64,000 bases of DNA, from positions 124,001-188,000 of the forward strand of contig NZ_AP023354.1 in the NCBI RefSeq assembly GCF_018324685.1. The letters run 5' to 3'. This DNA comes from Actinocatenispora sera (GTDB taxonomy: Bacteria > Actinomycetota > Actinomycetes > Mycobacteriales > Micromonosporaceae). The number at the start of each line of letters is the position of its first letter. Positions within the stretch are counted from its first letter, which is position 1. This document shows, piece by piece, positions 1 to 64,000 of this stretch. The notes under the pieces are model-generated. The model had not been told where the DNA came from and did not search any database. It saw only the letters and a list, made by a program, of their open reading frames with translations. Both the position numbers and the translations under genes were made by a program.

Positions 1-23
1 GCCTGGTCACGCCGGGCGGCTGA
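1..23 (+). CDS. possible 3' end of an upstream gene
   Basis: One frame runs from base 3 to a TGA at 21-23 (LVTPGG) and is followed at once by a strong hairpin, as expected for the tail of a gene lying mostly outside the window. Too short to identify. Confidence 0.25.
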
Positions 24-53
24 GCACCCCGGCCCCGAACGGGGTCGGGGTGC
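24..53 (+). terminator. hairpin terminator of the upstream gene
   Basis: Arms GCACCCCGGCCCC and GGGGTCGGGGTGC form a 13-bp stem (one G-T pair) around a GAAC loop. There is no T-tract, as is usual in high-GC actinobacteria. Confidence 0.6.
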
Positions 54-169
54 GTACTCCGTCGGGATGCCTCCGACGGGGGTACCGGTCGGCAACTCGG
101 GGTGGACGACCGGAAACGGCCGTGGCGCGAGGCTCAGGGGGTCCATTCGAGCCCCTTCAGGAGTGCGTC

Positions 170-2542
170 ATGCATCCCAGGCACACCAGTCGATCCCGGT
201 CCGAGAACCGGTCCGGGTCCACGCCGAGACCGACCGGGCCGCTGGCCGGGCTGGCCCGCGGCTGCTACCGGCACCGCTGGCTGGTGCTGGCCTGCTGGCT
301 CGTCGGTACCGCCGCGCTGCTCGTCGCCGGCTTCCGCTACGCGGCGCCTGCCGACAACGACTTCTCCGGCGGTACCAGCGAGTCCGCGCACGCGCAGGAG
401 CTGATCCGGCAACACTTCCCGAAGCAGAACGGCGACACCCTCACGCTCGCGGTGACCGCGCAGCAGCCCGTCACCGACCCGGCGGTACGCACCCGGGTCG
501 AGTCGCTGTTGCACACCCTGCGCGGCGCTCCGCACATCGTCGAGACGGCGGACCCGTACCGGACGCCGGGGCAGATCTCCGCCGACCGGCACACCGCGTA
601 CGCCACGATCCGGTCCAGCGAGGACCAGATCTCCGCCGACACGGTGACTCCGCTGCTGGACAAGGTGAAGCACGCGTCCGGCGACGGCGTCACCTTCACC
701 CTGGGCGGCGACGCGGTGCTGTCGGTCGAGCAGCCGCCCGGCGGGCCGAGCGAGGGCGTCGGCGTGCTCGCGGCGGTGATCGTGATCCTGATCAGCTTCG
801 GTTCGCTGCTCGCGATGGGGCTGCCGCTGATGACCGCACTGTTCGGCATCGGTACCGGCCTGGCCGGCATCGAACTGCTCGGCCACCTGCTACCGGCACC
901 GTCGTTCACCCCGATCGTGTCGACGCTGATCGGGCTCGGCGTCGGGATCGACTACGCGCTGTTCATCGTCACCCGCTACCGCGAGGCATTGCACGGCGGA
1001 GCCGGGCAGGGCGCACAGCACGGCGGAGCCGGGCAGGGCGCACAGCACGGCGGAGCCGGGCACGGCGCACAGCACGGCGGAGCCGGGCACGGCGCACAGC
1101 ACGGCGGAGCCGGGCACGGCGCACAGCACGGCGGAGCCGGGCACGGCGCACAGCACGGCGGAGCCGGGCAGGGCGCCTGGCAGGGAGCGACACCGGAGCA
1201 GGCCACCGTCATCGCGATCACCACCGCCGGCCGGGCCGTCCTGTTCGCCGGCAGTACCGTCGTGATCGCGCTGGCCGGGCTGTTCGTGATGCAGCAGCCG
1301 CTGCTCAACGCGACCGCCGTCGCCGCGTCGGTGACGGTGCTCGCCACCATGGTCGCGGCGGTCACGCTGCTGCCGGCGCTGCTCGGCTTCGTCGGGCGCA
1401 ACATCGACCGGCTCCGACTGCCGTACTTCGGCCGGACGTCGACGACCAGCCCGCTCGCGTCCCGCTGGGCCGGGACGATCCAGCGGCATCCGGTCGTCGG
1501 CCTGGTCGTCGGCGCCGCGGTGCTGCTGACGCTCGCGGTACCGGCGCTGTCGATGCGGCTCAGCTTCGCCGACGCGTCGACCGCGCCGCGCGACACGTCC
1601 GCGTACGCCACGCACCGGACCCTCGCCGACGCGTTCGGTCCGGGCCGGGACGCGCCGCTGGTGATCGTCACGGACGGCTCCGGCGCCGCGCTGCGGCCGG
1701 TAGCCGACGCGGTCCGCGACACCCCGGGCGTCGCCGCCGTGACGCCGGTGCGTACCAGCGCGGACGGCGGGGCCAGCGAGTTCGTCGCGATCCCGACCAC
1801 CGGCACCCAGGACGCCGCCACCCCGAAGCTGGTACATCGGTTGCGGGACACCGTGATCCCGCACGCGGCGCCGGGACAGCGGGTGTACGTCGGGGGGCCG
1901 AACGCGGCGACGATCGACTTCGCCGACTCGGTCACCACCCGCCTGCCGTGGCTGATCGCGGTCGTCGTGGCGCTCTCCCTGCTCGTCCTGCTGGTACTGG
2001 TGCGCTCGGTGGTGATCGCGGTCAAGGCGGCGGTGATGACGCTGCTGTCCACGCTCGCCGCGTATGGGGTGCTGACCGCCGTCGTGCAGTGGGGCTGGTT
2101 CGGCCACGCGCTCGGGTTCGCGACCGACCAACCGGTCACCACCTGGGTACCGCTGTTCGTGTTCCCGATCCTGTTCGGGCTGTCCACCGACTACGAGGTG
2201 TTCCTGGTGTCCCGGATCCGGGAGGAGTACGACGCGGGCGCGGACACCCGCGAGGCGGTACGGCGCGGGCTGGCGTCGACCGCCCGGATCATCACCGCGG
2301 CCGCGGCGATCATGGTCCTGGTGTTCCTGACCGTACTGCTGGGCGACGACCCGGCGGTCAAGCAGTTCGGCCTCGGCCTCGCGGTCGCGGTGCTGCTGGA
2401 CGCGACGCTGGTCCGGATGGTGCTGGTGCCGGCGCTGATGGAGCTGTTGGGCGCCGCGAACTGGTGGCTGCCCCGGCCGCTGGCCCGGCTGCTGAGCCGG
2501 CGTGCCGAGGCCGAGCGGGCGGACGATCCGGTCCGCGCCTGA
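170..2542 (+). CDS. MMPL/RND-family membrane transporter
   Basis: An 790-residue MmpL-type RND protein, likely exporting lipids or hydrophobic compounds across the cytoplasmic membrane. Two repeated halves are visible, each with one TM helix, an extracytoplasmic domain and a cluster of about five TM helices; the second half carries the family motif region FPILFGLSTDYEVFLVSRI and the first the matching GVGIDYALFIVTRYREA. The ATG at 170 is chosen over upstream starts because AGGAG lies 6-7 nt before it. The oddity is seven tandem copies of a 9-residue H-G-G-A-G-(Q/H)-G-A-Q unit inserted in the cytoplasmic loop just after RYREAL, where relatives have only a short Gly/Ala-Pro linker. The gene stands alone and no regulator is adjacent. 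Confidence 0.9.
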   Translation: MHPRHTSRSRSENRSGSTPRPTGPLAGLARGCYRHRWLVLACWLVGTAALLVAGFRYAAPADNDFSGGTSESAHAQELIRQHFPKQNGDTLTLAVTAQQPVTDPAVRTRVESLLHTLRGAPHIVETADPYRTPGQISADRHTAYATIRSSEDQISADTVTPLLDKVKHASGDGVTFTLGGDAVLSVEQPPGGPSEGVGVLAAVIVILISFGSLLAMGLPLMTALFGIGTGLAGIELLGHLLPAPSFTPIVSTLIGLGVGIDYALFIVTRYREALHGGAGQGAQHGGAGQGAQHGGAGHGAQHGGAGHGAQHGGAGHGAQHGGAGHGAQHGGAGQGAWQGATPEQATVIAITTAGRAVLFAGSTVVIALAGLFVMQQPLLNATAVAASVTVLATMVAAVTLLPALLGFVGRNIDRLRLPYFGRTSTTSPLASRWAGTIQRHPVVGLVVGAAVLLTLAVPALSMRLSFADASTAPRDTSAYATHRTLADAFGPGRDAPLVIVTDGSGAALRPVADAVRDTPGVAAVTPVRTSADGGASEFVAIPTTGTQDAATPKLVHRLRDTVIPHAAPGQRVYVGGPNAATIDFADSVTTRLPWLIAVVVALSLLVLLVLVRSVVIAVKAAVMTLLSTLAAYGVLTAVVQWGWFGHALGFATDQPVTTWVPLFVFPILFGLSTDYEVFLVSRIREEYDAGADTREAVRRGLASTARIITAAAAIMVLVFLTVLLGDDPAVKQFGLGLAVAVLLDATLVRMVLVPALMELLGAANWWLPRPLARLLSRRAEAERADDPVRA
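992..1180 (+). repeat. 27-bp in-frame tandem minisatellite, 7 copies
   Basis: Seven head-to-tail 27-bp units starting CACGGCGGAGCCGGGCA; the units differ only at a G/C position (Gln or His codon), and the last diverges at its end (GCCTGG in place of GCACAG). It encodes seven HGGAG(Q/H)GAQ units inside the MMPL transporter. Near-identity suggests recent expansion and length instability. Confidence 0.95.
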
Positions 2543-2619
2543 CCACCACCGCGGTCCGGCCGGTCGACGCTGGCCGGATCGCGGTGCCCGTCTGCGGGCC
2601 GGGACGGATCCGGCGGCCG

Positions 2620-4288
2620 TCAGAGCGAACCGCGCAGCAGCCGCCTCGGGCCGGCGGACACACCGAACGCGGCCGACCACTCGATCTCGACCTCGAAGGT
2701 GTTGTTCCCGGCCAGCTCGGCGGCGGCAAGGCCGACCGGGATCGCGTCGAGGTCGCGCAGCCGTGCCCACTGCCCCGCGTCGAGCACCAGGACCCGCAAC
2801 CGGGGCAGCCCGACGACCAACTCCAGATCCGGTACGTCGACGCCGGACAGGTCGAGCCGCGCCAACTCGGGCAGAGTGGCCAGCGGAGCGATCGACACCG
2901 GCGCGCCGGTACCGGACACGGTCAGGTCCCAGATGCTCGGATGCCCCGAGAGACCGGTCAGGTCCACCGCCGGCGCGCTGACCATCAGCGACTCGACGGG
3001 GACCCGGTGCGGCAGCGCCAGCTCGACGGTCTGCACATCACGCACCTGCAGGACCCGCAGCCGGCTCAGCGGAGCGCACCCGGCGAGGTCGATGTGCGGG
3101 CAACCGCCGAGGACACAATGCTGCACGTCGTCCGCCGCGGCCAGACGGGTGACCGAGTCGACCGGCCACGGACCATCCGGTCGCCCGGTGTACGTGGCTT
3201 CTTCGGCTCCGTGCACCCATGCCGGCGTCGTGGAGTCCCGGCCGCCGGCCGCGTCGACGAACCGACGCAGCAGCGCGGTGACGGACCCGGCGACGAGCTC
3301 GACCGGCCATCCGCTCGGCCCTATCTCGTAGCAGAACAGCTGCCCGGCGGTACCGGCCGGGCCGGGGTCGAGGTCGACCGCGATGAAGCGCCGGCCACCG
3401 CCGTTTCGGCCCAACGTCAGCCAGCGCGCGTCGTGCGAGACCCGGCGTACCGCGTCGTGCGGGAGCCCGCCGAGGACCACCCGATCGGCGGCGAACAGGT
3501 CGTCCCCCGCAGACCGCGGTGCCCAGTCCCGCCCGGTACTCCGGCCACTCGAGCAACGACCCGTCCGGGTTGCCGAGGTAGCCGGCGACGACGTCCTCCA
3601 GCGGAAACAGCAGCTGATCGGCGAGCAGTCCGTGCTCATCCAGATCGTCGTGCACGATCCGGTACAGCGCCCGCAGGTCCGCCGGCAGTCGCAGCCCCAT
3701 CGCCGCCTCGGCCGCGGCGAGCTGCTCCTCCGAGTACCCGACGCCGAACGCCGGCGGGTGCCCCGTGCTCCGCTCGTACGCCGCGGCGAACCGGTTCACC
3801 AGCTCGCGCACGGTGGCCATTGCCTGCGGGTCGGTCGGTCCCGGTTCGGGCGCCGGGCCCGGCCGGATGACCGGCGCGGGATGCCCCGGATACCGGTACT
3901 CGGGGTCGAGGACCACACGGGTGACCGGCCGGGCCGGACCGTCGGCAGCTGCCAGGTGGTACCGGAACGCGTACCGACCGGCGCCGACGTGCAGCTCCAT
4001 CTCGACGTCGGCGTCGTCGGGTGCAGCCAGCTCGGCGCGGACCGCGCACGCCACCTCGTCGAGCAGCTGCCGGCCCGGTCGCCGCCAGCGGGCCCCGCCG
4101 CTCTGTTCGAAGCTGACCCGCATCGACGGTGGCGGCGCCCGGTCGGGTAACCGATCGGGCGCCGCCGCTGCCTCCGACCGCTGCCAACCGTTGTCCGCCA
4201 GCTGGACCCGCACCTGCGCCGACGGCGCGTCGGCGCCCTCGACCGACTGACGCACCATTCGCCGTACCAGGGTCGAGAGATCGGACAT
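2620..4288 (-). pseudogene. SMI1/KNR4 domain protein with LRR-like C-terminus, frameshifted
   Basis: The N-terminal part runs from the ATG at 4288 (AGGGAG before it) through an SMI1/KNR4-type region (GYSEEQLAAAEAAMGLRLP, LRALYRIVHDDLDEHG, LFPLEDV) to EWPEYRAG near 3530. The reading then continues one frame over: DWAPRSAGDDLFAADRVV, and on through Leu-rich repeats (LPELARLDLSGV, LPRLRVLVLDAG) to a TGA at 2620. Removing one G from a GGG run restores a single 555-residue protein, and the total length is 3n+1 as this predicts. SMI1/KNR4 proteins often act as immunity proteins against polymorphic toxins, but no toxin gene is adjacent. It may be a sequencing error, phase variation or true decay. 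Confidence 0.75.
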
Positions 4289-4390
4289 CGCGGGCTCCCT
4301 TGCATGATCGCTGCCGAGCCACCGCACGGTAGAAGACGCGGGCGAGCCGGCCGACCGCGCGCCATGCCATGCTCCGAAACGGCCGATGGA

Positions 4391-4625
4391 GTGGCCGCGA
4401 TCGGGTCCGAAACCGCCCGGGTGGGTCGCATGGTCGAGTCCGGCAGCGTTGGCCGGGCTGGCCATGCCTGGGCCCGACAGCCCCTGGCGCGGGTGGCCAT
4501 GGCCGGTCCGAAAACCGCCGGCGGGCGCCGCCACGGTCGCCTCCGAAACCGCCGGCGTGCGTGGCCACGGTCGCGTCCGAAAACCGCTGGCGAGTGTGGC
4601 CACCGTCGTGTCCGAAAGCCGCGAG
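4391..4625. repeat. degenerate ~34-bp tandem repeat array, non-coding
   Basis: The element TCCGAAAACCGC and variants begin at 4406, 4439 (degenerate), 4473 (degenerate), 4507, 4542, 4576 and 4611, a spacing of 33-35 bp. Each is preceded by a GTGGCCACGGTCG-like segment. The unequal spacing keeps no reading frame. It fills most of the 370-bp gap between the divergent SMI1 and AdaA-AlkA genes and ends about 40 bp before the AdaA-AlkA start. Confidence 0.8.
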
Positions 4626-4658
4626 CCATTCGCCCGCGACGGTGCCAGGATCGAACGC

Positions 4659-6215
4659 GTGAACACGCTTCCGGACTTCGAGCACTGCTACCGCGCGGTG
4701 GCCAGCCGCGACCAGCGGTTCGACGGCTGCTTCTACACGGCCGTCACCTCGACGAAGATCTACTGCCGACCGAGTTGCCCGGCACAGACCCCGCGGCGCG
4801 CGAACGTCCGGTTCTACCGGTCCGCGGCCGCCGCCCAGGGCGCCGGTTTCCGCGCCTGCATGCGCTGCCGGCCGGACGCCACGCCCGGTTCCCCCGAATG
4901 GGACAGCCGGGCCGACGTCGCCGCCCGCGCGATGCGGCTGATCGCGGACGGGCTGGTCGACCGGGACGGTGTCGCGGGACTGGCCAGCCGGCTCGGCTAC
5001 ACCGAACGTCACCTCAACCGGCTGCTGTCCGCCGAGGTCGGCGCCGGGCCGCTGGCGCTGGCCCGGGCGCAGCGGGCGCAGACCGCCCGGCTGCTGATCG
5101 AGACGACCCCGATGGGGCTCGCCGAGATCGCGTTCGCGGCCGGCTTCGGCAGCGTCCGGCAGTTCAATGACACGCTGCGCGAGGTGTACGGCAGCACCCC
5201 GTCGGCGCTGCGGGCCGCGAAGCGGCGCGGCGGCCGTACTGCGGGCCGGACCGCGACCGCCGGCCGGCCCGGATCCGCGGCGATCCCGCCGGCGCGGCCG
5301 GTCGAGGCCGGTGCGCCGGGGACGGGGACGGACTGGACCACGGTGCCGGTACGCCTGGCGTACCGGGAGCCGTTCGCCGCCGCCGAGGTGGTCGCGTTCC
5401 TGGCGGCGCGCGCGCTGCCCGGCGTCGAGTCGGTCGTGGACGGTACGTACCGGCGGACGATGCGGCTGCCGCACGGCGTCGGGTGGGCCGAGCTGAGCCC
5501 GGCCGACGGGTACGTGTCGGCGGTGCTGCACCTGGCCGACGTGCGCGACCTGGCCCCGGCCGTGTCCCGCTGCCGGCGGCTGTTCGACCTGTCCGCCGAC
5601 CCGGTCGCGGTCGACGCGATACTCGGCGCCGAACCGGCACTGGCCGCGGACGTCGCGGCCACCCCCGGGGTACGGCTGCCGCGGTCGGTGGACGGGTTCG
5701 AGATGCTGTGCCGCGCGATCGTCGGCCAGCAGGTGTCGGTCGCGGCGGCCCGCAGCATCCTCGGCAACCTCGCCGCGGCGCTCGGCGATCCGGTCACCGC
5801 GGGCGAGCTGAGCCACACGTTCCCGACCGCCGCCGCGATCGCCGACGCGCCCGACGAGCTGCTGCCGATGCCGAACGCCCGGCGCCGGGCGCTGCGCACC
5901 GCGGCCGGACTGGTCGCCGACGGCGCGGTGGACCTGGACGGCGGCGACCCGGACACGGTCGCCGAGACGCTGCTCGCGGTACCGGGGATCGGTCCGTGGA
6001 CGGTGAGCTACGTGAAGCTGCGCGGGCTCGGCGAGCCGGACACGTTCCTGGAGGGCGACCTGGGCGTACGGCACGGCGCCGCGGCACTGGGCCTGCCGGA
6101 CGCGCCGAAGCCGCTCGCCGCCTGGGCGGCCACGGTGCGGCCGTGGCGCTCGTACGCGGTGATCCGGCTCTGGCGGCAGGCGGCCACCGCAGCCGGCCGC
6201 GCCAGCGGCGGCTGA
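4659..6215 (+). CDS. AdaA-AlkA fusion: alkylation-response regulator / 3-methyladenine DNA glycosylase
   Basis: A 518-residue protein with three parts. An Ada N-terminal zinc domain (about 1-75) has the four Cys ligands C36, C40 (IYCRPSC), C67 and C70 (ACMRC); C36 matches the Ada methylphosphotriester acceptor. An AraC-type HTH (about 80-180) follows, then an AlkA-like region with the HhH-GPD motif (IVGQQVSVAAAR, LAVPGIGPWTVSYVKLR) and catalytic Asp in FLEGDLGVR. It should sense methylated DNA, activate its own regulon and excise alkylated bases. The GTG start at 4659 gives the usual N-terminus DFEHCYRAV. Ogt lies downstream on the same strand, so the pair is an adaptive-response cluster. Confidence 0.93.
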   Translation: MNTLPDFEHCYRAVASRDQRFDGCFYTAVTSTKIYCRPSCPAQTPRRANVRFYRSAAAAQGAGFRACMRCRPDATPGSPEWDSRADVAARAMRLIADGLVDRDGVAGLASRLGYTERHLNRLLSAEVGAGPLALARAQRAQTARLLIETTPMGLAEIAFAAGFGSVRQFNDTLREVYGSTPSALRAAKRRGGRTAGRTATAGRPGSAAIPPARPVEAGAPGTGTDWTTVPVRLAYREPFAAAEVVAFLAARALPGVESVVDGTYRRTMRLPHGVGWAELSPADGYVSAVLHLADVRDLAPAVSRCRRLFDLSADPVAVDAILGAEPALAADVAATPGVRLPRSVDGFEMLCRAIVGQQVSVAAARSILGNLAAALGDPVTAGELSHTFPTAAAIADAPDELLPMPNARRRALRTAAGLVADGAVDLDGGDPDTVAETLLAVPGIGPWTVSYVKLRGLGEPDTFLEGDLGVRHGAAALGLPDAPKPLAAWAATVRPWRSYAVIRLWRQAATAAGRASGG

Positions 6216-6440
6216 TCCGCCCGCGCCGGCTCGCCAGCGGGTGGCTGACCCGCCCGCTTGCGGCGCCTGCCCACCACACCGGCGCACCGCACCGAGCGTG
6301 GCCGCATCGCGCCCGGGGCCGGCGCACCGGCTCCGGCGGGCCGAGCCGCAGGAGGCACACCGGCTCCGCCGGCCGCCCGAGCAGCACCGAGCCCGCCGAG
6401 CCGCCCGAGCCGCAGCCGCTCGGCCGGCGGGGTCGAGCAC

Positions 6441-6469
6441 GCCGGTGCCGGGACATGCCCGGTACCGGC
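6441..6469. promoter_or_regulatory. inverted repeat upstream of ogt
   Basis: Arms GCCGGTGCCGGG and CCCGGTACCGGC pair with one mismatch around a 5-nt loop, 27 bp before the ogt start. It could terminate the AdaA-AlkA transcript or be an operator for ogt. The remaining 6216-6440 interval is GC-rich low-complexity sequence with no gene I can support. Confidence 0.4.
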
Positions 6470-6495
6470 ACGAAGACTGCACGATGGAGGAAGAG

Positions 6496-6990
6496 ATGAC
6501 TGCCTACACGTTCACGACGAGCACGCCGGTCGGGCCGTTCACGGTGCTGGCCGCGACCGACCACGCGGTACTGGCCAGCGGCTGGACCGACGACCCGGAG
6601 ACGCTGCGGGTGTTGATCCACCCGTCGCTGCGGCCGGATCGCGTGGTCGCCGGCGACGGCGGCGACATCGCCGCGGCGGTCGAGGCGTACCTGGCCGGTG
6701 ACCTGACCGCGACCGACCGGGTCCAGGTCCGGCAGGCCAGCGGTCCGTTCCTGGCGCACTCCTGGGACGTGCTGCGCACGGTGCCGGCCGGCGACCCGGT
6801 GACCTACACCCGGTACGCGGAGCTGGCCGGTCGACCGACCGCGGTCCGGGCGGCCGCCAACGCCTGCGCGCGCAATGCCGCGGCGCTGTTCGTACCGTGC
6901 CATCGGGTGCTGCGCACCGACGGTTCGCTGGGCGGGTTCCGGTGGGGGCTGCCGGTCAAGCGCTGGCTGCTCGACCACGAGGCGCACTGA
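6496..6990 (+). CDS. ogt: methylated-DNA--[protein]-cysteine S-methyltransferase
   Basis: A 164-residue suicide DNA repair protein that transfers alkyl groups from O6-alkylguanine to its own cysteine. The active-site motif PCHRVL is present with the acceptor at C135, preceded by the DNA-binding region RAAANACARN (usually xRAVGxAxxxNP). The ATG at 6496 is preferred because GGAGG sits 5 nt upstream; an in-frame ATG at 6484 lacks such a site. It follows the AdaA-AlkA fusion, as in many actinobacterial alkylation-repair clusters. Its last 35 bp overlap the convergent membrane-protein gene. Confidence 0.93.
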   Translation: MTAYTFTTSTPVGPFTVLAATDHAVLASGWTDDPETLRVLIHPSLRPDRVVAGDGGDIAAAVEAYLAGDLTATDRVQVRQASGPFLAHSWDVLRTVPAGDPVTYTRYAELAGRPTAVRAAANACARNAAALFVPCHRVLRTDGSLGGFRWGLPVKRWLLDHEAH

Positions 6991-7381
6991 TCGCACGCCA
7001 TCCGCGCACGCACAGGTACGCGATGAGCAGCAGGACGAACAGGCCACCGTCCGCGGCGAGGATCGTGGCGGTACCGGTGGCGCTGCCGGCCAGCTGGTAG
7101 CCGAGCGCGGCGAGGGTCAGCGCGAGCTTGCTCGCCAGTACCAGCTCCCACAGGTACGGCAGGGCGTGCGGGCGCAACGCGAGCAGGGCGAACAGGCCGG
7201 CGAAGACCGCGAGGCCGACCATCCGCCAGGTTTCCACGATGCGGGTGTCGGCGCCGGCACCGACAACGTCGGCGATCGCGGTCACCGCCGAGACGAGGGC
7301 CGCGGCGGCGGCGATGCCGGCGAGCACCCGACCGGCGGTGAACGCCGGGCGCCGTCCGACCCGAGCACTGTTAACTGTCAT
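6956..7381 (-). CDS. small four-helix membrane protein
   Basis: A 141-residue integral membrane protein of unknown function with about four hydrophobic segments and a charged tail (VRGWRAISAPRGR). The ATG at 7381 is chosen because TAGCTT lies 7 nt upstream with TTGCTT 17 bp further, a leaderless promoter. An upstream GTG at 7441 would add a fifth hydrophobic segment but has no ribosome-binding site and would put the promoter inside the gene. It is convergent with ogt and divergent from the ABC exporter. Confidence 0.6.
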   Translation of the reverse strand: MTVNSARVGRRPAFTAGRVLAGIAAAAALVSAVTAIADVVGAGADTRIVETWRMVGLAVFAGLFALLALRPHALPYLWELVLASKLALTLAALGYQLAGSATGTATILAADGGLFVLLLIAYLCVRGWRAISAPRGRAASA

Positions 7382-7388
7382 AGCCAAA

Positions 7389-7417
7389 AAGCTAATGCTA
7401 GTAGCCAGAAGAAGCAA
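7389..7417 (-). promoter_or_regulatory. leaderless promoter of the small membrane gene
   Basis: The -35 TTGCTT (7412-7417), 17-bp spacer and -10 TAGCTT (7389-7394) lie 7 nt before the ATG. The segment is A/T-rich relative to its surroundings. Confidence 0.6.
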
Positions 7418-7515
7418 GAGCAGGGCGGTGAACTCCGCCACACCGCCGCGGGCACCGAGCCTGTCCGTGCAGTACAGCGGACGAAATTGACGCGAAGGCT
7501 GTCGGTCCTTACCGA

Positions 7516-7521
7516 TAACGT
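7516..7521 (+). promoter_or_regulatory. -10 element of the ABC exporter operon
   Basis: TAACGT lies 6 nt before the GTG at 7528 and no ribosome-binding site is visible, suggesting a leaderless message. TTGACG at 7487 is too far away for a standard -35. Confidence 0.45.
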
Positions 7522-7527
7522 CGTGGT

Positions 7528-9342
7528 GTGCCCCAGGAACCTCCCGAACCCAGCCGCAGTGCGCACAACCCCCTACACAATCTGTGGCGAATCCGGCACT
7601 ATCTGCGTCCCTATCTGGGCCACATGATCGTCATGCTGGTGTCCGCCGGCCTCGCCGTCGGCGCCAGCATCGTGGTCCCGCTGGTCATGCAACGCGTCGT
7701 CGACGGGCCGGTCCGACACCACGACCAGAACGGCCTGATCTGGTTCGGGCTGGCAGCGCTCGCCCTCGGCGCGCTGGAAGCGTTCATGGTCTTCCTCCGC
7801 CGCTGGACCCAGTCGTACGCGTCGCTGTCGATGGAGGCCGACGTCCGCGACGACCTGTACGCGCACATGCAGAAGCTGCCGCTGACGTTCCACGACCGCT
7901 GGCAGTCCGGGCAGCTGCTGTCCCGGGCGATCACCGACATCGGCTCGCTGCGCCGGTTCCTGTCCTTCGGCGTGATCTACCTGATCGTCAACGTCTGCCA
8001 GTACATCGTGGTCGTCGTCCTGCTGATCCGGCTGTACCCGCCGCTCGGCGCCCTGGTCGCGCTGTCCGCGGTGCCGCTGTTCCTGATCAGCCGGCAGTTC
8101 GCGAAGCGGTTCCTGCGGGTGTCCCGGCAGGTGCAGGACGCCCAGGGCGACCTCGCCACCTACGTCGAGGAGTCGGCGCACGGGATCCGGGCGGTCAAGG
8201 CGTTCGGCCGGCGCCACCACATGTTCACCCGGTTCACCGCCAACGCCGACAAGGTCTACCAGCTCGCGGTGCAGCGGGCCCGGCTCGACTCCCGCTTCGC
8301 CCCGCTGTACGAGCTGATCCCGAACCTGTCGCTCGCGGTCATCATCGTTGTCGGCGCCGTCGCGGTGGTCCAGCACCACATGACGCTCGGCCAGCTCGTC
8401 GCGTTCGCCACGCTGCAGATGGGGCTGGTCTGGCCGGTCGAGTCGCTCGGCTGGATCCTCGCCAGCGGGCAGGAGGCGATGACCGCCGCCGACCGCATCT
8501 ACGACGTGTTCGACACCGAGCCCACCGTCGTCGACCGGCCCGGCGCCATCGACCTGCGGCGCGACCAGCTGCGCGGCGCGGTGCGGTTCTCCGACGTCCG
8601 GTTCAGCTACCCGGGCAGCGACACCCCGGTGCTCTCCGGCATCGACCTGGACATCGCCCCCGGCGAGACGATGGCGCTGGTCGGCGTCACCGGCTCCGGC
8701 AAGACCACCGCCGTCTCGCTCGTCCCCCGGCTGTACGACGTGACCGGCGGCCGGATCACCATCGACGGCCACGACGTTCGCGACTGCACGCTCGACTCGC
8801 TGCGCCGCAACGTCGCCACCGCGTTCGAGGAGCCGATCCTGTTCTCCATGAGCGTCCGGGAGAACCTGGCGCTCGGCCGCCCCGACGCCACCGACGACGA
8901 CCTCGCCGAGGCGCTGCGCGTCGCCCAGGCCGACTTCGTGTACGAGCTGCCCTGGGGGTTGGACACCCGGGTCGGCGAGCAGGGACTGTCGCTGTCCGGC
9001 GGGCAGCGGCAGCGGCTCGCGCTCGCCCGCGCCGTCGTGTCCCGGCCCAAGGTGCTGGTGCTCGACGACCCGCTCTCCGCCCTGGACGTCAACACCGAGG
9101 CCCTGGTCGAGGAGGCACTGGAACGGGTACTCGCCGGTACCACCGCGCTGTTGGTGGTGCACCGGCCCAGCACCGTCGCGCTCGCCGACCGGGTCGCGCT
9201 GCTGGAGGACGGCCGGATCACCGCCGTCGGTACCCACTCCGAACTGCTCGCCACCGTGCCGAGCTACCGCGCCGTGCTGTCCGCCGAGGCGGACGACCGA
9301 CCGGATCTGCTGCCCGAGGGGAAGGGGGTCGCGGCCCGATGA
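7528..9342 (+). CDS. ABC exporter half-transporter with degenerate catalytic site
   Basis: A 604-residue type IV ABC exporter subunit: six TM helices (about 30-320), then a nucleotide-binding domain with Walker A GVTGSGKTT, signature LSGGQRQR and Walker B VLVLDDPLSALD. The catalytic glutamate after Walker B is replaced by Asp, while its signature motif is canonical. This is the pattern of the regulatory half in heterodimeric exporters such as TM287/288 or BmrCD. It overlaps the next ABC gene by ATGA, so the two are translationally coupled and should form one exporter, probably for a drug or lipid. The GTG start is supported by the -10-like TAACGT 6 nt upstream. Confidence 0.92.
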   Translation: MPQEPPEPSRSAHNPLHNLWRIRHYLRPYLGHMIVMLVSAGLAVGASIVVPLVMQRVVDGPVRHHDQNGLIWFGLAALALGALEAFMVFLRRWTQSYASLSMEADVRDDLYAHMQKLPLTFHDRWQSGQLLSRAITDIGSLRRFLSFGVIYLIVNVCQYIVVVVLLIRLYPPLGALVALSAVPLFLISRQFAKRFLRVSRQVQDAQGDLATYVEESAHGIRAVKAFGRRHHMFTRFTANADKVYQLAVQRARLDSRFAPLYELIPNLSLAVIIVVGAVAVVQHHMTLGQLVAFATLQMGLVWPVESLGWILASGQEAMTAADRIYDVFDTEPTVVDRPGAIDLRRDQLRGAVRFSDVRFSYPGSDTPVLSGIDLDIAPGETMALVGVTGSGKTTAVSLVPRLYDVTGGRITIDGHDVRDCTLDSLRRNVATAFEEPILFSMSVRENLALGRPDATDDDLAEALRVAQADFVYELPWGLDTRVGEQGLSLSGGQRQRLALARAVVSRPKVLVLDDPLSALDVNTEALVEEALERVLAGTTALLVVHRPSTVALADRVALLEDGRITAVGTHSELLATVPSYRAVLSAEADDRPDLLPEGKGVAAR

Positions 9343-11237
9343 GCACACGTCAGCGCACCCCGGACCGGCGCGCCAACACACCGAGCGGCCCCGACGAGCC
9401 GCTCGACATCGAGGCGTGGCGCGGGATCGCCAGCGAGGAGAACTCCGAACGTACCGCCGCGGAGGCGACCGACCGGCGATCGGTGGCCCGGCTGCGCTCC
9501 CGCAGCATGCAGCTGCTCGGCTCGCTGGTCCGGCCGCACCGCCGCATCCTCGCGCTCGCCGTGGTACTGCTGCTGGTGCAGGACGTGGCCACGATGGCCG
9601 GCCCGTTCCTGGTCCAGGTCGGCATCGACCGCGGTATCCCGCCGCTGCGCGATCACCACAGCTACGCGGTGCTGGTCTCCGTCGGAGTCGCGTTCCTCGT
9701 CGCGTCCGGACTCGGCTACCTGACCAAGCGCGCGTTCCTGATGCTGTCCGGCCGCATCGGCCAGTCGATCCTGTTCGACCTGCGCCGCCGGGTGTACAAG
9801 CACTTCCAGAAGCTGTCCCTGTCGTTCCACGAGCGGTACACGTCGGGGCGCATGATCGCCCGGCTGACCTCCGACATGGACTCCATCTCGGAGATGGTCG
9901 ACAACGGCATCGACGATCTGGTGCTCGCCGGGCTGAACGTGCTCAGCGTGGCGGTCATCCTGCTGTTCCTGGACTGGCCGCTGGCGCTCGTGACGCTGTG
10001 CTCGTTCCCGTTCCTGCTGTGGCTGTCGGCGTGGTTCCGCAACCAGTCGGCCCGGGCGTACCGGAAGACGCGCGAGACGGTGTCGCTGGTCATCGTGCAC
10101 TTCGTCGAGTCGCTCGGCGGCATCCGCGCGGTCCACGCGTACCGGCGCGAGCCGCGCAACCAGGAGATCTTCGAGGCCGTCAACCACGAGTACAAGCGGG
10201 CCAACCAGCGTGCGTTCCGGCTGATCGCGATCTTCTCCCCCGGGATCAAGCTGATCGGCAACGTCACCATCGCCGTCGTCCTCACCTACGGCGGCTACCG
10301 GGTGCTGCACGGCCAGGCCGAGATCGGCGTGCTCGCCGCGTTCGTGCTGTACCTGCGGAAGTTCTTCGAGCCGATGCAGGACCTGTCGATGTTCTACAAC
10401 TCGCTGCAGTCGGCCACCGCCGCACTGGAGAAGCTCGCCGGCGTCCTGGACGAGAAGCCCGACGTCGCCGAACCGGCCACCCCGCACGAGCTGACCGCCG
10501 CCCGCGGCGAGCTGCGGTTCGAGGCCGTGCAGTTCGGCTACCGGGCCGACCGGCTCGTGCTGCCCGAGCTGAACCTGACGCTGCCCGCCGGTCAGACCGT
10601 CGCGGTCGTCGGCGCCACCGGCGCCGGCAAGACCACCATCGCCAAGCTGGTGTCCCGGTTCTACGACCCGACCGCCGGCCGGGTCGCCCTCGACGGCGTC
10701 GACCTGCGCGAGGTGTCCGAGGTCGATCTGCGGCGCGCGGTCGTCATGGTCACCCAGGAGAACTTCCTGTTCTCCGGCACGGTGCGGGAGAACATCGCGT
10801 TCGGCAAGCCGGACGCCACCGACGAGGAGATCGAACGCGCCGCCCGGGCCATCGGCGCGCACGAGTTCATCGCCGCGCTGCCCGACGGGTACGGCACCGA
10901 CGTGGCGAAGGGCGGCGGGCGGCTGTCCGCCGGGCAGCGGCAGCTCGTCGCGTTCGCCCGGGCGTTCCTGGCCGACCCGGCGGTACTCATCCTCGACGAG
11001 GCGACCAGCTCGCTGGACATCCCGTCCGAGCGCCTGGTGCAGCGGGCGCTGCGCACGATCCTCGCCGACCGTACCGCGATCGTGATCGCGCACCGACTGT
11101 CCACAGTGGAGATCGCCGACCGGGTACTGGTTCTGGACGCCGGCATCGTGGTGGAGGACGGCACCCCGGCGCAGCTCATCGACGGCGACGGCCGCTACGC
11201 CGACCTGCACCGTCAGTGGGAGGACTCCCTGGTCTGA
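9339..11237 (+). CDS. ABC exporter half-transporter, catalytically competent partner
   Basis: A 632-residue ABC exporter subunit with a charged N-terminal extension (about 1-65), six TM helices and a nucleotide-binding domain. Walker A is GATGAGKTT, Walker B ILDEATSSLD has the intact catalytic Glu, and the H-loop is IAHRLSTV. Its signature is LSAGQRQL instead of LSGGQ. In the head-to-tail dimer this altered signature pairs with the partner's Walker A, so one composite site is non-canonical in signature and the partner's Walker B residue is altered too. It starts within the stop of the first subunit. Confidence 0.92.
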   Translation: MSTRQRTPDRRANTPSGPDEPLDIEAWRGIASEENSERTAAEATDRRSVARLRSRSMQLLGSLVRPHRRILALAVVLLLVQDVATMAGPFLVQVGIDRGIPPLRDHHSYAVLVSVGVAFLVASGLGYLTKRAFLMLSGRIGQSILFDLRRRVYKHFQKLSLSFHERYTSGRMIARLTSDMDSISEMVDNGIDDLVLAGLNVLSVAVILLFLDWPLALVTLCSFPFLLWLSAWFRNQSARAYRKTRETVSLVIVHFVESLGGIRAVHAYRREPRNQEIFEAVNHEYKRANQRAFRLIAIFSPGIKLIGNVTIAVVLTYGGYRVLHGQAEIGVLAAFVLYLRKFFEPMQDLSMFYNSLQSATAALEKLAGVLDEKPDVAEPATPHELTAARGELRFEAVQFGYRADRLVLPELNLTLPAGQTVAVVGATGAGKTTIAKLVSRFYDPTAGRVALDGVDLREVSEVDLRRAVVMVTQENFLFSGTVRENIAFGKPDATDEEIERAARAIGAHEFIAALPDGYGTDVAKGGGRLSAGQRQLVAFARAFLADPAVLILDEATSSLDIPSERLVQRALRTILADRTAIVIAHRLSTVEIADRVLVLDAGIVVEDGTPAQLIDGDGRYADLHRQWEDSLV

Positions 11238-11336
11238 CGGGTGCCGATATGTCCGCCGCGGCCCCGAGCAATCGACCTGCGCCGATACGATCCGACAGCT
11301 TCATCACCTCCTTTCACCACGCAGAGGGGAACTCGT

Positions 11337-13178
11337 GTGCGAAGACTGTCGATGCGCCGACTCATCGGATGCCTTGCCGTTGCCACGATCGCGGGTACCG
11401 GCATGTCGGCCGCCCCGGCGACCGCTGGCACCTACTACCGGGATCTGAGCCAGGTCAGCTGGTCCTACACCGACTCGCGCGCGCCGGCTGCATCGCATGC
11501 CGATCCGGCCGACCCGGTCCCGCTCGGAGCCTGGCAGGACGAGTCCGGCGCGACGCACGTCTCCCGGGTGTACGCGAGCTTCGATCTCAGCTCGCTGGTC
11601 GGCCGGCACGCGCTCGGCGCACGGCTCTACGCCAAGGAGTCGACCGCGACCGACTGCGCCGACCGGCAGATCGAGGTGTGGCGCACCGCGGACGGGCCAC
11701 CCCACCCGACCTGGCAGCACCCGCGACACCCGCTCCGCCAGGTAGGCACCATCGGCGCCACCAGCCGCTGCCCGTCTCCGCTCGCCGTCGACCTGACCCA
11801 CGCCGTCACCTCGGCGCTGGCCGACGGGCACACCACCCTGTCCCTCGAACTCCGCGAGCCCGCCGACGTGGAGGGACAGCTCGCCCACGGGCGGCAACTG
11901 GACGCCGGCTACGGCCTGAAACTCGACGTCAGCTCCAACGGGACGCCCAGTACTCCCACCGAGCTGTCCAACGACAGCCGGCCGTGTGCGAGCGACACCG
12001 CGTACCCCTACCTTCCCGCCACCGACCTGAGGCTGGCGGCGCGCTTCTCCGATCCCGACTCCAGTGACCGCCCCACCGGCGAGGTCGAGTACTGGCCGGT
12101 GGACCACCCGGATCAGCGCACGGTGCTGACCGCGACCTCGGTCTCCAACGGATCGATCCACGGCTTCACGGTCACCGGGACGTTGAACGACGGCGCCACC
12201 TACGCCTGGCACGCCCGTACCAGGGACGACCTGGACGAGTCGTCGTGGTCCACGACGTGCTACTTCGTCGCGGACGCGGCCGGCCCGGCGAACCCACCGG
12301 CGGTCTCGTCGGACAACTACAGCACGACCGGTCCGAACACCGGCGGCACCCCGATCGACCTCACGTTCGACGCCAACGGCGAGACCGACGTGGCGGCCTT
12401 CCAGTACTCGTGGGACACGCTCAGCATCCCGGTCACGCCGGTCGGGCAGAACTGGACCGACCCGTTCGACGGCGACCAGTTCGTCCGCGCCGACCACCTC
12501 GGCGGCTCGGCCACCCTCCAGCTGGTACCGCCGGAGAGCGGACCGGTGACGCTGAAGGTGGCGAGTTACGACCGCGCCTACCAGCGGTCGACGATCACCA
12601 CGATTCGCTTCGTCGTGGGCGACACGTCTCCCCGGGTCACGACCGACCAGGACCCTCAGTACGAGACCCCGCTCACCGTGCACCTCGCGCCCGGGCCCCA
12701 CGTGGACAGCGTCAGCAGCTACGAGTACCAGGTCGACTACGGCGAGTCGGTGACGGTTCCCGCGCAACCGGACGGCACCGCAACGATCACCATCACGCTC
12801 ACCGACCCGACCAGCAACTGGGTCTACGTGCGCAGCCACAGCCCGAACGGTTGGGTCTCCTCCTGGTACCGATGGTGGATCCGGTTGGACACGGCGCCCA
12901 CCGTCACCTCCGACACCTATCCGGAAAACACCACCGGCGGCGGGCCAGGCGTCCCGGGCGACTTCACCTTCTCCTCGGGCGTATCGACCGTGGTGTCCTT
13001 CCGGTACTCGTTCGACGGCGCCGCGGGCACGGTCGTCGATGCCGCCGACGGAGGCTCGGCGACCGTATCGTGGACGCCGACAGCCAGCGGGTCGCACTAC
13101 GTCTACGTCTCCCCGATCACCTCCGACGGCACTCAACTGTCCACAACCTTCTACGCATTCACCGTCGCCGCGCAGTGA
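11337..13178 (+). CDS. secreted DNRLRE-like / Ig-like repeat protein
   Basis: A 613-residue exported protein. The GTG at 11337 has GAGGGG 8-9 nt upstream; the product begins with a signal peptide (RRLIGCLAVATIAGTGMSA, cleavage likely after APATAG). An N-terminal domain of about 180 residues resembles the DNRLRE fold seen at the front of secreted RHS and wall proteins (ARLYAKE, VDLTHAVTSAL). Several Ig/FN3-like beta domains follow, with recurring blocks (YAWHARTRDD, AFQYSWD, YEYQVDYG, FRYSFDGAAG). No RHS repeats, toxin tip, LPXTG or catalytic motif is present. Function unknown; an extracellular binding or scaffold role is inference. Confidence 0.75.
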   Translation: MRRLSMRRLIGCLAVATIAGTGMSAAPATAGTYYRDLSQVSWSYTDSRAPAASHADPADPVPLGAWQDESGATHVSRVYASFDLSSLVGRHALGARLYAKESTATDCADRQIEVWRTADGPPHPTWQHPRHPLRQVGTIGATSRCPSPLAVDLTHAVTSALADGHTTLSLELREPADVEGQLAHGRQLDAGYGLKLDVSSNGTPSTPTELSNDSRPCASDTAYPYLPATDLRLAARFSDPDSSDRPTGEVEYWPVDHPDQRTVLTATSVSNGSIHGFTVTGTLNDGATYAWHARTRDDLDESSWSTTCYFVADAAGPANPPAVSSDNYSTTGPNTGGTPIDLTFDANGETDVAAFQYSWDTLSIPVTPVGQNWTDPFDGDQFVRADHLGGSATLQLVPPESGPVTLKVASYDRAYQRSTITTIRFVVGDTSPRVTTDQDPQYETPLTVHLAPGPHVDSVSSYEYQVDYGESVTVPAQPDGTATITITLTDPTSNWVYVRSHSPNGWVSSWYRWWIRLDTAPTVTSDTYPENTTGGGPGVPGDFTFSSGVSTVVSFRYSFDGAAGTVVDAADGGSATVSWTPTASGSHYVYVSPITSDGTQLSTTFYAFTVAAQ

Positions 13179-13186
13179 TGTACGAG

Positions 13187-13224
13187 CGTCTCCCGGTGGC
13201 ATCACCGACCGCCACCGGGAGACG
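13187..13224 (+). terminator. hairpin terminator after the secreted repeat protein
   Basis: CGTCTCCCGGTGGC and GCCACCGGGAGACG form a perfect 14-bp stem with a 10-nt loop, 8 bp after the stop codon. Confidence 0.75.
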
Positions 13225-13379
13225 TTCGAGCGCTCTTCGTCCACTTCGTGTCCTGATGTCCCATTCGAGGCCGGACGGTCGGACCGGTTGCCGCGCGTGC
13301 GTACTCACCGAGGCCGGTGCCCGATCGGAACGGGCGATGCGAACAGACGCGGAGCTGGCAGCTACGACGCAGGCGTGGC

Positions 13380-13385
13380 TATTCT
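13380..13385 (+). promoter_or_regulatory. leaderless -10 of the DUF222/HNH gene
   Basis: TATTCT lies 6 nt before the ATG at 13392 and no ribosome-binding site is present. Confidence 0.5.
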
Positions 13386-13391
13386 GGACAC

Positions 13392-14705
13392 ATGTTCGAA
13401 ACGGGGGCGGTGTGCGTCGGCGATCCCACCGTGCCCGACATCGTGGACGACCCCCTCGGTGAACCCCCGATCGACCCCGCTGGCCTCGAACCACCCGTGG
13501 ACCAGTCCGCCTTCGAACTGCCGGTGCTGCCGGCGGACTGGCTGGACACAGACGACTGCCTCTCCGCCCTCGCCGCGGCCGAACAGCAGATCGCGATGCT
13601 CTACGCACGGCAGTCCCGGGTCATCGCCCGATTCGCCGAGCTCCGCCGCGAGCACCCACTACGCCCAACCTCCGAGTTCGCTGCCGACGAGCTCGCCGCC
13701 GCGCTGAGCTGGCCGCGCTGGCAGGCGACCCGGCGCCTCGCCGATGCCGAAGCGCTGACCAGCCGGCTCCCGGTGACGATGGCGGCGCTCGACGTCGGCG
13801 CGATCGATCAGCCGACGGCGGAAGGTCTCTGCCGGACGACCGCACAGGTGGCCGATCCTGCCGTCGTCCACGCCGTGGAGCAACGAGCGCTCGGGCCGAA
13901 CCCCGAGACGCTGACCAGCGGACAGGTTCGAGCACGAGCCCGGCGCGCGGTCGCCGAACTCGACCCGCACCACGCCGACCGCCATGCCCGCGCCACCATG
14001 CAGCGGCGGGTCACCCTGGTGCCGCAGGACGACGGGATGGCCGGGCTCTGGGCGTTGCTGCCGGCTGAGGACGCGGTGGCGATTCGCGACCGCCTCACCG
14101 CACTCGCGCGCGACGCCGGCGACGACGCCCGTACCGTCGACCAGCGTCGCGCCGACGCGTTCGTCGACCTGCTGCTCGGCACACCGGCGCAGCGGGAGGT
14201 GCGGGTGAACCTCACGGTCCCGATCGACACGGCGCTGGGCGGGAACAGCCCGGCCGAACTGGCCGGGTACGGGCCGATCGACGCCGACACGGCGCGGCGA
14301 CTCGCAGCCGACGCGACCTGGCGCCGCATCCTCACCGATGAGGCGACAGGTACGGTCGTCGACGTCGGACGCACCACGTACCGGCCACCGGCCGCGCTCG
14401 CCGACTTCGTCGCCGCTCGAGACCAGCGGTGCGTCTTTCCCGGGTGTACCTACCCCGCCGAGTCCTGCGACCTGGACCATACGGTCTCCTGGCAGGACGG
14501 TGGAAGCACCAGCGCGGCAAACCTGGGTGCGCTGTGTCGACACCACCACCGGTTGAAGCATGAGCAGGCATGGCAACTGGAGCAATCCGCGCCCGGCCAT
14601 TTCCGATGGACCAGTCCGACCGGCCGGCGGTACACAACGGGATCAGCACCGCCGCGCGGGCGACCGAGCGCCGGACACCCAACCCGCCCCGAAAGCGACC
14701 CCTAG
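13392..14705 (+). CDS. DUF222 / HNH endonuclease-domain protein (13E12 family)
   Basis: A 437-residue protein with a DUF222 region (about 60-330) and a C-terminal HNH nuclease motif: CVFPGC, CDLDHTVSW, NLGALCRHHHRLKH, giving the His-Asn-His set and the paired Cys of the zinc-binding form. The family is common in actinobacteria (REP13E12 of mycobacteria) and often linked to mobile DNA, but this copy has no flanking repeats, recombinase or atypical composition. Its job is unknown; nuclease activity is inferred from the intact motif. The start is set by TATTCT 6 nt upstream. Confidence 0.88.
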   Translation: MFETGAVCVGDPTVPDIVDDPLGEPPIDPAGLEPPVDQSAFELPVLPADWLDTDDCLSALAAAEQQIAMLYARQSRVIARFAELRREHPLRPTSEFAADELAAALSWPRWQATRRLADAEALTSRLPVTMAALDVGAIDQPTAEGLCRTTAQVADPAVVHAVEQRALGPNPETLTSGQVRARARRAVAELDPHHADRHARATMQRRVTLVPQDDGMAGLWALLPAEDAVAIRDRLTALARDAGDDARTVDQRRADAFVDLLLGTPAQREVRVNLTVPIDTALGGNSPAELAGYGPIDADTARRLAADATWRRILTDEATGTVVDVGRTTYRPPAALADFVAARDQRCVFPGCTYPAESCDLDHTVSWQDGGSTSAANLGALCRHHHRLKHEQAWQLEQSAPGHFRWTSPTGRRYTTGSAPPRGRPSAGHPTRPESDP

Positions 14706-14741
14706 GTCAGGAAACTCGTCGCCGGCGATGGCCGCACTCCG

Positions 14742-14747
14742 TAGCAT
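14742..14747 (+). promoter_or_regulatory. leaderless -10 of valS
   Basis: TAGCAT lies 6 nt before the valS ATG. There is no long leader, so no T-box is expected. Confidence 0.5.
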
Positions 14748-14753
14748 CGGCAC

Positions 14754-17348
14754 ATGACCGATACGGAGCGCGCCGGCGTGCGCGTCCCCGACCGGCCATC
14801 CCTCGACGGGCTGGCCGAGAAGTGGACGCGGCGTTGGGCCGAGCTGGGGACCTACACCTTCGACCGGCGAAAGAACCGGTCCGAGGTATTCGCGATCGAC
14901 ACCCCGCCACTCACCGTATCCGGTTCTGTCCACATTGGACACGCGTTCTCCTACACGCACACCGACATCGTGGCCCGGTTCCAACGGATGCAGGGTAAAG
15001 AGGTCTTCTACCCGGTGGGATGGGATGACAACGGCTTGCCCACCGAACGCCGGGTGCAGAACTACTTCGGGGTGCGCTGCGACCCCACCCTGCCCTATGT
15101 CGCCGGCTACCGGCCGCCCCAGCAGCCGGTAGAAGAACAGCAAGCAGTCTCCCGGCGCAACTTCATCGAACTCTGCGAGAGGCTCACCGCCGACGACGAG
15201 CTGGTGTACGAGGAAACCTGGCGGCGCCTGGGGCTCTCGGTGGACTGGTCCGCGCGCTACACCACGATCGGCGCCTCGGCTCAGGTGGCCAGCCAGCGAG
15301 CCTTCCTCCGGAACCTGCGCAGAGGCGAGGCGTACCAGGCAGAGGCTCCGTCGCTGTGGGACATCTCGTTCGGTACCGCGGTGGCGCAGGCGGAGCTGGA
15401 GGATCGGGACCGTCCCGGTGCCTACCACCGGCTGCTGTTCCGGGCCGCGACGGCCGCGGCCGACCCGGAGGAAGACGGGGGCACCGGCGAGTCCTTGTAC
15501 GTGGACACGACGCGACCGGAGCTACTGCCGGCCTGCGTGGCGCTGGTGTTCCACCCGGACGACGACCGGTATCGGCGACTCGCCGGTACGACGGCGGTGA
15601 CGCCGCTATTCGGCGTCGAGGTGCCGATCCACCCGCATCGGCTCGCCGACCCGGAGAAGGGCACCGGCCTCGCCATGATCTGTACGTTCGGCGATCTGAC
15701 CGACGTGATCTGGTGGCGCGAGCTGAACCTGCCGATCCGCTCGGTGATCGGACGCAACGGCCGGATCCGGCACGACGTACCGGCCGGGCTGGAGTCCGCC
15801 GAGGCGGGTTTCCGGTACGCGCAGCTGGCGGGGCTGACGGTGGCCGCGGCACGGCGGCGAATCGTCAAGCTGCTCCGGGAGTCCGGGGACTTGATCGGGG
15901 AGCCCCAGGCCATCACCCATCCGGTCAAGTTCTACGAGTACGGTGACCAGCCGCTGGAGATCGTCACGGCGCGCCAGTGGTACCTGCGTAACGGCGGGCG
16001 GGAGCTGCCGCTGCGGCAGCGGCTGCTGGAGCGGGGACGCGAGCTGCGCTGGGTGCCGGAGTTCATGCGACATCGGTACGAGCACTGGGTGAACGGGCTG
16101 ACCGGTGACTGGCTGGTGAGCCGGCAACGGTTCTTCGGCGTGCCGATCCCGGTCTGGTACCAGGTTCGAGACGACGGCACGCCCGACCATGACGCGCTGA
16201 TCCTCCCAGCCGAGGCCGAGCTGCCGGTGGATCCGCAGAGCCAGCCGCCGTCCGGATACTCCGAACAGCAGCGTGGCCGGCCGGGCGGGTTCGCCGCCGA
16301 TCCGGACGTGTTCGACACGTGGGCGACCAGTTCGTTGACGCCGCAGATCGCGGGCGGCTGGGAGCGCGACGACGACCTGTTCGACCGGGTGTTCCCGATG
16401 GATCTGCGGCCGCAGGCGCACGAGATCATCCGTACCTGGCTGTTCTCCACGGCGGTGCGTAGCCAGCTGGAACACGACGCGCTGCCGTGGCGTACCGCGG
16501 TCATCTCCGGCTGGATCCTGGACCCGGACCGGAAGAAGATGTCCAAGTCGAAGGGCCGGGCGGTCGGGCCGGACGAGTTGCTGGACCGGCACGGCCCGGA
16601 CGCGGTGCGGTACTGGGCAGCGTGCGGCCGCCCCGGGGCCGACTTCACTCTGGACGAGAACCTGATGCGGGTCGGCCGCCGGCTCGCCACGAAGGTACTC
16701 AACGCCAGTCGGTTCGTGTTGGGTCTGGGTTCGGCCGACGCGTTGCGGGCCCCGGTCACCGAACCGCTCGACCGGGCGATGCTGTCAGAGCTGCGCGGCG
16801 TGATCGCGGCGGCGACGACGGCGTTCCAGGCGTTCGACCACACGGCCGCGTTGGAGGCCGCCGAGCGCTTCTTCTGGGCCTTCTGCGACGACTACCTCGA
16901 ACTGGTCAAGTCCCGCGCGTACGGGGAGCGCGGCGACGCGGCCGCCGCCTCGGCCAGGTCGGCGCTCGGCTGGGCGCTGTCGGCCCAGCTGCGGCTGCTG
17001 GCGCCGGTGGTGCCGTTCGTGACCGACGAGGTCTGGTCGTGGTGGCGGTACGGGTCGATCCACCGCGCCACGTGGCCGACCGCGCACGAGCTGACTCCAC
17101 TGGTGGGCGACGAGCCAGGGCTGCGGCTGGCTACGGTCGGCGAGGCGCTGCGGCAGATCCGGAAGGTGAAGTCGCAGCGGAAGGTCTCGATGCGTACCGA
17201 GGTGTCGCTGGCGGAGGTGAGCGCGCCGGCGGCGGTGATCGAGGAGATCCGGCTCGCGACCGACGATCTGCGCGCCGCCGGCCACATCGACAAGCTGGAG
17301 TTCCATCCGGAGGCGGCGCCCGAGCTCGTGGTGGCCTGCACGTTCTGA
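14754..17348 (+). CDS. valS: valine--tRNA ligase
   Basis: An 864-residue class I aminoacyl-tRNA synthetase that charges tRNA-Val in the cytoplasm. It shows the nucleotide-binding signature VHIGHAFSY (about 61-69), the editing domain insert, the RQWYLRNGG region, DVFDTWATSS, and KKMSKSKG near residue 593, followed by the anticodon-binding domain (LRQIRKVKSQRKVSMRTEV). Length matches the shorter actinobacterial ValS type. The ATG follows TAGCAT by 6 nt. The gene is monocistronic between the HNH gene and the DUF1707 gene. Confidence 0.96.
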   Translation: MTDTERAGVRVPDRPSLDGLAEKWTRRWAELGTYTFDRRKNRSEVFAIDTPPLTVSGSVHIGHAFSYTHTDIVARFQRMQGKEVFYPVGWDDNGLPTERRVQNYFGVRCDPTLPYVAGYRPPQQPVEEQQAVSRRNFIELCERLTADDELVYEETWRRLGLSVDWSARYTTIGASAQVASQRAFLRNLRRGEAYQAEAPSLWDISFGTAVAQAELEDRDRPGAYHRLLFRAATAAADPEEDGGTGESLYVDTTRPELLPACVALVFHPDDDRYRRLAGTTAVTPLFGVEVPIHPHRLADPEKGTGLAMICTFGDLTDVIWWRELNLPIRSVIGRNGRIRHDVPAGLESAEAGFRYAQLAGLTVAAARRRIVKLLRESGDLIGEPQAITHPVKFYEYGDQPLEIVTARQWYLRNGGRELPLRQRLLERGRELRWVPEFMRHRYEHWVNGLTGDWLVSRQRFFGVPIPVWYQVRDDGTPDHDALILPAEAELPVDPQSQPPSGYSEQQRGRPGGFAADPDVFDTWATSSLTPQIAGGWERDDDLFDRVFPMDLRPQAHEIIRTWLFSTAVRSQLEHDALPWRTAVISGWILDPDRKKMSKSKGRAVGPDELLDRHGPDAVRYWAACGRPGADFTLDENLMRVGRRLATKVLNASRFVLGLGSADALRAPVTEPLDRAMLSELRGVIAAATTAFQAFDHTAALEAAERFFWAFCDDYLELVKSRAYGERGDAAAASARSALGWALSAQLRLLAPVVPFVTDEVWSWWRYGSIHRATWPTAHELTPLVGDEPGLRLATVGEALRQIRKVKSQRKVSMRTEVSLAEVSAPAAVIEEIRLATDDLRAAGHIDKLEFHPEAAPELVVACTF

Positions 17349-17451
17349 CGCGTGGTGGCCTGCACGTTGTGATTCGTCCGGTGGGGGTGCACTCCCCCGC
17401 CGGACGACGGTCGGACCGCGCCATGCGGCTGCCCCGGCACGGGGGCGCGGC

Positions 17452-17457
17452 TAGGCT
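17452..17457 (+). promoter_or_regulatory. leaderless -10 of the DUF1707 gene
   Basis: TAGGCT lies 7 nt before the GTG at 17465. Confidence 0.5.
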
Positions 17458-17464
17458 TTCGGCT

Positions 17465-18094
17465 GTGGCGGACGAACCGGAGCGCAGGCCGGCGGTACGA
17501 CCCCAGGCGGCGGTCGAGCGGACCGCCATGCGCGCCTCCGACGACGATCGGGAGCGTGTCGCGCGGGTGCTTCATGCAGCAGCGAGCGAGGGCCGGCTGA
17601 CCCTCGACGAGCTGCAGGAGCGACTCGACACCGTGTACGCCGCGCGCACCTACGGTGAGCTCGAGCCGGTGCTCGCCGACCTGCCCGACACCGGTACCCC
17701 GCTGGTCGCTTCGCCGCGCCGGGTGAGCGAGGAGCCGGAGGACACCCGCGTCGTCGTCGGCTTCCTGTCCGGCCCGTCCCGGCGGGGCAGTTGGCTGGTG
17801 CCGCGGACGCAGATCGCGGTGGCGGTGATGGGCGGTGTGACGCTCGATCTGCGGGAGGCCCGGTTCGGCACCGACGAGGTGACGATCCAGGCGTACGCGA
17901 TGATGGGCGGCGTCGAGATCATCGTGCCGGACGATCTCGACGTCCGGGTCGACGGATTCGGACTGATGGGCGGTTTCGACGACACCGCGGCCGGCGGCGG
18001 CGACGGCACCGGCCCGCGCGTGCGGGTGACCGGTTTCGCGTTCTGGGGTGGCGTCGACGTCAAACGCAAGCGTCGCCGCCCCGCCGACGATTGA
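17465..18094 (+). CDS. DUF1707 / LiaF-like C-terminal domain protein
   Basis: A 209-residue protein. DUF1707 (about 20-75) carries the typical MRASDDDRERVARVLHAAAS and EGRLTLDELQERLDTVYAART segments. A C-terminal beta-helix-like region (VAVMGGVTLDLREARF, AYAMMGGVEIIVPDDLDVRV, FWGGVDVKRKRR) resembles the LiaF cell-envelope stress domain. No TM helix is present, so it is probably cytoplasmic or peripheral. A role in envelope-stress sensing is inference from the LiaF likeness. The start is set by the leaderless -10; the internal ATG at 17528 is an alternative. Confidence 0.85.
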   Translation: MADEPERRPAVRPQAAVERTAMRASDDDRERVARVLHAAASEGRLTLDELQERLDTVYAARTYGELEPVLADLPDTGTPLVASPRRVSEEPEDTRVVVGFLSGPSRRGSWLVPRTQIAVAVMGGVTLDLREARFGTDEVTIQAYAMMGGVEIIVPDDLDVRVDGFGLMGGFDDTAAGGGDGTGPRVRVTGFAFWGGVDVKRKRRRPADD

Positions 18095-18105
18095 CCGCGG
18101 CGGTT

Positions 18106-18128
18106 CGGCCGGCCTGCAGGGCCGGCCG
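18106..18128. terminator. bidirectional hairpin between convergent genes
   Basis: CGGCCGGCC and GGCCGGCCG pair around TGCAG in the 56-bp gap between the DUF1707 gene and the convergent DUF1542-like gene. Confidence 0.55.
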
Positions 18129-18150
18129 ATGCCGCACGGATCGACGGGTC

Positions 18151-18912
18151 TCAGTCGCCGCCGAAGTCGCCGAAGTCGAAGCCGCCGTCGAACATGCCGC
18201 CGCCGTCGCCGCCCCCGCCGAAGTCACCGCTGTCGCCGCCGTCCTGGCCCTGGGCGAACCCGTCGGCGAACCCGTTGTCGTACCCGCCGTCGAAGCCTCC
18301 GATGCCCATGCCGGGCGAGAAGAACGCGTCGAACAGCAGCATCGTGCCGACCCCGGCGGCGCCGGCGACCAGTGCGGTCTTCCACCACGGCTCCGAGTAC
18401 CACCCGGCGGGGACGGGGCGCCCGCGCACCATGCCGCCCGGGTAGTAGTACGGCGTGTCCGAGCTGGCCTGCGGACCGGCCCGGTACTCCTTGCCCTCCA
18501 GGGTGACCTCGCGCTCGGCGGTGAGGGCGCCCGCAGTGCGCTGACCGGGCATCGGCGGCAGCTCGGGGCCGGGGTCGAGATCCATCGCGGTCCGGGCGGC
18601 GCGCACGTAGTAGAGCCCCTCCAGCGCGGTGTGCCCGGCGAGCTCGAACTGCTTGGTACTGGTTGCCTGGTCGAGCTGGCTGCCGGCCGCGTTGTACCGC
18701 TCACCGGCGTCGACCAGTGCCTGCTTGACCGCGGCATCGTCGTTCGCGACCAGGTTCATCACCTGGCCACCGAGCCGTTCGTACCACCGCTGGGCGTCGG
18801 CGCGCGCGTCGGCCAGCGCGCGCTGCTTGCGCTGCTTGCTGGCGCGAGACCACCACACGGCGCCGGCGATCACCAGCACCACGAGAACGAGGACCAGGAC
18901 GAGCGTCGTCAT
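18151..18912 (-). CDS. membrane-anchored protein with Gly/Asp/Phe-rich tail (DUF1542-like)
   Basis: A 253-residue protein with an N-terminal TM helix (VLVLVLVVLVIAGAVWW), a basic/coiled region, an alpha-helical domain (about 35-110: NDDAAVKQALVDAGERY, FELAGHTALEGLYYVRAAR) and a second hydrophobic segment (TALVAGAAGVGTMLLFDAF). The last 50 residues are almost only Gly, Asp, Phe and Ser. Similar proteins are widespread in actinobacteria and annotated as DUF1542 proteins, with no known function. The ATG at 18912 follows TACCGT by 6 nt, so the mRNA is probably leaderless. Confidence 0.8.
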   Translation of the reverse strand: MTTLVLVLVLVVLVIAGAVWWSRASKQRKQRALADARADAQRWYERLGGQVMNLVANDDAAVKQALVDAGERYNAAGSQLDQATSTKQFELAGHTALEGLYYVRAARTAMDLDPGPELPPMPGQRTAGALTAEREVTLEGKEYRAGPQASSDTPYYYPGGMVRGRPVPAGWYSEPWWKTALVAGAAGVGTMLLFDAFFSPGMGIGGFDGGYDNGFADGFAQGQDGGDSGDFGGGGDGGGMFDGGFDFGDFGGD

Positions 18913-18918
18913 GAATCG

Positions 18919-18924
18919 ACGGTA
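18919..18924 (-). promoter_or_regulatory. leaderless -10 of the Gly/Asp-tailed membrane gene
   Basis: TACCGT lies 6 nt before the ATG at 18912 on the minus strand. Confidence 0.45.
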
Positions 18925-19042
18925 CCCGCATTTGCCCAGCGCTTACCTGAGAGCCGAGGCACCGGAGTCCGGTAAGTCCGCATCGATCTTTACCGGGTGG
19001 CGGTGCGTGAAATCGTCGTACCCGCGGGGCATGCTGGCGCTC

Positions 19043-20290
19043 ATGGACGCCGCTGTCGTACTCGTCGTCGCCGTGCTCTGCCTTGTCGCCGGTGTGGCGA
19101 TCGGGGTGCTGTTCGCACGCTCGCGGGCCGCCGCCGACACCGCCCGGTTGGAGGAGCGGCTGGCTGCGGCGCGCGACGGTGAGCAGCGGCTGGAGCAGTC
19201 GCTGCGGACGCTCACCCATGACGCGGCCCGGGAACAGTCGGCGAGCCTCGGCACCCTGGTCGCTCCGCTGCGCGACAGCCTCTCCCGGTACGAGCAGCAG
19301 CTGGCCGAGCTGGAGCGGTCCCGGGTCGGCGCCTACGCCGAGCTGCGCGAGCAGTTGCGGGAGGTCGCCGGTACCTCCGAGCAGTTGCGCACCCAGACCG
19401 GCCAGCTGGTGTCGGCCTTGCGGGCGCCGCAGGTGCGCGGCCGGTGGGGCGAGCACCAGCTGCGGCGCATCGTCGAGGCGGCCGGGCTGGTGTCGCACTG
19501 CGACTTCGACGAGCAGGTGACGGTGACCACCGACGACGCGGTGGTGCGGCCCGACCTGGTGGTGCACCTGTCCGGCGGCAAGCAGGTGGTGGTCGACGCG
19601 AAGGCCCCGTTCAGCGGCTACCTGGACGCCATGGAGGCGCGGGACGAGCAGACCCGCAACGCCCGGCTCGACGCGCACGCCCGGCACCTGCGCGGCCACG
19701 TCGACCAGCTCGCCGCCAAGGCGTACTGGTCGGCGTTCGAGACGGCGCCGGAGTTCGTGGTGCTGTTCGTGCCGGCGGACACGTTCCTCGACGCGGCGCT
19801 GCAGCGCGATCCGACGCTGCTGGAGCACGGGTTCGAGCGCAACGTCGTGATCGCCACTCCGGCAACACTGATCGCCCTGCTGCGCACGGTGGCGTACGCG
19901 TGGCGGCAGGACGCGCTCGCCGCCAACGCCGCCGACGTGCACCGGCTCGGCAAGGAGCTGTACGGGCGGCTGGCGACCATGGGCGGGCACGTCGCCAAGC
20001 TCGGCGGCGCGCTGTCCGGTGCGGTCACCGCGTACAACAAGACGGTCGGGTCGCTGGAGAGCCGGGTGCTGGTGACCGCGCGCAAGTTCGCCGATCTGGG
20101 GGTTGCGGGCGAGGCCGAGGCTGCCGAGCTGCTCGGCGCGCCGCCGCAGGTCGAGTCGGCGGCCCGGCAGTTGCAGGCGCCGGAGCTGGTGGCGAGCGAG
20201 CAGTCCGCGCTGGTGGCGTTCGACGACCTGCCCCGCCAGCCGCGCGACCCGGCTCCGGCGGAGCCCGGTCGGCGCAGCGGCGAGGGCTGA
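19043..20290 (+). CDS. rmuC: DNA recombination protein RmuC
   Basis: A 415-residue RmuC protein: N-terminal TM anchor (VVLVVAVLCLVAGVAIGVLFA), coiled coil (about 35-120) and a PD-(D/E)xK-like nuclease core with RGRWGEHQLRRIVEAAGL, RPDLVVHL, VVVDAKAPFSGYLDA and ANAADVHRLGKELY. It is thought to limit DNA inversions and sister-chromatid rearrangement. The ATG at 19043 is used; another in-frame ATG lies at 19031. The gene is divergent from the Gly/Asp-tailed membrane gene. Confidence 0.94.
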   Translation: MDAAVVLVVAVLCLVAGVAIGVLFARSRAAADTARLEERLAAARDGEQRLEQSLRTLTHDAAREQSASLGTLVAPLRDSLSRYEQQLAELERSRVGAYAELREQLREVAGTSEQLRTQTGQLVSALRAPQVRGRWGEHQLRRIVEAAGLVSHCDFDEQVTVTTDDAVVRPDLVVHLSGGKQVVVDAKAPFSGYLDAMEARDEQTRNARLDAHARHLRGHVDQLAAKAYWSAFETAPEFVVLFVPADTFLDAALQRDPTLLEHGFERNVVIATPATLIALLRTVAYAWRQDALAANAADVHRLGKELYGRLATMGGHVAKLGGALSGAVTAYNKTVGSLESRVLVTARKFADLGVAGEAEAAELLGAPPQVESAARQLQAPELVASEQSALVAFDDLPRQPRDPAPAEPGRRSGEG

Positions 20291-20419
20291 CAGCATCGCC
20301 CGTTCCGCCACGATGCGTGAGCAGATGCCAGCACTGTAGTGAATGGGTGTTTTTGCCACTGTTACTGGCGTCTTCGGTCACCTATCCTGACCTGTTCTGC
20401 TCACGGCCAGGGAGGTCCC

Positions 20420-21874
20420 ATGCGCCTGACGACACGACCGCGCACCATCGCACTGCTCGGTGGGGCCGCCCTTGCCGGCGCCCTGCTCGCCGGCGCCACC
20501 GGTGCGTCGGGCACGCCGGCCCACCGCGCCGTCACCTCGAACGCGGGCACCCCGATCCGGGTGCTGTTCGACAACACCAAGGCCGAGACCGCCGGCAACG
20601 CCGACTGGATCATCAGTACCTCGCAACCAGATCCGTTGGGGCAGAACGCGAACCCGCAGTCCGAGACCGACTGGACCGGCGCGTTGTCGGCCTGGGGCGT
20701 GACGCTGCAGAAGACCGGCGGGTACAGCCTGCAGACGCTGCCGTCCGGCGACTCCATCACGTACGGCGGTGGCGGCGCGCAGGATCTCGCCAACGTCGAC
20801 GTGTTCGTCCTGCCCGAGCCGAACGTGGCGCTCAGCGCGGCGGAGAAGACCGCGGTGATGAAGTTCGTGCAGGCCGGCGGCGGGCTGTTCATGATCAGCG
20901 ATCACGACAACAGCGACCGCAACAACGACGGCATCGACTCGGTCGGCGTGCTCAACGACCTGATGACGAACAACAGCGTCGACTCGTCCGACCCGTTCGG
21001 CTTCTCGATCGACGTCAAGGACATCAACGCCGACACCCCGAAGGCGATCTCCGACAGCAGCAACCCCGTACTGCACGGCGGCTTCGGCGACGTGACCTCG
21101 TCCAGCATCAACGACGGCACCACCCAGACCCTCAAGCCGGCCGACAACGCCGACGTCAAGGGCCTCGTGTACCAGTCGTCGGCGACCGCGGGCGGCACCA
21201 CCGGATCGTTCTTCGCCACCAGTACGTTCGGCAGCGGGCGGGTCGCGGTCTGGGGTGACAGCTCCACCATCGACGACGGCACCGGCCAGTCTGACAACAA
21301 GCTGTACGACGGGTGGAACACCAACAGCAACGCGGCGCTGGCGCTGAACGCGACCGCCTGGCTCGGCGGCGGCTCGACCAGCGGCGGCGGTGGCACCGGC
21401 GGCGGTACCTGCACCGCCGGCCAGCTGATCAGCAACGCGGGCTTCGAGAGCGGCAGCATCGGCTGGTCCGCGAGCTCCGGCGTGATCACCAGCAGCTCGC
21501 AGGAGCCGGCGCACACCGGCTCGTACAAGGCGTGGCTGGACGGCTACGGCACCGCGCACACCGACACGCTGTCCCGGTCGGTGGCCGTCCCGGCCGACTG
21601 CGGCACCGCGACGTTCTCGTACTGGCTGCACATCGACACCGCCGAGACCAGCAGCACCGCGTACGACAAGCTGACGCTCGACGCGGTCACCTCGGCCGGG
21701 ACGACCACGCTGGCCAGCTACTCCAACACCAACGCGACCTCCGGCTACGTGCAGAAGTCCGTCGACGTCTCCGGGTACGCGGGGCAGACCGTCACCCTCC
21801 GCTTCACCGGCACCGAGGGCTCCAAGCTGCAGACGTCGTTCGTCATCGACGACACCGCCCTCGACGTCTCCTGA
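20420..21874 (+). CDS. secreted protein with GATase/ThuA-like and carbohydrate-binding-like domains
   Basis: A 484-residue exported protein; the ATG has GGGAGG 5 nt upstream, and the signal peptide is [22 protein letters not shown]. Residues about 45-310 form a class I glutamine-amidotransferase-like/ThuA-type fold ([59 protein letters not shown]), as in secreted hydrolase proteins that often carry binding modules. A Gly/Ser/Thr linker leads to a C-terminal beta-sandwich ([14 protein letters not shown] ... FRFTGTEG-like) like MAM/CBM modules. The substrate is unknown. Confidence 0.75.
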
Positions 21875-21880
21875 ACTCGT

Positions 21881-21913
21881 CGTGCCGCCGGGTCCTCGCC
21901 CCCCGGCGGCACG
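21881..21913 (+). terminator. hairpin terminator after the secreted ThuA-like gene
   Basis: CGTGCCGCCGGG and CCCGGCGGCACG form a perfect 12-bp stem with a 9-nt loop, 6 bp after the stop. Confidence 0.7.
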
Positions 21914-22075
21914 CCCGGACCGCACTGTCGGGCGGGATTTCCCGCCCGCGGATCGCCCGCGCCGGGCCGATAACCGACGACGGTCTCCCCTCACCGTCAC
22001 CGGCCCGGCCAGGTGCGGGCGATCCGCACCGTACGGCCGATGGCGGCCCGCACGTGCTGCCGCCATGATCATCGC

Positions 22076-22627
22076 GTGCTGCTGACCGTGGTCTCCCGAG
22101 CGACGACGATCGTCGCGGTGTTCGCGGCGGGGGCGGTCCTGTGGTCGCTCGCGCCGGGCGCCCCGCCGCTGGGTGCACCCTTCGTCGCCGGCACGAGCGC
22201 CGTTGCCGCCTGCCTGTACGCCATCGCCGTCGTCAGCCTGGTCCGGCGCGGCAACCGCTCCGCCCGCGACATCCGCCTGCTGCTCGCGGCCGCGCCCCGA
22301 TGGCGGTTGATCCTCGCCGGCGCCTTGATCGCATGCTTCGTCGCGGCCGCGATCATCACCGTGTCGTTGATGGATCTCCGGGGCGCACCGACGATCCATC
22401 ACGGCCACTACGCGCTCGACGATCACGGCAGGTTCACGGTGGTCTCGAAGCGTACGTACGACGAGCAGACCCGTGTCGGGCTTCGCATTCCGCTCATCGT
22501 CGTCGGCGCCCTGAACGCCGTCGGCGGAGCACTCACCGCGGGCGCACTACGGCGCCGCGACGACGGTACGGGTGAACGGTCCCTGCTTCGCGGAGCCATG
22601 GCGGAGTTCCGAACCGACCGGTGGTGA
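22076..22627 (+). CDS. small membrane protein of unknown function
   Basis: A 183-residue protein with four predicted TM segments (TIVAVFAAGAVLWSL, AACLYAIAVVSLV, LILAGALIACFVAAAIITVS, LIVVGALNAVGGALTAG) and an extracytoplasmic loop between helices 3 and 4 (HYALDDHGRFTVVSKRTYDEQ). No known family is recognised. The GTG at 22076 is chosen because CATGAT lies 6 nt upstream; a start further 5' would add a non-hydrophobic Arg-rich stretch. Confidence 0.6.
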   Translation: MLLTVVSRATTIVAVFAAGAVLWSLAPGAPPLGAPFVAGTSAVAACLYAIAVVSLVRRGNRSARDIRLLLAAAPRWRLILAGALIACFVAAAIITVSLMDLRGAPTIHHGHYALDDHGRFTVVSKRTYDEQTRVGLRIPLIVVGALNAVGGALTAGALRRRDDGTGERSLLRGAMAEFRTDRW

Positions 22628-22726
22628 ATCCCGGGTCAGCCATCGGCGCCGGCCCTACCGGGGCGTGTCTTCGGAATCCGCCCCGGCGCCGGATGACCAC
22701 ACGCGCCGGTGGCCGGACCGGTGGGG

Positions 22727-23680
22727 TCAGGTGTTGCGGGCGGCGAGGTCGCGCTTGATCTCGCGGGGCAGGGCGAAGGTCTGCCGCTCCTGCACGGTGG
22801 TGATCTCCTCGACGTCGGCGTACCCGCGTGCGGCGAGGTGGCCGAGAGCCTGCTCGATCAGGTCCTCCGGTACCGAGGCGCCGGAGGTGAGGCCGACCGT
22901 CGAGGCGCCGGTGAGCCAGCCGTCGTCGATCTCCGACGCGAAGTCGATCAGGTACGACGCGCGGGCGCCGGCCTCCAGGGCCACCTCGCGCAGGCGTACC
23001 GAGTTGGACGAGTTGCGGGACCCGATCACCAGCAGCACGTCGCAGTCGGGTGCGATCTGCTTGACGACCTGCTGCCGGTTCTGCGTCGCGTAGCAGATGT
23101 CGTCGGACGGCGGCGACTGCAGCCCGGGGAACTTGGCCTTCAGCCGGTCGACGGTCTCCAGCGTCTCGTCGACCGACAGCGTGGTCTGGGACAGCCACAC
23201 CACCTTGCTCGGGTCGCGGACCTCGACCTGGTCGACCGAGTCGGGCCCGTCGACCAGGGTGACGTGCTCGGGCGCCTCGCCGCTGGTGCCGACGACCTCC
23301 TCGTGCCCCTCGTGCCCGATGAGCAGGATGTCGTACTCGTCCCTCGCGTACCGCCGGGCCTCCTGGTGCACCTTGGTGACCAGCGGGCAGGTCGCGTCGA
23401 TGGCGTGCAGGTTGCGCTGCCGGGCCTGCTCGTGCACCTCGGGGGCGACGCCGTGGGCCGAGAAGATCACCGTGGCACCCTCCGGTACCTCGTCGTTCTC
23501 CTCGACGAAGATCGCGCCCTTGCGCTCCAGCGTCTGCACCACGTGCTTGTTGTGCACGATCTGTTTCCGCACGTAGATGGGTGCGCCGTAGAGTTCGAGC
23601 GCGCGCTCGACGGTCTCCACGGCTCGGTCGACGCCGGCGCAGTATCCGCGCGGCCTGGCCAGCAGCACCCGCTTCGTCAT
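22727..23680 (-). CDS. ispH: 4-hydroxy-3-methylbut-2-enyl diphosphate reductase
   Basis: A 317-residue [4Fe-4S] enzyme, the last step of the MEP pathway, making IPP and DMAPP. The three Cys ligands are in [24 protein letters not shown] and ICYATQNRQ; the motifs VHNKHVV, SAHGVAP and [11 protein letters not shown] are all present. The ATG at 23680 follows TACCAT by 7 nt, so the ATG at 23689 and further upstream sequence are rejected. It is divergent from xseA, a common actinobacterial arrangement. uppS, which uses the products, lies 8 kb away. Confidence 0.96.
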
Positions 23681-23687
23681 GATCCCC

Positions 23688-23693
23688 ATGGTA
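23688..23693 (-). promoter_or_regulatory. leaderless -10 of ispH
   Basis: TACCAT lies 7 nt before the ispH ATG on the minus strand. Confidence 0.5.
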
Positions 23694-23778
23694 GGCCGCC
23701 GCCCTGGTACCGCAGGCCGAGGTGAGGTCCTCCACAAACCGCGCGGGCGCGCCCGCCATGCGCACCCGGTACAGGACC

Positions 23779-23784
23779 TAAGCT
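23779..23784 (+). promoter_or_regulatory. leaderless -10 of xseAB
   Basis: TAAGCT lies 6 nt before the xseA ATG. Confidence 0.5.
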
Positions 23785-23790
23785 CGTCGG

Positions 23791-25026
23791 ATGGCCGAAT
23801 CTGCCGCCGAGGCGCCCCGTACCAGCCCGGACGAGCCCTGGCCGGTACGGGTGGTCAGCCAGAAGATCTCCGCCTGGATCGCCCGGCTCGGCTGGGTCTG
23901 GGTGGACGGGCAGATCGCGCAGGTCAGCCGCCGTCCGGGCGCCGGGCTGGTGTTCCTGACGCTGCGCGATCCGTCGGCCGAGATGAGCCTGTCGGTGACC
24001 TGCTACCGGGACACGTTCGAGTCGTGCGACCCGCCGCTGCGGGAGGGTTCCCGGGTGGTGGTGCACGCGAAGCCGGAGTTCTACGCCGGCCGCGGCAGCC
24101 TGTCGCTGCGCGCCGACGAGCTGCGTCATGTCGGGCTCGGTGAGCTGCTGGCCCGGCTGGAGCGGCTGAAGAAGGTACTCGCCGCGGAGGGGCTGTTCGC
24201 GCCGGAGCGGAAGCGGCGGCCGCCGTTCCTGCCCCGTACCGTCGGGCTGGTCACCGGGCGGGCCAGCGCGGCGGAGCGCGACGTGCAGAAGAACGCGGCG
24301 GCGCGCTGGCCGGCGGTGCGCTTCGCGGTGCGTAACGTGCCGGTGCAGGGTCCGACCGCGGTGCCGCAGATCCTCGACGCGCTGGCCGAGCTGGACGCCG
24401 ATCCCGAGGTGGACGTGATCGTGCTGGCCCGCGGTGGGGGCAGCGTCGAGGATCTGCTGCCCTTCTCCGACGAGGCGCTGTGCCGGGCCGTGTTCGGCTG
24501 CCGTACCCCGGTACTGTCCGCGATCGGGCACGAGACCGACACCCCGCTGGTCGACTTCGTCGCCGACGTGCGCTGCTCGACGCCGACCGACGCGGGCAAG
24601 CGGGTGGTGCCGGACCTGGCCGAGGAGCGGCGGGTGATCGAGCAGCACCGGTACCAGCTGGACCGGGCGGTGACCCACCTGCTCGACGGCGAGCGCCGGT
24701 GGCTTTCGGCGGTCCGGTCCCGGCCGGTACTGGCGCGCCCCGAGCTGCTGCTGTCGGGCCGGCGCGACGAGGTCGACGGGCTACGGGACCGGGCCCGGCG
24801 CGTCCTGGCGCACCGGGTCGACGCGGCCGGCAGCGACCTGCACCACACGGTGGCCCGGCTGCGCTCGCTGTCGCCGCTGACCACGATGCAGCGCGGGTAC
24901 GCGGTCGTGCAGCGCGCCGCCGACGACGCGGTACTGCGGGACCCGGCCGACGCGGCACCGGGCGCGGCGCTGCGGGTACGGCTGGCCGGCGGCGAGCTGG
25001 CCGCCACCGTGCGGCCCGGGCCGTAA
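23791..25026 (+). CDS. xseA: exodeoxyribonuclease VII large subunit
   Basis: A 411-residue subunit of the ssDNA exonuclease that trims from both ends. It has an N-terminal OB-fold ([27 protein letters not shown]), the nuclease core ([76 protein letters not shown]) and a C-terminal helical arm with [10 protein letters not shown]. xseB starts about 10 bp after its stop. Leaderless start as above. Confidence 0.95.
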
Positions 25027-25036
25027 GGTGACTGTT

Positions 25037-25252
25037 GTGACGGACGAGGACACGACGGTCAGCTACGAGAAGGCGCGCGCGGAGCTCGCCGCGGTGGTGG
25101 AGAAGCTGGAGGCGGGGGGTACCTCGCTGGAGGAGTCGCTGGCGCTGTGGGAGCGCGGCGAGCGACTCGCGGACGTCTGTCAGCGCTGGCTGGACGGCGC
25201 GAAGGAGCGCCTCGACGCGGCCCGCGCGGCCCGCGACGACACCGGGTCCTGA
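25037..25252 (+). CDS. xseB: exodeoxyribonuclease VII small subunit
   Basis: A 71-residue helical partner of XseA with the family signature YEKARAELAAVVEKLEAGG, SLEESLALWERGERLADVCQRWLDGAKERL. The GTG at 25037 is favoured because AAGGTGA sits 5 nt before it; the GTG at 25028 is the alternative and would add three residues. It forms an operon with xseA. Confidence 0.93.
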   Translation: MTDEDTTVSYEKARAELAAVVEKLEAGGTSLEESLALWERGERLADVCQRWLDGAKERLDAARAARDDTGS

Positions 25253-25431
25253 CGGTTCCACTGGGCCCGTGGCACGCCGACCATCCGTTCGGTCAGGACC
25301 TGGTGTCCCAACGTCGGGTTAATTTGCCGCACCTCCCCTGTCGGAACGCACCGCCGGAGGGCTATGCCTGAGGGCAGCGATCGGCCGAAGCGTGTTTCCG
25401 GGGGTACACGCATCGTCGGACCCGCAGACAT

Positions 25432-25456
25432 CGCCCATCGACGTCGTCGGTGGGCG
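25432..25456. terminator. hairpin between xseB and the convergent DUF4245 gene
   Basis: CGCCCATCGAC and GTCGGTGGGCG pair (one mismatch) around a 3-nt loop. It lies just past the stop of the DUF4245 gene and can serve both strands. Confidence 0.5.
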
Positions 25457-25481
25457 GTGTGCTGTGCGAACCCGCGAGCGG

Positions 25482-26066
25482 TCAGTGCAGCGAGCCGGCG
25501 AGGGTGCGCATCTCGTCGTCGTTGGTCTGGCCGACCACGAGGATGGTGCGGTCGGGCTGCATCAGCGCGAGCACCTGGTTGTTCTTGTCGCCGGTGTAGC
25601 GGGCCCAGTCGGCGCCGCCGATGTGCTGGCTGCCGGCCGGCCGGGCCTGCTTGGGCACCGCATCGGCCAGCAGCTTCGCCGCGTCGCCGTTGCTCTCCAC
25701 GATCTGCGCGAACCCGCCGGACGGGGTCACGTAGCCGAGCCGCAACGTCACCGTGCCGTGCTTGTCGGTGGTCTCCGCGCTGGTGACCTTCCAGTCGGGC
25801 CCGAGCCGCCGCGGCGTCACGACCGGGAACCGGTCGGCCTGCTGGGCCTGGGTGATGGCCGGCTTCGCGTCGACCACGGTGACCTGCCGGTCCGAGGACA
25901 GGTAGCGCCACACGCCGACCGCGATCAGGATCGGCACCAGCAGCACCGCCATCGAGATGACCATGTCCCGGCTGGTGCCGCCGCGGCGACGGCGCCGCGT
26001 CGGCTCACCCTCGGTCGGAGCCGGGGGCGTGCCCTCGTCTGTGTACAGCGGTACTCGGCGCGCCAC
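25482..26066 (-). CDS. DUF4245 domain membrane protein
   Basis: A 194-residue protein: a basic cytoplasmic segment ([15 protein letters not shown]), one TM helix ([18 protein letters not shown]) and an extracytoplasmic DUF4245 domain ([72 protein letters not shown]). The gene is usually found next to glpX in actinobacteria, as here. Function unknown. The GTG at 26066 follows GACGAT by 6 nt and has no Shine-Dalgarno sequence, so the upstream GTG at 26102 is rejected. Confidence 0.85.
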
Positions 26067-26200
26067 GTACCCATCGTCGCCGATCGACGCGGCCGCGACC
26101 ACGCCGGGGTGGCCACGGGCCCTGGGTCACGGCGCGCCCGCGCGCTGCGTACCGATCTGCCAGGATTCGAGGGAGTGCTCAGCTGGCGGAGGGGAAGACC

Positions 26201-27226
26201 ATGGCAGACGCTTCGCGACACACCGAGGTGCTGGACCGAAACCTGGCGTTGGAGCTGGTACGGGTCACCGAGGCGGCGGCGATGGCCGCGGGCCGGTGGG
26301 TCGGCCGGGGCGACAAGGAGGGCGGCGACGGCGCCGCGGTCGACGCCATGCGCCAGCTGATCAACTCGATCCAGATGCGCGGCGTGGTGATCATCGGCGA
26401 GGGCGAGAAGGACAACGCGCCGATGCTCTACAACGGCGAGCGGGTCGGCGACGGTACCGGGCCGGAGGTCGACGTGGCGGTCGACCCGGTCGACGGGACC
26501 ACGCTGATGGCGGCCGGGATGCCGAACGCGCTGGCGGTACTCGCGGTGGCCGAGCGCGGCGCGATGTTCGACCCGTCGGCGGTCTTCTACATGGACAAGC
26601 TGGCCGTCGGCCCGGACTGCGCCGACGTCGTCGACATCGAGGCGCCGGTCCGGGAGAACCTGCGGCGGGTCGCGAAGGCGAAACGCACCAGCATCTCCGA
26701 CGTCACGGTGTGCGTGCTGGACCGGCCGCGACACGACCGGCTGGTGGCGGAGATCCGGGAGACCGGCGCGCGCATCCAGTTCATCCGGGACGGGGACGTG
26801 GCCGGCGCGATCAGCGCCGCGCGCGAGCAGTCCGGGGTCGACGTGCTGATGGGCATCGGCGGTACCCCGGAGGGCATCATCGCCGCCTGCGCGATGAAGT
26901 GTCTCGGTGGCGCGCTGCAGGCGAAGCTGTGGCCGAAGGACGACGCGGAACGGCAGAAGGCGATCGACGCCGGCCACGACCTGTCCCGGGTACTGCGCAC
27001 CGACGACCTGGTCGCCGGCGACAACGCGTTCTTCGCGGCCACCGGCGTGACCGACGGCAGCCTGCTGCGCGGCGTCCGGTACCGGTCCGGCGGGGTGACC
27101 ACGCAGTCGATCGTGATGCGCTCCAAGAGCGGCACGATCCGCATGATCGACGGGGTGCACCGGCTGGAGAAGCTCCGCCAGTACTCCATGGTCGACTTCG
27201 GCGGCGACCCGGTCGAGGCGGACTGA
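26201..27226 (+). CDS. glpX: class II fructose-1,6-bisphosphatase
   Basis: A 341-residue GlpX-type phosphatase that hydrolyses fructose 1,6-bisphosphate in gluconeogenesis. The Li-sensitive phosphatase metal motifs are intact: [15 protein letters not shown] and [12 protein letters not shown]; later regions [20 protein letters not shown] and [16 protein letters not shown] are typical. The ATG has GGAGGGGAAG upstream. It is divergent from the DUF4245 gene, and a strong hairpin follows. Confidence 0.96.
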
Positions 27227-27242
27227 CCCCGCCCGTTCGACG

Positions 27243-27271
27243 CCCCTGACGCCCGGCCGGGGCGTCAGGGG
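27243..27271. terminator. bidirectional hairpin between glpX and rhomboid genes
   Basis: CCCCTGACGCCC and GGGCGTCAGGGG form a perfect 12-bp stem with a 5-nt loop. The stop codon of the convergent rhomboid gene (27265-27267) lies inside the second arm. Confidence 0.75.
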
Positions 27272-28035
27272 GAGGTGCCGCCGGGCATCTCGACGGTGCG
27301 GTCGGAGCCGGTCTTGCCCAGGCCGAGGCCGTCGACACCGGGCAGCGTCAGCGTCGGTGACGATCCGCCCAGACCGGTCGTCGAGCCGGTGCCGGTCGGC
27401 TTCGGTCGGCGCGCCCGTGGCTGGCGGAACAGGATCGCCGCGACCAGGCCGGCGAGGAAGCCGCCCAGGTGTCCCTGCCAGGAAACGTGCTCCTCGCCGG
27501 GCAGGATGCCGCTCAGCTGCCAGCCGAACAGCAGCCCCATCAGCAGGCTGATACCGAGGCTCCACCAGCGCCGCTCCACCAGGCCGCGCAGCAGCAGGTA
27601 GCCGAGGTAGCCGAAGATGACGCCGCTGGCCCCGACGGTGATCGAGTTGCTCGGGCCGAACACCCACACGGTCAGCCCGGACACGACCGCGATGAACGCG
27701 GTGATCAGGAAGAACCGTTTGGTCTGCCCGGCCAGCACGAACGTGCCGAGCAGCAGCAGCGGCACGCTGTTGGCCAGCACGTGGGTGAAGCTCGCGTGCA
27801 GGAGCGGCGCGAAGACGATGCCGTCGAGGCCGGTCAGGTTGCGCGGTGCGATGCCGCCGGCGCGGTCGAGCGCGCCGCCGAACAGGGTGTCCAGCCCTTC
27901 GATGCCCCACAGCACCGGGATGAACGCGCACATTGCGAGGAACGCGCGCCCGATCGAGGCGTAGAAGGGCTCGGTGCCGAACCGCAGCCGTTCGTCACCT
28001 GTCGCCGTGTCGGTGCGCAGCCCGCCGGTAGCCAT
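27265..28035 (-). CDS. rhomboid family intramembrane serine protease
   Basis: A 256-residue membrane protease. Six TM segments are visible, with the catalytic serine in GASGVIFGYLGYLL and the catalytic histidine in WQGHLGGFLAGLVAA; the first-loop region LLHASFTHVLANSVPLLLLG is conserved. The Pro/Gly/Thr-rich C-terminal tail (about 215-256) is cytoplasmic or disordered. The ATG at 28035 follows AAGGAAGC. Substrates are unknown. Confidence 0.92.
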   Translation of the reverse strand: MATGGLRTDTATGDERLRFGTEPFYASIGRAFLAMCAFIPVLWGIEGLDTLFGGALDRAGGIAPRNLTGLDGIVFAPLLHASFTHVLANSVPLLLLGTFVLAGQTKRFFLITAFIAVVSGLTVWVFGPSNSITVGASGVIFGYLGYLLLRGLVERRWWSLGISLLMGLLFGWQLSGILPGEEHVSWQGHLGGFLAGLVAAILFRQPRARRPKPTGTGSTTGLGGSSPTLTLPGVDGLGLGKTGSDRTVEMPGGTSP

Positions 28036-28189
28036 GCTTCCTTGGTACCAGCGTCACGCCAGCTCGCCCATCGGGGTTTTCCCCGGTTCCGCCGGATCGA
28101 GCACACGAATGCGGCGATACCCGGTCGTACCGTTCGGGTGTCGCCGCGGTTCGCGCTGCCCCGCGCCGACGATCGGCGCGGCCGTGATC

Positions 28190-28885
28190 TCAGTACCAGC
28201 CGGTGGACTCGGAGTGGTCCCAGGCACCACACGGCGTGGAGTAGCGGTTCTTGATGTAGTTGAGGCCCCACTTGATCTGGGTGACCGGGTTGTCCTGCCA
28301 GTCGTCGCCGTACGAGGCCATGGAGTCACCCGGCAGCGCCTGCGGGATGCCGTACGCGCCGGACGGGTTCGCGGCGTGCACGTTCCAGCCACTCTCCCGG
28401 GTCCACAGCTTGTCCAGGCAGGCCATCTGGTCGAGGCCGAACCCGGCCTGCAGCAACAGCGTGCAGCCGGTGGCGCGGTTCCCGCTGTACTCCTTGCAGG
28501 AGCTCGGGACGGGCCCGGCCGAGCCGCCGCTGGTGCCGCTCGAGTCGGTTTTCTTCTGTTCGGCCGCCTTCTTCGCGGCGTCAGCGTCGCCGGCGACCGC
28601 CGCGGCATGCTCGCCACCGGCCGCCGCGTGCTGCTTGGCGTCCCGGGCGGCACTGCGGCTCGCCTCCTCGCGCATCTTCTGCTGCCGGTACCCGTCGGTC
28701 GCCTGGCGCTGCGCCTGCTGCTCCTCGATCGGGTCGATCGGCTGCCCGACGACCTGCTGCTGGGCCACCTCGGTCGGTTGCTGACCGGGACGGTGCACCG
28801 TCAGGTACGCGCCGCCGGCGAGGCCGCCGACGAGGACGAAGACTGCGAACATCCGAACGGACAACTTCGTGCCGATCCGGCTCAC
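28190..28885 (-). CDS. secreted lytic-transglycosylase-like (SLT / aggregation-promoting-factor C-terminal) protein
   Basis: A 231-residue exported or membrane-anchored protein. The GTG at 28885 has AAGGGA upstream; an N-terminal hydrophobic segment (MFAVFVLVGGLAGGAYLTV) is followed by a Gln/Ala/Lys-rich coiled region (about 40-125). The C-terminal 100 residues match the actinobacterial SLT-like domain: LDKLWTRESGWNVHAANPSGAYGIPQ and GLNYIKNRYSTPCGAWDHSESTGWY, with the putative catalytic Glu in TRESGW. It likely cleaves or binds peptidoglycan. It lies downstream of phoH on the same strand but behind a strong terminator, so it has its own promoter. Confidence 0.85.
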   Translation of the reverse strand: MSRIGTKLSVRMFAVFVLVGGLAGGAYLTVHRPGQQPTEVAQQQVVGQPIDPIEEQQAQRQATDGYRQQKMREEASRSAARDAKQHAAAGGEHAAAVAGDADAAKKAAEQKKTDSSGTSGGSAGPVPSSCKEYSGNRATGCTLLLQAGFGLDQMACLDKLWTRESGWNVHAANPSGAYGIPQALPGDSMASYGDDWQDNPVTQIKWGLNYIKNRYSTPCGAWDHSESTGWY

Positions 28886-29082
28886 GCGTCGTTCCCTTCG
28901 ACGGGGACAGGGGGTGGAACGGCTACCGTGCGTGCCGGCGACCGTTCGGCGTACCACACTGACGCACCCGAAGGCGACACGCCAGGCCGGAGCCCGCGGA
29001 GAGTGGCATCCGTCACCGTCAGTCGCAAACACCGTGAGCCGTACGGACTCGCCACATCACGCTGAGTCAACTCAGTGCAGAC

Positions 29083-29120
29083 GATCGCCCGTTGGTCCAT
29101 GCCGGGGCCAACGGGCGATC
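29083..29120 (-). terminator. strong hairpin terminator after phoH
   Basis: GATCGCCCGTTGG and CCAACGGGCGATC form a perfect 13-bp stem with a 12-nt loop, about 40 bp past the phoH stop. The rest of 28886-29161 holds no gene I can support. Confidence 0.75.
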
Positions 29121-29161
29121 GAGGCTTCAGGTGACTCGTCGGGTCACCCGGAGGTGGTGAT

Positions 29162-30487
29162 CTATGGGGTCAAATCCTCCAACAGATCCGTTACCACTTC
29201 AGCGATCCGAGATCGTTCCGACCGGGTGAGTGTGACGTGCGCGAACAGCGGATGGCCCTTCAGCGTCTCGATCACCGCCGTCACCCCGTCGAACCGGCCG
29301 ACCCGCAGGTTGTCGCGCTGCGCGACGTCGTGGGTGAGCACGACGCGTGACCCGGTACCGATCCGGGACAGCACGGTGAGCAACACGCCGCGTTCCAGCG
29401 ACTGCGCCTCGTCGACGATCACGAACGCGTCGTGCAACGACCGGCCCCGGATGTGGGTCAGCGGCAGCACCTCCAGCAACCCGCGGGAGACGACCTCCTC
29501 GACGACGGTTTCGGAGGCGAGCGCGCCGAGGGTGTCGAACACCGCCTGACCCCACGGCGACATCTTCTCGGCCTCGCTGCCGGGCAGGTAGCCCAGCTCC
29601 TGCCCGCCCACCGGGTACACCGGGCGGAACACCACGACCTTCTTGTGCGCGCGGCGTTCCATCACCAGCTCCAGGCCGGCGCAGATCGCCAGCGCGGACT
29701 TGCCGGTACCGGCCCGGCCGCCGAGCGACACGATGCCGATCTCGTTGTCCAGCAACAGATCCAGCGCAACCCGCTGCTCGGCGGACCGGCCGTGCAGGCC
29801 GAACGCCTCGCGGTCTCCCCGAACCAGCTGGACGTGCTTGTCCGGCCGGACCCGGCCGAGCGCCGAGCCGCGCGGCGAGGACAGGACGAGGCCGGTGTGG
29901 CAGGGCAGGTCGCGCGCGTCAGTCAGGTCGAGCGGTTCGCCGCCGTAGAGCGTCGACATCTCGTCGGCGGTCAGTTCCGTCTCGGCCATCCCGGACCAGC
30001 TGGGATCGGAGGCCTGGCCGTGCCGGTACTCGTCGGCGGGCAGGCCGACCGACGCGGCCTTGACCCGCAGCGGCATGTCCTTGGTGACCAGCGTGACATC
30101 CTGGCCCTCGGCGGCCAGGGCCAGCGCGACGGCGAGGATCCGGGCGTCGTTGCTGCCGTTGCGGAACCCGTCCGGCAACACCGCCGGATCGGAGTGGTTC
30201 AGCTCGACCTGCACGGTGCCGCCGTCGTCGTTGACGGGCAGCGGCTCGTCGAGCCGCCCGTGCCGGTACCGCAGGTCGTCGAGCAGCCGGAGCGCCTCGC
30301 GGGCGAACCAGCCGAGCTCGGGGTGGTGCCGCTTGCCTTCCAACTCGCCGATGACGACGAGCGGCAGGACGACTGCGTGCTCGGCGAAACGCCGGAACGC
30401 GGACGGATCGGACAGCAGCACCGAGGTGTCCAGCACGTAGGTGCGGCGGGGTGAGTCAGGGGCCTTGGTGCTACGACGTGTGCTCAC
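29162..30487 (-). CDS. PIN domain-PhoH ATPase fusion (PhoH2 type)
   Basis: A 441-residue RNA helicase/ribonuclease-type fusion. The N-terminal PIN domain (about 15-150) has acidic residues in [34 protein letters not shown] and LVTKDMPLR. The PhoH domain has Walker [12 protein letters not shown] and Walker [12 protein letters not shown]. Mycobacterial PhoH2 unwinds and cleaves RNA; the same activity is inferred. The GTG at 30487 has GGAG 7 nt upstream and gives the usual length. The frame stays open another 98 codons upstream, and TAACGT lies 7 nt before an in-frame GTG at 30760, so a longer form or a 270-nt leader is possible. Confidence 0.92.
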
Positions 30488-30919
30488 AGGGCCACTCCGC
30501 GAGGCGCGCACCTCCACGCCGGGTCGGTGGGAGGTCCCGCCGCCGCGGCGTCCCGGGGCGTGTTTCGGGCCCGCGGCGCGGGCCACCGAACCACGGACCG
30601 GCGACGGCACGGCCGTCAGGCCCTCTCCGGCCGGCGCGGTGATCCCCACGCCGGTGACTGCTCGGCCGGACTCGCCCGCACGCGGGCCGGGTGCCGGCCC
30701 ACCGTGACGACGTACGCCGCATCCGGGCCTCCCGGGTGGCCCGGGACGTCCCCGTACCACGATCCAGACGTTAGCCAGCAAATCCGGATACGGCCAGTAG
30801 CCCGCCCTTACTCACTGCGCGTGTCACCCGTCGGTCATGTGTCGATCCTCGTCGTCCCGGCGGCGGCCGGGGCCGAAAACGCGTTGCCGGCGCCGCGGCC
30901 GACCTGACACCGTCGGGGC
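30488..30919. other. 432-bp intergenic region upstream of phoH
   Basis: It holds the presumed phoH promoter (TAACGT at 30768-30773 on the minus strand) and a frame open to phoH without stops. No separate gene is recognised. Confidence 0.4.
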
Positions 30920-31027
30920 ATGCGTACGACTCTCACCCACCTGCCGACTGCCCGCGCTCCGCGTTCCACCGCGGCGCGCCAGCAGCAGCACGTCCGGGTC
31001 GGGAGGCGTACCGGCGTCCGACCGTGA
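30920..31027 (+). CDS. possible 35-codon upstream ORF of lysE-type gene
   Basis: An ATG at 30920 opens a 35-residue Arg/Thr/Gln-rich frame (MRTTLTHLPTARAPRST...) whose TGA overlaps the LysE GTG as GTGA. The LysE start has no ribosome-binding site at proper distance, so translational coupling to this leader ORF is plausible. No family is recognised and no ribosome-binding site precedes the ATG. Confidence 0.35.
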   Translation: MRTTLTHLPTARAPRSTAARQQQHVRVGRRTGVRP

Positions 31028-31650
31028 CCGGGGCGCTCGTCGCGGGGCTGCTCGCCGGGTACGGCATCGCGATTCCGATCGGCGCGGTCGGCGCCTACCT
31101 GGTCACCCTGAGCGCCACGTCCGGCCCGCGGGTCGGCGCCGCGGCCGCCCTGGGGGTCGCCACCGTCGACGGCCTGTACGCCGCGGTGGCGGTGCTCGGC
31201 GGCACCGCGCTGTCCAGCCGGATCGCCCCGTACGCCGGGGTCGCCCACCGGCTCGCCGCGCTCGTCGTGCTGGTCGTGGCGGGATGGCTGGTCGCCGGCG
31301 CGATCCGCCGGTACCGCCGGCACACCACCGCCACCGCCGGCCGCGACACCGCGCTGACCCCGGTACGGGCGTACGCGGTGCTGCTCGGCATGACGCTGCT
31401 GAACCCGACGACGCTGGTGTACTTCGGCGCAGTCGTGGTCGGCGGTCAGGCGGGCGGTCTGGGCGGGCCGGCCACCGGCGTGGTGTTCGTCGTCGCCGCG
31501 TTCCTCGCGTCGGCCAGCTGGCAACTGCTGCTCGCCGCCGGCGGGCTGCTGCTCGGGCGGCTGCTCACCGGGCCGCGCGGCCGGCTGGTGACCACGCTCG
31601 GCGCCGCCGTCGTGGTGGTCGTGCTCGCGATCCGGCTCGCCCTCGGCTGA
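31024..31650 (+). CDS. LysE family amino-acid exporter
   Basis: A 208-residue inner-membrane transporter with six TM segments. The N-terminal signature LLAGYGIAIPIGAVGAYLVTL and the region LLGMTLLNPTTLVYFGAVV are typical of LysE/RhtB proteins that export amino acids. Residues 105-125 form a basic cytoplasmic loop (RRYRRHTTATAGRD). The GTG start overlaps a short upstream ORF. The gene ends 3 bp before the convergent uppS stop. Confidence 0.9.
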   Translation: MTGALVAGLLAGYGIAIPIGAVGAYLVTLSATSGPRVGAAAALGVATVDGLYAAVAVLGGTALSSRIAPYAGVAHRLAALVVLVVAGWLVAGAIRRYRRHTTATAGRDTALTPVRAYAVLLGMTLLNPTTLVYFGAVVVGGQAGGLGGPATGVVFVVAAFLASASWQLLLAAGGLLLGRLLTGPRGRLVTTLGAAVVVVVLAIRLALG

Positions 31651-31653
31651 CGG

Positions 31654-32424
31654 TCAGTGCCCGTAGCGGCGTTGGCGGTTCGCGTAGGACCGGAGTGCGC
31701 GCAGGAAGTCGGTGCGCCGGAAGTCCGGCCAGTGCGCCTCGCAGAAGTAGAACTCGCTGTGGGCCGACTGCCAGGTGAGGAAGCCGGACAGCCGCTGCTC
31801 GCCGCTGGTCCGGATGATCAGGTCCGGGTCGGGCTGGCCGCGGGTGTAGAGGTGCTCGGCGATGTGGTCGACGTCGAGCACCTCGGCGAGTTCCTCGATG
31901 GTGGTACCGGCGGCGGCGTGTTGCTGCAGCAGCGACCGCACCGCGTCGGCGATCTCCCGCCGCCCGCCGTACCCGACGGCGACGTTGACGCGGGCCCCGC
32001 CGGTACGGTCCGCGGTGCGTTCCTCGGCCGCCTTGAGCACCTCGGCGGTACGGGCCGGCAGGACGTCCAGCGCGCCGGCCACGTGCACCCGCCAGGGCCG
32101 GTCGTGGGCGGACAGCCCGGTCACCACGTCCTCGATGATCCGCAGCAGCGGCTCCAGCTGCGCCACCGGCCGGTTCAGGTTGTCGGTGGACAGCATGTAG
32201 ATCGTGACGTGCCCGATGCCGAGGTCGTCGCACCAGTGCAGCAGTTCCTCGATCTTGCGACCGCCGGCCTGGTGCCCGAGCGCCGGGTCGTCGAAGCCGT
32301 TCTCCTTGGCCCAGCGGCGGTTGCCGTCGATGATGACCGCGACGTGGTGCGGCAGCGGCTTGCCGGACAGTCCCGCGCGAAGCCGTCGCTCGTACAGGCC
32401 GTAAACGAGGGTGCGCAGGCTCAC
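31654..32424 (-). CDS. uppS: isoprenyl transferase (undecaprenyl/decaprenyl diphosphate synthase, cis type)
   Basis: A 256-residue cis-prenyltransferase that elongates isoprenyl diphosphate with IPP to make lipid carriers for cell-wall synthesis. The signatures HVAVIIDGNRRWAKENGF (catalytic Asp), STDNLNRP, VGYGGRREIADAV, DPDLIIRTSGEQRLSGFLTWQSAHSE are all intact. The GTG at 32424 follows TACGCT by 8 nt and gives the usual N-terminus SLRTLVYGLYERRL. Chain length (C50 or C55) cannot be told from sequence alone. Confidence 0.95.
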   Translation of the reverse strand: MSLRTLVYGLYERRLRAGLSGKPLPHHVAVIIDGNRRWAKENGFDDPALGHQAGGRKIEELLHWCDDLGIGHVTIYMLSTDNLNRPVAQLEPLLRIIEDVVTGLSAHDRPWRVHVAGALDVLPARTAEVLKAAEERTADRTGGARVNVAVGYGGRREIADAVRSLLQQHAAAGTTIEELAEVLDVDHIAEHLYTRGQPDPDLIIRTSGEQRLSGFLTWQSAHSEFYFCEAHWPDFRRTDFLRALRSYANRQRRYGH

Positions 32425-32588
32425 GGCTAGGCAGCGTACGCCGACCGCCACCGACCGCAAGCGGCCAAGGGCCCGCGTCGGTGGCGACGAACACCCCCGA
32501 CCGCACCGGGTGCGGCCACCGGTGACGACCCGGCCGGGTGGAACGGGACCGGACCAGGCCCACCGAAGTACCGGCGCCCACCGACCGG

Positions 32589-32628
32589 CCGCGTCGGCGG
32601 CGACATCCGTACGTCGCCGCCGACGCGG
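32589..32628 (-). terminator. strong hairpin terminator
   Basis: CCGCGTCGGCGGCGAC and GTCGCCGCCGACGCGG form a perfect 16-bp stem with an 8-nt loop, directly past the stop of the 32644-33234 gene. Confidence 0.75.
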
Positions 32629-32643
32629 GGGACCGCACCGTGG

Positions 32644-33234
32644 TCAGCCGAGGTCCGGGCCCTTGCGGCGGAGGTCCTCGACGGTGGACATGGCGCCGCG
32701 CAGCTCGCCGAGCCACGCGTCGGCATGCTCGCCGACGAGCCGGACGCACCAGGCCAGGGCCTCCGACCGGGACCTGGCGACACCGGCATCGACCAGCGTG
32801 TCCAGCACGACGCGCTGCGGCTGCCGCAGCCGGGTCATCACCGGTACCGACTGGGTGGTGAACAGTTCGCGGGTCTCGCCGCAGGTGACGCCCCAGCTGG
32901 CGTGCCGGCGGTAGCGGTGCTCGATCTGCTGGGCGATGCCGATCCGTTCGTCCCGGGTCTGCTCCCGGAACCGGGCGATCCGGCCCTGTTCGGCGCCGGC
33001 GCGCTCCGCCTCGGTCACCGGCTCGTCGCCGGACTGCTCGGGCGGCGGGATGGCGCCGACGATCAGGATCTCCTCCCGGTCGACGGTGATGGTCGGCGGC
33101 TCGACGAACCACTCGTCGGGCAGCCGGCCGTGGATCCAACCCGCCGCGTCGGCGGCGGACGGCGGCTCGGGCTGCGCCCCGCCGCGACCCCTTCCCCAGC
33201 CCCGGTGCGGCGGCCAGGCTCCCTCTCCTCGCAT
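32644..33234 (-). CDS. conserved actinobacterial protein of unknown function
   Basis: A 196-residue soluble protein. A Gly/Arg/Pro-rich N-terminus (1-30) precedes a folded region: DEWFVEPPTITVDREEILIVGAI, an acidic linker, REQTRDERIGIAQQIEHRYRRHASWGV and a C-terminal helical segment RSRSEALAWCVRLVGEHADAWLGEL, which resembles the short helical motif of proteins restricted to actinobacteria. No enzyme motif is seen. The ATG follows GGGGAGGAACG. The 76-bp upstream gap is A/T-rich and contains a Fur-like imperfect palindrome, so it probably has its own regulated promoter. Confidence 0.7.
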   Translation of the reverse strand: MRGEGAWPPHRGWGRGRGGAQPEPPSAADAAGWIHGRLPDEWFVEPPTITVDREEILIVGAIPPPEQSGDEPVTEAERAGAEQGRIARFREQTRDERIGIAQQIEHRYRRHASWGVTCGETRELFTTQSVPVMTRLRQPQRVVLDTLVDAGVARSRSEALAWCVRLVGEHADAWLGELRGAMSTVEDLRRKGPDLG

Positions 33235-33251
33235 CGTTCCTCCCCATTGAA

Positions 33252-33267
33252 TGAAATGATGATTACA
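33252..33267. promoter_or_regulatory. Fur/Zur-like imperfect palindrome
   Basis: TGAAATGATGATTACA matches its reverse complement at 12 of 16 positions and lies 17 bp upstream of the 33234 start, in a sharply A/T-rich patch. The pattern is like Fur-family operators (TGAAAATCATTTTCA type), but the match is partial. Confidence 0.3.
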
Positions 33268-33310
33268 GCATTACACGCGCAATCAGCATTGCCAATGGAG
33301 TGGAGCGACG

Positions 33311-35509
33311 TCAGCGGGCGGCGGCCCGGCGCGCGGCGCGGGAGCCGTTCCGGCGGGGCCGCGGCGCGCTGGTCGCGGTCTCCGGTGGAGCGAGCAGCAG
33401 CACCGCAGCTGGCGTACCGGCGAGGCGGCCGAGCGGATCGTCCGCGCAGGCGGCGGCGTAGAAGTCGGCCGGCCGGTCACCGACGCAGGCGAGCACCTGG
33501 CAGCCGCCGCCGACCCGGTCGGTGCCGACCACCGCGCAGCCGGCGATGCCGGTGGCCACGTCGTCGCGCAGCCCCGCCCGTACTGCGGCGAGCAGTTCGG
33601 CGGCGGCCGCCCCGGGGTCGGTCGGTGCGGCGGCCACCGCGACGTTCGCCGGGAAGGTGGCGCGCTCCACCGGGCCGCGCACCTGCCGTACCGGCTCGCC
33701 GGCGACCCGGTCGAACATGCCCTGCCGGTGCACCAGCCGCCCGCCGGCGCCGGCCGCGGCGGCGAACAGCATCCGGCGCAGCCCCGCCTCGTCGATCGCG
33801 GTCTGCATCGTCCACGGGTTGCCGAGGCCCTGCCAGGAGCGATCCCGGACGAACCCGGACATCCGCCGCGCCCACCAGCCGGGCCGCAGCTCCCACAGCG
33901 GCCGTACCCGACCCTGCGCGACCGCCAGCGGCCGGGCCGCGACGACCAGGTACCAGCAGCGACCGAACCGGCGCCGGTACCGGTCGTCGGCGCAGGCGGC
34001 ACGCACCCGTTCGGTGACGTACCAGGCGATCGAGTCGGCGTAGGCGTCACCGGCGCGCAGCGTCCGGGTCACCACCGGCAGCCGCAGCCAGCGCGCGCCG
34101 TCCACCGTGGTACTGGACGGCCGCTCCGGGGCGGCCTCGACCGGCCGGACCGGCGTGCCGGACTCGATCAGCCGCAGCCAGCGCTCCAGCAGGAACGCCC
34201 GCCAGAACCGACCGGCGTCGCCACGGCGGCCGGCCAGCAGATCGCCGAAGCCGGCGACGACCTCCCGCGGGTCGGGCCCGGGCCGGCGGGCGAACGACGT
34301 GGACAGGAACGTGGCGTACACGTCGGCCCGCAGCGCGCGCAGTACCGCCAGCGTGGGGTCGGCCGGCGCCGGGTCCGCTGCCGGCACCGCCTCGGCGGGC
34401 AGCCCGCGCCGGCACCGGGCCAGCAGTTCGCGGGCCGCGCCGGTACCGGCGACGTGCCGGTACGGCATCTGCAGCGCCACGCCGAAGCGGGTGGTGACCC
34501 GGTCCGCCACCCGGGTCAGGTAGCCGGGCGCCACGGTGTCGGCGAGCAGCGCGGTACCGCCGAGCGGGTCCAGGATCGCGTCCACCTCGCCGGCCGCGCG
34601 CCGCGCCACCACCCAGGCGGCCAGCACGTCCGGATCCGGTACCGGTTCGCCCAGCCCGGCGAGCAGGTCGTCCACGTCGGCGACGGTCACCGGTACCGGC
34701 GCGTCCCGCAGCCCGGGCGCGGTGACCGCGTCCGGGGTGGTCGCCTCGGGGAGCAGGGCGCGGTAGACCGGCAGTGCGTCCGCGTCGTCGCCCGCCGCCG
34801 GGTCGGCGGTCGGGAGCGCGTCGGCGGGCGGGACCGGCTCGGTGCGCGCCAGGCCGAGCAGCGCGACGCCGGTCATCGCGCCGTCCAGCCGTACGCCGAG
34901 GCGCAGTCCGGCGCCCACCGGCGGCGGCGTGGCCGGCGTACCGGCGCCGTGCGCCACCGGGCGGACGCCGTGCGCTCCGACCTCGAGTACCTGGCCGGGC
35001 AGCAGCCGGCGCACCCCGGCGAGGAAGGTACGGGTGTCGACGTCGCAGTCGCCGTCGACGCGGAAGCGCGCCATGGTGTCCGGATCCGGCCGCGCCGGTA
35101 CGCCGGCGGCGAGCAGCGCGGCCGGTTCGGACGCGACGAGCACCGCCCCGTCGTGCCGGGCGTAGTAGAGCGGCGGACCGTCGCCGTGCCGGCACAGCAC
35201 CAGCACCCCGCGCGCCGGGTCGGCGAGCACCGCGGCGTACGGGTCGGTGGCCGCCCGGCCGCTGACCGCGCCGGCGCCGCCCTCGGCGTACCGGGCGAGC
35301 AGGGTGGAGGGCTCGGCGACGCCGTCCACGACGACGGCCGCCCCGCGGTGGTCGCGGTGCACCTGCGGGATCCCGGCCCGTACCGCCATCGCCAGGTGGC
35401 CGGCGTCGTCGTGCCAGTCGGCGACCTCGTCACCGCGCGGCGCCAACCCGCGGACCAGCTCGTCGAGTGCGTGGCCGCCTATACCGAAATACGCGGCAAG
35501 TCCTGCCAT
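33311..35509 (-). CDS. asparagine-synthetase-like pseudoenzyme fused to CofE/F420-0:gamma-glutamyl ligase-like domain
   Basis: A 732-residue fusion. Residues 1-200 follow the class II glutamine amidotransferase of AsnB (counterparts of hRGPD, DR-G-KPLYY as CRHGDGPPLYYA, ASEPAALLAAG), but Cys2, the glutaminase nucleophile, is Ala (MAGLA). Residues 200-440 follow the AsnB synthetase domain, but the ATP PP-loop SGGxDS is LDGAMTG (208-214) and the SGDGGDE motif is DPLGGTALL, so ATP-dependent synthesis is unlikely. Residues about 472-715 match the stand-alone F420_ligase (PF01996-type) family: TRTLRAGDAY, LVVAARPLAVAQGR, LRPGWWARRMSGFVR, GLGNPWTMQTAIDEAGL, MLFAAAAGAGG, GMFDRVAGEPVRQVRGP, DDPLGRLAGTP. 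The usual SEK motif is replaced (VAARP). The basic tail is [12 protein letters not shown]. The ATG at 35509 has GGAG 11 nt upstream. Function unknown. Confidence 0.75.
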   Translation of the reverse strand: MAGLAAYFGIGGHALDELVRGLAPRGDEVADWHDDAGHLAMAVRAGIPQVHRDHRGAAVVVDGVAEPSTLLARYAEGGAGAVSGRAATDPYAAVLADPARGVLVLCRHGDGPPLYYARHDGAVLVASEPAALLAAGVPARPDPDTMARFRVDGDCDVDTRTFLAGVRRLLPGQVLEVGAHGVRPVAHGAGTPATPPPVGAGLRLGVRLDGAMTGVALLGLARTEPVPPADALPTADPAAGDDADALPVYRALLPEATTPDAVTAPGLRDAPVPVTVADVDDLLAGLGEPVPDPDVLAAWVVARRAAGEVDAILDPLGGTALLADTVAPGYLTRVADRVTTRFGVALQMPYRHVAGTGAARELLARCRRGLPAEAVPAADPAPADPTLAVLRALRADVYATFLSTSFARRPGPDPREVVAGFGDLLAGRRGDAGRFWRAFLLERWLRLIESGTPVRPVEAAPERPSSTTVDGARWLRLPVVTRTLRAGDAYADSIAWYVTERVRAACADDRYRRRFGRCWYLVVAARPLAVAQGRVRPLWELRPGWWARRMSGFVRDRSWQGLGNPWTMQTAIDEAGLRRMLFAAAAGAGGRLVHRQGMFDRVAGEPVRQVRGPVERATFPANVAVAAAPTDPGAAAAELLAAVRAGLRDDVATGIAGCAVVGTDRVGGGCQVLACVGDRPADFYAAACADDPLGRLAGTPAAVLLLAPPETATSAPRPRRNGSRAARRAAAR

Positions 35510-35667
35510 CTGGCGTCATCTCCATCGATCGGGCGATGACTGATCGTACATACGTGCTCACGGACGGACTTCTCCGGCGTCACCTTCGGATCATGCGGCG
35601 AATCCGGGCGGTGACCCGATCGGCCCGTCTACCGTCGAGATCTGGTACTTCGTGCGAGGAGGGGCCC

Positions 35668-35979
35668 ATGATCGAGCCATCGCGGCCGGAGGTGCGGCAG
35701 TTCGTCGCGGCGGTCAACGCCGGAGACCGGGCGGCGCTCAGCGCGACCCTCACCGCCGACGCGACGATGTCCGACGACGGCACCGACCGGGACCTGCGCG
35801 AGTGGACCGAGCGGGAGATCTTCACCAGCAACGGGACGATGGCGGTCGAGTCGGAGTCCGACGACGGCCTCGACCTCCTCGTCCGCTACACCAACTCCAC
35901 CTGGGGCGTGATGAACACCCGGTGGCACTTCGTCGTCGCGGACGGCCGGATCAGCCGCTTCGAGACCGGCCAGGCCTGA
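35668..35979 (+). CDS. SnoaL/NTF2-like domain protein
   Basis: A 103-residue cone-shaped alpha+beta barrel protein: RQFVAAVNAGDRAALSATLTADATMSDDG, TEREIFTSNGTMAVESE, RYTNSTWGVMNTRWHFVVADGRISRFETGQA. This is the common fold of small SnoaL-type enzymes and binding proteins; no specific substrate can be read. The ATG has GAGGAGG upstream. It stands alone between the AsnB-CofE fusion and the thioredoxin-fold gene. Confidence 0.82.
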   Translation: MIEPSRPEVRQFVAAVNAGDRAALSATLTADATMSDDGTDRDLREWTEREIFTSNGTMAVESESDDGLDLLVRYTNSTWGVMNTRWHFVVADGRISRFETGQA

Positions 35980-36141
35980 CCCGCGCCGCAGCGGCCCGGC
36001 GCTGCCGTGGGCAGCGACCAACCGAGCCGGCGCTGCCGCCGGACAACGACCGGCCTGCCCGGCGCTGCCGTGGGGCGGTGATCGGCCGGCGGGGTTCCGG
36101 CTGCGGGCGGGCACGGCACCGAACAGCGAGCGGCCGCGGCG

Positions 36142-38154
<2,013 letters not shown>

Positions 38155-38247
38155 GCATCCCATCCTCGCGCAACCACCGCCGCCCCGCTCGGACACCACC
38201 GGACGGGCCGGCCGGACCGCCTCACCAGGTCGGCCCGGCGGGCAAGA

Positions 38248-39959
38248 TCACGGTCCGGCGAGCACGGTGATGGGGACGGTGACGGTGACCGGGCCGGGGC
38301 GCACCGGACCCTGGTTGCGCACCGTGGCGTAGCTGCCGTCGGCGCGTTCGCGCTGGTAGGTCAGGCGCAGCCAGGTGTGGCCGGCGCGCAGCGCGTGCAC
38401 CGTGACGCCGGCCCCGGTCGCGTCGGACAGGCTCGCGACCGACGGGTCGGCGATCGTGGCGGTGACCCGGTTCAGCGGGTTGGCCAGCGCCAGCGAGCCA
38501 CCGTCGGCGTTGCGCACGTCCGCGCCGACCTGCTGCGTACCACCCACCGACAGCGAGACCGCCGATGCCGAGGCGTCGATGGCGTACGGCGCCACGCCGG
38601 ACGGGATCGGTTCGTCGGCGGTCGACTGCTCGATCCGCAGCGCCGGATTGCCGTCCGCGTCCGGGTGCTTCGCGTCGAACACGAGGCGCTCGGTGTAGAG
38701 CCGGCGGTCCGGCGTCGTCGCGGTCGGCCGGCCGTGGTGCACGTAGTACAGCTGGCTGCCGTCCGGCGAGGCGACGATGCTGCCGTGCCCGGTGGAGTAC
38801 ATGCCCAGCGTCGCGTTCTGGCTCAGTACCGGGTTGCCGGGGTGCTTGTGCCACGGGCCGAGCGGGCTGTCCGCGGTCGCGTAGCCCACCCCGTACTCGG
38901 GGTCTGCCAGTTGTTCGCCGAGTAGGTGAGGTAGTAGACGGTCCGGCCGTGCACGGTGCGGGCCCAGGTCGTCGAGCCCTCCTCCCAGCGGCGGTCCTTG
39001 TTCTGGCCGTTGGTCTTCGCGTAGTCGTTCACGTCGGCGTTCTCCCACGACTGCTTGTCGTGGTCGTAGTCGAGGATGCGCACGAACCCGTCCTTGCGCG
39101 CGCCGGTGTCACCGGCGGGCCGGTTCGCGTCGCGGTAGCTCGGCGCGATCGTCGGCATGGTCTGCCCGGTCGGGTCGCGCCACCAGTCGCCGGTCAGCTC
39201 GACCGCGTAGATGTTCGACTCCTCGATGTACTTGCCGAGGTCGTCGTCCCACACCCAGTTCCGGTACGCGTTGCGCGAGAAGTACAGGTAGACCCGCCCG
39301 TCGCGGTCGAAGAACACGTTCGGGTCGATGAACGGCAGGTACGTGCCGAGCGGCGCGGTCTCGCCCTCCTGCTCGGTGGCCGGCGGCTGCTTCTGGTCCG
39401 GCCCCATGATCAGGTTGACGTCGTGGTAGTCCGGGTCGTACGGCCAGTAGTCGATCGGCTGGTCGGTGATGTTGTGGAACGGGCCCGCCGGCGAGCTCGA
39501 CACGGCCACACCGACCTTGCACGGCTCCTCGAAATCGGCGTAGCCGAACCACTTCGCGGCGTTCGCGTCCGAGCGCGCCGCGTAGAACAGGAAGTACAGG
39601 CCGGTCTTCGGGTTGTGGTAGACCTCCGGCGCCCAGAACCAGGTGTTGCCCCACTGGTTCGCGTCCTTCGCCGGCAGCGCGCCACCCGGTACCTTCTGCC
39701 ACGTGGCGAGGTCCGCCGAGCGGTAGATCGCGAAGTGCCAGCCGCGGTCCGCCCCGTCGGTGGAGTAGGCGTAGTAGGTGCCGCTCGCCTTGTCGTACAG
39801 CACGAACGGGTCCGCGGCGTTGACGCTCGCGGCGTTGAAGTAGGTGGCGTTGGTCCGGTGCGGTGGCGCGGCCCGGCCGTGTGCCATCGCCGTCATCGGC
39901 GTCCCAGCGAGCAATGCCAACAGCAACACCGCGGTACCAGCGATCCGCAGCCTGCGCAT
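38248..39959 (-). pseudogene. secreted GH43-type glycoside hydrolase, frameshifted
   Basis: The ATG at 39959 (GGAGGCGG before it) starts a signal peptide (IAGTAVLLLALLAGTPMTAMA) and a five-bladed beta-propeller of GH43 type: NAADPFVLYDKASGTYYAYST, FWAPEVYHNPKTGLYFLFY, LPFIDPNVFFDRDGRVYLYF. Near 38903-38906 the frame shifts: YYLTYSANNWQ reads on as DPEYGVGYATADSPLGPW only one frame over, then continues through GMYSTGHGSIVASPDG and an Ig/CBM-like C-terminus to TGA at 38248. One missing base (likely a G in CAGGAC) explains it, and the total length is 3n+2. Full product would be 570 residues, likely an arabinan or xylan hydrolase. Sequencing error or decay. Confidence 0.8.
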
Positions 39960-40097
39960 GTCCGCCTCCACCTGTGGCGTCCGCCGGGCGCGCCCGACCA
40001 CAGATGGATCAACCTAGCCAGGCCGTACCAGGCAGTCAATCGCCGGAGCGGTCGCAGCCCGCCGCTACCACAGCCAGTACGCCCGCATCGCCGGCGG

Positions 40098-42587
40098 TCA
40101 CTCCTGGCCGGGCTGGGCGGTACGGGCGGACAGCGGAATCACCTGCGCGCCGCGCGAGCTGGCGGCCTCGCGCAGCGTCCACAGCACCTTCGCGGTCTTG
40201 TCCGCCGGCATCGGCGGGAAGAAGTGGTAGCCCTGGCCGGCCTCGCAGCCCATCGCGGACAGCGCCGCCTTCTGCTCGGCGGTCTCGACGCCCTCGGCGA
40301 CCACCCGCAGCCCCAGCGCGCGGCCGAGCTCCACGGTGGACCGCACGATCGCCTCGGCCTCGGGCGCCTCGCCCATCCGCGCCACGAACTCCTGGTCGAC
40401 CTTGACCTCGTCGACCTCGAACCGGGCCAGGAACGTCAGCGACGAGTACCCGGTGCCGAAGTCGTCCACCGACAGCCGGACGCCGAGCGCCCGCAGCCCG
40501 GCCAGCACGTCGTCGATGATGTCCAGCTCGGTCATCATCACCGTCTCGGTGATCTCCAGGACCAGGCGCTCCGGCGGCACGTGGTGCCGGCCGAGCAGCT
40601 CGGCCACGTCGGCCGGCAGGTTACGGTCCAGCAGGCTGCGGGCGGACATGTTCACCGCGACCGGGATGTCGAGCCCCTCCGCGCCCCAGCGGGACATCAC
40701 CCCGAGCGCGACGTCCAGCACGTACCGGGTGAACGGACCGACCAGTTCGCTCTGCTCGACCACGCCGACGAACTCGCCCGGGCCGATCAGGCCGCGCCGC
40801 GGGTGCTGCCACCGGATCAGCGCCTCGGCCCCGGTCGGCTCCCCCGACGCCAGATCGATCGCCGGCTGCACGTGCAGGATCAGCTGGTCGTCCACCGCCA
40901 GCGCGGCGCGCAGCTCGGCCAGCAGTGCCAGCCGGTCGGTGCTCGCCGCGTCCCGCGCCGGGTCGTACCGGCAGATCGCGCGGCCGGTGCGTTTCGCCTG
41001 GTACATGGCCACGTCGGCGCGGCGCAGCAGCTCGGCCATGACGCAGCCGCCGGCCGGCACCGCGGCCACCCCGATCGCCGCCTCCACCGACAGCGCCACG
41101 CCGGCGATCTCCACCGGCGCGGCGAGCGCGGCGGCGAGCTGCCGGGCCCGTTCCGCGGCGTACTCGGAACCCTGCCGCCACACCGGCGGGGACCCGATGA
41201 GCAGTGCGAACTCGTCCCCGCCGAGCCGGGCCAGCACCTCGTCCGGCTCGATCCGGGCCGACAGCGTGGTGGCGATGGCGCGCAGCAGCTGGTCCCCGGC
41301 GGCGTGTCCGAGGGTGTCGTTGACGTCCTTGAAGTGGTCCAGGTCGAGCAGCAGCAGCGCCACCTCGCGCGGCTCCGCGTTCGGCTCCACCCGCAGCTGC
41401 TCGTCGCCGTACTCCAGCAGTTTGATCCGGTTCACCAGGCCGGTGAGCAGGTCGTGCTCCGCCTCGTACGCCTTGCGGTCGGCCATGTCCTGCAGCCGGG
41501 CGTGCGAGGACGCGTTGTGCAGCGCGGCGCCGAGCGCATCGGCGAACGCGGACAGCGCGAGCCGTTCCCGGGCCCCGACGGTGCTCGGGTCGTGGAACCG
41601 GACCCGCAGCTCACCGACGGTCTCGACGCCGACGGACAGCTCGTGCACGAGCACCCCGGCCCCGTCCACCGGCGGCTCGGTGACCGGGTGGACCTCGCCG
41701 GCGGTGTCGCTGCGGTACCGCTGGGTCGGCGCGGCGGGGCGGCACACCGCGACCTCGACCGACTCCGGCGAGAACAGCCGGTGCGCGCCGGCGGCGGCCG
41801 CGGACACCACCCCGGACACGTCCAGCCGGCTCATCGCGTGCACCGCACCGGCAAGTTCCTGCCAGGCCCGGCGCTCGTCGCCGGCCCGCATCCGCGCCGT
41901 GTACACCTCGTGCAGCAGCCAGATCAGCGGCGGCGCGGCGGCCAGGTAGCGGAAGTCGGCGAGGCCGAGACCGACCGCGACCAGGCCGAGCGTGATGTTG
42001 CCGGCGAGCATGACGAGCTTCGCGCTCAGGTTGCTGAACACCGCGTTGCGGGCCCGCGCCCGACCGGCCGTCAGCCAGATCGCCGCCGCCGCGAACGGGA
42101 AGCTGACCAGCCAGTACGTCACGCCGCCGGCGGCGAGCGCCAGCCCGGTGCGGACGGTGAGCGGTGGCACGTCGCCGACGCCGCCGAGTGCGGCGGCAAC
42201 CGAACAGGCCGCGGCCACCCCGATGGTGGCCGCGGCCGTGTTGTACAGCGCCTTGATCGGCGCCGCGCCGCTGATCAGGCCGCCGGCCAGCACTCCGACC
42301 GGGACGACCGCGACCAGCCAGTGCGGCGGCAGCAGGCACATGCCCACGAGCAGCGCCGCCTCACCCCAGTGCACCCCGAGCCGCTGGCTACCTGCGCGGA
42401 TCCAGAGCGCGACACTGCGGGCGAGCGCGAACAGACCGATCGTGGCAAGGAAACGGTACGGCCCGGGTGGGTGCTCGGCACCGGCGATCGCACCACCGGC
42501 GATCGCCAGCGCCACCAGGCAGGACACGGTCACCAGGACACGCAACCGGCCTGGCACCGCGCCGGAGAAGGGCCGGACGGACTTCAT
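40098..42587 (-). CDS. membrane GGDEF-EAL protein (c-di-GMP cyclase/phosphodiesterase)
   Basis: An 829-residue protein: about seven N-terminal TM segments (15-230), a GAF-like region (about 245-370), a GGDEF domain (about 380-545; motif RLGGDEFALL intact near 454) and an EAL domain (about 565-805). The EAL domain keeps AEALIRWQHP, VAVNMSARSL, LEITETVMM, VDDFGTGYSSL, EVKVDQEFV and AEGVET, so phosphodiesterase activity is likely. The cyclase motif is intact, but the RxxD inhibitory site is not in place (EPDE before VLARLGGDEF). The ATG at 42587 has GGGAGGAGG upstream. It probably controls c-di-GMP levels for development. Confidence 0.94.
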   Translation of the reverse strand: MKSVRPFSGAVPGRLRVLVTVSCLVALAIAGGAIAGAEHPPGPYRFLATIGLFALARSVALWIRAGSQRLGVHWGEAALLVGMCLLPPHWLVAVVPVGVLAGGLISGAAPIKALYNTAAATIGVAAACSVAAALGGVGDVPPLTVRTGLALAAGGVTYWLVSFPFAAAAIWLTAGRARARNAVFSNLSAKLVMLAGNITLGLVAVGLGLADFRYLAAAPPLIWLLHEVYTARMRAGDERRAWQELAGAVHAMSRLDVSGVVSAAAAGAHRLFSPESVEVAVCRPAAPTQRYRSDTAGEVHPVTEPPVDGAGVLVHELSVGVETVGELRVRFHDPSTVGARERLALSAFADALGAALHNASSHARLQDMADRKAYEAEHDLLTGLVNRIKLLEYGDEQLRVEPNAEPREVALLLLDLDHFKDVNDTLGHAAGDQLLRAIATTLSARIEPDEVLARLGGDEFALLIGSPPVWRQGSEYAAERARQLAAALAAPVEIAGVALSVEAAIGVAAVPAGGCVMAELLRRADVAMYQAKRTGRAICRYDPARDAASTDRLALLAELRAALAVDDQLILHVQPAIDLASGEPTGAEALIRWQHPRRGLIGPGEFVGVVEQSELVGPFTRYVLDVALGVMSRWGAEGLDIPVAVNMSARSLLDRNLPADVAELLGRHHVPPERLVLEITETVMMTELDIIDDVLAGLRALGVRLSVDDFGTGYSSLTFLARFEVDEVKVDQEFVARMGEAPEAEAIVRSTVELGRALGLRVVAEGVETAEQKAALSAMGCEAGQGYHFFPPMPADKTAKVLWTLREAASSRGAQVIPLSARTAQPGQE

Positions 42588-42875
42588 CCGCCTGCCTCCT
42601 CCCACACCCGCGCCGCGTCGGCAGCGCCATCATCCCCAGCTGACCTCACGCATGAGCGGTGCACCCCCCTTCTCGGTACGGCAGAAAGGGTCCGGCACCT
42701 CCCCGCCACGAGAGTAGGGATGTCCGGTATCAATCGGAATTGGAAAACCGGCCGATGTGACCCGATCGATGGTACCGAAGCGGCCGAAGGGGCGCAGTCC
42801 GACAAAACGGTCGGCGCAAAAGTACTCAGAGAGTGAAACAAGGACGACTTCGAGTGGCGTCCGGGCGGCAGGCGA
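42588..42875. other. 288-bp upstream region of the GGDEF-EAL gene
   Basis: It is A/T-richer than its surroundings between 42715 and 42840. No c-di-GMP riboswitch consensus could be recognised by eye. It must hold the promoter of the GGDEF-EAL gene. Confidence 0.3.
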
Positions 42876-43259
42876 TCAGCGCTGGTCGGTCGAACCCGAC
42901 TGGCTGCTCGCCTCCGCATCACCGGCTGCCTCGCTCTGCTCGGGATGGTCGCCACCGGAATGGCCCTCGCCCGTGTGATCCTGCCCCGAAACCTCGTCCA
43001 GCGGGAGGGGCTGCTCGGATGTCGAACCATCGTCGAACCGGGCGGGCAGGCGTCGCAACCGTCGGTTCATGTTGCGGATGAGCAGCACGGTGGCGATCGC
43101 CAGCAGGATGATCACGACGAGCCCGAGCGGCCCGGCCATGCCGCCCGCCTCGGTGTCGCCGAAGTTGTTCTTCGCCAGCGGCAGTGCCTGCACCGGCGAC
43201 GCCGCGTGCACCGACGAGACCGCGCCGGCCACGGCCGACCCGGCAGCGAGCACGGACAT
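42876..43259 (-). CDS. small single-pass membrane protein next to mca
   Basis: A 127-residue protein. The ATG at 43259 follows GGAGGTG. An N-terminal signal-like segment (VLAAGSAVAGAVSSVHAAS) is followed by a TM helix (MAGPLGLVVIILLAIATVLLI) and the juxtamembrane motif RNMNRRLRRLPARFD, then an acidic, Gly/Ser-rich tail. The same kind of protein is regularly found next to mca in actinobacteria. Function unknown. Confidence 0.82.
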   Translation of the reverse strand: MSVLAAGSAVAGAVSSVHAASPVQALPLAKNNFGDTEAGGMAGPLGLVVIILLAIATVLLIRNMNRRLRRLPARFDDGSTSEQPLPLDEVSGQDHTGEGHSGGDHPEQSEAAGDAEASSQSGSTDQR

Positions 43260-43360
43260 CGACGGCACCTCCACACCCTCGGCGCATTCCACGCATCGGC
43301 CGGCGCCGTCGCCACTGCGCCGGCCGGTGCGTCAACGGTACGCCTGGGGCGGGGTTCGGC

Positions 43361-44233
43361 TCAGCGCAGCCCGGCGAACAGGTCGTCCTCCGGCATGGAC
43401 GTCTCGACCAGCGACTTCGCCAGCTCGAAGTCCTCCGTCGGCCACACCTTCTGCTGGATGTCGAGCGGCACCCGGAACCACTGCCCGTCCGGGTCGACCT
43501 GGGTCGCGTGCGCCCGCAGCGCGTCGTCCCGGATCGAGAAGTACTCGCCGCACGGCACCCGGGTGGTGACCCGGCCGCCCTTGTCCCGGCTCCAGTCCCA
43601 CTTCTCGATCGCCTCGGCCCACGGCGACTCCAGCCCCGCGGCGAGCATCGCCTCGTGCTGGGCCAGGATGCGCTCCTTGCTGAAGCCCATGTCGTAGTAG
43701 AGCTTGCTCGGCTGCCACGGCTCGCCGAACTCCTGGTAGCGCTCCGGGTCGCCGGCCGCCTCGAACGCCTCCATCGTCACCGTGTGGCACATGATGTGGT
43801 CGGCGTGCGGGTAGCCGCCCTGCTCGTCGTAGGTGGTGACGACCTGCGGCCGGAACTCGCGGATCAGCCGCACCAGCGGCGCGGCGGCCACCTCGACCGG
43901 CACCCGGGCGAACGAGTCCTCGGGCAGCTCGTCGACCCGCGCCGGGGTGTAGCCCTCCAGGTAGCCGGAGTCGACGAAGCCGAGCCAGGACTGCCGCACG
44001 CCGAGGATCTCGCGCGCCGCCGCCATCTCCTTGGACCGGATCTCGGCCAGGTCGCGCCACACCTCGGGTCGGTCCATCTTCGGGTTGAGCACGTCACCGC
44101 GCTCGCCGCCGGTGCAGGTGGCGACCATGACCTCGACGCCCTCCCGCGCGTACCGCGCCATGGTGGCGGCACCCTTGCTGGACTCGTCGTCGGGGTGTGC
44201 GTGCACCGCCATCAAGCGGAGATCACCGGACAC
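43361..44233 (-). CDS. mca: mycothiol S-conjugate amidase
   Basis: A 290-residue zinc amidase that cleaves mycothiol conjugates to a mercapturic acid and GlcN-Ins, removing electrophiles and antibiotics. It belongs to the LmbE/PIG-L family: zinc motif MAVHAHPDDESSKGAATMARY, VATCTGGERGDVLNP, and YPHADHIMCHTV with the third His. The SSKGAAT and C-terminal KVWPTEDFELAKSLV segments fit Mca rather than MshB. The GTG at 44233 has GAGGAG 5 nt upstream. It is divergent from DUF4307-greA, the standard actinobacterial arrangement. Confidence 0.95.
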   Translation of the reverse strand: MSGDLRLMAVHAHPDDESSKGAATMARYAREGVEVMVATCTGGERGDVLNPKMDRPEVWRDLAEIRSKEMAAAREILGVRQSWLGFVDSGYLEGYTPARVDELPEDSFARVPVEVAAAPLVRLIREFRPQVVTTYDEQGGYPHADHIMCHTVTMEAFEAAGDPERYQEFGEPWQPSKLYYDMGFSKERILAQHEAMLAAGLESPWAEAIEKWDWSRDKGGRVTTRVPCGEYFSIRDDALRAHATQVDPDGQWFRVPLDIQQKVWPTEDFELAKSLVETSMPEDDLFAGLR

Positions 44234-44397
44234 GTATGCTCCTCGAAACTCATCGTGTGACTTAGCCCATATCGAGCTGGCCAACGCACGGCCGGCTCGC
44301 TTTACCAGGTCTCGCTGGCATGATGGAGCCGCTGTCCCTGGGGCGTCGGTACAGCATTCTTGCCGACGCATCTGACAACACTGCGAGGACATCGATC

Positions 44398-44820
44398 GTG
44401 ACCAGCATCCGGAGCGGCGTGACGACGCCGACATTCCCGCCGGGCCGCTACGGCCGCCGGCGGGAGCGTCGTGCCACGCCGCGATGGGTGCTTCCGGTGC
44501 TGATCACCGGGGTTGTCGTGGCGGGCCTGGCCGTCTCCGTCGGGTACTACCAGCAGTACGGAGAGTCGGAATACCAGGCCCAGGTGGTGCGTTCGCGAGT
44601 GGTGAGTTCGTCCACGGTGGCGATGACCCTGCGGATCACGCGCCCCGACGACGAGGCCACCAGCTGTACGGTCCGGTCCCGCGCCTACGACGGCGCCGAG
44701 GTGGGACGGGCCACCGTGACGCTCCCGGCGGGTGCGGCCGACGACACCGTCGGCTGTTCACTGCACACGTCGCGCATGGCGTACACAGCCGAAGTCGTGG
44801 GCTGCGGCCCGGCGCACTAG
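44398..44820 (+). CDS. DUF4307 domain membrane protein
   Basis: A 140-residue protein with the family hallmark TPTFPPGRYGRRRERRATPRW, then one TM helix (VLPVLITGVVVAGLAVSVGYY) and an extracytoplasmic domain (RSRVVSSSTVAMTLRITR, ATSCTVRSRAYDGAEVGRA, CSLHTSRMAYTAEVVGC) with two or more Cys. The GTG at 44398 has GAGGA 9 nt upstream. DUF4307 genes normally sit between mca and greA, as here. Function unknown. Confidence 0.88.
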   Translation: MTSIRSGVTTPTFPPGRYGRRRERRATPRWVLPVLITGVVVAGLAVSVGYYQQYGESEYQAQVVRSRVVSSSTVAMTLRITRPDDEATSCTVRSRAYDGAEVGRATVTLPAGAADDTVGCSLHTSRMAYTAEVVGCGPAH

Positions 44821-44951
44821 CCGACACACCGCAGCCGATCGACAGCATTCCGTAAGTCGGGGTACACCCATCGGTGTGCTCCGCTGCTAGCTTTGGAAAT
44901 TCGCAGTCAGCGCCGGCATGCCGGCGAGGATCGCACGTGAAGGAGTACCAA

Positions 44952-45452
44952 GTGTCGACGACCGACCGCGAGGCACCTGTGACCTGGCTGTCCCAGGACG
45001 CCCATGACCGGCTCAAGAGCGAGCTTGACGAGCTCATCGCCAAGCGGCCGGAGATCGCCGCTGAGATCAACGAGCGGCGTGAAGAGGGCGACCTGCGCGA
45101 GAACGGCGGATACCACGCCGCTCGCGAGGAACAGAGCAAGATGGAGGGCCGGATCCGCTACCTGCAGGAACTGCTGCGCGGCGCGCGGGTCGGCGAGGCG
45201 CCGAAGAGCGACTCGATCGCACCCGGCACGGTGGTGACGATCCAGTTCGACGGCGACCCGAACGACACCGAGAAGTTCCTGCTCGGTTCGCGCGAGATCG
45301 CCGCGACCACCGACCTGACCGTGTACAGCCCGGAGTCCGCGCTGGGGCAGGCGATCCTCGGCCACAACTCGGGCGACACGGTGAGCTACACCGCGCCGAG
45401 CGGCGCCGACATCTCGGTCACGATCGTCGATTTCGAGCCCTACCAGGGCTGA
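44952..45452 (+). CDS. greA: transcription elongation factor GreA
   Basis: A 166-residue factor that rescues backtracked RNA polymerase by stimulating cleavage of the nascent RNA. The N-terminal coiled coil has the acidic tip [23 protein letters not shown], and the C-terminal domain ([32 protein letters not shown]) is typical of the actinobacterial form. The GTG at 44952 has AAGGAG 6 nt upstream. A hairpin terminator follows. Confidence 0.96.
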
Positions 45453-45465
45453 CGCTCGACCTCGC

Positions 45466-45502
45466 CGGAGGCGCCCGTCGCGGTCCGCGGCGGGCGCCTC
45501 CG
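45466..45502 (+). terminator. greA hairpin terminator
   Basis: CGGAGGCGCCCG and CGGGCGCCTCCG form a perfect 12-bp stem, 14 bp after the stop. Confidence 0.7.
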
Positions 45503-45684
45503 CCGTGTCGGCGGCGGTCCCCCTCGGGTGGCGGGTCCGGGTGTGCCCCGGCCGGCCGCCCGGTACCGCCCGTAGGGGCCGGGGCCGGACAGATCCGCCC
45601 CGGAGCCGATGCCCCGGGCCGGTACCGCACCTACCGTTGATCTTGTCCGGACGAGGTCCGGTCAGACGAAGGGGTGAGGGAGCC

Positions 45685-45885
45685 ATGGCGTTGTATCGTC
45701 CGCGCGAGGGCCGCATGGTCGCCGGGGTGTGCGCCGGGCTGGCGCACCGGTTCGGGCTGTCGGTGGGCCTGGTCCGGCTGCTGTTCGTGCTGTCCGTGAT
45801 CCTGCCCGGCAGCCAGGTGTTGGTGTACGTGATCCTCTGGCTGCTGATGCCCAACGAGGACCGGGCCAGCTACCACGTCGCCTGA
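45685..45885 (+). CDS. PspC domain protein
   Basis: A 66-residue PspC-type membrane protein: LYRPREGRMVAGVCAGLAHRFGLSVGLVRLLFVLSVILPGSQVLVYVILWLLMPNED, one amphipathic and one TM helix. PspC proteins take part in envelope-stress responses. The ATG has GAGGGAG upstream. It stands alone, without pspA or a two-component pair. Confidence 0.9.
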   Translation: MALYRPREGRMVAGVCAGLAHRFGLSVGLVRLLFVLSVILPGSQVLVYVILWLLMPNEDRASYHVA

Positions 45886-45923
45886 GCGTTCAGCGGCCGT
45901 CGAACGGGCGCTGCGGCCGCTCA

Positions 45924-46988
45924 TCAGGCCGACAGCGGCTCGATCCAGGTGAGGTGGCCGTCGGCGGCGGCGATCCGGCGCGCCGGCCGCGCGCCGGCGC
46001 GCACCTGAAGCGCGTAGCTGATCCCGTACCGGCGGTACCACTCCGCGGCGTCGTCCGGCGTCTCCAACGACACCGTGTACAGCCGGCGGCGCCGACCGAG
46101 CGCGCCGATCGCGGCGTCGAACGCGGGCCGGCGCTCCTCCGGTACGTGCACCCGGGTGGCGGCGTGCCAGACCACGAGCGGGCGGTCGGCCGGCAGCTCC
46201 GCATCCAGCCGCGGCAGCGCGGTGATCGCATCGCCGGTGAGGATCCGCGGCCGGCGGGCGGCGACCAGTTCGGCCGCGGCCCGCAGCAGCTCGTACTGGG
46301 CGAGGTTCTCCGGCCAGACCAGGGCGCGCAGCCAGCGGCGCTCGGCCGGATCGGCCAGGTCGACCGGGTGCAGGTCGAGGCCGAGTCGCGCGCCGATCGC
46401 GGGGATGCGGGTGGACACCGGCCGTGGCGAGCGCCACGTGGTCTCGATGCGTACGGGGGAACCGGCCGGGCCGACCTCGGTGTCGCCGATGCGGCAGCGG
46501 TACGCGTCGAAGGCGAGGTGGATGCCGCCGCTGGCACCGACCTCCAGCAGGGTGACCGGGCCCGGCTCGTCGATCGCGGCCAGCCCGAGCCGCAGCGCGG
46601 CGGAGCGTTTGACCACGTTCGTCTGCACCAGGCGGCGGCTGACGAGGGCGGTCAGGTCGGCCTCGTTGGCCCGGCAGAAGTCGGTGAACGCCGTGGTCAG
46701 CGCCGGATCGCCGGGGTCGCGGGTGCCGCCGAGCGACCGGTACCAACCGGCGAGCGGCACCGGGGTGCCCGGTTCGGACAGCAGCAGGTAGTGCACCGCG
46801 GCGAACAGCAGGTTGGTGGGTTGCTGGCCGGCGCGGCAGTGCTCGGCGATGGCGAGCAGCCCGTCGTCGGCCGCGACGATGCCGGCCAGCCGCTGGTAGA
46901 GCGGCGAGGTGGGGAACTCCCGCTCGCCGTGCGAGAAGCGCTGGGCGAGGTCGTGGCGGGTGGGGCGGCGCACGTCGTCGACGGTCAT
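45924..46988 (-). CDS. DUF2332 domain protein
   Basis: A 354-residue cytoplasmic protein of the DUF2332 family: SPLYQRLAGIVAADDGLLAIAEHCRAGQQPTNLLFAAVHYLLL, NVVKRSAALRLGL, LLEVGASGGIHLAFDAYRCRI, RGLDLHPVDLADP-like segment and VVWHAATRVHVPEERRP. The glycine-rich ELGASAGL-like motif suggests a methyltransferase-like Rossmann fold; activity is unproven. The ATG at 46988 is taken because the upstream stretch is palindrome- and A/T-rich. It is divergent from the HTH-citrate-synthase-like gene. Confidence 0.82.
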   Translation of the reverse strand: MTVDDVRRPTRHDLAQRFSHGEREFPTSPLYQRLAGIVAADDGLLAIAEHCRAGQQPTNLLFAAVHYLLLSEPGTPVPLAGWYRSLGGTRDPGDPALTTAFTDFCRANEADLTALVSRRLVQTNVVKRSAALRLGLAAIDEPGPVTLLEVGASGGIHLAFDAYRCRIGDTEVGPAGSPVRIETTWRSPRPVSTRIPAIGARLGLDLHPVDLADPAERRWLRALVWPENLAQYELLRAAAELVAARRPRILTGDAITALPRLDAELPADRPLVVWHAATRVHVPEERRPAFDAAIGALGRRRRLYTVSLETPDDAAEWYRRYGISYALQVRAGARPARRIAAADGHLTWIEPLSA

Positions 46989-47014
46989 GGCTGCCAGGCT
47001 CTGCCTCGGGCCAT

Positions 47015-47039
47015 ATATTGTCAATATTGATCGCATCAA
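47015..47039. promoter_or_regulatory. two overlapping palindromes in the divergent promoter
   Basis: ATATTGTCAATAT (47015-47027, 6-1-6 perfect) and TTGATCGCATCAA (47027-47039, 5-3-5 perfect) abut between the DUF2332 gene and the citrate-synthase-like gene, directly upstream of the latter's -10. They look like a repressor binding region. Confidence 0.55.
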
Positions 47040-47041
47040 CA

Positions 47042-47047
47042 TATCGT
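47042..47047 (+). promoter_or_regulatory. leaderless -10 of the citrate-synthase-like gene
   Basis: TATCGT lies 6 nt before the ATG at 47054. Confidence 0.55.
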
Positions 47048-47053
47048 GGTCGG

Positions 47054-48394
47054 ATGTCCGACCCCCGATGGCTGACGACCGAGCAGGCAGCGCAGCTCCT
47101 CGGCGTCAAGGCCGCCACCGTGTACGCGTACGTCAGCCGCGGCCAGCTCACCCGGCACCGCGGGCCCGACCGGCGCAGCTCCCGGTTCGACCGGGCCGAG
47201 GTGGAACGGGTCGCCGCCCGGGCGCGCCGGGGCGGTCGCGCCGGCGCGCTCGACGTGGTGCTGGACACCGAGCTGACGCTGCTCGACCCGGCCGGCCGGC
47301 TCTACTTCCGCGGCCGCGACGCCACCACGCTGGCCACCCGGCCGTTCGAGCAGGTCGCCGAGCTGCTCTGGGCCGACCCGACCGCCAATGCGATCGCCGA
47401 CTCGACCGCCAATACGGCCGCCGATGCAACCAGCGATCCGACCGCCGATGCGATCGCCGATCCGATCGGCCGACCCGCGCCCGGGGGTGCGACGGGGCAG
47501 GCCGGACCGGCCGCGCAGGGGCAGCCGGAGGCCGCCGGTTGGGCCGCGGACGAGCGGATGCTCGCCGTGGTGCGCGCGGTGCAGGCGGCGCTGCCGGCGG
47601 GCACCCCGCCGGCCGACCGGTTCCGGGTCACCGTGGCCGCGCTGCCGGCGACCGACCCCTTCCGGTACGACCAAAGGCCGGCGGCGGTGGCCGCGACCGG
47701 CCGGGGGCTGATCGCCGCCGCGATCGACGCCCTGCCGCGCCGCAGCACACCGGTCGACGACGGCATCGCCGCCCGGCTGTGGGCCGGCTGCGCCGACCGG
47801 CCGCCGAGTCCGCCCGAGCTGCGCGCGTTCGACGCCGCGCTGGTGCTCAGCGCCGACCACGAACTCGCGGTCAGCGCGCTCGCCGCGCGGGTGGCCGCGT
47901 CGGCCCGGGCCGACCCGTACCTGGCGGTGCTGGCCGGGTTGGCGGCGCTCGGTGGCGGGTTGCACGGCGGTTCGGTCGGCGCCGCCGAGGCGATGCTCGC
48001 CGAGCTGGCGGCGGGCCGTACCGTCGCCGACCTGGTGGCGGACCGGTTCGGGGCGGGCGACCCGGTGCCGGGCTTCGGCCACGCCGTCTACACCGGTACC
48101 GATCCGCGCGCCGAGGCGGTGCTGCGGATGCTCGACCCGGACGGCCCGCTGGCCGGAAGGCTCGGCGAGTTGGTCGCGGCGGTGGGCCGGCACGGTGGCC
48201 CGCGGCCCAACTTCGACCTGGCGCTCGGCGCGCTCGCCGTGACGTTCGGTCTCGCACCGGGCAGCGCCGAGGCCGTGTTCGTGCTCGGCCGGTGCGCGGG
48301 GCTGCTCGGCCACACGATCGAGGAGTACCGGCACCGCTTCCGGTTCCGCCCGCGCGCCGTCTACGTCGGCACCGCACCGTCCACACCGGACTGA
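47054..48394 (+). CDS. citrate-synthase-like protein with N-terminal MerR/excisionase-type HTH
   Basis: A 446-residue protein. Residues 5-60 are a MerR/excisionase-type HTH (LTTEQAAQLLGVKAATVYAYVSRGQL). The rest follows the citrate synthase fold: YFRGRDATTL, SADHELAVSALAAR (His of the first catalytic motif), GGGLHGGSVGAAEAML (second His), GFGHAVYTGTDPRAEAVL, PNFDLALGAL (catalytic Asp) and a C-terminal GRCAGLLGHTIEEYR. The usual Arg of GFGHRVY is Ala. A Thr/Ala/Asp-rich repeat insert (about 110-140) interrupts the domain. Such HTH-citrate-synthase proteins exist in actinobacteria, often as pairs; here only one is seen. It may be a metabolite-sensing regulator or a (methyl)citrate synthase. The start is set by the leaderless -10. 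Confidence 0.85.
   Translation: MSDPRWLTTEQAAQLLGVKAATVYAYVSRGQLTRHRGPDRRSSRFDRAEVERVAARARRGGRAGALDVVLDTELTLLDPAGRLYFRGRDATTLATRPFEQVAELLWADPTANAIADSTANTAADATSDPTADAIADPIGRPAPGGATGQAGPAAQGQPEAAGWAADERMLAVVRAVQAALPAGTPPADRFRVTVAALPATDPFRYDQRPAAVAATGRGLIAAAIDALPRRSTPVDDGIAARLWAGCADRPPSPPELRAFDAALVLSADHELAVSALAARVAASARADPYLAVLAGLAALGGGLHGGSVGAAEAMLAELAAGRTVADLVADRFGAGDPVPGFGHAVYTGTDPRAEAVLRMLDPDGPLAGRLGELVAAVGRHGGPRPNFDLALGALAVTFGLAPGSAEAVFVLGRCAGLLGHTIEEYRHRFRFRPRAVYVGTAPSTPD
47377..47466 (+). repeat. degenerate 24-bp in-frame repeats
   Basis: About three imperfect 24-bp units of CGACCGCCAATGCGATCGC type plus partial copies, encoding DPTANAIA, DSTANTAA, DATS, DPTADAIA and DPIG. They expand a loop of the citrate-synthase-like protein. 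Confidence 0.7.
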
Positions 48395-48446
48395 CGCGGT
48401 ACCGGCGGCGAGCGTCCCGGCCCCTCGTCGGTTGCCGCGGAGCGGA

Positions 48447-48545
48447 TCAGGCGGCCGGGCGGAACGCGGCGACGGTGGCGCCCTCCGGGTCGGTGACGAT
48501 CGCGTACGACGGTGTCGCCGGCGCGGATCACCCGGCCTGGCGGGT
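48447..48545 (-). pseudogene. decayed remnant of a VOC/glyoxalase-domain gene
   Basis: On the minus strand, PSYAIVTDPEGATVAAFRPAA followed by TGA at 48447 is the typical C-terminus of a VOC-family protein. The expected preceding segment GRVIRAGDT appears just upstream but in another frame, and no further domain is found. It therefore looks like a short relic in the 308-bp gap between the citrate-synthase-like and Nudix genes. Confidence 0.5.
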
Positions 48546-48702
48546 TCTCTTCTCGGTGGTCCGGTCGAGGAGCTGTCGGTGGAAGCCGGTGGCGGTGGTG
48601 CGCTTCGCCCGGGCCGGCGATGCGTACCGCCGGGCTGCGCGACGCCGGTACGGCCGAGCAGTCCACTGTGGATAGTCGGCCGCGGCGTGGCAGAATCGGC
48701 GC

Positions 48703-49179
48703 GTGTTGACCCCGATCCTCGCCACCCTCGGCTACGTCACCGACGGCCGCAACGTGCTGCTGATGCACCGCGACAAGCGGCCCGACGACCTGCACTACGG
48801 GCACTACAACGGGCTGGGCGGCAAGCTCGAGCCGGACGAGGACGTCGCCGCCGGCATGCGCCGCGAGATCGCCGAGGAGTCCGGCCTCACGGTCGAACGG
48901 ATGACCCTGCGCGGCACCATCTCCTGGCCCGGCTTCGGCCACCACGGTGCCGACTGGTTCGGCTTCCTGTTCCGGATCACCGAATGGCGGGGTACCGCGC
49001 ACGCCGGCAACCACGAGGGCACCCTGGAGTGGGTGCCGCTGGAACGGCTGTTCGAGCTGCCGATGTGGCCGAGCGACCGGCTGTTCCTGCCGATGGTGTT
49101 CGACGACGACCCGACGCCGTTCCACGGCTGCATGCCCTTCGAGCACGGCGAGATGACCTCCTGGTCGTACTCCCGCTGA
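48703..49179 (+). CDS. Nudix hydrolase, MutT / 8-oxo-dGTP diphosphatase-like
   Basis: A 158-residue Nudix hydrolase with an intact Nudix box, GGKLEPDEDVAAGMRREIAEESGL, preceded by RDKRPDDLHYGHYNGLG, as in 8-oxo-dGTP diphosphatases (MTH1-like). It probably sanitises oxidised nucleotides, but the substrate is inferred. The GTG at 48703 follows a -10-like CAGAAT by 6 nt and has no ribosome-binding site. Confidence 0.88.
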   Translation: MLTPILATLGYVTDGRNVLLMHRDKRPDDLHYGHYNGLGGKLEPDEDVAAGMRREIAEESGLTVERMTLRGTISWPGFGHHGADWFGFLFRITEWRGTAHAGNHEGTLEWVPLERLFELPMWPSDRLFLPMVFDDDPTPFHGCMPFEHGEMTSWSYSR

Positions 49180-49379
49180 CGCCGCCGTCCCCGGCAGACC
49201 GTCTACTGTGGATGTGGCGGCGCCCAGGCGCGGGCCGACCGTCCGCCGGCGCGGGCTGCTCACCGCGGCCGGGTTGCGCGCCGCGGGCCGGCGGCCCGGC
49301 GGGGGGTCGGGTGGCCGGGCGGTGATGCGGCGGCGAGCATGTCGGCGGCCACCGGACACCGGGCCGGAACGCGGCGTCG

Positions 49380-49385
49380 TAGGCT
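49380..49385 (+). promoter_or_regulatory. leaderless -10 of the DUF2269-like gene
   Basis: TAGGCT lies 6 nt before the ATG at 49392. Confidence 0.5.
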
Positions 49386-49391
49386 CACGTC

Positions 49392-49835
49392 ATGTTCACG
49401 GTGTTGTTGACGATTCACGTGGTACTGGCGGTCTTCCTGGTCGGCCCGGTGGCGGTGCTCCCGATGACCGCGCTGCGCGCGATCCGGCAGCGTGACGCCG
49501 CCGGAGTACGCAGCGGTGCGCGGCAGACCGCGGTGTTCGGGTTCGGCTCGATCCTGGTGTTCCTGTTCGGCTTCGGCGTGATGGGCAGCAAGCCGGACTG
49601 GTTCAGCTTCTCCGACCTGTGGCTGCTGCTCTCGGTCATCGCGTACGTCGTGGCGATCGTGCTGACGCTCGCCCTGGTGGTGCCCGACCTGCGGCGGGCG
49701 TCCCGCGCGCTGGAGGCCGACCCGGTCGACGACGCCAAGCTGGCTGCGCTGCGCGGCCGGATCAGCGCGATCGCCGGGCTGGCCAGCCTGCTGTTCCTGT
49801 TCATCGTCGTGCTGATGGTCGCCCGGCCGTTCTGA
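49392..49835 (+). CDS. four-helix membrane protein (DUF2269-like)
   Basis: A 147-residue membrane protein with four TM segments (LLTIHVVLAVFLVGPVAVLP, TAVFGFGSILVFLFGFGVMG, LWLLLSVIAYVVAIVLTLALVV, ISAIAGLASLLFLFIVVLMVA). The His in TIHVVLAVFLVGP near the first helix is typical of the DUF2269 family. Function unknown. The start follows the leaderless -10. Confidence 0.8.
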   Translation: MFTVLLTIHVVLAVFLVGPVAVLPMTALRAIRQRDAAGVRSGARQTAVFGFGSILVFLFGFGVMGSKPDWFSFSDLWLLLSVIAYVVAIVLTLALVVPDLRRASRALEADPVDDAKLAALRGRISAIAGLASLLFLFIVVLMVARPF

Positions 49836-49897
49836 TCCGGCCGCGCCGGGCGGTGGCCGCGTCGGTCGGTGGCCGCGCCGGGCTGCCCCCGCGAGGT

Positions 49898-49926
49898 CGT
49901 GCCGACCGGAGGGTTCGGTCGGCACG
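49898..49926. terminator. bidirectional hairpin between convergent genes
   Basis: CGTGCCGACC and GGTCGGCACG form a perfect 10-bp stem between the DUF2269-like gene and the convergent amidase gene. Confidence 0.6.
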
Positions 49927-49966
49927 GCTGACCCGGCCGACGCCGAGAGGACGAGCGCGGCGGCGC

Positions 49967-51337
49967 TCAGGACTCGGGCTGCGGGTAACCCGGAGCGTGC
50001 CGCGGCCAGGGGGCGGCCGCCTCCAACTGGGCAGCGACGCCGAGCAGCAGCCACTCGCTGCCGGGCGGGCCGACCAGTTGCACGCCGACGGGCAGGCCGT
50101 CCGGCCGGGTCCCCGCCGGTACGGTCAGCGCCGGCAGCGCCGCCACGTTCCAGGGCGCCGCGTACGGAGCGTAGCGCACCGCGGTCAGCACGTTGGGCAG
50201 CCAGCCGCGGGACGACCAGCGGCGGGCGGCCGGCGGCGGCCCCGCCAGTACCGGTGTGAGCAGCAGGTCGTGCCGTTCGAAGAAGGCCAGGCTGTCGTCG
50301 CGCCACCGCTCCGCGTCCGCCTGGCGGACCAGCCCGTGGCCGAAGGCGAACGCGCCGATCCGGGCGTGCCGGCGGGTACGCGGCTGCAGCGTCTCCGGGC
50401 CGAACCGCTCGGCGTCGGCGTACGCGGCGGCGAACCAGCGGGCCATGGTGGCCTTGACCAGCCGGGGCGGGTAGTGCGGGTCGGCCCGCCGGGCGCTGTG
50501 CCCGAGCCCGACCAGGACCCGGGCGATCCGGCCGACGGCGTCGCGTACCGGGGTGTCGGGCAGCACGCCGACCACGGGGCTGCGCAGCGAGACGGCGACG
50601 TTCAGCCGGGGCGGTTCGGCGGGCCGGCGGCCGACCAGCCGGCCACCGCTGTCGGCCAGTACGGCGTGGCCGAGCGCGGCGTCCGCGACCGTCCCGGCGA
50701 GGATGCCGTTCTCCGCCATGCCGAACCAGTCGGTCTCGCCGATGTCCGCCGGCACCACGCCGCGGCCGGGCTTGAGCGCCACCAGGCCGCAGCAGGCGGC
50801 CGGGATGCGCAGCGAACCGAGACCGTCGTTGCCGTGCGCGATCGGCACCATGCCGGCGGCCACCGCCGCGGCCGACCCGCCGGACGAGCCGCCCGGCGTG
50901 TGGTCGAGCTGCCACGGGTTGCGGGTGATCGCGGTCTCGTCGTCGGTGACCGGGAACAGCGCCAGCTCCGGCATCCGGGTGGTACCGACGACGACGGCGC
51001 CGGCGCCGCGCAGCCGGTGGACCACCTCGTGGTCGGCCTCGGCGGGCGGCAGGCTCGCGGCGGCCGACCCGTACCAGAGGGTCTCGCCGGCGATCGGCAC
51101 GTTCTCCTTGACGGCGACCGGGACCCCGGCGAGGGCGAGCCCGCCGAGGTCGGGCAGGTCGTCGATGACGTTCGCCTCGCCGAGCGCGGGCACCGTGCGG
51201 ACCTCGCGGAAGGCGTGCAGTTGCGCGTCGGCAGCGGGCAGCGCGCGCAGGTGCTCGTCGACCACCTCACCGGCGGTGGCGTCGCCGCGCCGTACCGCCC
51301 GCGCGATCTCGCCCGCCGTGGCACCGACCCAAGCCAT
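49967..51337 (-). CDS. amidase signature family protein
   Basis: A 456-residue amidase. The Ser-cisSer-Lys triad is visible: Lys in VPVAVKENVPIAG, cis-Ser in TPGGSSGGSAAAVAAG, and the nucleophilic Ser in GNDGLGSLRIPAACCG. Most of the family hydrolyses small amides; GatA is less likely, as gatB/gatC are absent. The ATG at 51337 has AAGGGGGC upstream. The gene stands alone. Confidence 0.9.
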   Translation of the reverse strand: MAWVGATAGEIARAVRRGDATAGEVVDEHLRALPAADAQLHAFREVRTVPALGEANVIDDLPDLGGLALAGVPVAVKENVPIAGETLWYGSAAASLPPAEADHEVVHRLRGAGAVVVGTTRMPELALFPVTDDETAITRNPWQLDHTPGGSSGGSAAAVAAGMVPIAHGNDGLGSLRIPAACCGLVALKPGRGVVPADIGETDWFGMAENGILAGTVADAALGHAVLADSGGRLVGRRPAEPPRLNVAVSLRSPVVGVLPDTPVRDAVGRIARVLVGLGHSARRADPHYPPRLVKATMARWFAAAYADAERFGPETLQPRTRRHARIGAFAFGHGLVRQADAERWRDDSLAFFERHDLLLTPVLAGPPPAARRWSSRGWLPNVLTAVRYAPYAAPWNVAALPALTVPAGTRPDGLPVGVQLVGPPGSEWLLLGVAAQLEAAAPWPRHAPGYPQPES

Positions 51338-51457
51338 GACCCCGCCCCCTTTTCGGCAGCAGCGCGTCCATGGTGCCAGTCCCGGCCCCGATGCAGACAT
51401 CCAGGTACAGCATGTGACACGAGATCACGTACGGTCACCCGGCGCGGGTTCGGGCCA

Positions 51458-51814
51458 CTACTGCGGGATGGGGCCGTAGGCGCCGAGGCCCTCGACGACG
51501 AGGCCGTCGCGCAGGCGGAGCACCTCGCTGACCGAGCGGCCCGCCTCGTTGCGGTAGTTGATCACCACGGTGTCCAGGCAGACCTGTACGCCGGTGACGG
51601 TGAAGTGCAGGTTGGGCAGCCGCGCCAGCCCGGCGGTCCAGTACTCCCGGAGGGCCGGCTTGCCGACGATCGTGTCGGTGCCGACGACGGTCGCCGCGAA
51701 CGGGGACCGGAACACCACGTCCTCGGCGTAGCCGGCGAGGACCCGGTCGAGGTCGTGCGAGTTCCAGTTGGCTGCCCAGCTCACGGCGAACCGCAGCGCG
51801 TCGTCGATGTCCAC
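51458..51814 (-). CDS. SnoaL/NTF2-like domain protein
   Basis: A 118-residue SnoaL-like protein: AVSWAANWNSHDLDRVLAGYAEDVVFRSPFAA, GKPALREYWTAGLARLPNLHFTVTG, VINYRNEAGRSVSEVLRL. Substrate unknown. The GTG at 51814 follows TAGGGT by 6 nt, indicating a leaderless message. Confidence 0.82.
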   Translation of the reverse strand: MDIDDALRFAVSWAANWNSHDLDRVLAGYAEDVVFRSPFAATVVGTDTIVGKPALREYWTAGLARLPNLHFTVTGVQVCLDTVVINYRNEAGRSVSEVLRLRDGLVVEGLGAYGPIPQ

Positions 51815-51820
51815 ACCGGC

Positions 51821-51826
51821 ACCCTA
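51821..51826 (-). promoter_or_regulatory. leaderless -10 of the SnoaL-like gene
   Basis: TAGGGT lies 6 nt before the GTG at 51814 on the minus strand. Confidence 0.5.
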
Positions 51827-51876
51827 CCGGCGCCGGTGACGCGGCCCGGGCACCATTTCCAGATGCTGGGCGAGCC

Positions 51877-51907
51877 GCGGGTTCGCTTGGCGCACAAGCG
51901 AACCCGC
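51877..51907 (-). terminator. metB hairpin terminator
   Basis: GCGGGTTCGCTTG and CAAGCGAACCCGC form a perfect 13-bp stem with a 5-nt loop, 60 bp beyond the metB stop. Confidence 0.75.
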
Positions 51908-51966
51908 ACGCGGGTGACGGCGCGACCCGGCCGCCGTGGCGGACCGGCCGCGCCGCGACGGGACCG

Positions 51967-53106
51967 TCAGGCGAGCGCCTGGTCGAGATCGGCGAGCAGG
52001 TCGTCGACGTTCTCGATCCCGACCGACAGCCGGACGAGGTCGTTCGGCACCTCCAGCGGCGAGCCGGCAGCGCTGGCGTGGGTCATCCGGCCGGGGTGCT
52101 CGATCAGCGACTCGACCCCGCCGAGCGACTCGGCCAGGGTGAACAGCTTCGCCCGGTCGCAGACCCGGACCGCGGCGTCGGTGCCGGCGGCGAGCCGGAA
52201 GCTGACCATCCCGCCGTACCGGCGCATCTGCTTCGCCGCGGTCTCGTGCCCGGGGTGGGTCTCCAGGCCCGGGTACAGCACCGAGGCGACGGCGTCGTGG
52301 TTGGCCAGGAACGCGGCGACGCGTTCGGCGTTGTCGCAGTGCCGGTCCATCCGTACCGCGAGGGTCTTGGCGCCGCGCAGGGTCAGCCAGGCGTCGAACG
52401 GGCCGGCCACCGCGCCCATCGAGTTGGAGTGGAACGCGATCGCCTCGGCGGTCTCGTCGTCGTCGACCACCAGCGCACCGCCGACCACGTCGGAGTGCCC
52501 GCCCAGGTACTTGGTGGTGGAGTGCACCACGACGTCGGCACCGAGCTGCAGCGGCCGCTGCAGGTACGGCGAGGCGAACGTGTTGTCCACCACCAGCTTG
52601 GCGCCGTGCTCGTGGGTCAGGCCGGCGAGCGCGGTGATGTCGGCGATCGACAGCAGCGGGTTGGTCGGCGTCTCGCACCAGACGAGCTTGGTGGAATCGG
52701 TCAGCGCCGCCCGCACGCTGTCCACATCGGACAGCTTGGCCGCGGTCCAGGACAGCCCCCACCGCGCGGCGACCTTGCTGAACAGCCGGAACGTCCCGCC
52801 GTAGGCGTCGTCCGGGATCACCACGTGATCACCGGGCTGGCACAGGGTGCGCAGCAGGGTGTCCTCGGCGGCCATCCCGGATGCGAACGCGAAGCCACGC
52901 CGGCCGCCTTCCAGCGCGGCGAGGCAGTCCTCCAGGGCGGCCCGGGTCGGGTTCTTCGTCCGGGAGTACTCGTAGCCTTCCCGGGTGCCGCCGACCCCGT
53001 CCTGCGCGTAGGTGGACGTGGCGTAGATGGGTGGGATCACCGCGCCGGTGCGGGGATCCGGCTCCTGCCCGGCATGGATGGCAAGAGTCTCGAAACTCTG
53101 GTTCAT
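51967..53106 (-). CDS. metB: cystathionine gamma-synthase/lyase
   Basis: A 379-residue PLP enzyme of the Cys/Met metabolism family. The PLP lysine lies in VVHSTTKYLGGHSDVVGGAL; other family motifs are YEYSRTKNPTRAALE, FASGMAAEDTLL, ETPTNPLL, VVDNTFASPYLQRPL and LAESLGGVESLIEHPGRMTHAS. It joins cysteine with an activated homoserine, or cleaves cystathionine; many actinobacterial members do both. With cbs 3.3 kb away, it could serve either direction of transsulfuration. The ATG follows TAGGCT by 6 nt (leaderless). Confidence 0.94.
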   Translation of the reverse strand: MNQSFETLAIHAGQEPDPRTGAVIPPIYATSTYAQDGVGGTREGYEYSRTKNPTRAALEDCLAALEGGRRGFAFASGMAAEDTLLRTLCQPGDHVVIPDDAYGGTFRLFSKVAARWGLSWTAAKLSDVDSVRAALTDSTKLVWCETPTNPLLSIADITALAGLTHEHGAKLVVDNTFASPYLQRPLQLGADVVVHSTTKYLGGHSDVVGGALVVDDDETAEAIAFHSNSMGAVAGPFDAWLTLRGAKTLAVRMDRHCDNAERVAAFLANHDAVASVLYPGLETHPGHETAAKQMRRYGGMVSFRLAAGTDAAVRVCDRAKLFTLAESLGGVESLIEHPGRMTHASAAGSPLEVPNDLVRLSVGIENVDDLLADLDQALA

Positions 53107-53112
53107 TGGGCG

Positions 53113-53118
53113 AGCCTA
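53113..53118 (-). promoter_or_regulatory. leaderless -10 of metB
   Basis: TAGGCT lies 6 nt before the metB ATG on the minus strand. Confidence 0.5.
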
Positions 53119-53159
53119 ACGGGTCGGTCGGCCCTCGGGCGCCGACCCGGGCCGGCCCG

Positions 53160-53165
53160 TAGGGT
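53160..53165 (+). promoter_or_regulatory. leaderless -10 of the HIT gene
   Basis: TAGGGT lies 6 nt before the GTG at 53172. Confidence 0.5.
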
Positions 53166-53171
53166 GTTGCC

Positions 53172-53582
53172 GTGGCGGACTGTCTGTTCTGTGCGATCGT
53201 GGCCGGCGCGGTGCCGGCGCAGGTGGTACTCGACGAGCCGGTCGCGGTGGCGTTCCTGGACGCGCGGCCGGTCTTCAAGGGCCACACCCTGGTGGTACCG
53301 CGGGTGCACCGGACGACGTTGACCGATATGCCGGCAGACGACCTCGGTGCCTTCTTCGGCGTGGTGCAGCGGATCACCGGTGCCGTGCAGACCGGACTGG
53401 GCGCGGCGGGCAGCTTCGTGGCGCTCAACAACACGGTCAGCCAGAGCGTGCCGCACCTGCACGTGCACGTGGTCCCGCGCAACCGCAAGGACGGGCTGCG
53501 CGGCTTCTTCTGGCCCCGGACGAAGTACGCGGACGAGGCCGAAGCGGCCGACTTCGCCGCCCGGATCCGCGCGGCGCTGTAG
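53172..53582 (+). CDS. HIT family nucleotide hydrolase
   Basis: A 136-residue histidine-triad protein: [20 protein letters not shown] with the paired Cys, [10 protein letters not shown], and the triad [13 protein letters not shown]. It probably hydrolyses dinucleotides or AMP conjugates. A GTG start preceded by TAGGGT shows a leaderless gene. It is divergent from metB. Confidence 0.92.
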
Positions 53583-53624
53583 CCGCTGCCGCCGGGAACA
53601 GCGGGCGGGCCGATGCCGTTGCTA

Positions 53625-53663
53625 CTGGTGAGTCACCAGCGAGTTTCGCCGGTGAATCACCAG
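53625..53663. promoter_or_regulatory. two palindromic operator-like sites before msrA
   Basis: CTGGTGAGTCACCAG (53625-53639, perfect 7-1-7) and CCGGTGAATCACCAG (53649-53663, one mismatch) lie 24 bp centre to centre, the second ending just before the msrA ribosome-binding site. Two nearly identical dyads at this distance indicate cooperative repressor or activator binding. Confidence 0.65.
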
Positions 53664-53677
53664 CGAGGAGGGACGAC

Positions 53678-54340
53678 GTGAACCTGTTCGGCCACTCGAC
53701 CAGGATGCCCACCGCCGACCAGCTGCTGCCGGGCCGACCGGAGGCGATGCCGGTCGCCGACCGGCACACCGTGCTGGACGCGCCGCTGCGCGGCCCCTGG
53801 CCCGAGGGCTACCGGGTCGCCGTGTTCGGGATGGGCTGTTTCTGGGGCGCCGAGCGGATCTTCTGGCAGCTGCCAGGGGTCTACTCGACCGCGGCCGGCT
53901 ACGCCGGCGGCAGCACTCCGAACCCGACGTACGAGGAGGTCTGCTCGGGTGGCACCGGGCACGCCGAGGTAGTGCAGGTGGTGTACGACCCGGCGAAGGT
54001 CTCGTACGAGCAGCTGCTGAAGACGTTCTGGGAGAACCACGACCCGACGCAGGGCATGCGGCAGGGCAACGACCGCGGCACCCAGTACCGGTCGATCGTG
54101 TTGACCACCGACGCCGAGCAGGCGGCCGCCGCGGAGCGCACCAAGCAGGCGTTCCAGCCGGAGGTGACCGCGGCCGGGCTCGGCGCGATCACCACCGAGA
54201 TCGCGCCGCTGGCCGAGTTCTACTACGCCGAGGACTACCACCAGCAGTACCTGTCCGACGCGAAGAACCCGTACGGCTACTGCAATCACGGCCCGAACGG
54301 GCTGAGCTGCCCGATCGGCGTGGCCCGCACCGGTTCCTGA
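53678..54340 (+). CDS. msrA: peptide-methionine (S)-S-oxide reductase
   Basis: A 220-residue repair enzyme that reduces S-methionine sulfoxide in proteins. The catalytic motif is [42 protein letters not shown] and [23 protein letters not shown] are typical. A C-terminal Cys pair ([13 protein letters not shown]) supplies the resolving cysteines. It has the extended N-terminus (about 45 residues) usual for actinobacterial MsrA. The GTG at 53678 has GAGGAGGG upstream. Confidence 0.95.
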
Positions 54341-54364
54341 CCGACGATCGCCACCAGACGGTAC

Positions 54365-54393
54365 GACGGGAGTCGCTCGACGCGGCTCCCGTC
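54365..54393 (+). terminator. msrA hairpin terminator
   Basis: GACGGGAG and CTCCCGTC form an 8-bp perfect stem 25 bp beyond the msrA stop. The rest of 54341-54554 holds no gene I can support. Confidence 0.5.
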
Positions 54394-54554
54394 GGTGTCT
54401 GCCAAGGCAACCCTTCGTGACCAGTCGCGGACGTTGCCGGCGTGGCACGAAGACGGGATGAGCCGATTCGCGAGCCACCTGTACCTTCGTGTTCGACGCA
54501 CCGGAAAGCGGGAAGCGCGCCGGACACGCTGGTAGAACACGAGGGAGCAGCTCG

Positions 54555-54911
54555 ATGAGCGACGAGACCTACGAGGCCGACGTCAACGGCGACGGTGTCG
54601 ACGACACCATCGACGTGCAGCACGACGGCAACGACACCGAGTACCTGATCGACACCAACGGTGACGGCACCGCCGACTACCAGGGCGTCGACGAGGGCAG
54701 CGACGGCACCCTCGACGCCGTCGAGGCGGACACCAACGGCGACGGCACCGCCGACGTGACCGGCACCTACGACAGCAACGGCAACCTGACCTACGCCGCC
54801 GCGGACACCGATGGCGACGGCAGCTACGACCAGGCGGTCGCGCTGGGTTCCGACGGGCAGTACCACGAGGCCGACTACTCGGACCCGAACAACCCGTACA
54901 TGAACACCTGA
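54555..54911 (+). CDS. small acidic NGDG-repeat protein
   Basis: A 118-residue, Asp/Gly/Thr-rich acidic protein with four calcium-loop-like repeats: DVNGDGVDDTID, DTNGDGTADYQG, DTNGDGTADVTG and DTDGDGSYDQA, as in thrombospondin-3 or dockerin-type loops. There is no signal peptide or TM helix, so it may be cytoplasmic or exported without a standard signal. The ATG has GAGGGAG upstream. A terminator follows directly. A calcium-binding role is inferred from the loops. Confidence 0.8.
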   Translation: MSDETYEADVNGDGVDDTIDVQHDGNDTEYLIDTNGDGTADYQGVDEGSDGTLDAVEADTNGDGTADVTGTYDSNGNLTYAAADTDGDGSYDQAVALGSDGQYHEADYSDPNNPYMNT

Positions 54912-54924
54912 GCACCGCTCGACC

Positions 54925-54966
54925 ACGGCGGGCCGCCCCGGTTTCGGGGTCGGCCCGCCGTCGTTT
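54925..54966 (+). terminator. intrinsic terminator with T-run
   Basis: ACGGCGGGCC and GGCCCGCCGT form a 10-bp stem followed by CGTTTTT, the clearest rho-independent terminator in the window. An inner CCCCGG/CCGGGG-like pairing strengthens the hairpin. Confidence 0.85.
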
Positions 54967-55006
54967 TTGCCGCGGTCCACCCGGCGGTCGGGCCGGGTCC
55001 GGGCAG

Positions 55007-55012
55007 TACCCT
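55007..55012 (+). promoter_or_regulatory. leaderless -10 of the GNAT gene
   Basis: TACCCT lies 6 nt before the ATG at 55019. Confidence 0.5.
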
Positions 55013-55018
55013 CGCGGC

Positions 55019-55564
55019 ATGTGGTTGCGCGCGGGGGTACCGGAGGACACTCGGCGGCTGCTGGCGATCCAGCGGGCGGCGTCGCTCGCCGCCTACGGCC
55101 ACATCTTCCCGGCCGAGCAGTACCCGTTCCCCGACCAGCAGGTGCTGGCCGAGTCCTGGGCGATGCTGACCGACCCGACCTGCCAGGTGCTGGTCGGCGT
55201 CGGTGACGACTCGACCGCGGTCGGGTTTGTCACCCGGCAGGCCGACCTGATCTCCCGGCTGTACGTCGATCCCGCGTACTGGCGTCGCGGGTACGGTGCG
55301 CGCCTGCTCGCCGCCGCCGTGGACGGCGCCCGGGCGGACGGGCACCGCAGCGCCCGGCTGTGGGTGCTGGCGGACAACCGCAACGCGCGCTCGCTGTACG
55401 AGCGGCACGGGTGGCGGGTCGACGGCCGCACCGGCACCGCCGGCTTCCCGCCGTACCCGACCGAGATCGGTTACCGGTTGGAGCTGGCCGAGGACGCGGT
55501 CACAACCGCCGACGCAGCAGCGCCACCGCCTTCGCGAAGTACCGGTGATCGGTCGGCCGGCTGA
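55019..55564 (+). CDS. GNAT family N-acetyltransferase
   Basis: A 181-residue acetyltransferase. The GNAT core is clear: LRAGVPEDTRRLLAIQRAA, TAVGFVTRQADLISRLYVDPAYWRRGYGARLLAAA with the acetyl-CoA loop RRGYGA, and LWVLADNRNARSLYERHGWRV. Substrate unknown. The last 65 bp overlap the convergent phosphotransferase gene; the overlapping tail is Ala/Pro/Ser-rich and not part of the fold. Confidence 0.9.
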   Translation: MWLRAGVPEDTRRLLAIQRAASLAAYGHIFPAEQYPFPDQQVLAESWAMLTDPTCQVLVGVGDDSTAVGFVTRQADLISRLYVDPAYWRRGYGARLLAAAVDGARADGHRSARLWVLADNRNARSLYERHGWRVDGRTGTAGFPPYPTEIGYRLELAEDAVTTADAAAPPPSRSTGDRSAG

Positions 55565-56450
55565 GGAACTGCACCAGCGCGAACACGTCGATCGCCTCGG
55601 ACACCGCGCGCCAGTCGGCCGGCAGCGGCCCGCCGGCGGCCCGGAACGCCGCGACGAACCGCTCGGCGTACCCGGCGGGTCGGTCGGCGGCGAACCGCAG
55701 CGCGTTGCCGAGGTCGAACATCGGCGATCCGGCCAGCGCGAACTCCCAGTCCAGTACCGCGCTGATCCGCCAGCCGCCGGGGTCGCGCACGGCGAGGACG
55801 TTCTTCGGGTTGTAGTCGCAGTGCACCAGCCGCGCCTCGTCGCGGACGGTCTCGACCAGCGGCGCGGACCTCTCGGCCAGCGCCTGCAGCGCGTCGAGTT
55901 CGGCCGGGCTGAACGCGGCCGCGGCGTTGCTTCCCGGCAGCTGACCGGCGACGAACTCGGCCAGCCCGGTCGCCACCGGCCCGCCGCTGACGGTCAGGTC
56001 GGGGCCGAAGAAGCCGGGCCCGGCGAAGCGGACCGATCCGATCGCGGCGAGCGTCTCGCCCATCGCCGCGCCGATGCCGGCCGCATCCCGCGCCGTGCCG
56101 TACCCGATGACGCGGTCGCCGGGGGTGCCCGCGGAGAACGCGGAGACCAGCAGCGGGTCGCCGAGCAGCGCGCCGGCCGGGTCGGCGAGCAGCGGCTCGG
56201 GCACCGGTACCGCGGTGTCGGCGAGCCGCGCGGCGAGCGCGGACTCCACCGCGCAGGCGGCCGGATCGAGGTACCGGCGCAGCACGTACCGGTGGCCGGA
56301 TGCGGTGCGCGCCAGCACGTTGCGGTTGCGGTACCCGCCGGTCAGCGGGCGCACCGCGACGATCGGCGCGCCGAGCCGGTCGCCCACGGCGGCCAGCTCG
56401 GCGGCGGTGAACCCGAACCGGTCGAGGACCGTGCCGGCGCCGGCAGGCAT
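55500..56450 (-). CDS. aminoglycoside phosphotransferase (APH) family kinase
   Basis: A 316-residue small-molecule kinase fold. Visible are GGYRNRNVLARTASGHRYVLRRY (N-lobe), the catalytic loop LVHCDYNPKNVLAV, and the metal motif VLDWEFALAGSPMFDLGNALRF. It could phosphorylate a sugar, amino sugar or choline-like substrate; antibiotic resistance cannot be claimed. Its ATG shares one base with the TGA of cbs (TGATG), so it is translationally coupled to cbs. Confidence 0.88.
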   Translation of the reverse strand: MPAGAGTVLDRFGFTAAELAAVGDRLGAPIVAVRPLTGGYRNRNVLARTASGHRYVLRRYLDPAACAVESALAARLADTAVPVPEPLLADPAGALLGDPLLVSAFSAGTPGDRVIGYGTARDAAGIGAAMGETLAAIGSVRFAGPGFFGPDLTVSGGPVATGLAEFVAGQLPGSNAAAAFSPAELDALQALAERSAPLVETVRDEARLVHCDYNPKNVLAVRDPGGWRISAVLDWEFALAGSPMFDLGNALRFAADRPAGYAERFVAAFRAAGGPLPADWRAVSEAIDVFALVQFLSRPTDHRYFAKAVALLRRRL

Positions 56451-57823
56451 CAGGCGGTGGACAGGTAGGCGAGCAGGTCCTGCCGGGTCAGTACGCCCTT
56501 GGGCTTGCCGTCGACCAGCACCAGGGCGGCGTCCTCGTGCTCCAGCAGCGCGATCGCCTCGCCGACCGGCTGGCCGGCGCCGATCATCGGCAGCGCCGCG
56601 GACATGTGGCCCTCGATCGGGTCGTGCAGGTGCGCCTTGCCGGTGAACACCGCGTCGAGCAGGTCGCGCTCCTTCACCGAACCGACGACCTCGGCGGTGA
56701 CGACGGGCGGTTCCGCCTTGACCACCGGCATCTGGCTCACGCCGTACTCGCGGAGGATGTCGATGGCGTCGCGCAGCGTCTCGGTGGGGTGCACGTGGAC
56801 CAGTTCGGGCAGGGTGCCGCGCTTGCCGGCGAGCGCGTCGCCGACGGTGGCGGTCTCGCCGCCGGTGGCGAGGAAGCCGTAGCGGGCCATCCAGCCGTCG
56901 TTGAAGATCTTCGACAGGTAGCCGCGGCCGCCGTCCGGCAGCAGCACCACGACGATGTCGTCCGGCCCGGCGGTCTCGGCCACCCGTACCGCCGCGGCGG
57001 CGGCCATGCCGCAGGAGCCGCCGACGAGCAGCCCCTCCTCGCGCGCCAGCCGGCGGGTCATCTCGAACGAGTCGGAGTCGGAGACCGGGACGATCTCGTC
57101 GCACACGCTCCGGTCGTACGCATCCGGCCAGAAGTCCTCGCCGACCCCCTCGACCAGGTACGGCCGTCCGGTGCCGCCGGAGTAGACCGAGCCCTCCGGG
57201 TCGGCGCCGACGATGCGCACCGCACCGTTCGAGATCTCCTTGAGGTACCGGCCGGTGCCGGAGATGGTGCCGCCGGTGCCGATGCCCGCGACGAAGTGGG
57301 TGATCCGGCCCTCGGTCTGGTCCCACAGCTCCGGCCCGGTGGTCTCGTAGTGCGACCGCGGGTTGTTCGGGTTGGAGTACTGGTCGGGCTTCCAGGCGTT
57401 GGGGATCTCGCGCACCAGCCGGTCGGAGACGTTGTAGTAGGACCGCGGGTCCTCGGGCGCCACCGCGGTCGGGCAGACCTCCACCCGCGCCCCGTACGCC
57501 CGGAGCACGTTGATCTTGTCCTCGCCGACCTTGTCGGGGCAGACGAACACGCAGTCGTACCCCCGCTGCTGCGCCACGATGGCCAGCCCGACACCGGTGT
57601 TTCCGCTGGTCGGCTCGACGATGGTGCCGCCGGGCTTGAGCTCGCCGGACGCCTCGGCGGCGTCGATCATGCGGACCGCGATGCGGTCCTTGACGCTGCC
57701 GCCGGGGTTGAAGTACTCGACCTTGGCGAGCACGGTGGCCCGGGTGCGCTCGCCGATCACGTTGCGCAGCCGGACCAGCGGAGTGTCGCCGATCAGGTCG
57801 ACGACAGAGTCGTGGTAACGCAC
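56450..57823 (-). CDS. cbs: cystathionine beta-synthase
   Basis: A 457-residue PLP enzyme that condenses serine and homocysteine to cystathionine. The catalytic domain (1-320) has the PLP lysine in FNPGGSVKDRIAVRMI, plus EPTSGNTGVGLA and GIGTGGTISGTGRYL. A CBS-domain pair (about 330-457) forms the regulatory module that binds nucleotides or SAM in relatives. The GTG at 57823 has GGAG 9 nt upstream. It starts an operon with the APH-like kinase and belongs with metB to transsulfuration. Confidence 0.94.
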   Translation of the reverse strand: MRYHDSVVDLIGDTPLVRLRNVIGERTRATVLAKVEYFNPGGSVKDRIAVRMIDAAEASGELKPGGTIVEPTSGNTGVGLAIVAQQRGYDCVFVCPDKVGEDKINVLRAYGARVEVCPTAVAPEDPRSYYNVSDRLVREIPNAWKPDQYSNPNNPRSHYETTGPELWDQTEGRITHFVAGIGTGGTISGTGRYLKEISNGAVRIVGADPEGSVYSGGTGRPYLVEGVGEDFWPDAYDRSVCDEIVPVSDSDSFEMTRRLAREEGLLVGGSCGMAAAAAVRVAETAGPDDIVVVLLPDGGRGYLSKIFNDGWMARYGFLATGGETATVGDALAGKRGTLPELVHVHPTETLRDAIDILREYGVSQMPVVKAEPPVVTAEVVGSVKERDLLDAVFTGKAHLHDPIEGHMSAALPMIGAGQPVGEAIALLEHEDAALVLVDGKPKGVLTRQDLLAYLSTA

Positions 57824-57932
57824 GCCGTTGTGCTCCTTCGTTCGCGCCGGGAGGCCCGGCCACCGCCGGTGATGTGCTGTCGAGCTTAACGATGACTCGA
57901 TTCCCACGGATGGCGGCGGGTGTTCTCATCTT

Positions 57933-57967
57933 CTACATTTCGTAGTAGCTTCTACTTATGGTAGAAG
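57933..57967. promoter_or_regulatory. two CTAC-N5-GTAG operators over the cytochrome b promoter
   Basis: Site 1 is TTCTACATTTCGTAGTA (57931-57947); site 2 is CTTCTACTTATGGTAGAAG (57949-57967), a perfect 7-5-7 inverted repeat covering the start codon. The -10 TAGCTT (57946-57951) lies between and within them. The dyads resemble TAC/GTA-type operators of the BlaI/MecI/CopY family. Confidence 0.65.
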
Positions 57968-59526
57968 TTCGGCATCGTGCGGCGATCCCCGTGGCCGCCG
58001 ACTGGGCAGACCGGCGGCTGGCCGGCGCCCGCCCGCTACGCACGCTGTTCAACAAGGTCTTCCCGGACCACTGGTCGTTCATGCTCGGCGAGATCGCGCT
58101 CTACTCGTTCGTCGTCCTGCTGCTCACCGGCACCTTCCTCGCGCTCTTCTTCACCCCGTCGTCCGCGGAGGTCGTCTACCACGGCTCGTACCTGCCGTTG
58201 CGCGGCGTGCGGATGTCCGCCGCGTACGCGTCGTCGCTCGACCTGTCGTTCGACGTGCGTGGCGGGCTGATCCTGCGGCAGATCCACCACTGGTCCGCGC
58301 TGCTGTTCATGGCCGCGATCGTGGTGCACATGCTGCGCACGTTCTTCACCGGCGCGTTCCGCCGGCCGCGCGAGCTGAACTGGATGGTCGGGTTCCTGCT
58401 GTTCTGGCTCGGATTCACCGAAGGGCTGCTCGGCTACTCGCTGCCCGACGACGCGCTGTCCGGCACCGGGCTGCGCATCGTCGACGCGATCATCATGTCG
58501 ATCCCGGTCGTCGGCAGCTGGATCTCGTTCTCCCTGTTCGGCGGCGAGTTCCCCGGCACGGTGATCCTGGAACGGTTCTACATCCTGCACGTCTTCGTGG
58601 TCCCCGGCATCATTCTCGGGCTGATCGCGCTGCACCTGGCGCTGCTGGTCAAGCAGAAGCACACCCAGTGGCCCGGCCCGGGCCGCACCGAGCACAACGT
58701 GGTCGGGCACCGCATGTTCCCGGGCTTCGCGGCCAAGGGCGGCGGCTTCTTCATGATCGTGTTCGGCGTGCTGGCATTGCTGGGCGGCCTGATCCAGATC
58801 AACCCGGTGTGGCTGTTCGGGCCGTACCAGGCGGCCGTCGTGTCGTCCGCCTCGCAGCCCGACTGGTACGTGATGTTCCTGGACGGGTCGGTGCGCCTGT
58901 TCCCGGCCTGGGAGCTGCGGTTCTCGCTGCTCGGCCACCGGTACACCGTGCCCGCGGTGTTCTTCGCCGGGGTGCCGCCGCTGGTCGGAATGCTGCTCGG
59001 CGGGCTGCTGTACCCGTTCACCGACCGGCGGCTCACCCGCGACCGGGCCCACCACAACCTGCTGCAACGACCCCGCGACGTACCGGCGCGTACCGGGCTG
59101 GGCGCGATGGCGGTGACGTTCTGGCTGGTCCTGACGCTGTCCGCGGGCAACGACGTGATCGCCGACAAGTTCCACGTCAGCCTCAACGCGATGACCTGGG
59201 CCGGCCGGATCGCGCTGCTCGTCGCACCACCGCTGGCCTACTGGCTGGCGTACCGGATCTGTCTCGGGCTGCAGCAGCACGACCGGGAGGTTCTTGCCCA
59301 CGGCGTCGAGACCGGCATCATCACCCGGCTGCCCAACGGCGCGTTCGTCGAGGTGCACCAGCCGCTGGCGGACGGCGACGAACCCGTGCCGTACCGGGGA
59401 TGGGCGGTGCCGAAGAAGCCGAACCGGATCGGCGTGCTCGACCCCCCGGTGAAGGGGTTCTTCGTCCCCGTGCAGCCGGCGCCGGACGAGCCGGCACCCG
59501 CCGAACTCACCGGATCCCGGCGTTGA
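57958..59526 (+). CDS. cytochrome b subunit (QcrB-like), orphan
   Basis: A 522-residue cytochrome b of the actinobacterial bcc type. Eight or nine TM helices are visible; heme-ligand His pairs lie in [25 protein letters not shown] and [23 protein letters not shown], with the quinone-site region [22 protein letters not shown] cytoplasmic tail (about 425-522: [18 protein letters not shown]) is conserved in QcrB. No qcrA, qcrC or cytochrome oxidase genes are adjacent, so this is probably a second, regulated copy. The ATG follows TAGCTT by 6 nt (leaderless). Confidence 0.92.
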
Positions 59527-59561
59527 CGCCGGCGGGTCGATTCTGGCGAGGCGTGTCGCTT

Positions 59562-60125
59562 CTAGCGGGAGGCGTCGCCCACCGGGCCGAACCGGGCTTC
59601 CGCGGGGCGCCGGCCACCGGCCGGGGCGTCGTCCGGCTCGGGCCGGTCGCCCGCCGGGGGCTGCTGCGCCCCGGCGCCGGCCGCGCCGGCCGGAGCACCG
59701 GGGTACCGAGCCGCACCCGGATGCTGGCCGCCGGGGTGGCCGGCGCCGTACTGCGGTCCGGGCGCGCCGGGGGGCGGCCCGGCGGGGGCGCCGGCACGGG
59801 AGCGCTCCCAGGACAGGAACCGCTCGCCCTCGTCGAGCAGCGCACCGGCCAGCCACAGCACCGCGACGCCGTCGTCGGCCAACCCGAACATCAGCAGGAA
59901 CGCCTCCGGTACCAGGTCGATCGGCGAGACGACGTAGACCAGGGCGACGAGCATCGCGGCCAGCCGGCCCCAGGTGAGGCCGTCGTACTCGCCGTGCATC
60001 CGGGCCCGGAACAGCCGCGGCAGCGCGCCGATCCGCCGCGGCAGGCTGGCCCCGCCGCGGGCCAGCAGGGCCCGGCCCAACGCCCGGAACCCGTTGTACC
60101 TGCGCTGTGCACCACTACCGGCCAT
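59562..60125 (-). CDS. DUF1232 (YkvA-type) membrane protein
   Basis: A 187-residue protein with the DUF1232 signature WGRLAAMLVALVYVVSPIDLVPEAFLLMFGLADDGVAVLWL and a Pro/Gly/Ala-rich low-complexity tail (about 110-187). Function unknown. The ATG has GGGAGGCG upstream. It is convergent with the cytochrome b gene and divergent from the PPOX gene. Confidence 0.85.
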   Translation of the reverse strand: MAGSGAQRRYNGFRALGRALLARGGASLPRRIGALPRLFRARMHGEYDGLTWGRLAAMLVALVYVVSPIDLVPEAFLLMFGLADDGVAVLWLAGALLDEGERFLSWERSRAGAPAGPPPGAPGPQYGAGHPGGQHPGAARYPGAPAGAAGAGAQQPPAGDRPEPDDAPAGGRRPAEARFGPVGDASR

Positions 60126-60222
60126 CGACGCCTCCCGGGGTCATGTTGTCCCCATGGTGCCTGTACGTCGCCATCAGTGGAAGGCTCGCGGTCCCGGCGG
60201 GTCTCGGGGCAGGCTGGGCGGT

Positions 60223-60633
60223 ATGGATCTCGACGAGGCACGCGCCGTGGTGCGCGACCAGCACCACGCGGTACTGGCAACCATGAAGAAGGACGGCACC
60301 CCGCAGCTGAGCCCGGTGACCGTCGGTGTCGACGGCGACGGGCTGATCGTCGTCAGCACCCGGCAGACCGCGTACAAGACGCGGAACCTGCGGCGCGATC
60401 CGCGCACGTACCTGTGCGTGCTGCCGGACGGGTTCTTCGGCCGGTGGATCCAGATCACCGGTACCGCCCAGATCGTGGAGCTGCCGGACGCGATGGAGCC
60501 GCTGGTCGACTACTACCGCCGCACCGCGGGCGAGCATCCCGACTGGGACGAGTACCGGGCGGCGATGGTGCAGCAGCGCCGCGTCCTGGTCCGGATCACG
60601 CCGCTGTCCGCCGGCCCCGACCGGCAGGGCTGA
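60223..60633 (+). CDS. PPOX-class F420-dependent oxidoreductase
   Basis: A 136-residue split-barrel flavin/F420-binding protein: DEARAVVRDQHHAVLATMKKDGTPQLSPVTVGVDGDGLIVVSTRQTAYKTRNLRRDPRTYLCVLPD, which matches the FDOR-B type group. It probably reduces a small substrate with F420H2; the substrate is unknown. The ATG follows CAGGCT by 7 nt and lacks a clear ribosome-binding site. Confidence 0.88.
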   Translation: MDLDEARAVVRDQHHAVLATMKKDGTPQLSPVTVGVDGDGLIVVSTRQTAYKTRNLRRDPRTYLCVLPDGFFGRWIQITGTAQIVELPDAMEPLVDYYRRTAGEHPDWDEYRAAMVQQRRVLVRITPLSAGPDRQG

Positions 60634-60657
60634 CCGATACGGACCGGTCCGGGCCGC

Positions 60658-60679
60658 CATCCGCCCGGCCGGGCGGATG
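60658..60679 (+). terminator. palindromic hairpin after the PPOX gene
   Basis: CATCCGCCCG and CGGGCGGATG are separated by only GC, 25 bp past the stop. Confidence 0.5.
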
Positions 60680-60754
60680 AGAGGCAACAGACAGGTCGAA
60701 CTAGCGCGGTCCGGCTAGCTTGAAGGGAGAGATCAACAACGAGGGAGAGATGAC

Positions 60755-61777
60755 ATGAGCCGTGCGTCTCGGGCCCATCGCATTGCCCTCGCCGCCGCGT
60801 ACGGGGGCGGCGGCCTCGGGCTGCTCGGGGCGGCGGCCACCGGGCTGCTGTTCGGCGAGGCGCAGCTGGCGAAGTGGACGATCAAGGTGCCGGACGGGCC
60901 GGTGCCGAACTGCGACGGCGACTACGGCACCCAGTTCGCCGCTGACGGGGTCGAACCACTGACCGTCGCCGTGCTCGGCGACTCCACCGCCGCCGGGATG
61001 GGCGCCGAGCTGCCCCGCCAGACGCCCGGCGCGCTGCTCGCCAACGGCCTCGCCGACATCCTCCGCCGACCGGTCCGGCTGCACTGCTTCGCGGTGGTCG
61101 GCGCCCTCACCGCCGACCTGTACCCGCAGCTCAACCAGGCGCTGGAGCTGCAGCCCGACGTCGCGGTGGTGCTCGTCGGCGCGAACGACGTGACGCACGT
61201 GGTGCGGCCGCCGGTGTCGGTGCGGCACCTGTCCCGGGTGGTCGGCCAGCTCGCCGCGGCCGGCAGCCGGGTCGTCGTCGGTACCTGCCCGGATCTGGGT
61301 ACGATCCGGCCGATCCGGCAGCCGCTGCGGTGGGTGTGCCGCCGGTGGAGCCGCGAGCTCGCCGCGGCGCAGACGATCGCCACGGTCGAGGCCGGCGGGC
61401 GCACCGTGTCGCTCGGCGACCTGCTCGGGCCGGAGTTCCTGGCCGCCCCGGAGGAGCTGTTCAGCGCCGACCACTTCCACCCCTCCCCCGCCGGGTACGC
61501 GAAGGCGACCGCCGCGCTGCTGCCGACGGTGGCGTCGGTGCTCGGCGGGCTGGGCGAGCCGGCGGAGGAGAAGCTGACCGCCGCCATGCTGCGGTCGCTG
61601 CCGCACGCCGCCGCGGCCGCGGCCGACCGGGCCGGTACCGAGGTCAGCGCGGCCGGGCCGACGCCGGCCGGTGGCCGGTGGGCGCAGCTACGCCGTCGGG
61701 TGCGTTTGCTCGCCGCCCGCCCCACCGACCCGCATCCACCCGGGACAATGGTGACGGAGCCAGCGACGGAAGGCTGA
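60755..61777 (+). CDS. SGNH/GDSL-family hydrolase, membrane-anchored (first of tandem pair)
   Basis: A 340-residue SGNH-fold esterase/lipase-type protein with an N-terminal hydrophobic anchor (IALAAAYGGGGLGLLGAAATGLLFG). Block I is VAVLGDSTAAGMG (nucleophile Ser), block III VLVGANDVTHVV, and the Asp/His pair is in SADHFHPSPAGYAKA. A basic, Ala-rich C-terminal tail follows. The ATG has GAGGGAGAG upstream. It forms an operon with the paralogue 35 bp downstream. Confidence 0.9.
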   Translation: MSRASRAHRIALAAAYGGGGLGLLGAAATGLLFGEAQLAKWTIKVPDGPVPNCDGDYGTQFAADGVEPLTVAVLGDSTAAGMGAELPRQTPGALLANGLADILRRPVRLHCFAVVGALTADLYPQLNQALELQPDVAVVLVGANDVTHVVRPPVSVRHLSRVVGQLAAAGSRVVVGTCPDLGTIRPIRQPLRWVCRRWSRELAAAQTIATVEAGGRTVSLGDLLGPEFLAAPEELFSADHFHPSPAGYAKATAALLPTVASVLGGLGEPAEEKLTAAMLRSLPHAAAAAADRAGTEVSAAGPTPAGGRWAQLRRRVRLLAARPTDPHPPGTMVTEPATEG

Positions 61778-61812
61778 GCCGTCGCCGGACCGGCGAGAGA
61801 CGGGAGCGCGCG

Positions 61813-62592
61813 ATGAGGGCTGGCCAGATCGTCCGTTTCGCCGGTCGCGGCGTGCTCGTGTCCACCGCGGGGTTCGTGCTGATGTCGGTCGGGCTGCTCG
61901 CCGTCGAGGCCGGACTCGCGCTCGGCCGGCGGTACGGGCAGCCGGCGATCGGCCCGGGCATGCGCGCCACGTTCGGGCCGGCGCACGCACCCGTGCTGAA
62001 ACTGGCCATGCTGGGCGATTCCACCGCCGCCGGCGTCGGCGTGCACCGGGTGGACGAGACGGTCGGCGGTCAGCTCGCGACCCGGCTCGCCGAGACCGGC
62101 GTACGGGTCGCGCTGACCAGCGCCGCGGTCTCCGGTTCGCGCACCGCCGACCTCGATCCGCAGGTGTCGCGCACCCTGCTGGTCGACCCGCCGGACCTCG
62201 CGGTGATCCTGGTCGGCGGCGCGGACGTGGTGCACCTGACCGCGCCGAGCCGGGCTGCCGCCGAGCTCGCCGCCGCGGTCACCCGGCTGCGGGCGGCGGG
62301 CATCGCCGTCGTCGTCGGTACCTGCCCGGATCTGGGCGCCTGCCGGGGCATCGGGCAGCCGCTGCGGGAGCTGGTCGGGCTGGTCGCGCAGCGGCTGGCC
62401 CGGGCCCAGGTGTCCGCGACCCGCGCCGCCGACGGCGTACCGGTCGATCTGGCGGCCGCGGTGGGCCCGCTGTTTCGCGCCGATCGGGGCATGGTGAGCT
62501 CCGACGGGTTCCACCCGTCCGCGGACGGCTACCGGATCTGGGCGCACGCGCTGTACCCGGCGGTCGCCGCCCTGCACGGGTCGACGTACTAG
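61813..62592 (+). CDS. SGNH/GDSL-family hydrolase (second of tandem pair)
   Basis: A 259-residue paralogue of the preceding gene: TM anchor (VLVSTAGFVLMSVGLLAVEAGLAL), LAMLGDSTAAGVG, ILVGGADVVHL and SSDGFHPSADGYRIW. Both share AVVVGTCPDLG and a GQPLR-type motif, so they arose by duplication. Block III has Gly-Ala-Asp in place of Gly-Ala-Asn-Asp, so the Asn oxyanion residue is changed. The ATG has GGGAG upstream. Likely extracytoplasmic acyl-ester hydrolase. Confidence 0.88.
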   Translation: MRAGQIVRFAGRGVLVSTAGFVLMSVGLLAVEAGLALGRRYGQPAIGPGMRATFGPAHAPVLKLAMLGDSTAAGVGVHRVDETVGGQLATRLAETGVRVALTSAAVSGSRTADLDPQVSRTLLVDPPDLAVILVGGADVVHLTAPSRAAAELAAAVTRLRAAGIAVVVGTCPDLGACRGIGQPLRELVGLVAQRLARAQVSATRAADGVPVDLAAAVGPLFRADRGMVSSDGFHPSADGYRIWAHALYPAVAALHGSTY

Positions 62593-62634
62593 CCGGCGGG
62601 TCGTCCGGCGCTGGCCGCGGGTACTACCCAGCGG

Positions 62635-62640
62635 TAACAT
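62635..62640 (+). promoter_or_regulatory. leaderless -10 of the thiolase gene
   Basis: TAACAT lies 6 nt before the ATG at 62647. Confidence 0.5.
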
Positions 62641-62646
62641 TCGGCC

Positions 62647-63894
62647 ATGGCTGAAGCAGTGATTGTGGCGACGGCGCGGTCGCCGATCGGTCGGGCGGTC
62701 AAGGGCTCGCTGCGCGAGATGCGGCCCGACGACCTGGCGGCGTCCATCATCCGCGCCGCGCTCGACAAGGTGCCCGAGCTCGACCCGACCACCATCGACG
62801 ACCTCTACCTCGGCTGCGGCCTGCCGGGCGGGGAGCAGGGCTTCAACATGGCCCGGGTGGTTGCCACGCTGCTCGGGTACGACACGCTGCCCGGCGCGAC
62901 GATCACCCGGTACTGCGCATCCTCGCTGCAGACCACCCGGATGGCGTTCCACGCGATCAAGGCCGGCGAGGGCGACGTGTTCCTGTCCGCGGGCGTCGAG
63001 TGCGTCTCCCGGTACGCCCGGGGCAACTCCGACGCGCTGCCCGAGGAGGCGCAGGCGCTCGTGGGCGGCGGCTGGCAGAACCCGACGTTCGCCGCCGCCC
63101 GGGAACGCTCGGTGACGCGCGCCGGCGGCGGCCAGCCGGACTGGACCGATCCGCGCGACGACGGCGAGCTCCCCGACATCTACCTGGCGATGGGCCAGAC
63201 CGCGGAGAACCTCGCCCAGGTGTACGACGTGAGCCGCGCCGCGATGGACGAGTTCGGCGTGCGCAGCCAGAACCTCGCCGAGAAGGCGATCGCGAGCGGC
63301 TTCTGGGCCCGCGAGATCACCCCGGTGACGCTGCCCGACGGTACGGTCGTGTCCACCGACGACGGCCCGCGCGCCGGGACGACGCTGGAGGGCGTCGCCG
63401 GGCTCAAGCCGGTGTTCCGGCCGGACGGCCGGGTCACCGCCGGCAACTGCTGCCCGCTCAACGACGGCGCCGCCGCGGTCGTGGTCATGAGCGACACGAA
63501 GGCCGCCGAGCTGGGGCTGCGGCCGCTGGCCCGGATCGTGTCCACCGGGGTGTCCGCGCTGTCGCCGGAGATCATGGGGCTGGGCCCGGTCGAGGCGTCC
63601 CGGCAGGCGCTCGCCCGCGCCGGCATGACCATCGACGACATCGACCTGGTCGAGATCAACGAGGCGTTCGCCGCCCAGGTCATCCCGTCGTACCAGCAGC
63701 TCGGCATCCCGCTGGAGAAGCTGAACGTGTCCGGCGGCGCGATCGCCGTGGGGCATCCGTTCGGGATGACCGGGGCGCGCATCACCGGGACGCTGCTGAA
63801 CAACCTGGACTGGCACGACAAGCGGTTCGGGCTGGAGACCATGTGCGTCGGCGGCGGGCAGGGCATGGCCATGATCATCGAGCGGCTCGTCTGA
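62647..63894 (+). CDS. acetyl-CoA C-acyltransferase (thiolase)
   Basis: A 415-residue thiolase. The acyl-enzyme Cys is in ITRYCASSLQTTRMA, the His in GGAIAVGHPFGMTGAR and the second Cys in ETMCVGGGQGMAMI. NEAFAAQVIPSYQ is also typical. It shortens 3-ketoacyl-CoA in fatty acid oxidation or works in reverse; a FadA-like role is inferred. No fadB-type gene lies inside the window, which ends 106 bp downstream. The ATG follows TAACAT by 6 nt. Confidence 0.94.
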   Translation: MAEAVIVATARSPIGRAVKGSLREMRPDDLAASIIRAALDKVPELDPTTIDDLYLGCGLPGGEQGFNMARVVATLLGYDTLPGATITRYCASSLQTTRMAFHAIKAGEGDVFLSAGVECVSRYARGNSDALPEEAQALVGGGWQNPTFAAARERSVTRAGGGQPDWTDPRDDGELPDIYLAMGQTAENLAQVYDVSRAAMDEFGVRSQNLAEKAIASGFWAREITPVTLPDGTVVSTDDGPRAGTTLEGVAGLKPVFRPDGRVTAGNCCPLNDGAAAVVVMSDTKAAELGLRPLARIVSTGVSALSPEIMGLGPVEASRQALARAGMTIDDIDLVEINEAFAAQVIPSYQQLGIPLEKLNVSGGAIAVGHPFGMTGARITGTLLNNLDWHDKRFGLETMCVGGGQGMAMIIERLV

Positions 63895-64000
63895 TCGGAG
63901 CAACGACCACGGCGCCGGCCGGGCCCGGGCGCATCGCCGCGCGTTCGGCCGGCGCTCCCGGGGCCGGTTTCGGAGTCCCGCGTACGGGCTGCGGCGGCCC

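Follow-up and report, generated by a model that had tools for sequence, protein, structure and literature searches.

A fusion protein of AsnB-like and CofE-like domains with degenerate catalytic signatures in Actinocatenispora sera

The fusion ORF and its locus

The window analyzed in the current study is a stretch of 64,000 nucleotides from the genome of Actinocatenispora sera (NZ_AP023354.1, positions 124,001 to 188,000). Its minus strand carries an ORF of 732 codons, in which an AsnB-like half is followed by a CofE-like domain, and a gene for a DUF255 protein lies upstream. The features of the locus, with the evidence for each in brackets, are as follows.

33311..35509, minus strand: fusion ORF, 732 aa (ATG start; homologues; dN/dS)
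34160..35509, minus strand: AsnB-like half, residues 1-450, with glutaminase-like and PP-loop-synthetase-like parts but without key catalytic residues (profile, alignment, fold)
35045..35047, minus strand: Cys155, shared by all 13 window-clade sequences and by 2 of 6 in the sister group; 88% of 65 further sequences longer than 800 aa have His here (alignment)
34868..34885, minus strand: former PP-loop, residues 209-214, SGGLDS changed to DGAMTG with one Gly kept (alignment)
34550..34570, minus strand: former DGxGADE motif (DGQGADE in relatives), residues 314-320, changed to DPLGGTA with the first Asp kept (alignment)
33362..34138, minus strand: CofE-like domain, residues 458-716 (AlphaFold pLDDT 91.4; Foldseek)
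33932..33940, minus strand: former SEK motif, residues 524-526, changed to AAR (alignment)
33515..33529, minus strand: former IDAND motif, residues 661-665, changed to VGTDR (alignment)
36142..38199, minus strand: DUF255 / Thioredox_DsbH gene (PF03190), nearest same-strand upstream gene, 632-bp gap (Pfam)
35668..35979, plus strand: SnoaL-like ORF between the DUF255 gene and the fusion, E 1.7e-4, under the gathering score (Pfam)
32644..33234, minus strand: neighbour on the downstream side, 196 aa, matching no Pfam family at E 0.001 (clustering)
31654..32460, minus strand: UppS-like prenyltransferase (PF01255), syntenic (Pfam)

Full-length homologues of the fusion ORF were found in three genomes of the same genus (92, 88 and 67% identity), and beyond the genus homologues share 35–46% identity over long stretches. 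No internal stop was present in the ORF match in the four genomes of the window's genus. The ORF was searched against 61 genomes, among them that of the window itself, and matched 28. Read by hand, the table of matches shows the fusion, or its C-terminal domain, in 20 of these; in the remaining eight the match is confined to residues 64-184 of frames of ordinary AsnB length. In the order sample, 14 of 298 genomes had a match, one of them a weak match of 65 positions. Five matches (L006, L010, L012, L014 and L015) were listed with one internal stop, and for these the frames between stops were used.

With Pfam profiles and the sequence alone, the window protein gave a GATase_7 match at E 0.012. 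It scored 23.9 bits against TIGR01536 (E 1.9e-5), below the cut-off of 267.1, and nothing matched in an HMMER search of PDB sequences with the window protein alone. The predicted full-length model (pLDDT 88.9, pTM 0.89, 60 alignment rows) has the Ntn-glutaminase plus PP-loop synthetase fold. Foldseek matched it to TsnB9 (7ylz, E 7e-16), beta-lactam synthetase (1mc1, E 4.4e-14) and AsnB (1ct9, E 6.7e-12), and separately to CofE (E 2.1e-5). Kinship of the N-terminal half with AsnB is weak from sequence and clear from the predicted fold. It shares the two-domain fold of AsnB (1CT9, TIGR01536, PF00733), but the window protein lacks Cys2 (Ala when aligned to intact relatives), the PP-loop and the Asp-Glu of GADE, so that none of the Cys nucleophile, SGGxDS and DGxGADE motifs of the TIGR01536 family is present. 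TsnB9 (7YLZ), beta-lactam synthetase (1MC1) and carbapenam synthetase (1Q15) are the top structural matches of the full model. These enzymes presumably keep the ATP-using synthetase site, and we know of no CofE-like domain in any of them. A first-pass annotation of this DNA had described a two-domain AsnB layout in a dead half, which fold and alignment bore out, and its readings of the changed motifs (Cys2 to Ala, the PP-loop, the SGDGGDE-type motif and SEK) proved right on alignment with intact relatives.

The same annotation assigned the C-terminal half to the CofE/F420_ligase type. PF01996 had no match up to E 10 in the window protein or its C-terminal half, which, taken strictly, goes against that assignment; relatives and fold support it. 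Six of eight relatives of the C-terminal half matched PF01996 at E 6.3e-5 to 0.03, each under the gathering score, and two (L036 and L042) had no match, while all nine stand-alone relatives examined scored above it. Profile-profile comparison with FbiB domains gave a probability of 17% (E 1.4e-3) with 89 rows and 82% (E 1.1e-5) with 20 rows, suggesting a weak to moderate link. The AlphaFold model of residues 458-716 was built with 89 C-terminal rows, and in a Foldseek search of PDB it matched five chains at E 1e-3 or better, all of them CofE of Archaeoglobus fulgidus (2g9i, 2phn, 7uld; best E 3.1e-7), and no other fold. The superposition is moderate (TM 0.49-0.55, 16–17% identity). AsnB-type and CofE-like halves were thus both recovered in the predicted models, as the annotation had anticipated, and since the alignments behind both models contain intact relatives, the fold assignments lean partly on those. 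The CofE link required the relatives and the fold, because the window protein alone gave none in Pfam, or in PDB by HMMER.

Residues 458-716 are predicted to share the fold of A. fulgidus CofE (2G9I, 2PHN, 7ULD) and of the N-terminal domain of FbiB. Unlike CofE, the window protein has lost Lys and Asp positions and is fused to an AsnB-like half, and its family often occurs in hosts without CofD above the cut-off. At four positions occupied by K, D, D and D in intact relatives, the window protein has R526, R611, G662 and R665, and we take these positions to be metal-ligand or active-site residues of CofE. A GTP/Mn mechanism has been described for CofE (PMC10861534); the residue numbers of the lost positions do not occur in the available passages of that paper.

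The gene caller was a simple GC3 or ORF-length script, so that gene starts are approximate and most names of neighbouring genes were assigned by eye. In 13 of 13 window-clade loci, the closest gene upstream on the same strand is that for DUF255; this count overstates independence, as four of the 13 sequences come from one genus. The gap between the two genes is 616–735 bp in the window and the two nearest species, and 30–303 bp in the other ten. In the sister clade DUF255 lies near the fusion in L039/L094, L043 and L097 and far from it in L041; it was not found in the examined stretches of L044 and L095. Among the remaining loci a DUF255 match was seen only in L141, about 7 kb away. The SnoaL-like ORF was called in the window and L032, and is absent from the calls in L031 and L033. 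The family of the 196-aa neighbour is present in 9 of 20 clustered regions and adjoins the fusion in seven. The neighbourhood is common to other genera and consists of housekeeping-like genes (UppS-like and DUF255 by Pfam, the rest by eye). No biosynthetic cluster was seen around the fusion ORF when its neighbours were judged by eye, and a role in such a cluster was rejected.

The AsnB and CofE-like fusion family

A domain-architecture search had been suggested by the first-pass annotation, and a scan of named genomes did reveal a family of AsnB plus CofE-like fusions, with 223 confirmed relatives; the 80 best were retained. This best-first sampling means that degenerate members are under-represented in the counts that follow. 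The gene was located in 79 of the best 80 of 223 (L096, on the same contig as L044, had no gene call): 64 are at least 800 aa long, 53 are 850–1000 aa and seven are shorter than 400 aa. The AsnB synthetase signature is kept in 56 of these 79, and 53 of the 56 also have Cys2. Among the best 80 of 223, hosts on the Actinomycetota side include Salinispora, Stackebrandtia, Knoellia, Flexivirga, Catenulispora, Actinomyces, Brachybacterium and Coriobacteriia, and on the Patescibacteria side Roizmanbacteria, Saccharibacteria and Nomurabacteria. The fusion is widespread in Actinomycetota and Patescibacteria.

The window protein has the colinear order of the family, AsnB-like then CofE-like, with homology along its length. 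All five intact fusions that were scanned (L048, L046, L102, L127 and L105) passed the TIGR01536 cut-off, and intact relatives are roughly colinear with CofE in the TSK/SEK, LLP.DPD and SDT/IDAND regions. An unfused version, with AsnB and CofE-like genes separate and adjacent, was found in another family of the phylum (L195:5217-7934, minus strand).

In seven loci (L127, L148, L151, L156, L159, L161 and L170) a gatC-like gene follows the fusion within 34 bases, with gatA-like and often gatB-like genes close by; GatC at L127 was confirmed by Pfam. Four of these loci are from Roizmanbacteria, one from Patescibacteria and two are titled bacterium only and cluster with them. As close kin, the seven are not independent observations. 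The gene that comes after the fusion in L157 is instead one for a tRNA synthetase of class II (D, K, N).

The CofE-like domain was also seen in other settings. It ends proteins with a TPR-like N-terminal part, judged by eye, at L204:5184-6593 and L205:4162-5535, and in two genomes (L197 and L198) a stand-alone CofE-like gene lies near genes that by eye resemble those for SUF iron-sulphur assembly. In the window's own family, a 359-aa frame (L049:4707-5786) contains the CofE-like domain alone.

A plasmid search gave no match to the fusion, and a phage search matched two unannotated faecal records. The first-pass annotation knew of no characterised fusion of this type; likewise, no paper describing the fusion or the window's clade was found in searches of an open-licence library. 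In the accessible part of PMC2922099 the search terms occur in contexts other than such a fusion. The word asparagine is absent from the main text of the F420 review PMC8498797, passages of which name FbiB as the CofE fusion. FbiB (CofE plus nitroreductase) is another CofE-type fusion, differing from that of the window in partner domain, position and pathway.

Gene content was compared across 40 host genomes. CofD scored above its cut-off in 18 and had no such score in 22, some of which may reflect incomplete genomes; the latter hosts include isolates of Dermabacter, Brachybacterium, Actinomyces, Schaalia and Gleimia. TIGR01536 scored above its cut-off in 35 of the 40. The five without it are the hosts of L118, L131, L145, L155 and L162, each of which has a dead AsnB half, which suggests asparagine auxotrophy or another route in these organisms. 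A full-scoring AsnB does occur at another place in the genome of five further hosts with dead fusions (G000, G040, G048, G055 and G059). Where the fusion is intact, it is the sole full-scoring AsnB in 17 of 28 hosts (frame lengths, by eye). The window genome has a full AsnB at C1:4317090 and an FbiB-type ligase at C1:2582449, plus CofD. An F420 role for the fusion was rejected in view of this separate FbiB-type ligase and the many family hosts without CofD above the cut-off.

Residue losses, tree position and selection

Residues were scored on a single alignment of 99 sequences. None of the 13 window-clade sequences retains Asp611, Lys626, Asp662 or Asp665; these residues occur in 86 of 86 others, or in 85 of them for the IDAND positions (Asp662/Asn664/Asp665). 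Six of the 13 have lost the Lys of the SEK motif, which is replaced by Arg in five of them, the window protein included, and by Glu in the sixth; the other seven, among them the congener L033, keep it. Judged from these residues, the ligase-like site is not uniformly erased across the clade.

A first count of the AsnB state over 97 rows gave 57 active, 30 dead and 10 unscored. The CofE-like signature is intact in 83 of the 97 and not in 14, namely the 13 of the window clade and L123, which has one D to E change. The fewest changes of AsnB state on the tree were nine at first, eight without truncated rows and seven when the mixed L104 was also removed. For the recount, 55 active and 29 dead rows were used, dropping L164, L137 and L157 (cut frames) and stand-alone or short rows. 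Forcing the 29 dead rows into one clade was rejected (p-AU 0.0033). The changes are read here as probable losses; the fewest-change count itself carries no direction.

In the tree of 109 rows, from which L094 (contig of L039) and L160 (contig of L046) were left out, the window protein falls in a 13-row clade (support 100) within a 19-row clade (96). In the other six rows of the larger clade the AsnB half is dead and the CofE-like signature intact. The tree was made by a quick method, and long branches and odd letter make-up were flagged, for the window protein among others. The window protein shows the traits of the DUF255-linked degenerate clade: loss of both signatures, an upstream DUF255 gene and Cys155.

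For the whole ORF, dN/dS was 0.20 and 0.22 against the two nearest species and 0.46 against a third. The corresponding values were 0.12, 0.13 and 0.38 for the CofE-like half and 0.23, 0.27 and 0.51 for the AsnB-like half, by the Nei-Gojobori method, which is crude at this base composition. The value of 0.46, together with the long branches of the clade, indicates relaxed constraint. In addition, 27 columns show a residue that is shared by 12 or more of the 13 window-clade sequences but occurs in less than 15% of 65 others over 800 aa; Cys155 is one of these, and several lie near residues 91-112, 149-167 and 287-310.

Possible roles of the window protein

From the architecture, predicted folds, residue losses, tree, synteny and selection described above, we consider it slightly more probable than its negation that the window protein is a repurposed double pseudoenzyme, a member of the fusion family that partners the DUF255 protein, in binding or regulation, without the ancestral chemistries. 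Asparagine and glutamate are both products of AsnB. The AsnB half of the ancestor probably served as asparagine synthetase for the cell, and the CofE-like half is likely to have carried out a GTP-driven ligation of asparagine or glutamate to a carboxylate. The AsnB site would then have been lost repeatedly with the ligase signature kept, and in the window's clade the ligase-like half would also have lost signature residues, so that both activities are presumably gone. The protein itself appears to have been retained, with both predicted folds, constraint, conserved residues of its own and its place downstream of the thioredoxin-fold DUF255 gene. Since the gene is kept beside the same DUF255 gene in several genera, repurposing is favored over decay. 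A binding or regulatory role with the DUF255 protein is most likely, and this partnership is our best guess from gene order. The wide gap between the two genes in the window and its two nearest species, and the SnoaL-like ORF within it, speak against the partnership. More tentatively, and with less than even probability, many Actinomycetota and Patescibacteria, often lacking F420, may use a bifunctional asparagine synthetase-amide ligase to form an asparaginyl- or glutamyl-conjugate, and in one lineage this protein would have become a non-catalytic DUF255 partner with a new function.

In the proposal of the first-pass annotation, the AsnB half, though dead, would bind a substrate (acyl or amino acid) on behalf of an active ligase-like half, in cofactor or peptide tailoring. 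The CofE-like fold, the stronger constraint on that half (dN/dS 0.12-0.13 against near species), the SEK Lys surviving in 7 of 13 clade members (not in the window) and the sister clades that combine an intact CofE-like signature with a dead AsnB half are all in line with it. Against it for the window protein stand the loss, in 13 of 13, of four positions held in other clades, the presence of CofD and of an FbiB-type ligase encoded elsewhere in the genome, and a neighbourhood in which no biosynthetic cluster was visible by eye. A working ligase is unlikely here, and as a whole the proposal is distinctly improbable; the partly kept Lys leaves the clade less settled, and a dead AsnB half beside a live ligase fits the sister clades better than the window protein. 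The CofE fold could also suggest an ordinary enzyme of F420 biosynthesis, but the lost signature residues, the FbiB-type ligase elsewhere in the genome and the 22 of 40 family hosts without CofD over the cut-off make this extremely improbable.

Loss of both signatures, patchy presence (20 of 61 relatives; 14 of 298 genomes of the order sample), long branches and a dN/dS of 0.46 against the third species would all be expected of a decaying relic heading for loss. The constraint on the gene makes such a relic less likely: there is no internal stop in four same-genus genomes and dN/dS is about 0.2 among close species. Both folds are moreover confidently predicted, DUF255 is the neighbour in 13 of 13 loci and the clade has conserved residues of its own, and decay is accordingly judged improbable. 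Conserved residues of this kind might instead reflect a new catalytic activity, either at a rebuilt site, for instance one around Cys155 and the segment Asp110-Pro112, or with different ligands in the CofE-like fold. The 27 newly conserved columns and the SEK Lys kept in part of the clade are consistent with this, but the conservation may reflect structure or binding and no catalytic template was recognised; we regard new catalysis as rather unlikely.

If the window protein is a repurposed partner of the DUF255 protein, its clade would give a way into the study of DUF255 proteins, a term that occurs in four papers of the open-licence library searched. The AsnB site lost several times, and then the ligase signature in the window's clade, would provide a series leading from a bifunctional enzyme to a pseudoenzyme. 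Within the wider family, the intact fusion appears as the sole AsnB of many hosts examined, reduced Patescibacteria included, and a CofE-type ligase in hosts that often show no CofD points to an unrecognised metabolite or modification.
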